Source: a virus. From it: a stretch of DNA of 29,907 nt. The translations under genes and the position numbers were made by a program. Below the pieces are notes generated by a model, which was not told the DNA's origin, searched no databases, and saw only the letters and a program-made list of their open reading frames with translations. Location of the stretch: positions 1-29,907 of IMG/VR virus record IMGVR_UViG_3300020371_000043; one strand, given 5' to 3'. Of this stretch, positions 1 to 29,907 are shown one piece after another; position 1 is the first letter of the stretch, and the number at the start of each line of letters is the position of its first letter.

Positions 1-1067
1 TTTTCATTAGTATTATCCAAACTAGCATCAGTCTCAGTTGCTTTGATTGTTATTGCTGGAGTTCTAAAACCAGAGTATGCAATCTTCTGAGTGATGTACT
101 TTTTAGCCATGGTAAAATTACCATTGAAGAGATTGATTAATTCTTCTCTTACAATACCCAAATTTATATCATACAACCTATTATATTCTGCCTCGTTCTC
201 CTTTTCAAACTCAAAGGTCTTGACTGCCAACCTTGATGTTCCCCAAAAAGCTTTATCAGATGCTTCGATACCTTCTATAGATTCATACTGTGGCCACAAT
301 CTATCTTTGATTGCATTATATCTGTTCTGTTCACCAAAGAAATCAAAGATAGGTTTCACATATGTATTCAGTTTGGGTTCGGCAGACTTGGCAGTTCCAG
401 CCTTCAAACTAATACCTAACATACCACCATTTCTATACTGAATAAAAATATCGCCAGGATGACTTCCCTCCACACCAGTTGGTTTTGCTCTGTATCCCCA
501 ATAACATTGAGAGATAGGATGTTTTGCATTATGAGATAACAACCACTTAGTTATATTTTTTGCATTAGTAACTTTTGTTTGGAACGAACCAGTCTCCGCT
601 TGATCTATAAATTTCTTTCCAGCAAGTGCATCCTGTGATGTGAGATAGTATCCACCAGAAGGACTATTAGCGTTTCTAACTGCTTGATAAAAATCTCTGA
701 CTGACAAGTTAGGACTGATACCATTCATGAAAGCAATACATGGGAACAGTTCTGTGATGGAGGAGTTCAATGTTGTCATTGACATTCCACCTGTTTTTGG
801 TTTGTATATAAACGTCAAAATAGTTCCATCACTCATCCTCACACAGGACACAGGAATGGAACTAATAGATCTTTGTTCGTTATATACTCTACCCAATCTA
901 GATATCAAAGACTCTACGGCAGCTTTAGTGCCATCTCTATCATTAGATTTTACAACATAGGTAACTTGTTTAGAAGTTGCACCCTTGACAGATACATCCC
1001 TATCGGGAATGTTTATCTCTTGTAAAATCTGATTGAGTTCTAATACTTCTTCAGCAGATCTAGCCAT
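1..1067 (-). CDS. PD-(D/E)XK nuclease-like hypothetical protein, C-terminus cut by window edge
   Basis: An open frame from the ATG at 1067 runs off the left edge, giving about 355 visible residues that begin MARSAEEVLELNQ. I do not recognise a named family from the N-terminal half. Around residues 205-224 there is a GDIFIQYRNGG stretch followed by LGISLKAGT. This matches the spacing of the core of PD-(D/E)XK restriction-like nucleases: an acidic residue (D206), a beta hairpin, then an S-x-K (S220, K222) where (D/E)-x-K is usual. The gene starts 16 bases after mazG stops, with no obvious Shine-Dalgarno, so it is probably the last visible member of the gp43-uvsX-gp41-mazG unit. The nuclease call is inference from this motif. 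A structural or regulatory role using a dead nuclease fold is also possible because the usual second acid is a serine. Confidence 0.6.
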   Translation of the reverse strand, partial: MARSAEEVLELNQILQEINIPDRDVSVKGATSKQVTYVVKSNDRDGTKAAVESLISRLGRVYNEQRSISSIPVSCVRMSDGTILTFIYKPKTGGMSMTTLNSSITELFPCIAFMNGISPNLSVRDFYQAVRNANSPSGGYYLTSQDALAGKKFIDQAETGSFQTKVTNAKNITKWLLSHNAKHPISQCYWGYRAKPTGVEGSHPGDIFIQYRNGGMLGISLKAGTAKSAEPKLNTYVKPIFDFFGEQNRYNAIKDRLWPQYESIEGIEASDKAFWGTSRLAVKTFEFEKENEAEYNRLYDINLGIVREELINLFNGNFTMAKKYITQKIAYSGFRTPAITIKATETDASLDNTNE

Positions 1068-1083
1068 GAGTTTTTGATACTAT

Positions 1084-1488
1084 TTAGAGGTCTCCCTCCT
1101 GTCTATTCTCAGAATAGAATACATCAAAACTACCGCCAGGATATCTCTTTTCCAGTTTCTTAACATTGGTTGCGATTACATCATCAAATGATACATCCAA
1201 TGCCATACAAGCATTTGCTACATACCACATGATATCACCCAGTTCTGTGATAAGATGATGTTTGTTTGCTCCGTTCCAAGGTTTTCCTTGAAACACCATC
1301 TTCTTTACAATCTCAGTGAACTCACCAGCTTCGGCGGACATACCAACCGCAGAGGTCAAAAGCCTTTCAATGTTCGCACCCTGTCCATCCAACTCAACCA
1401 TGCGGTCAGCGAGATTAACAAAGTCCTTTGAAGCGTCAGAGGTTACGGCATCTACGAATGTTTCGTACCTTTTAAAATCAATAGTCAT
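1084..1488 (-). CDS. mazG: MazG-like nucleotide pyrophosphohydrolase
   Basis: A 134-residue all-alpha NTP pyrophosphohydrolase of the MazG type. The metal-binding pattern is visible as SAEAGEF (E53, E56) and, one helix later, ELGDIMWYV (E82, D85), followed by a conserved N-x-x-K-L-E-K-R-Y-P tail near residues 108-117, the usual hallmark of phage MazG. Such enzymes hydrolyse (d)NTPs to monophosphates. In cyanophages the protein has been proposed to alter host alarmone levels or to recycle nucleotides, but the substrate cannot be read from sequence. The ATG overlaps the stop of gene 41 in a TAATG junction, implying translational coupling to the replicative helicase. The length is typical for cyanophage MazG. 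Confidence 0.9.
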   Translation of the reverse strand: MTIDFKRYETFVDAVTSDASKDFVNLADRMVELDGQGANIERLLTSAVGMSAEAGEFTEIVKKMVFQGKPWNGANKHHLITELGDIMWYVANACMALDVSFDDVIATNVKKLEKRYPGGSFDVFYSENRQEGDL

Positions 1489-2873
1489 TAGAATGTCAAC
1501 TTTGCGAACTTGTTTTTAATCTTTTTAGATTCGTCATTATTATACTCTTCTTCTTGTCCACTGTCAACTATATCATCCTGAGCACTCTGGTCACAGTCAT
1601 GTAGTTTCATCTTTGAACGATCAATACCAATCACAAATCTCTTGTTTCTGTTCAAATCATTGTATCTATTCTTCAACTGTTTGACCATGATCTGATTTAC
1701 TTCCTCTAATTCTTCTGTAGAAATAAGAGCAAACATAAGGTCGGCAGTAGCGGGAAGACCGAATGACTCAGAGGTATCTGTAAGATCAACGTCACTGTTA
1801 GAATACCCACTACGAGTGGTTTGAGTCGCTGATACGATAGGGACATCTGTTTCGACTGCAAGACCTCTAAGTTCTTCAGCGATTGCTTTGATGTAGGAGT
1901 ATGAGTTGACATTGGAACCAGCTCTATAACGAGAGGATGCACATATATTTAAGTAGTCAATGAAAATGATATGTGGTTTGAAAGATTTCTTGAGTGCAAG
2001 TTCATTCAACAAACCTTTGAAATGTCCTGAGTGTGCAGCAGCAGTAGGATATTCTTTGATGATAAGACTACCTTGAGTTTTCTCTGATAGTTTAGTAACT
2101 TTACTCTCAAACATCTGACGAGGAATATCTGTCAACTGTTGTACAGGAATGTTTAGAAGATTAGCATCAATTCTCTCAGCAATTTTCTCCTCAGCCATCT
2201 CAAGCGTGATGTATAATACGTTCTTGCCTTGGAGTAACACACTGCTTGCGACATGACACATAAACAGAGACTTACCAACACCAGTGCCAGCGAGAGCAAT
2301 ATTGAGTGTTTTATTTGGAAGGCCACCCTTTGTAATCTTGTTGAAAAATTCGAGGTCAAACTCGATTCTGTCCTCCTTCTTGTGGTAGAAGTCAAATCTC
2401 TCCTCATAGTCTTCTAGGTAATCGTGTCCAACATGATTATCAAACCCAACAGCAAGTGCATCTGATAGGATAGCAGGGATAGCATCAACACCTTTCTTGA
2501 TATCATGTCCATCTGCAATAGAGATACTTTCGACCAGTGCAAGATAGATTGCTCTTTCTTTACACCATTTCTCTGTAGTATCTATCAACCAATCATCTAC
2601 GTTCTCTTCAGTCTGACTTGTTTGCTTGAGATAATCTAGAATTTCTTTGTAAGTATCATCATTAATATCTTTCCTCTTCTCACATTCAATAGAAAGAATC
2701 TCTATGGTAGGACATTTATCATACTGTACAATAAACTTGGCACACTCATCAAAGATTATCTTCTCATGTGCTTTGTCAAAGTAATCTGGTTTTAAGAAAG
2801 GAAGAACCTTCCTAGTATATTCCTCATTACAGATAAGATTCTTGATGATGGTATTTTCAATAGTTTCAATCAT
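1488..2873 (-). CDS. 41: gp41 replicative DNA helicase (DnaB family)
   Basis: A 461-residue DnaB/RecA-fold helicase equivalent to T4 gp41, which unwinds DNA 5'-3' at the fork and works with primase. The N-terminal about 170 residues are a DnaB-like alpha-helical collar. The motor has a Walker A GTGVGKS at residues 196-202, an ITLEM motif at about 222-226 and a Walker B IIFIDYLN ending in D306. A strongly acidic tail with a DDIVDSGQEEEYNNDE stretch is present near the C-terminus. The ATG overlaps the stop of the upstream oxygenase gene (ATGA), and the stop overlaps mazG (TAATG). No separate gp61 primase or gp59 loader is recognisable in this window. Confidence 0.93.
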   Translation of the reverse strand: MIETIENTIIKNLICNEEYTRKVLPFLKPDYFDKAHEKIIFDECAKFIVQYDKCPTIEILSIECEKRKDINDDTYKEILDYLKQTSQTEENVDDWLIDTTEKWCKERAIYLALVESISIADGHDIKKGVDAIPAILSDALAVGFDNHVGHDYLEDYEERFDFYHKKEDRIEFDLEFFNKITKGGLPNKTLNIALAGTGVGKSLFMCHVASSVLLQGKNVLYITLEMAEEKIAERIDANLLNIPVQQLTDIPRQMFESKVTKLSEKTQGSLIIKEYPTAAAHSGHFKGLLNELALKKSFKPHIIFIDYLNICASSRYRAGSNVNSYSYIKAIAEELRGLAVETDVPIVSATQTTRSGYSNSDVDLTDTSESFGLPATADLMFALISTEELEEVNQIMVKQLKNRYNDLNRNKRFVIGIDRSKMKLHDCDQSAQDDIVDSGQEEEYNNDESKKIKNKFAKLTF

Positions 2874-3412
2874 TGATAATGAAGATATGTACTCATGATA
2901 TACTTTGGTGATCCGCCCTTGACATGCAATCCTCTATGTGGATACTGCCATGTAGGAGGGAATACTAACACTTTACCAGTTTCAGGCGTAACTGTCAATT
3001 CATTGTAAGGAAAATCAGTCTCTCCTCCTACAAAATCATCATTAAGATAGAATAGGAAAGCAAGATATCTCTTCGCAGTCATATGATCTTGAACATCAGT
3101 ATGCAATCCAAACTGATCTACTTTGCCTGGATTATATTTTTTGATTCTAAACTCTTCAAAGTAAAACTTATCAGGAAACCACTCAATATATTCTGGCAGA
3201 TCTTTCTTATATTTCTTTAAAATATCTACAGTTTTATAACACAATAACTTTACGAACTTACCATACTTACCACTAGAGTTTATATTGACCTGAGTAAAGT
3301 TAGGCACACCAGCATTGTCCACCCTCTGTTGTTGAGAGGTTTCAAATATTTCTATAATAGATTGGCATAGTGTTTCATCAAAAACCTCATAGGTCTTGAT
3401 GAATTTATCCAT
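2870..3412 (-). CDS. 2OG-Fe(II) dioxygenase, prolyl-4-hydroxylase-like
   Basis: A 180-residue 2-oxoglutarate/Fe(II) dioxygenase of the prolyl 4-hydroxylase-like group. The double-stranded beta helix carries the iron ligands H104-x-D106 (FGLHTDVQD), a distal H159 (QYPHRGLHV) and a basic residue about 11 positions later (K170) positioned to bind 2-oxoglutarate. GGETDFP between them is typical of P4H proteins. The frame stays open further upstream inside uvsX, but I take the ATG at 3412. It is the first methionine before the conserved DKFIKTYEVF fold and overlaps the uvsX stop by eight bases. Phages of this group carry several such enzymes, and the substrate (protein, nucleic acid base or small molecule) is unknown. 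Confidence 0.85.
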   Translation of the reverse strand: MDKFIKTYEVFDETLCQSIIEIFETSQQQRVDNAGVPNFTQVNINSSGKYGKFVKLLCYKTVDILKKYKKDLPEYIEWFPDKFYFEEFRIKKYNPGKVDQFGLHTDVQDHMTAKRYLAFLFYLNDDFVGGETDFPYNELTVTPETGKVLVFPPTWQYPHRGLHVKGGSPKYIMSTYLHYQ

Positions 3413-4406
3413 AGCTAAAGGTCTCCCCTGCAATCTCCTCCAACTTTGCCATAACCTCGTCAGTGAAATATTCTTCGGGGGAAGCCAATATTTTCTTTGC
3501 GTAGACTTTTTTGCCGTCGATTTCGTATCTGCCTGCGACATTCTTCCAAAGTCCTCCAAGTTCGCCAAGTTCTAAGAGACCATAATATCTATCTAAACCA
3601 CGTTCATCATAATAAAGTCTGATCTTGACTTCCTTATTTTCTTTACTCAAACGCGACTTTGCTGTCTTAGCTTTAATAATATTTCCAACGACTTCTGTTC
3701 CTTCCTTTTCTTTAGCTTTGCTGAGATAAATGATCGTGCTTGCTGCATACTTGAGACCGCTGCCTCCGCCCATTTCTTTGGTGGGAACGTATGATCCGAT
3801 GACATCATAGGTATGATTTGTAACTATAAGTGGGATGTTTGCTTGACCAAGTTTCAAGGTAAGCATACGGAACGCACCTTTGACAAGTTGTGATTTGGTC
3901 ATGTCACGAACTTGTTTATCATTCAAGGCATCTGTAATTTCTTTCTCTGTGGAAAGCATACCTAGAGAATCTAGAACAAACATACAAGGTTTACGTTTGT
4001 CTTCATCTGTCTTGAGGTATATATCAACTGCTCTAAGTGCCTTTGATCTAAACTCCTCAATAGTTACCACATTGACAACAACGAGCCTTTCGAGATCAAT
4101 TCCTCTAGACTCAAGAAGTCCCCTGTTGACAGCAGCTTCAGTATCAAAATATAGACAATACCCATCAGGGTTACTGTCAAGGAAATTTTTAACGACAGCG
4201 AGGCTGAAAAAAGTCTTTCCAGTAGAGCTTTCGCCAGCAATAGCAGTAATCTTGTTCCTAGATACACCACCAAATATACTGCCTGATACAAGCCCGTTAA
4301 AAATGTACGAACCTGTGTCCACATATTCTTCAGTGGATTCTGCCTCTGAGGCGAGTTGGGTGTACTCATCTCCTATCTCTTTAACTATTTCTTTTAAAAA
4401 ATCCAT
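3405..4406 (-). CDS. uvsX: UvsX RecA-like recombinase
   Basis: A 333-residue RecA-family strand-exchange protein equivalent to T4 UvsX, which coats single-stranded DNA for recombination-dependent replication and repair. Walker A GESSTGKT is at residues 58-65 and Walker B CMFVLDSL ends at D146. A TNHTYDVIGSYVP stretch follows, then GGGSGLKYAAS, the L2-like DNA-binding region. It is shorter than T4 UvsX (about 390 residues), as is common in cyanophages. The start at 4406 is preceded by a GAAGTGAA purine stretch. It shares eight bases with the downstream oxygenase gene. Its mediator UvsY and the helicase UvsW are at the other end of the window. Confidence 0.95.
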   Translation of the reverse strand: MDFLKEIVKEIGDEYTQLASEAESTEEYVDTGSYIFNGLVSGSIFGGVSRNKITAIAGESSTGKTFFSLAVVKNFLDSNPDGYCLYFDTEAAVNRGLLESRGIDLERLVVVNVVTIEEFRSKALRAVDIYLKTDEDKRKPCMFVLDSLGMLSTEKEITDALNDKQVRDMTKSQLVKGAFRMLTLKLGQANIPLIVTNHTYDVIGSYVPTKEMGGGSGLKYAASTIIYLSKAKEKEGTEVVGNIIKAKTAKSRLSKENKEVKIRLYYDERGLDRYYGLLELGELGGLWKNVAGRYEIDGKKVYAKKILASPEEYFTDEVMAKLEEIAGETFSYG

Positions 4407-4420
4407 AATGATTCACTTCT

Positions 4421-4426
4421 ATTATA
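4421..4426 (-). promoter_or_regulatory. possible -10 element (TATAAT) before uvsX
   Basis: A perfect TATAAT on the minus strand overlaps the stop codon of the upstream oxygenase gene and sits 15 bases before the uvsX start. The best hexamer 17 bases further upstream (TTTATT) is a poor -35, so this could be chance in AT-rich DNA. The leader would be extremely short. Confidence 0.22.
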
Positions 4427-5081
4427 ATTCTACCATGGACCACAATAAATTACCAGCTATTGATATTCTTGGTTCATCTGTGTTATAGAATGGATACACT
4501 TGATGATGCAAACTCGAAGGGAATAACATCAATGTGCCTTCCATCTCTGGACTCATGAAGATGGGATACTCAATAGTATTCCCTAGAATATCAGTATATG
4601 TAAACTGAAAATCAGATGCAGCTTTGGAATGGAATGGTAGGTTGTGTTGATCCTCATAGTGTGTGGGGATCTTCATCCAGATCACAAATGATGTGATGCC
4701 TGTGTGAGCATGTTCTGGATTGAACTCAGTTTGATATTGATAGTTTACCCACCAATTCATTCTAAATTCTGGTTTATACTTTAGATCTAAATCTGGGTCA
4801 AGATCTACGGGAGGAAAGTAATGCTTTGGATCTTCATCTAATAGTTGTTGTGTCAAAGGACCTACAACTTCATTTTTAAATATGTGATCCACATCTTTCA
4901 ATCCCAAACTGCCAGTTATGTTTCCAGCAAGTCTGTAACTATAATCGTTACTGTTGTTGATATTATCCTTCTCCGCCTGTTTAATCACAGACCAAAGATA
5001 AGTCATCCACTTATCATTAAGTTTAGTTTTATATAATGGAAGATTAGGTAATTGAAAACCCTCCCAAGATACATCACTCAT
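4422..5081 (-). CDS. putative 2OG-Fe(II) oxygenase (2OG-FeII_Oxy_5-like)
   Basis: A 219-residue protein from the ATG at 5081. It resembles the group of phage oxygenases with a jelly-roll core, a FNPEHAHTG motif (H124, H126) and a distal GTLMLFPSSLHHQVYPF segment (H192/H193) followed by EPRISIAGNL, whose R205 would bind 2-oxoglutarate. The first pair reads H-x-H where H-x-D/E is the textbook form, so activity is not assured. The frame stays open to a GTG at 5117, but that region belongs to the overlapping zinc-ribbon gene. The chosen ATG overlaps that gene's stop by eight bases, as neighbouring genes do. The substrate is unknown. It lies directly before uvsX. Confidence 0.7.
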   Translation of the reverse strand: MSDVSWEGFQLPNLPLYKTKLNDKWMTYLWSVIKQAEKDNINNSNDYSYRLAGNITGSLGLKDVDHIFKNEVVGPLTQQLLDEDPKHYFPPVDLDPDLDLKYKPEFRMNWWVNYQYQTEFNPEHAHTGITSFVIWMKIPTHYEDQHNLPFHSKAASDFQFTYTDILGNTIEYPIFMSPEMEGTLMLFPSSLHHQVYPFYNTDEPRISIAGNLLWSMVEL

Positions 5082-5220
5082 CTCTCTTTGGATAATAAAC
5101 TTCAACGTAAGATTCACACTTAGGGCAGTGGAGATTAGTTACGAAACTATACTCCTCTACAAAGGGACAGTCATTGTCCCCTCCCCATATAAGTTCAGTA
5201 TTGCAATGCCAGCAATTCAT
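5074..5220 (-). CDS. small zinc-ribbon protein (48 aa)
   Basis: A short gene of 48 codons starting MNCWHCNTELIWGGDND and continuing to LHCPKCESYVEVYYP. Two CxxC knuckles, C3/C6 and C32/C35, about 26 residues apart form a classic zinc-ribbon pattern. GGAG lies ten bases before the ATG. The ATG overlaps the stop of the preceding tiny gene (ATGA), and its own stop overlaps the start of the oxygenase gene by eight bases, so the reading frame is locked between two neighbours. Proteins with the same MNCWHC start are, from memory, common in marine T4-like phages. No function is known. Binding to nucleic acid or to a polymerase is a reasonable guess for so small a ribbon. Confidence 0.8.
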   Translation of the reverse strand: MNCWHCNTELIWGGDNDCPFVEEYSFVTNLHCPKCESYVEVYYPKRDE

Positions 5221-5300
5221 TTCTTGAAAACTCCAAGTCTGACTAAAAGATACATTGACAATACTGTCCAGAATACAACTTCTAATCCTATGTTATTCAT
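5217..5300 (-). CDS. very small membrane peptide (27 aa)
   Basis: A 27-codon frame, MNNIGLEVVFWTVLSMYLLVRLGVFKK split here as MNNIGLEVV, FWTVLSMYLL and VRLGVFKK. It contains one hydrophobic segment of about 18 residues and a basic end, as expected for a single-pass membrane peptide. Its ATG overlaps the stop of the nucleotidyltransferase gene (TAATG) and its stop overlaps the start of the zinc-ribbon gene (ATGA). The perfect fit between two genes, using the junction types seen elsewhere in this window, is the main argument that it is translated. It is too short for a family assignment. Confidence 0.6.
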   Translation of the reverse strand: MNNIGLEVVFWTVLSMYLLVRLGVFKK

Positions 5301-5764
5301 TAGATACCTACAATTTTTCGTTGTCTCTCAAAGTAGTTATGAAGCAACCATGAACTACTATTTTTCTTATCAGTTCCTCCGACACCGAACTCCATTTCAA
5401 CTCTAGGATCATTACCAAACTTATCCATCTCTGGTGTGTTATCTGATCCCCTGTCTCCACCATTGGCGAAGACTACAGTTTGTGCAATCTCTAAACATCT
5501 TTCGATTGCATGGCAGGCAGAACCGTATTCATCATCTTCTACTGTGATCACGGCATCAACAACATCTAAATGTCGAATGATCTCTGCACGTTCTTTCCAT
5601 GACATGAAGTATTGTCCTTTCTTCTTAGTCAACCATTCTTCCGTGTTCAACCCCACTACTAGGTAATTTGTAAGATCTTTTGCTTGCTCGAAGTAAGCAA
5701 TGTGGCCACTATGAAGAGGATCAAAACCGCCTGTGACTAGAGTAAGTATTCTCTTCTTAGTCAT
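5300..5764 (-). CDS. cytidylyltransferase-like nucleotidyltransferase
   Basis: A 154-residue member of the nucleotidylyl transferase (HxGH) superfamily. The nucleotide-binding motif GGFDPLHSGHIAYFEQA lies at residues 12-28 with H18 and H21. The C-terminal KNSSSWLLHNYF stretch corresponds to the ISSTxxI-type motif. This layout is that of TagD/RfaE-C type enzymes, which join a CMP or AMP to glycerol-3-phosphate, heptose phosphate or a related small molecule. The substrate cannot be told. I use the ATG at 5764, preceded by AAAGGAGAG at good spacing and overlapping the stop of the 54-residue gene. A TTG one codon upstream is less likely. Confidence 0.85.
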   Translation of the reverse strand: MTKKRILTLVTGGFDPLHSGHIAYFEQAKDLTNYLVVGLNTEEWLTKKKGQYFMSWKERAEIIRHLDVVDAVITVEDDEYGSACHAIERCLEIAQTVVFANGGDRGSDNTPEMDKFGNDPRVEMEFGVGGTDKKNSSSWLLHNYFERQRKIVGI

Positions 5765-5921
5765 CAAACTCTCCTTTTCTAGCTAAGTATACTTTAACAT
5801 CATTATACTGTGTTTCTATACTTTTTGCAAACCAGTTGGCAGGGTCTCTAGATTCAAAGACTTTCATCTGTCTATCAGAGAATATGCCGTCATCTGTCCA
5901 GCATACAATGTATCGTGTCAT
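5757..5921 (-). CDS. small conserved-type hypothetical protein (54 aa)
   Basis: A 54-codon gene starting MTRYIVCWTDDGIFSDRQM and ending YLARKGEFDD. The ATG overlaps the gene 43 stop (ATGA) and the stop overlaps the start of the nucleotidyltransferase gene, so it fills exactly the gap between two certain genes. The sequence WTDDGIFS...KVFES..PANWFAKSIE...VKVYLA reads as a compact alpha/beta domain without cysteines or membrane segments. I do not recognise the family. Confidence 0.75.
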   Translation of the reverse strand: MTRYIVCWTDDGIFSDRQMKVFESRDPANWFAKSIETQYNDVKVYLARKGEFDD

Positions 5922-8422
5922 GAGAAGAATGATTCAAGTGTGTTCTTGCGTTCGGTCTCCCAACCGATGCAATCAAGGATAACCTTTACAGGTTCCATAA
6001 ATGACTTATTGAACTGTAGTTCATAGTCAATATGTTTATCTAGGTCAAGTTCTGTTGGGAAATCTTGAATGAAAGATATAACATTTTCGTGCATCCAATT
6101 TGGTGTCTTCAAGTAGCAGAACTTGATCTTCTCACCATTTTGAATAGCAGCATATTTATTAGTCAACTTCTTCTTCTTTGTGTAGTGATTATATAAGATT
6201 GCACCACGAACATGAATGGGACATCCCTTGTGATACATGTCCGTAGATGACTTCCATTTCTCTACGTTTGATAGACTACGAGGAAAAGCAACTTCCTCTG
6301 GTGGTAATGATTTAAACTCTGCCCTACACTTCTCAATATAGTCTATCACTTCATCTTCTGTTCCCGACATCAAAAGTTTGAAAGCATCTTTCAAGAACTT
6401 ACGACATGGTGCAGGGGTAGAAGTTTTGATTGCTTCAATACCCATGATCTTAAGTTTTGCCTGTTCATATCTCACACCCTCACTATCCCATACGTTGAGA
6501 ATATATCTTTTCTTTGCAGTCCAAATACCACGATCAGCGATATTCTCCCGCTTCATGATCATCTTCTGGTCGTAGGCGTTGACGTATTCGGCCAGTTCTT
6601 GGTAAGAACTCTCAATATAAGGCTCAAGTTCCATTTCACACACCTTATTAAGGAACGAGACGATGCTTTCAGTAGTCGCTTCTCGGCTTTCGTATACACG
6701 GTCAACCAAAGGACCCATATGCAAATAGATAGAATCAGTATCACTAGCAATAACATAATCTTTATCCTCCGTTTTTAAGATAGTATTCATTTTTTTATTC
6801 ATTTTGTTCTCAATCCATCGGATTGATACCTGTCCAGATAGAGTGATGGCCTCTGCGTTCGCAAGTTTGTAATAACGAAAGTATTGATTACCAATAGCGC
6901 CATAAGCACTATTAAGGGCGATCTTCTTGGACATCTGGACGTTGTTGCATCTTGCAATCTCTTTTTCCAGTTCCTTAGTAGGGGTTTTTTCATAGGCTTT
7001 CTTTGCTTTGATCATCCTCTTCTTGAAGATGACACGTTCGTTATACATCTTCTCCATCAACTCAGGGAGAAAACCTTTCTTTTCCTTACTAAACATTGCA
7101 CCATTGGCACAAACTGCATAGTCCTTGTACATTTCAAAGGTAATCTCTTGATTGAGAAGTTTCTCCACCGTAGCACTAGGATGTTTCTTTTCCTGTAGTG
7201 TTTCTGGGGAGATATTGTACTGCATGATGAGGTGTGGATACAGTGAGTTCAAGTCAAAAGAAACCACCCAGTCATACTTACCAGGCTTGGGTTCTTTCAC
7301 ATACGCACCAGCATACTTTTCATCCTTCTTATTACGATCCTTTTGTGGGATCACAATATTTTTCTTCTTAAGATAGTTGTAGATGATTGCATCCCATGTG
7401 CGAACTTGGAAAGCAACGTCACTAAAGTTTATCTTGGCATCATATGCTCGAGTACAACATAGATCAATCAACTTGAGTTTATCCTCAAGACGGTCAACCA
7501 GTTCCACGTCAACGATGTTGTAATCTACAAACTTCTGCCAGTTCTTTGTATAGAACTCACGGAATGTATCGAACTCACTGTGATCCAACTTCTGTTGACC
7601 GAGTTCCATCATGGCAATATGATCCAATCGGAAACTCTCTTGGTTAGGAGTTGCAGGGGATTTCTTGTATAGATCAAGATAATCAATAATAGAGATGCCT
7701 GCAAGATCATATGAGATGTTATCTCGACCAGCAATCTTGATTTCGTTCTTACGAACCACACCCCAAGGAGAGAACTTCTTAGTCATCTTCTCACCCATAA
7801 GTCGTTCTACCCTACCTACAAGGTAAGGGATATCATACAGTTCACAGTTCCACCCTGTAATGACCTCAGGCGTGTGTTTCTGCCACCAGTCTAGGAATGT
7901 ATAGATCAGACCTTCCTCGTTATGGCAGTCAATATATGAGTAGTTCTTTCTGTTCGGATTGGTCTGGTATGGACGTGATCCGAAGGTAGTAATTCTTTTG
8001 GTATTATAATCTTGTACGGTGATTAGAAGTAATTCTTCTGCACAATTAAAAACATCGGGGAATCCACTCTCTGCGGCAACCTCGATGTCAATAGTGATTA
8101 GATTAATTTTGCTCAGGTCAAACTTGATCTCATCTTCTGGGTAATTCTCAGAGATATATTGATGAACATACCTTTCATTACCGTAGATGTTGAAGTTTTG
8201 AACGGCAGAATATTTGTCAATAAACTCCCTACAATCTTTGATAGTGCCAGGTTTTACTGGTTCTACACGTTGACCATCAAGGGTCTTCCACTTACTTCTT
8301 TTCTTTGTAGGCACATAAAAGGTAGGATGAAACTCCTCCCTGTCACTAAAATGTCTCCCATTGTCGTATCCTCTGACCAGCATACTGTTGCCGATCTGGA
8401 AAACATTAGTGTAGAATTTCAT
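5918..8422 (-). CDS. 43: gp43 DNA polymerase (family B)
   Basis: An 834-residue family B replicative polymerase equivalent to T4 gp43, with both proofreading and synthesis domains intact. Exonuclease motif I is TIDIEVAAE (D112, E114), motif II is around WNCELYDIPY (residues 191-200), and motif III is YNIVDVELVD (D305). Polymerase motif A is SFDLNSLYPHLIMQYN (D390-P396), motif B is KKIALNSAYGAIGN (K500-G508) and motif C is IASDTDSIYL (D561, D563). The tail LESFFS is plausible as a clamp-interaction peptide like that of T4 gp43. The ATG overlaps the stop of an Sm-like gene (ATGA). There is no sign of an intron or split. Confidence 0.97.
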   Translation of the reverse strand: MKFYTNVFQIGNSMLVRGYDNGRHFSDREEFHPTFYVPTKKRSKWKTLDGQRVEPVKPGTIKDCREFIDKYSAVQNFNIYGNERYVHQYISENYPEDEIKFDLSKINLITIDIEVAAESGFPDVFNCAEELLLITVQDYNTKRITTFGSRPYQTNPNRKNYSYIDCHNEEGLIYTFLDWWQKHTPEVITGWNCELYDIPYLVGRVERLMGEKMTKKFSPWGVVRKNEIKIAGRDNISYDLAGISIIDYLDLYKKSPATPNQESFRLDHIAMMELGQQKLDHSEFDTFREFYTKNWQKFVDYNIVDVELVDRLEDKLKLIDLCCTRAYDAKINFSDVAFQVRTWDAIIYNYLKKKNIVIPQKDRNKKDEKYAGAYVKEPKPGKYDWVVSFDLNSLYPHLIMQYNISPETLQEKKHPSATVEKLLNQEITFEMYKDYAVCANGAMFSKEKKGFLPELMEKMYNERVIFKKRMIKAKKAYEKTPTKELEKEIARCNNVQMSKKIALNSAYGAIGNQYFRYYKLANAEAITLSGQVSIRWIENKMNKKMNTILKTEDKDYVIASDTDSIYLHMGPLVDRVYESREATTESIVSFLNKVCEMELEPYIESSYQELAEYVNAYDQKMIMKRENIADRGIWTAKKRYILNVWDSEGVRYEQAKLKIMGIEAIKTSTPAPCRKFLKDAFKLLMSGTEDEVIDYIEKCRAEFKSLPPEEVAFPRSLSNVEKWKSSTDMYHKGCPIHVRGAILYNHYTKKKKLTNKYAAIQNGEKIKFCYLKTPNWMHENVISFIQDFPTELDLDKHIDYELQFNKSFMEPVKVILDCIGWETERKNTLESFFS

Positions 8423-8679
8423 GCGGTTGCCAGTTTCAAATACGAATCAATAAGTTCTCGGTGGGGTTCCACCAACGTTACTATCTTATCAGATGATATC
8501 ATAATTTCAATATCATCTGTCACTTTCTTTAACCACGGTGACATTTCCTCACCGTCTAGTTGGTAAGGCGACACCAGTTTACAATTTGGATCTCCTATAT
8601 CAACAGCAGCGACTTCCTCTACTCCTGAGATTAGGACATCTCCACTAACTAGGACTAGAATCTTTACTTCCTGTTCCAT
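8419..8679 (-). CDS. Sm-like (LSm/Hfq-fold-like) small protein, copy 1
   Basis: An 86-residue protein. Its pattern is a first strand with a turn (LVLVSGDVLISGVEEV), a middle KLVSPYQL, then MSPWLKKV and a final strand IEIMISSDKIVTLVEPHREL before YLKL. The same order (gly-turn, P-x-x, PWL, hydrophobic pair ending in VEP) is seen in the next gene upstream and in the gene at 25679. This is the strand layout of Sm/Hfq-like barrels, so I infer an RNA- or protein-binding Sm-like fold. I know of no demonstrated function. The start lies 35 bases inside the upstream paralogue, and the stop overlaps the gene 43 start. It is therefore coupled to polymerase synthesis. Confidence 0.72.
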   Translation of the reverse strand: MEQEVKILVLVSGDVLISGVEEVAAVDIGDPNCKLVSPYQLDGEEMSPWLKKVTDDIEIMISSDKIVTLVEPHRELIDSYLKLATA

Positions 8680-8980
8680 AAATCTTATTCTCGTAGGATT
8701 GTTTGACCATTGGTTTTGGTTCTACTATCGCAACAACCCAGCTAGGATCAATCGATATCTTTTTCTCATCAGACAAAGGCATCCAAGGATAGTATTGCAC
8801 ACTGTACTGTGTTTCAGTCTCCTCTTTTCCTTCAGTAAGCATCACAGGTGCTTCAACCAACTTACAACAGTAAGCGTTTTCAAGAACTACAAAGATGGGT
8901 TTGTCATCCGCATCAACAAGTTCCTTTACATCTGCGATGACTTCTTCATTAGATTTAAGTAGTACCAGTTTGACGGTCAT
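8645..8980 (-). CDS. Sm-like small protein, copy 2
   Basis: A 111-residue protein starting MTVKLVLLKSNEEVIADVKEL. The first beta hairpin (LLKSNEEVIADV) is followed by FVVLENAYCCKL, YYPWMPLS, and KISIDPSWVVAIVEPKPMVKQSY, the same architecture as the other two Sm-like proteins here. It has a polar, probably flexible tail ending GTGSKDSSPS that overlaps the start of the next gene by 35 bases. It is the first protein gene after tRNA-Gly in the transcript from the strong promoter at 9279-9307. Upstream of the ATG there is no convincing Shine-Dalgarno. The function is unknown, and the fold call is inference from pattern similarity only. Confidence 0.78.
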   Translation of the reverse strand: MTVKLVLLKSNEEVIADVKELVDADDKPIFVVLENAYCCKLVEAPVMLTEGKEETETQYSVQYYPWMPLSDEKKISIDPSWVVAIVEPKPMVKQSYENKIYGTGSKDSSPS

Positions 8981-9002
8981 TGCACCAGTATATAGTTTGC
9001 AA

Positions 9003-9073
9003 AGCGGATACTCAGAATCGAACTGAGGACAAGAGGTTGGAAACCTCGTATTTTACCATTAAACTACATCCGC
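9003..9073 (-). tRNA. tRNA-Gly (anticodon TCC)
   Basis: A 71-nt cloverleaf can be folded by hand. The acceptor is GCGGATG/TATCCGC with one G-T pair. The D arm has the AATGGTA loop, and the anticodon loop TTTCCAA gives anticodon TCC (reads GGA/GGN). A four-base variable loop follows, then T arm CTCAG/CTGAG around TTCGATT. The discriminator base is T, as in bacterial tRNA-Gly. The lowest anticodon-stem pair is a C-T mismatch. The CCA end is not encoded. It is cotranscribed behind a structured leader from the promoter at 9279-9307. Confidence 0.93.
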
Positions 9074-9272
9074 ATGGGGGAGGAGGGATTACTTCGTACC
9101 CTCAAGTTATGGGAATCGCTAAAGCGAAAATTAGTACATAACAACAATGGTTCCCTTGGTTCGGGTTCACTTCCTTTAGGGAAGGCGAGTACCACCTCTA
9201 ACCATTTACATTACCCCGCCTAATTCCAACAGGGTTATTCAGTCACTCCCATGTTAAGTTCGTCAACTCAAC
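9074..9272 (-). ncRNA. candidate structured non-coding RNA / tRNA leader
   Basis: About 200 bases without a credible gene lie between a consensus promoter and tRNA-Gly. Read on the minus strand, five successive structures can be drawn by eye. They are an 8-bp hairpin GTTGAGTT-GACG-AACTTAAC at the expected transcript start, and ACCCTG/CGGGGT. Next is a multibranch element closed by AATGGTT/AACCATT that encloses three small hairpins (GGTG/CGCC, TTCC/GGAA, CCC/GGG). Then come TCGCT/AGCGA, and GAGGG/CCCTC just before the tRNA. The multibranch element looks like a cloverleaf without a recognisable anticodon or T-loop consensus. No known RNA family is recognised. It could be a stable small RNA, a riboswitch-like leader or a processing signal. 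Confidence 0.5.
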
Positions 9273-9278
9273 AAATAC

Positions 9279-9307
9279 ATTATAGTATCAAGTGGGGATC
9301 ATGTCAA
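9279..9307 (-). promoter_or_regulatory. consensus sigma70-type promoter upstream of ncRNA/tRNA-Gly/gene 43
   Basis: On the minus strand there is a perfect TTGACA (9302-9307), a 17-base spacer and a perfect TATAAT (9279-9284). The -35 overlaps the TGA stop of the secreted HExxH protein gene. Transcription would start near 9272. It would run through the structured leader, tRNA-Gly and the gene 43-uvsX-41 cluster. A full consensus fits recognition by unmodified host RNA polymerase, so this is likely an early promoter. Confidence 0.85.
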
Positions 9308-9975
9308 CCCTTTTGAATATATCCATTTTCAATTAACCATTCCTCTGTCATAGGAGTGGGATCATAGTCTTCCCACATTTTACCACGAGCACAAGATTGA
9401 AGTGCCTCAAGAGTCATACCACCAGTCTTCCCTGCCCAAAAGGCTTCTTTCTCCCAAGGGATTGCATGTGGTGTTGCCCTATAAGTATTAGAAGCAATGT
9501 CTTGCCAGATCTGAGGAACCTTTTCCTCATCCATAATAATCGCAATCATATTATTTTTGATTGTCCCTGCCATACAATCTTGTGCAGCGTGCCATCCCTC
9601 ATGACGAACAACACTCATGAGTACATGTGGGCGATGCACATAAGTTTTATTAAGATAGAAGTGATTACTTACAGTGTGATATACACCTCTATGTCCTACT
9701 GGGAAATATTTCTCATCTGCAAGATGAACATCTACACCAATCTGACCAAAAGCCATCATGATCTCATCAAATTCATCATCAACATTATCCCAATCAGAGT
9801 CAGGAAATGCTGCACGAAGATCACCAGAAGAATAGATACGCTCTACACCATCTGTACACTCTTTCAAGAGCATACAACCCATGGCATCCATAGTGTAATA
9901 TCCTTTGGTGGGTTCAGCTAGTGCTGGTATGGATAATGAGGCCGCGGCCATCAAACCCATAATCAATCTTTTCAT
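9304..9975 (-). CDS. secreted HExxH metallopeptidase-like protein
   Basis: A 223-residue protein with a clear signal peptide (MKRLIMGLMAAASLSIPALA, cleavage after ALA at residue 20). It has a zinc-protease type motif RHEGWHAAQ (H125, E126, H129), with E175/E177 in WEKEAFWAG as a possible third ligand about 48 residues later, the layout of gluzincin-like peptidases. Four cysteines (34, 40, 133, 196) might form disulfides outside the cytoplasm. An exported enzyme is unusual in a phage replication region. A role in the periplasm, for example on the envelope during infection or lysis, is inference. GAGAG precedes the ATG by seven bases. No membrane anchor follows the signal peptide. Confidence 0.75.
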   Translation of the reverse strand: MKRLIMGLMAAASLSIPALAEPTKGYYTMDAMGCMLLKECTDGVERIYSSGDLRAAFPDSDWDNVDDEFDEIMMAFGQIGVDVHLADEKYFPVGHRGVYHTVSNHFYLNKTYVHRPHVLMSVVRHEGWHAAQDCMAGTIKNNMIAIIMDEEKVPQIWQDIASNTYRATPHAIPWEKEAFWAGKTGGMTLEALQSCARGKMWEDYDPTPMTEEWLIENGYIQKG

Positions 9976-10016
9976 ACCAAACTCTCAAAATACTACTATA
10001 ACAAAGAAAAAATATA

Positions 10017-10193
10017 TTATCCCCTTTCTCTAGGATTTTTTAATCTCCATGGTCCTGATTTGAAAACATCCAAGCAAACCCACTTAGCATAGTGGATACC
10101 ACGGTAACAGAGAAAAGCAAAGACCTTCTCTGGATTGTGTTTTTCTGGATCGTATTCTGGGATTTCTCTTGGTTCCCATGTAAGTTTTAGCAT
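10017..10193 (-). CDS. small hypothetical protein (58 aa) with occluded ribosome binding site
   Basis: A 58-residue protein beginning MLKLTWEPREIPEYDPEKH and containing FAFLCYRGIHYAKWVCLDVF. I do not recognise a family. The CYRGIHY stretch loosely recalls the short YRG-x-x-Y motif of DUF4278-type cyanobacterial proteins, too weakly to name. The ATG at 10193 is chosen over an upstream TTG because a near-perfect AGGAGGT sits eight bases before it. That same AGGAGGT is the 3' arm of a perfect 7-bp hairpin, so translation may be controlled. The gene follows the hsp20 terminator and precedes the secreted HExxH gene by about 40 bases. Confidence 0.7.
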   Translation of the reverse strand: MLKLTWEPREIPEYDPEKHNPEKVFAFLCYRGIHYAKWVCLDVFKSGPWRLKNPRERG

Positions 10194-10200
10194 GATCTTT

Positions 10201-10226
10201 ACCTCCTGTAACAATATTTAGGAGGT
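10201..10226 (-). promoter_or_regulatory. hairpin sequestering a Shine-Dalgarno sequence
   Basis: On the minus strand ACCTCCT, a 12-base loop and AGGAGGT form a perfect 7-bp stem whose 3' arm is the ribosome binding site of the 58-residue gene. A second perfect 8-bp stem (GTAATGTT/AACATTAC, 10225-10250) lies just upstream and shares two bases with it, so the two compete at the junction. This suggests control of translation by temperature, a ligand, a protein such as RegA, or a leader peptide. Confidence 0.6.
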
Positions 10227-10247
10227 AATGTTAAAAAATGCAAACAT
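10218..10247 (-). other. possible 9-residue leader peptide frame
   Basis: Within the double-hairpin region an ATG opens a ten-codon frame (MFAFFNITS, stop) that ends exactly on the anti-Shine-Dalgarno arm. A ribosome finishing it would melt the sequestering hairpin. There is no good ribosome binding site for it, so this is a suggestion only. Confidence 0.2.
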
Positions 10248-10270
10248 TACATAAAGATTTAATAAGTGCC

Positions 10271-10296
10271 AAAGAAAAACCCCTCCAAAGGAGGGG
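10271..10296 (-). terminator. rho-independent terminator after hsp20
   Basis: On the minus strand CCCCTCC-TTT-GGAGGGG forms a 7-bp GC-rich stem followed by TTTTTCTTT, the textbook intrinsic terminator. It begins about 25 bases after the hsp20 stop and isolates hsp20 from the downstream 58-residue gene. Confidence 0.92.
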
Positions 10297-10320
10297 CGAT
10301 CCATCTCGAACTAATACTAT

Positions 10321-10752
10321 TTATAGGTAGTCTTTCCGTGCATGGTGTTCTGGAACTACTTTGCCCAGTTTAATTGTGAGAAGTCCATCTGCAAAATTTA
10401 CATCCTTAACTGTAATGTCTTCTGACAATGCCCAGGCTCTCTGGAAAGATCTCTGAGCCAAACCTCTGTGTAGATACTCAGATTCTTCTTCTGTTTTTTC
10501 TTTCTTACCCTCTACAACAATCCGTCCGTACTCTGTGTAGACTTTAACTTCATCCTTACTAAATCCAGCAAGTGCAATCTCTAGTCTAGAATCTACATTG
10601 TTAATCTGTACAAGATTGTAGGGCGGGTAATTAGTAGTGGAATCAAAATTGAAGAACTGGTTGAAGTAATCGTCCATACCAACGCTGTTCTTCATGATCT
10701 TGTCAACTAGTGTGCCCAGATCCTGAGTATGATATCTTTGAATGTTAGTCAT
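10321..10752 (-). CDS. hsp20: Hsp20-family small heat shock protein
   Basis: A 143-residue small heat shock protein with an alpha-crystallin domain at about residues 45-130. Visible landmarks are LEIALAGFSKDEVKVYTEYG, IVVEGKKEKTEEE, YLHRGLAQRSFQRAWALSED and GLLTIKLGKVVPE. The family binds unfolding proteins without ATP. In T4-like cyanophages it is a near-universal host-like gene thought to aid folding of viral proteins or protect host complexes, and it sits near gene 43 and regA as here. AAAGGAG is seven bases before the ATG. It is flanked by terminators on both sides, so it forms a single-gene unit. Confidence 0.93.
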   Translation of the reverse strand: MTNIQRYHTQDLGTLVDKIMKNSVGMDDYFNQFFNFDSTTNYPPYNLVQINNVDSRLEIALAGFSKDEVKVYTEYGRIVVEGKKEKTEEESEYLHRGLAQRSFQRAWALSEDITVKDVNFADGLLTIKLGKVVPEHHARKDYL

Positions 10753-10803
10753 GTTTCTCCTTTAAAAGCGAGTTTAGTTTTGTCCCTTGCGGCGACATTA
10801 CTA

Positions 10804-10809
10804 ATTATA
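10804..10809 (-). promoter_or_regulatory. probable promoter -10 (TATAAT) for hsp20
   Basis: A perfect TATAAT on the minus strand lies just after the regA terminator and about 52 bases before the hsp20 ATG. The sequence 17 bases upstream falls in the terminator arm and does not resemble TTGACA. If it is active it may depend on an activator or a phage-modified polymerase. Confidence 0.45.
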
Positions 10810-10818
10810 CAACGAGCA

Positions 10819-10845
10819 TAAAAAAAGAGGGTTGTATAAACCCTC
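10819..10845 (-). terminator. rho-independent terminator after regA
   Basis: On the minus strand GAGGGTT-TATAC-AACCCTC makes a perfect 7-bp stem followed by seven T residues. It lies 20 bases beyond the regA stop and ends the long clamp/clamp-loader transcription unit. Confidence 0.92.
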
Positions 10846-10865
10846 AGAAAACATAGTGATAACCG

Positions 10866-11327
10866 TCAGTCTGCCTTTACGAACGTACTTTGTGACGATT
10901 GTACTACCTTTTTCTTCTTTCCTATGTTGTACTTAGTCTCTAAAGTCCAGTCTCCTTTATCTTTATAAGAGAGAACTTTGATCTGATTCAAAGGAGCAAC
11001 ATCTACAATTTGTTCTGGTCTAAGAATAGTAATCAATCCCCAATCCGATAATAGAGTGATGATTCTATTCCTACGCTGCACATCATTGATAGAAAGATTA
11101 GCAGACTTTCCATCCAATGCGAACAGTTCTTTGAAATGAACAATATAATATCTACCTTGCTTGTGCAGAATATGGCACGATTGATAAATCTTTTTTTCCT
11201 TGCGTGAAGCGACACCGATTCTCGTCAGAGTTTCTCTAACCTTCAAGAAATCATCTGGTTCGTTAAGTGTGACTTCGATCATCTGATCTTGTGACCAAGC
11301 AATCTCAGGTTCTGTAAACCCACTCAT
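10866..11327 (-). CDS. regA: RegA translational repressor
   Basis: A 153-residue homologue of T4 RegA, which binds start regions of early mRNAs and represses their translation. The diagnostic core is GRYYIVHFKELFALDGK (about residues 57-73) followed by DVQRRNRIITLLSDWGLI. The N-terminal MIEVTLNEPDDFLKVRETLTRIG matches the first strand and helix. It is longer than the T4 protein (122 residues) through a basic C-terminal tail with GKKKKVVQ. The ATG overlaps the gene 62 stop, keeping the T4-like 44-62-regA order apart from inserted genes. Likely targets include transcripts in this window, but none is shown. Confidence 0.92.
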   Translation of the reverse strand: MSGFTEPEIAWSQDQMIEVTLNEPDDFLKVRETLTRIGVASRKEKKIYQSCHILHKQGRYYIVHFKELFALDGKSANLSINDVQRRNRIITLLSDWGLITILRPEQIVDVAPLNQIKVLSYKDKGDWTLETKYNIGKKKKVVQSSQSTFVKAD

Positions 11328-11707
11328 CCTGTACCTCCAACGTCAATGCGTTTTTTAATGTAGTTCAACTGCTCAGCAGTTAAGATTTTCAATGCTTGGA
11401 TTGCTTTATCATTACTATAACCATAGTATTTTTTCACAACGTCAAGATCTTTGATCTTATCTTTGCGGAGCCAAGGAGAGAATCTCTTTCTCTTCCTGAC
11501 ACTATTTAGATAAAATTGATATTGAGCACCCTTTTCTATGTGGTGGTTTAAGTTCATTTCATTGGCAAGCATGACAGTATCAATGTGTGCTGACATACAT
11601 TTGTTCACAATGAATGGTGGATACTTCTTGATCGCATCAGGATCTGTCTCCGTAATATCCTCTTTTGTGAGGTTTATGGAGTTCAACCAATCTTTAAGTT
11701 CTTTCAT
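11324..11707 (-). CDS. 62: gp62 clamp loader small subunit
   Basis: A 127-residue protein in the position of T4 gene 62, between gene 44 and regA. It begins MKELKDWLNSINLTKEDI and has KYPPFIVNKCMSAHIDTVML, then SVRKRKRFSPWLRK and a C-terminal helical section. This matches the cyanophage form of gp62, the accessory subunit that with gp44 makes the 4:1 ATPase loading the gp45 clamp. T4 gp62 is longer (187 residues), and this shorter length is usual in marine relatives. Both ends use ATGA overlaps. It carries no ATPase motifs, as expected. Confidence 0.88.
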   Translation of the reverse strand: MKELKDWLNSINLTKEDITETDPDAIKKYPPFIVNKCMSAHIDTVMLANEMNLNHHIEKGAQYQFYLNSVRKRKRFSPWLRKDKIKDLDVVKKYYGYSNDKAIQALKILTAEQLNYIKKRIDVGGTG

Positions 11708-12846
11708 CGTATGATATCAATCTCGTCTGGATTTGTGTTCCAAGTTTCTAACTTAGTTCTCAATCGTCCTTCATCTCTGAGCGTCTCGTATCTACGAGAA
11801 GCTTTCTTTCTCCACCAAGAAACAATCTGATCAACAGAGAACCGATCATAATTTTCAGCCTTAACCAAAGTATCTTGCTCTCCCAAGATAACTTCGCGAG
11901 CATTCTTGAAACCATAGGTAGACATGTAGAAACGTTTTTGTTCAGTGAGATCTTTTGCAGATCTGATCGCAGCATTGAATGATTCCAGTTTGTCTTTATC
12001 TTGCAAAGACTTTTTGATAATAGAAATCATCTTTGTTTGTATCTTCAGTTTTCTACTAGACGCATCCTCTTTGACTAAACATTTATCATTGTTCCTTGCT
12101 GTGAACCATTTGTTTAGATCTTGGAAGATAGAGTCATGTAATAGAGGAGTGAAGTCACTATCAGTCAGACCTTTGTATCTCATATATGGTTTGAGTCCAT
12201 CATACTGTGATGATGATTTAGTAGAACCATATAAGGATGTGGTCTCGAACAAACAAATGTTTGAGTTGTATTTTGCATTGAGTTCTTCTCTTGCTTGATG
12301 TGAACAACACAACATCGCTAAGAGTTTACCACCAAGGTAGTTAAAACCGAACGGTTGAGTAGGTACGATGATGAATCCCATGATTGCATGGCGGTTAAAC
12401 CGACCCAAATCTGGTACGTCACCCAACCAATCATTCCTCGGTTTAGAGTTGATGGTGGGAGAACCGAACCTTATGAACCCAATAACTTTTTTTGTATTCT
12501 CTTCTTTAACAATCCACTTGAGGGATTTGCCTGGGATAGAACTTTCAAAAGCATGAGACATTGTAATCTGCAATCTCTCATTGAAGAACTGATTACTCAA
12601 TCCCAGATTCTCTCCAGCACGGTAGATCTTGATCTTCATATCAGCAGGGTGCATATCAAACTTACTGAAGAGATCGTCCTCAGTTCCACCACCGCCTCCA
12701 TCAAAGAAAGCACCTAGACTACTAGGTTGATCTTTGATTCTAGATGTTTTTACATTACGAAGATATTCATCAATTCTTCCTGTGTTAGAGAAATAATCAA
12801 TGAATTTATCTGCTGCATAAACAGATTCACTTTCACTCAGAATCAT
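11704..12846 (-). CDS. DUF4338/DruA-like hypothetical protein
   Basis: A 380-residue protein inserted between the two clamp-loader genes. The middle part (about residues 105-215) has the order VIGFIRFGSP, RNDWLG, a helix-strand FNRHAIMGFIIVPTQPFG, GGKLLAMLCCSHQAREELNAKY and NICLFETTSLYG, then SSSQYDGLKPYMRYKG. This matches, from memory, the DUF4338 core found in DruA of Druantia defence (GSP, RD-x-x-IGW, a central 'RFLILP' strand, the helix 'LASxxL', 'LLETFV' and a final 'YRAANW-x-x-LG'). A poly-glycine run (FFDGGGGGTEDD) links it to the N-terminal 50 residues. The C-terminal third is basic and helical. It starts 14 bases inside the upstream gene. The function is not established. Confidence 0.72.
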   Translation of the reverse strand: MILSESESVYAADKFIDYFSNTGRIDEYLRNVKTSRIKDQPSSLGAFFDGGGGGTEDDLFSKFDMHPADMKIKIYRAGENLGLSNQFFNERLQITMSHAFESSIPGKSLKWIVKEENTKKVIGFIRFGSPTINSKPRNDWLGDVPDLGRFNRHAIMGFIIVPTQPFGFNYLGGKLLAMLCCSHQAREELNAKYNSNICLFETTSLYGSTKSSSQYDGLKPYMRYKGLTDSDFTPLLHDSIFQDLNKWFTARNNDKCLVKEDASSRKLKIQTKMISIIKKSLQDKDKLESFNAAIRSAKDLTEQKRFYMSTYGFKNAREVILGEQDTLVKAENYDRFSVDQIVSWWRKKASRRYETLRDEGRLRTKLETWNTNPDEIDIIR

Positions 12847-13144
12847 CTACTTCTAACCAAATAATATAATCATCAGGATCAATCTCCTGAGTCAATCCAG
12901 GACCGAAGTCACGAAAGTCTCCTTTTGGGGGAGGGATCAGAGGTTCATATCTGCCTCTAGGTTTTGGTTCTTCTTGTAGAAGTTCTATAACAAAACCATT
13001 GACAAGTCTGTCAAAACTTCTTGCCATTCTGCGGAAACCATTTCCCACATAAATTTGTCCTGTGACCACTGCAATAGTAGCAGCACCCCAGAAATAATAA
13101 TACCATCTAGATTTCACTTGTGCTCTTAATTTTGTTTTAGTCAT
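12833..13144 (-). CDS. small membrane-anchored hypothetical protein
   Basis: A 103-residue protein with a basic N-terminus (MTKTKLRAQVKSRW), one hydrophobic segment at about residues 15-33 (YYFWGAATIAVVTGQIYVG) and a proline-rich, acidic tail (PRGRYEPLIPPPKGDF, ending DDYIIWLEVDDSE). The topology suggests a single-pass protein with a soluble C-terminal tail. The ATG overlaps the gene 44 stop (ATGA), and the stop lies inside the DruA-like gene. I do not recognise a family. Co-expression with the clamp loader might mean membrane attachment of the replication apparatus, which is speculation. Confidence 0.75.
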   Translation of the reverse strand: MTKTKLRAQVKSRWYYYFWGAATIAVVTGQIYVGNGFRRMARSFDRLVNGFVIELLQEEPKPRGRYEPLIPPPKGDFRDFGPGLTQEIDPDDYIIWLEVDDSE

Positions 13145-14088
13145 TTGAATTCACACTCTCCCATAATTTCTGTAAGACATGCTAACAGGTTAATTTCTTG
13201 ATCAGCTACGAACGCAATCTGATACTGATACTTACTGATAATCAGAACCGCATCAGCGATACTAGGACCTTTCAAAGACTTAAGAAGAGTATCATAGATA
13301 CGTTTCATAAGTACAGCAGAATCATTGTCCAAGTTATTTACCACCCATTTCCTGACCTCTGGGAAATTACCTTTCTTGAGGTTCTTCATGAGGTCATCTA
13401 TATTCACCTCAGAGAAGTTGGCAAGAATAGATGAATCAATCTTACCACTTACAGAGTGTCGTTGACACTCATTAAGAACTCTCCTCCAATCAGGAAAATG
13501 TTTGTTGATTAGTTCAGCTATTACTTTCTTATCTGCTTCAATATGTTCTTGATCAAGGATCTCAACCAGTCGTTTGAAGAACTGTGCTTGGATTTCTGGT
13601 TTTTGTTTACCTGAGATTCCAAAGTCGATGACTGAACATCTTGAGTGGAGGGGTTCGATGATTCTGTTTTTGAAGTTACAGGTGAAGATGAATCGGCAGT
13701 TCTTATAAAATGCCTCAATATTTGCCCGTAAGAGGAGTTGTACGTCGTGGGTTGTGTTGTCAGCTTCGTCAATAATGATGACTTTGTGCTGTGCGTCCAT
13801 TCCTTGAAGTGAGACGGTCGAAGCAAAGTTCTTTGCTTGGTTCCTAACCGTGTCAAGAAATCTCCCTTCATCGGATCCATTGATGACATAATAATCAACT
13901 CCTAGTTCTGTACACAATGCTTTTGCAACTGTAGTCTTACCTACGCCAGGAGGACCTGACAACAGAAGATTAGGGATCTCTCCCTTCTTTAGGAATTCTT
14001 TAAAGGTGTTCTTTGTAGTCTCTGGGAGAATACAATCCTCAACAGTTTTTGGCCTATACTTCTCGACCCAAATAAATTCATCCCTCAT
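13141..14088 (-). CDS. 44: gp44 clamp loader large subunit (AAA+ ATPase)
   Basis: A 315-residue AAA+ clamp loader ATPase equivalent to T4 gp44 and related to RFC/DnaX. It opens with VEKYRPKTVEDCILP, the N-terminal signature of the family. Walker A GPPGVGKT is at residues 45-52, Walker B VIIIDEADN at 103-111, sensor 1 in FIFTCNFKN, and the arginine-finger SRC motif at 149-151. It acts with gp62 to load the gp45 sliding clamp. GGGGACAAA directly precedes the ATG. It overlaps the preceding small gene by eleven bases and the next gene by four. Confidence 0.96.
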   Translation of the reverse strand: MRDEFIWVEKYRPKTVEDCILPETTKNTFKEFLKKGEIPNLLLSGPPGVGKTTVAKALCTELGVDYYVINGSDEGRFLDTVRNQAKNFASTVSLQGMDAQHKVIIIDEADNTTHDVQLLLRANIEAFYKNCRFIFTCNFKNRIIEPLHSRCSVIDFGISGKQKPEIQAQFFKRLVEILDQEHIEADKKVIAELINKHFPDWRRVLNECQRHSVSGKIDSSILANFSEVNIDDLMKNLKKGNFPEVRKWVVNNLDNDSAVLMKRIYDTLLKSLKGPSIADAVLIISKYQYQIAFVADQEINLLACLTEIMGECEFK

Positions 14089-14314
14089 TTTGTCCCCTCA
14101 AAAGCATTGCTGGTTTGATCAACTCAAGACATTTTTCGGCCGTGTTTAGACCTTTCATTTGTGCTACATAATCTTCCCAAGTTTCAAGATCTACGTCTCC
14201 ACTCAGGTTAGCAAGTAAATTGATCTCAGCAATCTTCCGAAGAGATTCCTCGTCCATCAAACTGACGGTATATTTCACGAACTCAAGAGCAAGTTCTTCC
14301 TTTCTTTTAGTCAT
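14078..14314 (-). CDS. small hypothetical protein (78 aa)
   Basis: A 78-residue, mostly helical protein (MTKRKEELALEFVKYTVSLM ... DLETWEDYVAQMKGLNTAEKCLELIKPAMLL). No cysteine pairs, membrane segment or catalytic motif is visible, and I do not recognise the family. AAAGGA lies 12 bases upstream of the ATG, which is two bases after the preceding stop. Its stop is inside the gene 44 start region (11-base overlap), so it is coupled to the clamp loader. Confidence 0.7.
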   Translation of the reverse strand: MTKRKEELALEFVKYTVSLMDEESLRKIAEINLLANLSGDVDLETWEDYVAQMKGLNTAEKCLELIKPAMLLRGQNEG

Positions 14315-14316
14315 AA

Positions 14317-14547
14317 TTAAATAAATCCTTTGGACTTTTTCTTAGTCTTTGGTATGTCAATAACGTGTACAACGGCATCAAATTGTGGTTGATGACAATT
14401 ATTCCACCACCATTCTTGTACCTCATCCCAAGATTCTAACACAATAGAACGGTCTTTGTAAACTATTTTATAGTGATGCCTGTCATATGATTTGTTACTT
14501 GTCTGTGAGAAGTAACGTGGGTCATCCTTTTCAATTAACTGAGTCAT
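14317..14547 (-). CDS. small hypothetical protein (76 aa)
   Basis: A 76-residue protein starting MTQLIEKDDPRYFSQTSN, with YKIVYKDRSIVLESWDEVQEWWWNN and a basic end KTKKKSKGFI. The tryptophan cluster EWWWNN is striking. The ATG at 14547 is preferred to a TTG two codons upstream because it overlaps the preceding stop as ATGA. The KIVYKDRSIVLESWDEVQEWW stretch reads as beta-beta-alpha. I do not recognise the family. Confidence 0.7.
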   Translation of the reverse strand: MTQLIEKDDPRYFSQTSNKSYDRHHYKIVYKDRSIVLESWDEVQEWWWNNCHQPQFDAVVHVIDIPKTKKKSKGFI

Positions 14548-15077
14548 AACCAATCTGGTTTTCTGGATGGGTCACGAAGATAATTAGATGCAGCCCAAGG
14601 TTTGCTCGATATATAACGTTTGTAAGCAGTAAGAGTGTCAATGCTTGTGTCATATTTAAACTGGTCTGGACCTGCGAAGGCGTAGTCTTCAACATAATTG
14701 TAACATGTAATTGCTTTCTCAGAAAAGCGATGGAATACTTTCTTCGCTTGCCATAAAGTGTCACGACATCCGTGTTCTTTACCGTAGCGATGAGTGTACT
14801 CTGTTGATAATGCACACCCATGTTGAATCAACCATGCAGTATTGTATAAACTTTTGGCTGCCCATTGTGTACATGGATGATTGCGGAAAGCACCCTTACT
14901 TGTTTTGTAAGGAGTGCCATCCTTTTTCTTTAATAGATCATCACCCCAATCATAATACCAGTGTGAAAAAACAATAGAGAGCATTTGACATGTCTCTAGT
15001 GGCATCTTGACCACATGTTTGTCAGGTAATACCTGAGCAGACTTGCGTGGGCATGGATCTGTGACAAAGATATTCAC
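14544..15077 (-). CDS. conserved phage-type hypothetical protein (DKHVVKM motif)
   Basis: A 177-residue protein from a GTG start preceded by GGAGG eight bases away. The start MNIFVTDPCPRKSAQVLPDKHVVKMPLETCQML and the later FRNHPCTQWAAKSLYNTAWL, EYTHRYGKEHGC belong to a sequence type I remember as widespread in marine phages and some bacteria, always starting MNIF-x-x-D and carrying DKHVVKM. Its conserved His, Asp, Cys and Arg residues look enzymatic, but I know no assigned reaction. A DNA-repair or nucleotide-related role would be a guess from its location in the replication operon. It overlaps its neighbours by four bases on both sides. Confidence 0.8.
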   Translation of the reverse strand: MNIFVTDPCPRKSAQVLPDKHVVKMPLETCQMLSIVFSHWYYDWGDDLLKKKDGTPYKTSKGAFRNHPCTQWAAKSLYNTAWLIQHGCALSTEYTHRYGKEHGCRDTLWQAKKVFHRFSEKAITCYNYVEDYAFAGPDQFKYDTSIDTLTAYKRYISSKPWAASNYLRDPSRKPDWL

Positions 15078-15538
15078 TCTTTTGACCTCCAGTTCTTTCT
15101 CATCTTAACATAAGAATCACTTTTGGCAACAATATCTCTTACCTTCTTGAATATCCTAGCGGACTCTGCATATTTACTTGTCATATGATCTTCTTCTTGC
15201 GGCAATATTTCTTTCGTTCCCTTCTTATACTTTCTACCTGAGTTATGGTTTGCATAACGTCTTGCTCTGGTAAATCCCATCTCTAGAAATTTACGGCACA
15301 TGTCCATACCAATAAAATCCTTACCATCCCTATAGTCTAGGTACATGGCAAAGATTTTGTTGGATGAGATTACTGCTTCGTGAGGAGTTTTGAATCTCCA
15401 ATGAGCACATATATCGTTAGTATAAGGGCGTACCAATAAAACTCCTTGTTCCCCCCTTCCAATGCGATATAACTTCCGAGTCTCTTCATGTGAAAAATCA
15501 AGACTCTTGTAATCGAGGTCATAATCAAATTCTTTCAT
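15074..15538 (-). CDS. DUF4385 family protein
   Basis: A 154-residue protein recognised as DUF4385. It contains KSLDFSHEETRKLYRIGRGEQGVLLVRPY, HWRFKTPHEAVISS, DFIGMDMCRKFLEMGFTRARRYANH and GGR-like NSGRKY in the expected order. The family occurs in bacteria and phages and its biochemical role is unknown. The many conserved Arg and His residues suggest nucleic-acid binding. The start at 15538 has no clear Shine-Dalgarno and lies 18 bases after the small membrane protein. Its stop overlaps the GTG of the next gene. Confidence 0.85.
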   Translation of the reverse strand: MKEFDYDLDYKSLDFSHEETRKLYRIGRGEQGVLLVRPYTNDICAHWRFKTPHEAVISSNKIFAMYLDYRDGKDFIGMDMCRKFLEMGFTRARRYANHNSGRKYKKGTKEILPQEEDHMTSKYAESARIFKKVRDIVAKSDSYVKMRKNWRSKE

Positions 15539-15556
15539 AATAAAATAGTAAGGTAA

Positions 15557-15724
15557 TCAGGCTCTCTTTCTAGATCGCTTAATTGAAATTACAGATATAA
15601 GTGTTGCAGTTGCAAATACAACTACTGCTGACGCGATTAATAATGTGGGATCATATACCACGTCAGGTTGTGCTTCCCAAGTGCCTGGCAATGTGTAGAC
15701 ACTTGGATGAGATGCGAATAACAT
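15557..15724 (-). CDS. small single-pass membrane protein (55 aa)
   Basis: A 55-codon gene starting MLFASHPSVYTLPGTWEAQ. It has a hydrophobic helix at about residues 28-46 (LLIASAVVVFATATLISV) and a basic end KRSRKRA. The layout predicts an outside N-terminus and a positively charged cytoplasmic tail. The ATG overlaps the gene 45 stop (TAATG), and GGAGG lies inside the end of gene 45 at suitable spacing. The size and shape resemble small photosystem or cytochrome subunits of cyanobacteria, but I see no specific match to any. The function is unknown. Confidence 0.78.
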   Translation of the reverse strand: MLFASHPSVYTLPGTWEAQPDVVYDPTLLIASAVVVFATATLISVISIKRSRKRA

Positions 15725-16416
15725 TAATCCTCCCATGTAAGATCTGGTTCTAGAGCTATATAGTAGGTCAAGTCGTATTCACATGACTTAAATTGTGACA
15801 AAAGTTTACGAGAGATTTTCACCTCATATGTGCCAGGCACAATCTTCATGTTCTCCACTTTAAAATGAAGTCCAAACTTCTTAGTAGTCTCTCCAACAAC
15901 AATAGAGAAATCATTAGATGTATCGTTCTTGCGATCAGATACAACCATCTTAATTTCACTACCATCACCAACAACAGATAGATCTGTTAGATGATATACT
16001 GCGGCTGCTTTGAGGAGTCTGTCAAGTTGAGAACTCTTGAGTGTGAACTCAACATCTACAGAGGGAAGAGTGATAGACTTCTCTGGAGGAGAAACAATCA
16101 CACTTGGGTCAGCAAAGAAATACTTAGACTTCTGTTTGCCTTCTTTAATGTTGACGAAACTTTGTCCTGTGAAGTTTAGTTCTGGATCTTGGAAAAGACC
16201 TAGAGAGTTCAAGAACTGACTAAGATCATAAACACCAAACTCTTGAGGAATGTCCTCGTCGATATTTGCTTCTGCAAGAATGTTCTTCATTACAGAAATA
16301 GTTCTCAAGGACTTACCTTGTTTGAACAGGATAGATTGATTGATAGAAGCAAAGTTCTTCAACAGATTGATAGTTCTATCGGAAAGTTTCATAGGGATCT
16401 TAGTTGCTGTCGTCAT
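15724..16416 (-). CDS. 45: gp45 sliding clamp
   Basis: A 230-residue DNA polymerase processivity clamp equivalent to T4 gp45 (228 residues). It begins MTTATKIPMKLSDRTINLLK, continues with NFASINQSILFKQGKSLRTIS and contains the two-domain PCNA-like pattern, including FTLKSSQLDRLLKAAAVYHLTDL in the second half. In T4-like phages the trimeric clamp tethers gp43 and also activates late transcription with gp55 and gp33, so its gene links replication to the late switch. The start overlaps the DUF3310 gene by 17 bases and the stop overlaps a small membrane-protein gene. Confidence 0.93.
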   Translation of the reverse strand: MTTATKIPMKLSDRTINLLKNFASINQSILFKQGKSLRTISVMKNILAEANIDEDIPQEFGVYDLSQFLNSLGLFQDPELNFTGQSFVNIKEGKQKSKYFFADPSVIVSPPEKSITLPSVDVEFTLKSSQLDRLLKAAAVYHLTDLSVVGDGSEIKMVVSDRKNDTSNDFSIVVGETTKKFGLHFKVENMKIVPGTYEVKISRKLLSQFKSCEYDLTYYIALEPDLTWED

Positions 16417-17323
16417 TATGTAAACCAGCGAAGTGGTATAAAAGTGTACAATAGTGAATGGCCTTTAGAATGTCATTTTCATTCTTACCATCTTTCTTGC
16501 CGAATCTTGAGAGATATTTGATTGCATTGGATCGGCAAAATGCTTCCGCATCTCCAATACCTTCAATTAGATCTAGGGTTTGTGTTCCCTTATCTCCAGT
16601 ATAGTGTGAACCATATGTGCTTGCAATATAGTTCTTTGCTTTATCAAGCATTGTATGTTCATTATACTTGAAATACTTGAAATCGTCATCTACTGGTTTC
16701 CTATAGTGATTAAAGTGATGAGAATACATATCATCCATATCCGCCATATAATCACCATAATACGTTGAGTCAAAAGCTACCCCCATATCAGTTGAGACAC
16801 CAACAGTAGGAAGGTCTGATTTATCCCGAACAGGTTCATCAGGAACCTCTGGTGGCCATGGTGAGCCAGGTGTCCATTCAAACCCACCACTCTTTTCAAT
16901 CCAATCAAGATCGCTATCTCGATTATCCTCTACACCACTCCAAGGAATATCTTTATAATAATCACCTTGAATTACTTCCTTCTTATCAGATTTTGGTGTT
17001 CTACGAGTTACTGTCTTTCCGCCATCGGGAGACTCGTAGATGAATTTATCTTGTTCTTCTTTAGGCATTTTTTCTTTTTGTTTTTTAGCATCGGCATAAA
17101 ATTCAGAACCTAGTCCACCAAAACTAGAAGTCACATGAATGACATCTGGGGAAGCAGGAGCAGGGTTTCCAGTAACACTGAAACCATCTTCTTCCCAAAA
17201 ATCTTGATAGTCTTCTTTGGTTGCTTCTGAGACGTTCTTGGAGCTTTTCTTTTTCACGATTGGATAGTCCTCATCAAATGTACCGTTTAAGATCGAGCCT
17301 AATAGACTCCATGAATTAACCAT
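16400..17323 (-). CDS. DUF3310 protein with long low-complexity N-terminal extension
   Basis: A 307-residue protein. The last about 60 residues (238-298) form a DUF3310 domain: LDLIEGIGDAEAFCRSNAIKYLSRFGKKDGKNENDILKAIHYC, with the typical aF-x-x-x-N-x-I-K-Y-l-x-R-f pattern. This is a helical phage domain of unconfirmed function, often called a nucleotide kinase or SaV-like in annotations. The first about 220 residues are polar and rich in D, E, K, P and G with many short aromatic patches (for example FEWTPGSPWPPEVPDEP) and look intrinsically disordered. The gene lies between pebS and gene 45 and overlaps both by 8 and 17 bases. Free-standing DUF3310 proteins are usually under about 150 residues. 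Confidence 0.8.
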   Translation of the reverse strand: MVNSWSLLGSILNGTFDEDYPIVKKKSSKNVSEATKEDYQDFWEEDGFSVTGNPAPASPDVIHVTSSFGGLGSEFYADAKKQKEKMPKEEQDKFIYESPDGGKTVTRRTPKSDKKEVIQGDYYKDIPWSGVEDNRDSDLDWIEKSGGFEWTPGSPWPPEVPDEPVRDKSDLPTVGVSTDMGVAFDSTYYGDYMADMDDMYSHHFNHYRKPVDDDFKYFKYNEHTMLDKAKNYIASTYGSHYTGDKGTQTLDLIEGIGDAEAFCRSNAIKYLSRFGKKDGKNENDILKAIHYCTLLYHFAGLHNDDSN

Positions 17324-17948
17324 ATGTAAATAGAAAATCGTTTACAAGACTCTCTGATTTTTCTTTACCGAATTTGCCAGAAAGATACCCACCTACAGGA
17401 TCTAGTTTTCTCATGTATTTGTCAAAATCATGATAGGTTTTGTACATGAGATTCTGGCTGGGTTTCTTTGATTCTAACATATCTCTGTAAACAGTCAAGT
17501 ACTTTTTAAACATATCTAAATGTTCGTCTACTTCTGCAAACGTACAATACCTGACATAGATGTTATCAGAAAAATGATTACCCATTTCAAAGAATCGATA
17601 ATCTTGTTCTGCCTTGGGTAGACCCTGTACAGAGAAAGGACAGTTTTCTATAGGGTGTTGAAAGTCAAAAACAATAATGACTTTCTTTTCAAAAAATCCC
17701 ATCAAATCCATACCGAAGCATGGTAGATTCTCACCAGTTCTAGGATAGATTATAGTGTTGTAGATACAGGATTTTTCATTCCAGATCTCAACTTCCCTAG
17801 ACTTATTAATGTACCAATCTTTATCAGTTCCATACAACTTAGCGGTGAGAGAGGTTCCTTTCCCCTCCCACTCTGCCCAAGTTGAATGGTGGTACAGTTC
17901 TGGAAAGACCTCATACAGAAGGGACTTGTAGTTCTTCCATAGGTTCAT
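17316..17948 (-). CDS. pebS: PebS-type ferredoxin-dependent bilin reductase (phycoerythrobilin synthase)
   Basis: A 210-residue HY2-family bilin reductase. The strongest stretches are NLPCFGMDLMGFFEKKVIIV, VFDFQHPIENCPFSVQGLP, YRFFEMGNHFSDNIYVRYC and the end DPVGGYLSGKFGKEKSE with VNDFLFTYG. These agree closely with my memory of PebS from cyanophage P-SSM2, which converts biliverdin IXalpha to phycoerythrobilin by four-electron reduction. The two catalytic aspartates fit D81 (FGMD) and D183 (LDPVGGY). I use the ATG at 17948, 38 bases inside cobS. A TTG at 17969 is in frame. The protein is about 20 residues shorter than P-SSM2 PebS. No heme oxygenase to supply biliverdin is in the window. PcyX or PebA remain alternatives. 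Confidence 0.9.
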   Translation of the reverse strand: MNLWKNYKSLLYEVFPELYHHSTWAEWEGKGTSLTAKLYGTDKDWYINKSREVEIWNEKSCIYNTIIYPRTGENLPCFGMDLMGFFEKKVIIVFDFQHPIENCPFSVQGLPKAEQDYRFFEMGNHFSDNIYVRYCTFAEVDEHLDMFKKYLTVYRDMLESKKPSQNLMYKTYHDFDKYMRKLDPVGGYLSGKFGKEKSESLVNDFLFTYG

Positions 17949-19026
17949 CAGTTTTAGTTTCACCTCCAAAGTTTACATCAGCATCAACCTTGTCATAGAG
18001 ATCAAGGAACGCTTGTTTTGTTTCATCATCAAAGCGGTTTACACATACTTCGATTGCCTTCTCTTTGTTCTTCCAGATAGCGTATGCCTTGACGATATGT
18101 ACAAGACGACGTGTGGAAATAACTTCCTCAACACCACCATCAAAGAAGGTCTTACGGATGATGTCACCCCAATCTACAAGACGCTTGCAGAACTCTTTGT
18201 CGTCACACAAGTTGGTCAAGATTTTCTCCTCAGTCTTTGGACTAGGATAGGACTGTTCAAAGGTTACTGGGAATCGCTCAAGGAAGGCTTCGTTGAGCAC
18301 GTTAGTTCCAATGAATCGTCCGTCGTCTGAACCTTTACCTTTAGTGTTTGCGGTTGCGATGACGTTGAAACCGTCAGATGGTTTGACGTATCGGCCAATT
18401 TTTTTAAGGAATACACCATTACCTTCAAGGATGCTTTGGAGACAGAGAATTTTGTTACTGGCGAGGTCGATCTCGTCAAGGAGCAAGATAGCTCCCCGCT
18501 CAAGTGCTTCAATAACGGGTCCGTTATGCCAGACTGTGGAACCATTAACAAGGCGGAAACCGCCAATAAGATCATCTTCATCAGTTTCAATGGTAATGTT
18601 TACACGAACGACTTCACGTTTCAGTTGAGCACACGCTTGTTCTACACCAAAGGTCTTACCATTACCAGAAAGACCAGTAATAAAGCATGGGTAGAAAAGT
18701 TTGGACTGAATGATTTTCTTTACATCAGAGAAGTTTCCAAACTTGACAAAGTTAGAATCAATCTCTGGAATAAGATTCTGTTCTACAGGAGGTACAACAG
18801 CAGGAGCAGCATAGGAACTTTCAAGTTTTGCTTTCTTCTCCTTGGCAGTGAGGTTCCACTTGCCTTTTGTTGTTTTGAACTGTTGCAGATATTTTGTAAC
18901 AGTCTGATATGTCACATCATGCTGAGCACAGTATGCTTTGATGTGTGCGGATGTGATCTTGTTACCGTAAAGATCACGAAGGTTGTTGATGAGTGATTCG
19001 GGATTCACTTTAGCTTCAAAAGGCAT
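17911..19026 (-). CDS. cobS: CobS-like AAA+ ATPase (MoxR/cobaltochelatase type)
   Basis: A 371-residue AAA+ protein of the MoxR/CobS group, a typical T4-like cyanophage gene. An N-terminal helical region of about 70 residues resembles a DNA-binding or partner domain (HDVTYQTVTKYLQQF). The motor has Walker A GLSGNGKT (118-125), ETDEDDLIGGFRL, Walker B ILLLDEIDLAS (180-190) and sensor VIATANTKG (222-230). In cobalamin synthesis CobS works with CobT and CobN to insert cobalt. Here the next gene upstream encodes a VWA protein of the type that partners such ATPases. The pair may therefore remodel another target. It is driven by its own promoter with a leader matching that of the partner gene. Confidence 0.9.
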   Translation of the reverse strand: MPFEAKVNPESLINNLRDLYGNKITSAHIKAYCAQHDVTYQTVTKYLQQFKTTKGKWNLTAKEKKAKLESSYAAPAVVPPVEQNLIPEIDSNFVKFGNFSDVKKIIQSKLFYPCFITGLSGNGKTFGVEQACAQLKREVVRVNITIETDEDDLIGGFRLVNGSTVWHNGPVIEALERGAILLLDEIDLASNKILCLQSILEGNGVFLKKIGRYVKPSDGFNVIATANTKGKGSDDGRFIGTNVLNEAFLERFPVTFEQSYPSPKTEEKILTNLCDDKEFCKRLVDWGDIIRKTFFDGGVEEVISTRRLVHIVKAYAIWKNKEKAIEVCVNRFDDETKQAFLDLYDKVDADVNFGGETKTDEPMEELQVPSV

Positions 19027-19032
19027 TGTTTG

Positions 19033-19104
19033 TTCTTGTCTATGTATACATTATAATGGAAGGAGAGGTGGAATCAACCACCCCTGTGCCAGTTTGTGAA
19101 CTGG
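19033..19104 (-). repeat. promoter-leader repeat, copy A (upstream of cobS)
   Basis: This block holds, in transcription order, a hairpin CCAGTT-CACA-AACTGG (19089-19104) placed just after the stop of the VWA gene, then GCACAGGGG, TTGATT, a 16-base spacer, TATAAT and a 5' untranslated segment. The 23 bases 19033-19055 differ from copy B (21367-21389) at only two positions, and the hairpin and GGCACA motif recur there too. Confidence 0.75.
19050..19077 (-). promoter_or_regulatory. sigma70-type promoter for cobS-pebS-DUF3310-gene 45 unit
   Basis: Minus-strand TTGATT (19072-19077), a 16-base spacer and a perfect TATAAT (19050-19055) lie 23 bases before the cobS ATG. With no terminator before regA, it could drive the whole clamp and clamp-loader cluster. 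Confidence 0.75.
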
Positions 19105-19105
19105 T

Positions 19106-21361
19106 CTATGCGATGTAACTCATGAACTGACCTAGAACTTTCTTGTTCATTTTCTTTGCAGAAAGTGACTTCTTGAAAGCAGACTTGATCTGTGCTTTGG
19201 TTGCATCTTCTTTCACTTCAAAACTAGAATCAGAGTTGAGTGCGGATGAGGACAATCCGAAGTAGGCGTGGTATCCACCACCCTCAGTAATCATAAGAGA
19301 CTTTGTTTTTCTCCACTGTGCCATGATGGTTTGATGTCTTTCATAATCATAGTCAACATAGCGACGGACAAAACTGTTGCAATCGCGATTATCAACAACT
19401 CGGATACCAAGGAAATTGACATCAGGAAAACGACCCCTGAGTTGTTTGAGTAGTGCAGTAGTCAAATCATAGTATGCGTCTGCACAATGATATGTTCTAC
19501 CATTTTTGTCACGAATGAATACGTTACCATGTGCTGAACGTGTTCCTAAGTATTGTTCATTACCCTGCCTGGATTTGAACTCTTTGTGAAACTTGAGAGG
19601 ATGTGCTTCACCATCAGTAAGAGTGATGCACTGAATCTTCTGAACACCTGTCTTCTTTTTGAACTCAGGAATGATCTGGTTCAAGGAGACAAGAGCTTCG
19701 TTCAGAGGAGTTCCAGACAGACTCAAACGACTTGGGCACTGGTAGTACACAGAACTGTCCCAACGACCACGTTGATCGAGACAACTCATGAGTCTCCAGA
19801 TGTTCATCATTTGATGTTCTAGATCTCCCTTCTTACAGTCACTTGTTAGAAACTCAACCATTGCGAATTGTGCTTCGATATAAAGTTGACCGTCTTTCTT
19901 AACATGGTGATCTTTAGGGTAAGCGTAACCTCTGTAGTTACCATACTCATCAAACTTTTTATCTCCACGATTCCACTCATTAGTAAAAGCGAATACTTGG
20001 AAAGGAATCTGAACTTTCTTACAGAACCAGATCAAGTTGAACAACTGTTTTACTGTGTCCTTAAGAACATTACTCATAGATCCAGACCAATCAAGGACAA
20101 AGATAAGTCCATGATTTTTGCCATCAGGTAGAGTGGTGACTTTTTTGAACAGATCTTCATTGTACTTGTATGAATGAAGTTTTGTGCAATCAAGAACACC
20201 TGTCTTTGATACTGTAGCACGAGCGTATGCGTCAGCAGACTTACGACACTCAAACTCTTTTACAAGATAGTTGACTTCTTTCTGTGCAGAACGACGGAAG
20301 AGTCTGTACTCATTGTCAACACTTGCATAAAGATTCATAGGAATACGATACTTGTTTTCTTCTTTGAGAAGTTCATTATCGTAGTGTTGTTGCTGTGCAA
20401 TCCACTCTTCATCAAGGTGTTTGTGAACGTCTACATTTTTAGCTTTGACAGTTTCAAGATTCAGTTCTGGAATGGTGCAGTAATCAGTATCATACACACC
20501 TGTGTTCCGATTCTTATCATTCAAGTTCTCCAAGTTATCAGAGAAAAGCTTGTCAGTGATAGTTTCAAAGTCACAATGTTCACCACCAATAGGTGAGTCA
20601 GAAAATTCAGGCGGGAAACCAGTGGTCTCATCTGAGTTATCACCAGACTCTTGCTCCTCAGATTCTTCGCCATCGGAACTTTCACTTTCAATCGAATCAA
20701 AAGTATCGGACTTATCTTCAGAAGGAATTGGATCAACCTTAGAACCACCACCCTGTTCCATCTCTGCACCATCAAATGGCAGATCAATCTTGATAGATTC
20801 TGTGTGCTGTGTCTTCATGAACTCATGAAGTTCATTAGCAAGTTCCAGAACCTCATCAAAGGTATCAGTATTGAGTGCAGAGTCACGGAAATATACTTCA
20901 TCTTCACTCATAGGAACGTCAACAAACTTTCCAATCTTGTGGTGAATGTTGATACGGTCTGGGAGATTCATATCTTCAACTTCATTCTCACCCAGTTCAA
21001 AGAAATCCTGATCGGAAAGTTCTTTGTATCCCATGTGAAATGTCTTGACGATACCAGCGTACTTACGCTTCATCAACTTCTCGATACGAACATCCTCAAG
21101 AATGTTGACGAATGACAAAGGAACTTCTGGATACCTTAGTTTCCAGTTCTCATTGGGTGTGTATAGTGCGTGTCCAACCTCATGACCCACCAGAAGGTCG
21201 TATACGGTCGCAGAGGCCTTGTCCCACATTGGAAGGGTCAATACTCTACGATCCACATCAAAGGAGGCCGTAGGGACTCTCTTGTTCTCGATGATAAGAT
21301 CTTCGGTAGCAAGCAGTTTAGCAAGTTGACCTTTGACTTCGTAATTGACCTTTTTAAGCAT
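19106..21361 (-). CDS. CobT-like metallopeptidase-VWA protein, partner of CobS
   Basis: A 751-residue protein with three parts. Residues 1-200 contain a zinc-peptidase-like motif LLVGHEVGHALYTP (H60, E61, H64) and then VNILEDVRIEKLM (E89, D90), which could give the third ligand. Residues 200-270 are an acidic serine-rich linker (for example SESSDGEESEEQESGD). From about residue 415 there is a von Willebrand factor A domain with an intact MIDAS start FVLDWSGSMS (D424, S426, S428), a TDGEAHP segment and a basic C-terminus. This resembles CobT and other VWA proteins paired with MoxR-type ATPases, and the pair partner cobS lies directly downstream. Cyanophage annotations often call it a peptidase. 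Whether it cleaves or only scaffolds is unknown. Confidence 0.85.
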   Translation of the reverse strand: MLKKVNYEVKGQLAKLLATEDLIIENKRVPTASFDVDRRVLTLPMWDKASATVYDLLVGHEVGHALYTPNENWKLRYPEVPLSFVNILEDVRIEKLMKRKYAGIVKTFHMGYKELSDQDFFELGENEVEDMNLPDRINIHHKIGKFVDVPMSEDEVYFRDSALNTDTFDEVLELANELHEFMKTQHTESIKIDLPFDGAEMEQGGGSKVDPIPSEDKSDTFDSIESESSDGEESEEQESGDNSDETTGFPPEFSDSPIGGEHCDFETITDKLFSDNLENLNDKNRNTGVYDTDYCTIPELNLETVKAKNVDVHKHLDEEWIAQQQHYDNELLKEENKYRIPMNLYASVDNEYRLFRRSAQKEVNYLVKEFECRKSADAYARATVSKTGVLDCTKLHSYKYNEDLFKKVTTLPDGKNHGLIFVLDWSGSMSNVLKDTVKQLFNLIWFCKKVQIPFQVFAFTNEWNRGDKKFDEYGNYRGYAYPKDHHVKKDGQLYIEAQFAMVEFLTSDCKKGDLEHQMMNIWRLMSCLDQRGRWDSSVYYQCPSRLSLSGTPLNEALVSLNQIIPEFKKKTGVQKIQCITLTDGEAHPLKFHKEFKSRQGNEQYLGTRSAHGNVFIRDKNGRTYHCADAYYDLTTALLKQLRGRFPDVNFLGIRVVDNRDCNSFVRRYVDYDYERHQTIMAQWRKTKSLMITEGGGYHAYFGLSSSALNSDSSFEVKEDATKAQIKSAFKKSLSAKKMNKKVLGQFMSYIA

Positions 21362-21366
21362 TTGTT

Positions 21367-21437
21367 TTCTTGTCTATGTACACATGATAACCGACCCTGT
21401 GCCAATTTCAATCAACCATGTGCCAGTTTGTCAACTG
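21367..21437 (-). repeat. promoter-leader repeat, copy B (upstream of the VWA gene)
   Basis: The same arrangement as copy A: hairpin CAGTT-GACA-AACTG (21424-21437) right after the preceding stop, GCACA, then a second GGCACAGGG. A -35/-10 pair follows, then a 5' segment that matches copy A in 21 of 23 positions (21367-21389), including the run from the -10 into GTACATAGACAAGAA. The similarity extends over non-coding sequence only. Confidence 0.72.
21384..21411 (-). promoter_or_regulatory. probable promoter of the VWA/metallopeptidase gene
   Basis: Minus-strand TTGAAA (21406-21411), a 16-base spacer and TATCAT (21384-21389) align exactly with the cobS promoter in spacing and downstream sequence. 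The -10 is one base off consensus, so it is probably weaker than that of cobS. Confidence 0.6.
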
Positions 21438-21438
21438 T

Positions 21439-21681
21439 CTACCCCGACCATCTCAATGCAGTATCCAAGGCTTTCTTTGCAGTGTTCTGTAATTTTATTA
21501 CTCTACTCTCATATGTGATTGTAAATCCTAGCAGATCTCCTTCGGGATCATTTGGCATACCCACAGGTTGCACAAAAAAGATTCCAGCATGTGCCACTGT
21601 CCTCCATTCCATGTCAATAAAACCTAAGTCCCTTAAGGCACACTCTAGTTTTAATGAATGGCATCCGTCTATTAGTATCAT
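21439..21681 (-). CDS. small hypothetical protein (80 aa)
   Basis: An 80-residue protein MILIDGCHSLKLECALRDLG followed by WRTVAHAGIFFVQPVGMPNDPEGDLLGFTITYES and a helical end KLQNTAKKALDTALRWSG. It looks like a small alpha/beta domain, and I do not recognise the family. No clear ribosome binding site precedes the ATG, which lies 22 bases after gene 46 stops. It is the last gene before the promoter-leader of the VWA gene. Confidence 0.65.
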   Translation of the reverse strand: MILIDGCHSLKLECALRDLGFIDMEWRTVAHAGIFFVQPVGMPNDPEGDLLGFTITYESRVIKLQNTAKKALDTALRWSG

Positions 21682-21703
21682 ACGGTTACAAAAACCTATG
21701 CTA

Positions 21704-23428
21704 CTATGTAGAATACCTCACTTTTGAGAATCCATTCATCTTTTCAAAGGTAATCATATTATCCAATCTATCTGTCAACTCATCTACCTTATGAGAGATC
21801 ATAAAGATGTAAGCATCCTTGATGACATACCTGATAATCTTTACAAATTCATCTGTACCATTACTGTCCAGAGAACTGTCAAATATTTCGTCAAGAATGA
21901 GTATGTTGGTAGAAGATGAGTTCTTCATCTTAGCAATATCTCGCCAAGTAAACAAAATAGCAAGATCAATTCGCATTTTCTCGCCCTCAGAGAACGATTC
22001 GTAACTGAATTTTTCATGAATAGGCGACTTAATACACTCATTGAACTGTTCATCCAATGTAAAATTGATATAGAAGTCCATCATCTGAAGATACTTATTG
22101 ATCTTCTGATTCATGATGGGCAAATACCTTTTCATAATCTTTGCCTTGACACCAGAGTCCTTCATCATGGAGTTTGCAAAGTCCAAGTACTCGATATTCT
22201 CAGTGTGGTCTGCTTTATCTTTTTCTACTGTCTTTAAATCACTTTTGAGGCCTCTAAGCGTAGCTCGTTCAGTATTTCTGTTTGCAATTTGTTCGGTAAT
22301 GTCTTGAACTTCCTGTTCATAATCTCGGATTTGTCGTTGATACTCAGAAATTTTAAAATTGTTTGTTGAAATGTCATGCGTTAGTGTTGAGATCTGCTTA
22401 GAAACATCTATAAACCTGGCCTCTTTTTTCTGTTCTTCGTTTATAGACTTTTGAAGGTTTTGATAAGCGGAGTTGATCTCCTTTACCTTACCCTCGATAA
22501 TTCCAATTTTATTTAGCCTAAAATCCTCCTCAATTTGCTGTCCACATGTAGGGCATGATACGTTTTCTTTAAAGAATTTATGATCGGATGTTATATTCTG
22601 TATCTTTTGTTCCAGTTTTGCTTTGATTGTGGTCTTTTTCTTAAGAGAACCTGTAGCAGATGTTAGAGTATCCAGTTCTGGTTGATACTTTTCTTTTATA
22701 TTTGTTGAAATTTGCTCGTTATCAGACATCAAAGATGAAGAATCCCTTAAGAGTGTATCTATCTTAACTTTTATCTCTGTAATCTTATTTTGTCCTGTCT
22801 TATCAAGGTCGGAGATGAAATTTTTTTGCATCTGAATCTTCTCTTCAATCAATTCTTTCTTGATTGTAAGTTCTCTGATCTCTGTATTCGCTCTACTCAT
22901 CTTCTCACGAAGGATTTTTGCCATTCCAGAGAAAATTTTGATGTCTAAAACGTCTTCTACGATCTCTCTGCGATGAGTTTGACTCAACTGCATGAAAGGA
23001 ACGAACGTAGCAGCACCCAAAATGGTAGTCTGAGTGAAAGATTTATAGTTTAATCGTAGAATATTGTCTTCTAAATGTTGTTGCTGATCATTTGAACTGG
23101 CAAATTGATCTTGTTTCTTTCCATCAATATAAATTTCAAACAAAGTTGGCTTCATACCTCTGACAATGGTATAAATTCTACCTTGGATCTCAAATTCTAT
23201 CTGAACTTCGCACTCTTTATCATTCACAGTGTTGACTAACTGTGCTTTCTTAATCTTTCTGAATGGTTTGTTATATAAAACAAAGGTCAGAGCATCCAAT
23301 ATCGTGGATTTCCCTGCACCATTTTGTCCGACTATCAAATTTGTTGGAGACTTTTGGAAACTAACAATTATAAACTGATTACCAGTAGATAAAAAGTTAC
23401 GCCACCGAATCGTCTTGAATGTTATCAT
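21704..23428 (-). CDS. 46: gp46 recombination nuclease subunit (Rad50/SbcC-like)
   Basis: A 574-residue SMC-type ATPase equivalent to T4 gp46 and Rad50. Walker A GQNGAGKST is at 34-42, and long coiled-coil arms flank a zinc hook CPTCGQ (C292, C295). The ABC signature SFSEGEKMRIDLA is at 478-490, and Walker B ILILDEIFD at 509-517. With gp47 it resects DNA ends for recombination-dependent replication and degrades host DNA. The ATG overlaps the DUF3110 gene by 32 bases. The length is close to T4 gp46 (560). Confidence 0.96.
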   Translation of the reverse strand: MITFKTIRWRNFLSTGNQFIIVSFQKSPTNLIVGQNGAGKSTILDALTFVLYNKPFRKIKKAQLVNTVNDKECEVQIEFEIQGRIYTIVRGMKPTLFEIYIDGKKQDQFASSNDQQQHLEDNILRLNYKSFTQTTILGAATFVPFMQLSQTHRREIVEDVLDIKIFSGMAKILREKMSRANTEIRELTIKKELIEEKIQMQKNFISDLDKTGQNKITEIKVKIDTLLRDSSSLMSDNEQISTNIKEKYQPELDTLTSATGSLKKKTTIKAKLEQKIQNITSDHKFFKENVSCPTCGQQIEEDFRLNKIGIIEGKVKEINSAYQNLQKSINEEQKKEARFIDVSKQISTLTHDISTNNFKISEYQRQIRDYEQEVQDITEQIANRNTERATLRGLKSDLKTVEKDKADHTENIEYLDFANSMMKDSGVKAKIMKRYLPIMNQKINKYLQMMDFYINFTLDEQFNECIKSPIHEKFSYESFSEGEKMRIDLAILFTWRDIAKMKNSSSTNILILDEIFDSSLDSNGTDEFVKIIRYVIKDAYIFMISHKVDELTDRLDNMITFEKMNGFSKVRYST

Positions 23429-23684
23429 AATCTTTTGGCGGAATCACTATGTCGTCAGGTGTGATAATAACGTATTTGTATTTGTGTTTCTTACAGGTTT
23501 CGACAGCTAGCATATCATCTATTTCTACAACTGTCAATACGGTGGATTCTTCCGCTTCTAGAAGCCCTGCATATCTAGTAGCGTCATCTTCTTGCTGGAA
23601 AAGATAAAGAGCCTTCTGACCGTCATCATTCGTGACGGCATACGCTCCCTCTCCTTCGTGACCAACAAGTGATAAGATGTACAT
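23397..23684 (-). CDS. DUF3110-type protein
   Basis: A 95-residue protein from the ATG at 23684, which overlaps the gene 47 stop as TAATG. Further upstream starts would lie inside gene 47. It shows the DUF3110 pattern: MYILSLVGHEGEGAYAVTN, ALYLFQQEDDATRYAGLLEAEE, then VVEIDDMLAVETCKKHKYKYVI and a closing VIPPKDYD. DUF3110 is mainly known from cyanobacteria and plants and has no defined function. Its place between the two nuclease subunit genes supports a cyanobacterial host lineage and suggests a gene taken from the host. Confidence 0.82.
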   Translation of the reverse strand: MYILSLVGHEGEGAYAVTNDDGQKALYLFQQEDDATRYAGLLEAEESTVLTVVEIDDMLAVETCKKHKYKYVIITPDDIVIPPKDYDNIQDDSVA

Positions 23685-24727
23685 TACTCTGCTTCGCAAG
23701 CTTCTAGGTAGACTTCCTTGAGAAGTTTCTTGACTCTTTCTTTTTCTAAATCAAAATCAGAGTCCTCGATGTACTTATTTAGAAGTGTAAGAGTATCTTC
23801 AACTTTCTCACCATCAAGATCAACTTCCGTATCATTGATCGCAGTGTTTTCCACTACCTTCAAATCTATTATACCAGCTTTTAGAAGTTTTTCAAGGAAC
23901 TTGTCATATTCTAACTGACTCTTTCTTGATTTAACAAACAGTTTTACAATCTTATCCTTGTACAAATGTGCTTTGAATGTTGCAGCAGGGGTAGAATCAA
24001 AGTATATCTTCTCGAAGATGGTGTTTGTATTCTCTACAAACTCAATCTCCATAGTCTCTGTGTCCAGAATATTGAATCCTCTCTTATCACCACAGTCATT
24101 CCAATACATTTCATAGGGATTGCCTAGGTAGAATACCTGACCATCATTACTTCTGGTGTGATAGTGTCCTGAGAATACTGTATCAAACTTTTCAATGATG
24201 CCTTTATCAATACCACCCTGCTGAGTCATGCCTGGATAGAGTTCAAATCCATGTAACTCAAGATGACCAAAAGCAATTTTTGCATCAGACTCATCAATCT
24301 TAGCACAAGTCTCCTTATAATTATCCTCACATATCCACGGTAACATCATTGCTTTGAATCCATTGATGTCATATGTGTCTGGAGTAGAGACAGGGGTGAC
24401 ATTATCGTAGTGTTCTAGAAGAGAATCAATCGAGTTGATCTCATTCGTATTCTTATAATAGATATCGTGATTACCTACAAGTTGCCAAACCTTCACGCCC
24501 AAATTTTTGAACTTGTCATAAACATTTTCCTTTGCCCAGTTCAATGACCAGTAATCAATATTCTTACGATTGTCAAAAGCATCTCCCATATGGATGCAAT
24601 ACTTGATCCCTCTCTTCTCTAACTCAGGGAAAAAGATTTCATCATAGAACTTTTGAAAAAAATCGTGAAATATTTTGCTACCTCTTCTACCACCAAAGTG
24701 AGTATCCGTGATGATTGCTATCTTCAT
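23684..24727 (-). CDS. 47: gp47 recombination nuclease subunit (Mre11/SbcD-like)
   Basis: A 347-residue metallophosphoesterase equivalent to T4 gp47 and Mre11. The five phosphoesterase motifs are present: DTHFGG (D8, H10), HMGDAFDNR (D49), GNHDIYY (N86, H87), FGHLELHG (H155) and SGHYHTR (H188, H190). It partners gp46 to form the end-processing nuclease. The ATG overlaps the stop of the 50-residue gene, and the stop overlaps the DUF3110 gene start. Confidence 0.96.
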   Translation of the reverse strand: MKIAIITDTHFGGRRGSKIFHDFFQKFYDEIFFPELEKRGIKYCIHMGDAFDNRKNIDYWSLNWAKENVYDKFKNLGVKVWQLVGNHDIYYKNTNEINSIDSLLEHYDNVTPVSTPDTYDINGFKAMMLPWICEDNYKETCAKIDESDAKIAFGHLELHGFELYPGMTQQGGIDKGIIEKFDTVFSGHYHTRSNDGQVFYLGNPYEMYWNDCGDKRGFNILDTETMEIEFVENTNTIFEKIYFDSTPAATFKAHLYKDKIVKLFVKSRKSQLEYDKFLEKLLKAGIIDLKVVENTAINDTEVDLDGEKVEDTLTLLNKYIEDSDFDLEKERVKKLLKEVYLEACEAE

Positions 24728-24876
24728 GAATTTTCGCCTTCTTTGAGTAAAGTGACACCAAGAACTTTGTCTTCATTATATTTTTTTGCGGCCTCTACTG
24801 CACCGAATCCATCATTCGCTTTGATCTCTACGTTATAAATTTCTTTACGTTCAAACTTTACTGAGTAAAGGTTCAT
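24724..24876 (-). CDS. small hypothetical protein (50 aa)
   Basis: A 50-codon gene MNLYSVKFERKEIYNVEIKA then NDGFGAVEAAKKYNEDKVLG and VTLLKEGENS. The ATG overlaps the preceding stop (ATGA) and the stop overlaps the gene 47 start. The pattern beta-beta-helix-beta with 'GAVEAAKKYNEDKVLGVTLL' is a compact fold seen in small phage proteins. The family is unknown. The locked frame between two genes makes it very likely real. Confidence 0.8.
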   Translation of the reverse strand: MNLYSVKFERKEIYNVEIKANDGFGAVEAAKKYNEDKVLGVTLLKEGENS

Positions 24877-25097
24877 TTCTTCCACTCCTTCTTTTCATAA
24901 TCATAGTTAGGATGAGGTGCAGCACTCACAACAGGATCTTTCGTCTTGTTTTTGATAACAATAAACCTGTCAGCAGCAAATGTCCCTGCTAGATTTACTT
25001 CAATCTCATCACCATCTTGCCAATTCATACTACCATCTTTCTTGGTATGATTCATTGCTTCTTGAATCTTATCGATCACATCTTGAGTTAACTTCAT
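24873..25097 (-). CDS. small hypothetical protein (74 aa)
   Basis: A 74-residue protein MKLTQDVIDKIQEAMNHTKK, WQDGDEIEVNLAGTFAADRF, then IVIKNKTKDP and a charged tail ending EKKEWKK. It starts with an amphipathic helix followed by a small beta section. I do not recognise the family. ATGA overlaps join it to gene 55 upstream and to the next small gene downstream. Confidence 0.75.
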   Translation of the reverse strand: MKLTQDVIDKIQEAMNHTKKDGSMNWQDGDEIEVNLAGTFAADRFIVIKNKTKDPVVSAAPHPNYDYEKKEWKK

Positions 25098-25576
25098 TGA
25101 TTCATCTTTGTTTGAACTGCTTCCTTTATAGAATTATAGTCACTAGAAGCGCCGTAATCATCGTCAACGTGCATAACTTCATCGTATCCAGACTTCTCGA
25201 TAATCTTTTCACGGATCTCCATCTGCTTCTTCTCTTTCTGTATACGTCTGAGGAAGGCATAGTGTATGATTTGTGTAAAATATGCAAAAGGATTAGTAGA
25301 TTTCTCTGGATTAAAATTGTGAATATACTGAACACAGTTTTCAATGCCGTCCGAGATCATATCCTCTCTGAACATATAGTTAACAAAGTTTGGTTTGTAC
25401 GATAAGTGAGTTGCGATCTTTACAAAACACTCACCAAGATAATTTGTAATGCGTGGTTTGGGTTCTCCCGCTTCCTCCGCCGCTTTTACGTCCGCTTTGT
25501 ATTGAACGATAGCATACAAAAACTCTTTGTTATTTACATAGTGTTCAGATCTTTTTCTTGTTCCCTTTGCAGGCAT
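25094..25576 (-). CDS. 55: gp55 late transcription sigma factor
   Basis: A 160-residue sigma factor equivalent to T4 gp55, which directs host RNA polymerase to late promoters with the gp45 clamp as activator. The conserved region 2-like segment is MISDGIENCVQYIHNFNPEK, STNPFAYFTQIIHYAFLRRI and QKEKKQMEIREKIIEKSGYD. AGAGGT is nine bases from the ATG. It is the first gene behind a good promoter, which suits an early or middle switch protein. The length is close to T4 gp55 (185), and no region 4 is present, as in that family. Confidence 0.93.
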   Translation of the reverse strand: MPAKGTRKRSEHYVNNKEFLYAIVQYKADVKAAEEAGEPKPRITNYLGECFVKIATHLSYKPNFVNYMFREDMISDGIENCVQYIHNFNPEKSTNPFAYFTQIIHYAFLRRIQKEKKQMEIREKIIEKSGYDEVMHVDDDYGASSDYNSIKEAVQTKMNQ

Positions 25577-25602
25577 GTTTTTATACCTCTTTTAATAGTT
25601 TT

Positions 25603-25631
25603 ATTATACCCTAAAACGAGTCACTTGACAA
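25603..25631 (-). promoter_or_regulatory. sigma70-type promoter of the gene 55-47-46 unit
   Basis: Minus-strand TTGTCA (25626-25631), a 17-base spacer and a perfect TATAAT (25603-25608) lie 27 bases before the gene 55 ATG. A 14-base palindrome CACCCAAAAGGGTG (25634-25647) lies immediately upstream of the -35 and could be a binding site. Confidence 0.75.
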
Positions 25632-25653
25632 GTCACCCAAAAGGGTGTACAAT
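25625..25653 (+). promoter_or_regulatory. possible divergent plus-strand promoter
   Basis: TTGACA (25625-25630), a 17-base spacer and TACAAT (25648-25653) on the plus strand overlap the -35 of the gene 55 promoter. The spacer contains the palindrome CACCCAAAAGGGTG. No plus-strand gene follows, so the product would be an antisense RNA to the Sm-like gene at 25679-26086 and possibly the carbamoyltransferase. Confidence 0.35.
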
Positions 25654-25678
25654 AACTCTGTCAGAGTTCAAGGGAATG

Positions 25679-26086
25679 CTATGAAGCTTCGCCTTTCTTA
25701 TAAAGCTTCTCTAGATTCTCTCTAGCCTGTTCGACTGAAATTACATATCCCATCTTCTTTGTGACCTTTATCTTCTCAGCAGGACCTCCATTGAGATTGG
25801 AGAAGATAAATTTCTGATAATACTTTACTACTTCTGAATCCTCGCGAGCCTCGACGACAGTAATTACTCTGTCCATTGGAATGACGATGATACTTTCCGT
25901 TGGCATACTTCTCAACCACGGCATCATTCTCAGACCCTCATGAGTTCCATTCATACTGACCGTTTCGATTTCTACAGGGTCACTGATAATCAAAACCGTG
26001 CGACCATTTTCCTCAGAAGGCATGACCTCACCGAAGATTTCCTCTCCTGATACTAATTTAACTGAAGCGTAGAAATCCTCTTCCAT
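25679..26086 (-). CDS. Sm-like small protein, copy 3
   Basis: A 135-residue protein. Residues 1-95 carry the same pattern as the two genes before gene 43: FYASVKLVSGEEIFGEVMPS, TVLIISDPVEIE, LRMMPWLRSMP, SIIVIPMDRVITVVEA and a final YYQKF. A C-terminal extension of about 40 residues (AEKIKVTKKMGYVISVEQAR) is basic and then helical. The likely fold is an Sm-like barrel, by inference. It is immediately downstream of the carbamoyltransferase (stop and start adjacent), and is followed by the gene 55 promoter region. Confidence 0.75.
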   Translation of the reverse strand: MEEDFYASVKLVSGEEIFGEVMPSEENGRTVLIISDPVEIETVSMNGTHEGLRMMPWLRSMPTESIIVIPMDRVITVVEAREDSEVVKYYQKFIFSNLNGGPAEKIKVTKKMGYVISVEQARENLEKLYKKGEAS

Positions 26087-27661
26087 TTAGTCTTTACCTA
26101 TAATTGAGTTATTCATTACTAAGTAGTCTATATTCATATTTAGAAAGGATTGAATAGCGTCCTCTGGAGTTTCGACGATCGGTTTACCGCTATCATTAAA
26201 CGAAGTGTTTAACAATACAGGAACTCCACTGATTTTATAATACTCGTCTAGCAACTCAGATAAGATACCTTCACTTACTGTCTGAATCCTACATGTATTA
26301 TCAACATGTGTTACCGCTGGGATCTCATCTCTCTTGTCTTCTTTTACCGTCTGAGAATATAACATGTACGGACTGTCAATACCTTCTTCAAAGTAATCTT
26401 TTAGATAGTCCTTAAGTATGACACCAGCAAAGGGTCTCCACTCTTCTCTATGCTTTACTTTCTCGTTTAGAATATCTTTGTTCTCCTTATATTTAGGTGA
26501 CATCAAAATGGATCTATTTCCAAGTGCCCTAGGACCGAACTCAGATCTTCCTTGATACCATGCAACTATCTTGCCCTCATCTAGATATTTTGCAACTTTC
26601 TTAAGATCTAAGGGATTCCATTTGAAATGTTTTGGTGTAGAATATTCCTTTCCTAAGAAAGCAAGGTTTTCAGGAACCTGAACTTCATTCCATAAAGATG
26701 CACCAAACGCCGCCGCTCCAAATGCCAAACCACAATCACTCACAAAAGGTGTGATGTGAAACTTCTTATGCTTCAGAGTCTGTACTATTTTTGTGTTAGC
26801 ATTGATATTAAGAAACACTCCGCCAGTTAAACAAATTGTTCCCTCTAAGTAATCTTCATCTAATCTTAACATTAGTTCTGTAAGAGATTCCTCAAAATTG
26901 TATTGCAATAACTGAGCTTTGTCTGAAGAAGAAATTGGATAAGGTCTTGGATCTCTCATATCAAATGATACTTCGGGAAAGTGTACCCCAAAGTCATATA
27001 ACTTTTGTATATGTTCACCAGATCCATATGCTGCAAGACCCATGATCTTTCCAGCAAAAGAACAATGATGTTCTGGATCAAGAAAATCTATTTCCTTTCT
27101 GGTTTTCTTACAGTAGATATGATGTGACCAATATTGATATAGTAACCCCCACTCGCCATTGAAAGGGAAATACTTAAATTTATTTCTTCTCTTGTCAAAG
27201 AGAACCATTGAGCATTTTTCTAATCCAAGAGACTGACCTTCTGCCCAGTTATGAGAACCACCACCATCAATTACAATACACACTCCAGTATCAGATGGTT
27301 GTGTGAATATAGATGAATAAGCGTGTGCTTGATGATGAGAAATAAAACCTATCTCAGCATTAGGGAACATTTCCTGTAGATACTCTTGAGGTTCATCTTT
27401 TTCTAGACTTCTTACCCAATCCTGTAATCCAATGTCCACAAACATGACTAGATTTATATCTTCCTTTTGAAGTCCTTCCATGACATAATCTATGGACTTC
27501 TCTGGAAAACTTCCGTCATATTTCAATCCACTTAATCTCTCTTCTTGTATGCTGCAAACATGAACACCATCTACAAATAAAGTTGCACCAGCATCATGAA
27601 CGTATGAATCCTGACAAGTGCCATCAAATAGAATAGAACCGTAAATTCCTAAGACTTTCAT
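26087..27661 (-). CDS. NodU/CmcH-type carbamoyltransferase
   Basis: A 524-residue O-carbamoyltransferase of the NodU/CmcH/TobZ family, which transfers a carbamoyl group from carbamoyl phosphate via carbamoyl-adenylate to a hydroxyl. Motifs are SHHQAHAYSS (H109, H110, H113), IDGGGSHNW, LTGGVFLNINANTK (278-291), GRSEFGPRALGNRS (371-384), EEWRPFAGV and LNTSFNDSGKPIVETPEDA. Both the Kae1-like N-domain and the YrdC-like C-domain appear complete. The acceptor is unknown. In phages it may be a modified nucleotide, a sugar or a surface glycan. It overlaps uvsW by four bases. Confidence 0.93.
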   Translation of the reverse strand: MKVLGIYGSILFDGTCQDSYVHDAGATLFVDGVHVCSIQEERLSGLKYDGSFPEKSIDYVMEGLQKEDINLVMFVDIGLQDWVRSLEKDEPQEYLQEMFPNAEIGFISHHQAHAYSSIFTQPSDTGVCIVIDGGGSHNWAEGQSLGLEKCSMVLFDKRRNKFKYFPFNGEWGLLYQYWSHHIYCKKTRKEIDFLDPEHHCSFAGKIMGLAAYGSGEHIQKLYDFGVHFPEVSFDMRDPRPYPISSSDKAQLLQYNFEESLTELMLRLDEDYLEGTICLTGGVFLNINANTKIVQTLKHKKFHITPFVSDCGLAFGAAAFGASLWNEVQVPENLAFLGKEYSTPKHFKWNPLDLKKVAKYLDEGKIVAWYQGRSEFGPRALGNRSILMSPKYKENKDILNEKVKHREEWRPFAGVILKDYLKDYFEEGIDSPYMLYSQTVKEDKRDEIPAVTHVDNTCRIQTVSEGILSELLDEYYKISGVPVLLNTSFNDSGKPIVETPEDAIQSFLNMNIDYLVMNNSIIGKD

Positions 27662-29112
27662 TTCAAATATACCTTTCTAATTTCATAATTAAAGTTCTCT
27701 TCATTGTATATCTTAACACGTTCTATAAGATGATTCAATGTGTAGTTCTTTTTACTCTTGACTGAGATGTCGTCTGCGATATCATATAACATTGCTCTGT
27801 TCTTGTTCTTTCCCTTTCTAAGGACCCTACCAATACTTTGTAGATTTCTAATTCTAGATTTGCTAGGCGATGCAAAAACGACATTATGTAAGTTCTTAAT
27901 GTTAATTCCTGTAGAAAAAGTTCCGTAAGACGCAACAATGATCGCATCTGCTTCTCTATCGACGATAGATCTAACCTCTTCACGTTCTTCACTATCTACA
28001 CCTCCATGCACATAAAAAACTTTTCTATCATTACCTTCATTGATTAAATTATATAGTGGTTCACCATGAGCTTCCACTCTACTGAATAAAACTAGAGAGT
28101 TACCTTTCAAACTTAAGGTAAGATTCTTGATGAATAGGTTTCTTTTGTCATGTTCTATGATATAATTCATCTCCTCTCTGTAATCATCAAACGGAATTGC
28201 TGGATGTTTAAGTAAGATGATTCGGATATCTAACTTAGCAAGTTGTCCTTTCTTCTGCAAATCAGATGTCTGAGTTACCTTGTAAGAAGGACCAAATAAT
28301 CCTTCTAGCACCCACTTGTGTGTCTGTGATCCACTTAGAGTTCCTGTAAATCCATATCTATACTTGGTATCTTTGAGTTTTGACATGATACCAATGAGTG
28401 ACTTGGACTTGAATTGGTGTGCTTCGTCTCCAATGATTACATCAAACTGTGAGAACCATTGTTTATCCATGTTATAGATGGACTGCCACGTTGATATGGT
28501 TACACGTTGTTGTGTGCTTTTCTTTCTACCAGCATAAACCTTATGACAATACTTCTCTACATCCCAACCATAATCTTGGAAGTCTTTGAACATCTGTTCT
28601 ACTAGAGATGTGGTTGGTACAACTAATAATATTCTTCTCTTTCTTCCTACATGGTATCTCGCAACGGCATATATCATCAGGGATTTACCTGACCCAGTTG
28701 GAGATATAATTAATTTTCTATTGTACTTCAGTGCATCAAATACACCCTGTACTTGGTAGTCTCTAGGTTTGTAACTAGAGATTGCAGTCATATAATCTTT
28801 TACGCCTTCAAGTGATATCTCATCATTCTCTTCAAATGGAGTTCCATATGTCTCATTGTTCTTGAACTCTACACTATAGTCTGACTTTCTTGCCCAAGCA
28901 ATAATCTTGTCAAGTAAACCCACATACACTTCTCCTGTTGCAGTAGAGAACAATCTGATCTTACCATCCCAATGTCTATTCCTATATTGCGGCATGTATT
29001 TTGCGCCAGGAACATCAAAGGTAAAGTAATCAGATAACTCTTGTTGCACATGAGGAGGTGCATCTACCGTGAGATGTACTTCATTCTTCTTGGCAATAAT
29101 AAGATCACTCAT
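27658..29112 (-). CDS. uvsW: UvsW DNA/RNA helicase
   Basis: A 484-residue SF2 helicase equivalent to T4 UvsW, which processes recombination and R-loop intermediates. An N-terminal domain with VPGAKYMPQYRNRHWDGKIRLF is typical of UvsW. Motif Q/I is RDYQVQG then SPTGSGKS (138-144 region), Walker B is GDEAH (D-E-A-H at about 229-232), motif III is FTGTLSG and motif VI is QSIGRVLRKG. I use the ATG at 29112, overlapping the uvsY stop as ATGA. An upstream in-frame GTG lies inside uvsY. Confidence 0.95.
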   Translation of the reverse strand: MSDLIIAKKNEVHLTVDAPPHVQQELSDYFTFDVPGAKYMPQYRNRHWDGKIRLFSTATGEVYVGLLDKIIAWARKSDYSVEFKNNETYGTPFEENDEISLEGVKDYMTAISSYKPRDYQVQGVFDALKYNRKLIISPTGSGKSLMIYAVARYHVGRKRRILLVVPTTSLVEQMFKDFQDYGWDVEKYCHKVYAGRKKSTQQRVTISTWQSIYNMDKQWFSQFDVIIGDEAHQFKSKSLIGIMSKLKDTKYRYGFTGTLSGSQTHKWVLEGLFGPSYKVTQTSDLQKKGQLAKLDIRIILLKHPAIPFDDYREEMNYIIEHDKRNLFIKNLTLSLKGNSLVLFSRVEAHGEPLYNLINEGNDRKVFYVHGGVDSEEREEVRSIVDREADAIIVASYGTFSTGINIKNLHNVVFASPSKSRIRNLQSIGRVLRKGKNKNRAMLYDIADDISVKSKKNYTLNHLIERVKIYNEENFNYEIRKVYLK

Positions 29113-29534
29113 AATCCATTCGTAAATCGTTGCCACTCAATGGCATTTTTAATTTGATACGTTCGATTCTGTATAACCTTGAGAATACTATCAAGATAAT
29201 CCAACATGATCTGATAATATTCTATCTTTGCAGTACACCTAATGAGGTCTTGATCTGCATCGAAGTATTTGTCTAAGTCTGCTTTTAAAACTTTATAGTC
29301 AAACGGATTCTCTGCATACACCTCTGGTGATGCCTTGCCACTATAATATATCCACTTCTCTTTCTTTAAAATCTTATACTGAGTTTCCTGAGCCTTCTGT
29401 AGTGTCAGGATATTGGTGTAAATTTTGTAGTATTTTGCGTGTAAAGCGGGTATTTTTGTTGATTCGTTGTGTAGTAATTCATTATCAATTATGGAATCTT
29501 TATCCCATAAGTCTTGTATAAATTCAAGATTCAT
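29109..29534 (-). CDS. uvsY: UvsY recombination mediator
   Basis: A 141-residue helical protein equivalent to T4 UvsY (137 residues), which loads UvsX on gp32-covered single-stranded DNA. It starts MNLEFIQDLWDKDSIIDNE, has KEKWIYYSGKASPEVYAENPF (compare the YYSG segment of UvsY), DLDKYFDADQDLIRCTAKIE, and ends in IQNRTYQIKNAIEWQRF. It overlaps uvsW by four bases and the tail gene by eleven. The T4 order uvsW-uvsY is kept. Confidence 0.9.
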   Translation of the reverse strand: MNLEFIQDLWDKDSIIDNELLHNESTKIPALHAKYYKIYTNILTLQKAQETQYKILKKEKWIYYSGKASPEVYAENPFDYKVLKADLDKYFDADQDLIRCTAKIEYYQIMLDYLDSILKVIQNRTYQIKNAIEWQRFTNGL

Positions 29535-29907
29535 CCTTTAGTAGACTCTCCACATTAAAAATAGTATATTTGAAAGTAGCAGTCGCTACAATATAATTTA
29601 TATCAGTTACATCAGCGCTAAATGGAACTGGTGTTAAAGCAGTAGGGAACAGATCTTTGAAGTCAATCCTAGCAATGGGATTGAAACTACTGTTATAAAC
29701 GAAGATCGATCCATCAGATCTGGCCGCGTTTATGAGATCTGTTACTTGAGGATCTAGATCTATTGCCTCTGAGAAGGACTCAGGAAATCCAAGACCCCTC
29801 ATCCATTGTTCAATTTGTAAATAGTTTTCTAAATTCTCATCTATAAAGAATTCTACATCCAGATCACCATACTGCAACTTATCGCCAGGGACAGGGATGT
29901 CTCTGAA
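29524..29907 (-). CDS. tail-tube-fold structural protein (gp19/gp54-like), N-terminus beyond window
   Basis: The last 127 residues of a gene whose start lies past the right edge, since the frame is open to base 29907. Visible features are VPGDKLQYGDLDVEFFIDENLENYLQIEQWMRGLG and a C-terminal LFPTALTPVPFSADVTDINY, IVATATFKYTIF. Both are typical of T4-like tail tube proteins, namely gp19 and the tube initiators gp54/gp48. Which of these it is cannot be decided from the fragment. Only this gene of the window is a virion component. Confidence 0.65.
   Translation of the reverse strand, partial: FRDIPVPGDKLQYGDLDVEFFIDENLENYLQIEQWMRGLGFPESFSEAIDLDPQVTDLINAARSDGSIFVYNSSFNPIARIDFKDLFPTALTPVPFSADVTDINYIVATATFKYTIFNVESLLKDES

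Follow-up and report, generated by a model that had tools for sequence, protein, structure and literature searches.

The window, by which we mean the whole 29.9-kb virus contig that was analysed, shares 99% identity with the T4-like cyanophages S-SSM7 and S-SSM6a over the 3.5 kb that was compared, and carries on its minus strand two neighbouring genes together with the leaders that precede them. The downstream gene, cobS (17911-19026), encodes a CbbQ/CobS-type AAA+ ATPase of 371 residues, recognized by its AAA_5 and CbbQ_C domains, its assignment to phrog_249 and its CobS, NorQ and CbbQ relatives in the PDB. The upstream gene (19106-21361; phrog_459), referred to here as the VWA gene, encodes a CobT-like protein of 751 residues that found no match in sequence searches of Pfam and the PDB, for which reason a structure model was built. 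This model, of moderate confidence (mean pLDDT 72.6), matches VWA folds that include NorD of the NorQD complex, and the protein has a MIDAS motif (DWSGS, residues 424-428). The pair is like CobS-CobT and NorQ-NorD in that a CbbQ/CobS-type AAA+ ATPase adjoins a MIDAS-bearing VWA protein, and differs from them in that the phage VWA protein has in addition an invariant HExxH motif (HEVGH, residues 60-64). Both motifs are invariant over 36 homologues of this protein, which is annotated as a "peptidase" in relatives, and their combination is something that the CobT reading would not explain. A published study (PMC8651126), which names this gene cobT, describes cobST as core genes of cyanophages and notes that the peptidase label usually given to cobT is an error.

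Each of the two genes is preceded by a short leader that runs from the preceding stop codon to its ATG, 79 nt before cobS (19027-19105) and 77 nt before the VWA gene (21362-21438). On the minus strand, the cobS leader reads TAG ACCAGTTCACAAACTG GCACA ... TTGATT-16-TATAAT GTATACATAGACAAGAACAAACA and the VWA leader reads TAG ACAGTTGACAAACTG GCACA ... TTGAAA-16-TATCAT GTGTACATAGACAAGAAAACAA, so that the common build described in an earlier note on this DNA, with a CAGTT-N4-AACTG palindrome, GGCACA, a -35, a 16-nt spacer and a -10, is indeed present in both, as is the reported identity at 21 of 23 positions between the two 23-mers counted from the -10. In the cobS leader, a 24-bp operator (19085-19108; TAGACCAGTTCACAAACTGGCACA) with its core CAGTTCACAAACTG at 19090-19103 overlaps the stop codon of the VWA gene, and is followed by the -35-like TTGATT (19072-19077), the -10 TATAAT (19050-19055) and a 5' segment that ends at the ATG (19027-19049). 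The corresponding parts of the VWA leader are a 24-bp operator (21419-21442; core CAGTTGACAAACTG, 21424-21437) that overlaps the stop codon of an upstream ORF of 80 aa, the -35-like TTGAAA (21406-21411), the -10 TATCAT (21384-21389) and the 5' segment (21362-21383). These promoter-like sites are the two best of the scanned region, at 10/12 each. Within the window, GTNTACATAGACAAGAA has two exact occurrences and 4 sites at up to 3 mismatches (0.65 expected), and CAGTTNNCAAACTGGCACA likewise has two exact occurrences, where allowing up to 3 mismatches gives an expectation of 0.11; such counts are well above chance.

The earlier note had taken this element to be duplicated and specific to the pair. 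By their sequence, the two leaders belong instead to a class of promoters found in T4-like cyanophages. Its hallmark is a palindromic operator, TGTGNCASTTNNNNAASTGNCACA in full, with a 14-bp core that ends 34 +/-1 nt upstream of a -10 resembling TATAAT. When VWA and cobS leaders of other phages alone are used to train a position matrix, the window copies score 39.6 bits (cobS) and 35.0 bits (VWA), against 14.8 bits for the best of 100 window shuffles. Above a cut-off of 18 bits, S-SSM7 has 18 matches to this matrix and shuffled sequence has none. Two of these matches are those of the VWA gene and cobS, and the other 16 fall at 38.9-51.8 kb, in a stretch of small genes annotated as hypothetical. 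Counts in the other isolates are 20 in P-SSM2, 15 in S-SKS1, 11 in S-PM2 and 9 in S-CAM4, and at the low end 5 in Sf-FS3, 4 in Syn9 and 3 in S-SM2. The core CASTTNNNNAASTG (at most one mismatch) and an exact TATAAT occur 20-50 nt apart in 13 cases, 11 of them at a spacing of exactly 34 nt, and spacings of 33-35 nt are in excess over other spacings in all eight isolates. The spacing can shift by one base, and half of the cobS leaders have it at 35 nt. A scan of the viral_contigs collection with exact spacing returned at least 120 stretches, with 3-5 copies on some contigs among the matches listed. The class is concentrated in the small-gene region, including 43-53 kb of Syn9. In that part of Syn9 (DQ149023), a local variant, TCGTG-TATTCT-ATAAGAGTCAAAGG, in which the operator is recognizable, stands before several small genes.

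Conservation of the element at the two genes was followed in a set of 80 metagenomic cobS loci plus the isolates, whose sequences are related, so that the counts are not independent. Of the distinct leaders in this set, 51 of 53 before the VWA gene and 77 of 80 before cobS have the core 33-35 nt ahead of a -10, compared with 13 of 627 other ORFs on the same strand and 5 of 2820 shuffled leaders. All eight isolates have the operator-promoter before both genes, if one includes the S-PM2 VWA copy at 17.9 bits, slightly below the cut, and two cobS sites found by eye, in Syn9 (core CACCTAAATAACTG, 33 nt) and S-PM2 (core CAATTGCCAAACTG, 36 nt). The two genes keep the element even where other genes lie between them, as in P-SSM2 and S-SM2. 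Loss of similarity in relatives was what the earlier note had named as evidence against a shared element; operator and -10 are retained, and what is confined to the near-identical relatives of the window is the 21/23 match. To judge from these leaders, shared control of the VWA gene and cobS is a clade-wide feature.

What the family holds constant is how far the -10 lies from the palindrome (34 nt after AACTG); the -35 is not fixed. A TTGACA at 16-18 nt, as would mark a sigma70 promoter, is not kept across the family: the -35 of VWA leaders is close to random save in a few, including the group of the window, and that of cobS leaders is slightly above random. The window copies, TTGATT (4/6) and TTGAAA (5/6), are passable by comparison with TTGACA, and might also act as plain sigma70 promoters. 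The -10, on the other hand, is host-like. That the two -10s are unequal, as the earlier note had pointed out, holds well beyond the window, with TATAAT in 65 of 77 cobS leaders vs 10 of 51 VWA leaders, which mostly have TATNAT (commonest, TATGAT and TATTAT). In paired loci the -10 is nearer to consensus before cobS in 34 and before the VWA gene in 1; after thinning for relatedness, which covers this comparison (75% VWA identity, n = 25), cobS has the better -10 in 12 loci and the VWA gene in none, with 13 ties (sign test, p = 0.0005). This asymmetry fits, and does not prove, a stronger cobS promoter and unequal expression of the pair. A terminator-like sequence occupies the gap between operator and -10 in 63 of 77 cobS leaders and 23 of 51 VWA leaders.

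We consider it reasonably probable that the class consists of operator-dependent promoters, including those placed before the VWA gene and cobS, at which a bound dimer aids the host RNA polymerase. A putative dimeric regulator would bind the palindrome, whose dyad centre lies near -53, and help the polymerase to start at the -10, the operator thereby filling the role of a -35. The class would drive mostly small genes of one genome region, which are probably early genes, plus the VWA gene and cobS, each from its own promoter, and the terminator in the gap would end the transcript of the upstream gene and so insulate the VWA gene from cobS. Points against this proposal are the scarcity of strict copies in Syn9 and S-SM2, the one-base variation in spacing, the passable -35 of the window copies and the relatedness of the sequences counted.

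The palindrome also invites readings that require no such regulator. The earlier note saw in it a hairpin after the stop codon, and in both window copies it begins directly after that codon and can pair perfectly, as might be expected of an RNA structure at the 3' end of the upstream mRNA that serves in termination or stability. The palindrome itself stands, as the core of a longer one whose upstream outer arm is degenerate in the window and overlaps the stop codon. Pairing, however, is not conserved: among the matches listed, a variable G/C position is non-complementary in 110 of 149 distinct full-length copies. At the same position, non-complementary arms outnumber complementary ones by 39 to 9 in VWA leaders, and cobS leaders comprise 34 complementary and 24 non-complementary copies, the rest having A. 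This loss of arm complementarity favours a DNA operator read by protein over an RNA hairpin, and the hairpin reading was dropped; with the distance to the downstream -10 conserved and real terminators located separately in the gap, we consider it extremely unlikely. No more than slightly better are the prospects of a leader duplicated between the two genes and tying their expression, which we regard as very unlikely. It is favoured by the 21/23 match, which the window has in common with its near-identical relatives, and is allowed some local scope by the distribution of GACAAGAA, which occurs before the VWA gene in three of the four nearest outside relatives (L144, L145, L146 and L164) and before cobS only in the window group. 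In those four relatives, cobS is preceded by a leader that is spaced at 35 nt and has a 5' segment unlike that of the window. A local conversion from the VWA to the cobS leader in the genus of the window is possible, and would have few bases to explain; against duplication, the cobS leader of L145, compared by eye, already shares 19 of its 23 positions with that of the window. As a general explanation, recent duplication was rejected on account of the many copies of the class in a genome and of a match within genomes that is no better than that between them: over the 23 nt from the -10, VWA and cobS leaders of the same locus agree at a median of 12 of 23 positions (n = 43), the mean between loci is 11.9, and 21/23 is reached only by the species group of the window.

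If the palindrome is an operator, it might equally be asked whether it represses, and who supplies the protein that reads it. A palindromic operator close to a promoter is commonly the site of a repressor, and the window copies own a usable -35, so that an accumulating phage factor might turn these promoters off. The operator nevertheless lies upstream of the -35, at near-fixed spacing, and the -35 is for the most part not conserved; since a fixed upstream operator combined with an unkept -35 suits an activator better, repression appears unlikely to us. A regulator of the host, exploited by the phage, would have the merit that the genes transcribed first need a factor that is already in the cell or is borne by the virion, and exploitation of host PhoB by phages has a precedent (Zeng and Chisholm 2012, as cited in PMC5082946). 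By inspection, however, the operator is neither a Pho box (CTTAN7CTTA) nor an NtcA site (GTAN8TAC) (PMC3037559), and a search of 84,980 species found the exact module in no cyanobacterial genome; the six stretches that matched look like phage contigs. The absence of the module from cyanobacterial genomes makes a host regulon improbable, and we give this alternative little credence.

The activator reading has a counterpart in the middle promoters of T4, which combine a MotA box with a -10, the upstream activator site replacing the -35 before TATAAT. The present operator would play the same part, and differs from the T4 site in its sequence, in being palindromic and in where it lies, near -53 as against near -30. 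The Syn9 transcriptome study of Doron et al. 2016 reportedly described a novel regulatory element of early genes, neither T4-like nor host-like, that T4-like cyanophages conserve and carry in abundance. The class found here is likewise clade-wide and occupies the small-gene region, including 43-53 kb of Syn9, and it may, likely enough, be that same element, a likeness drawn from the reported description and not from a motif sequence; the consulted papers that cite Doron et al. 2016 give no motif. The near-universal placement at the cobT-like gene and cobS, the terminator within the promoter and the -10 asymmetry seem to go beyond that description. Late promoters are a different matter: the late octamer TATAAATA is absent from the -10 regions of the window, which read TATAATGT and TATCATGT, the T4-like late promoter motif being NATAAATA (PMC2984593).

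A 2010 review (PMC2984593) reports that motA and asiA are absent from cyanomyoviruses, and called unresolved the control of pre-late transcription in T4-like cyanophages, which are without MotA, AsiA and the T4 modifiers of RNA polymerase. We entertain, more tentatively than the class reading itself and at less than even chances, the idea of an undescribed dimeric activator, encoded by the phage or carried in the virion, that would use the 24-bp palindrome near -53 in place of a -35 to take over the host RNA polymerase independently of MotA and AsiA, with the cobT-like gene and cobS as its most widely conserved targets and a difference in promoter strength built into the pair. The operator, recorded at near-fixed spacing in the genomes of eight isolates and at tens of loci from metagenomes, offers a concrete bait for such a factor. 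Its conservation before both genes also indicates that the cobT-like gene and cobS, often discussed as metabolic passengers, are throughout the clade promoted separately, by a promoter class of the phage's own.

Several smaller observations concern the module itself. Among the 149 full-length modules in the matches listed, the half-sites favour unlike partners (G/G or C/C on one strand) by 110 to 39 (Fisher p = 1e-6, uncorrected for relatedness), and the operator would so be systematically an imperfect palindrome. Some operators have a -10 on both sides at equal spacing (P-SSM2 44645, 66596 and 68758; S-PM2 20121), which speaks for the operator-dependent reading. The module and the VWA family occur together in 5 of 22 module-bearing records, most of which are fragments. 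Bacterial contigs assigned to Nonlabens xiamenensis RMVE01000006 (L129, L134) and to a TMED113 MAG (L130, L132, L133) also carry the module, in copies identical to that of the IMG/VR contig L088, and are probably phage contigs binned with bacteria. Finally, a near-identical module, CAGCACTCCTTG...GTGCTTTTTTATTG, precedes three apparently different genes in S-SKS1 (22015, minus strand), Sf-FS3 (202714) and S-CAM4 (183136), as if a promoter cassette moved between genes.
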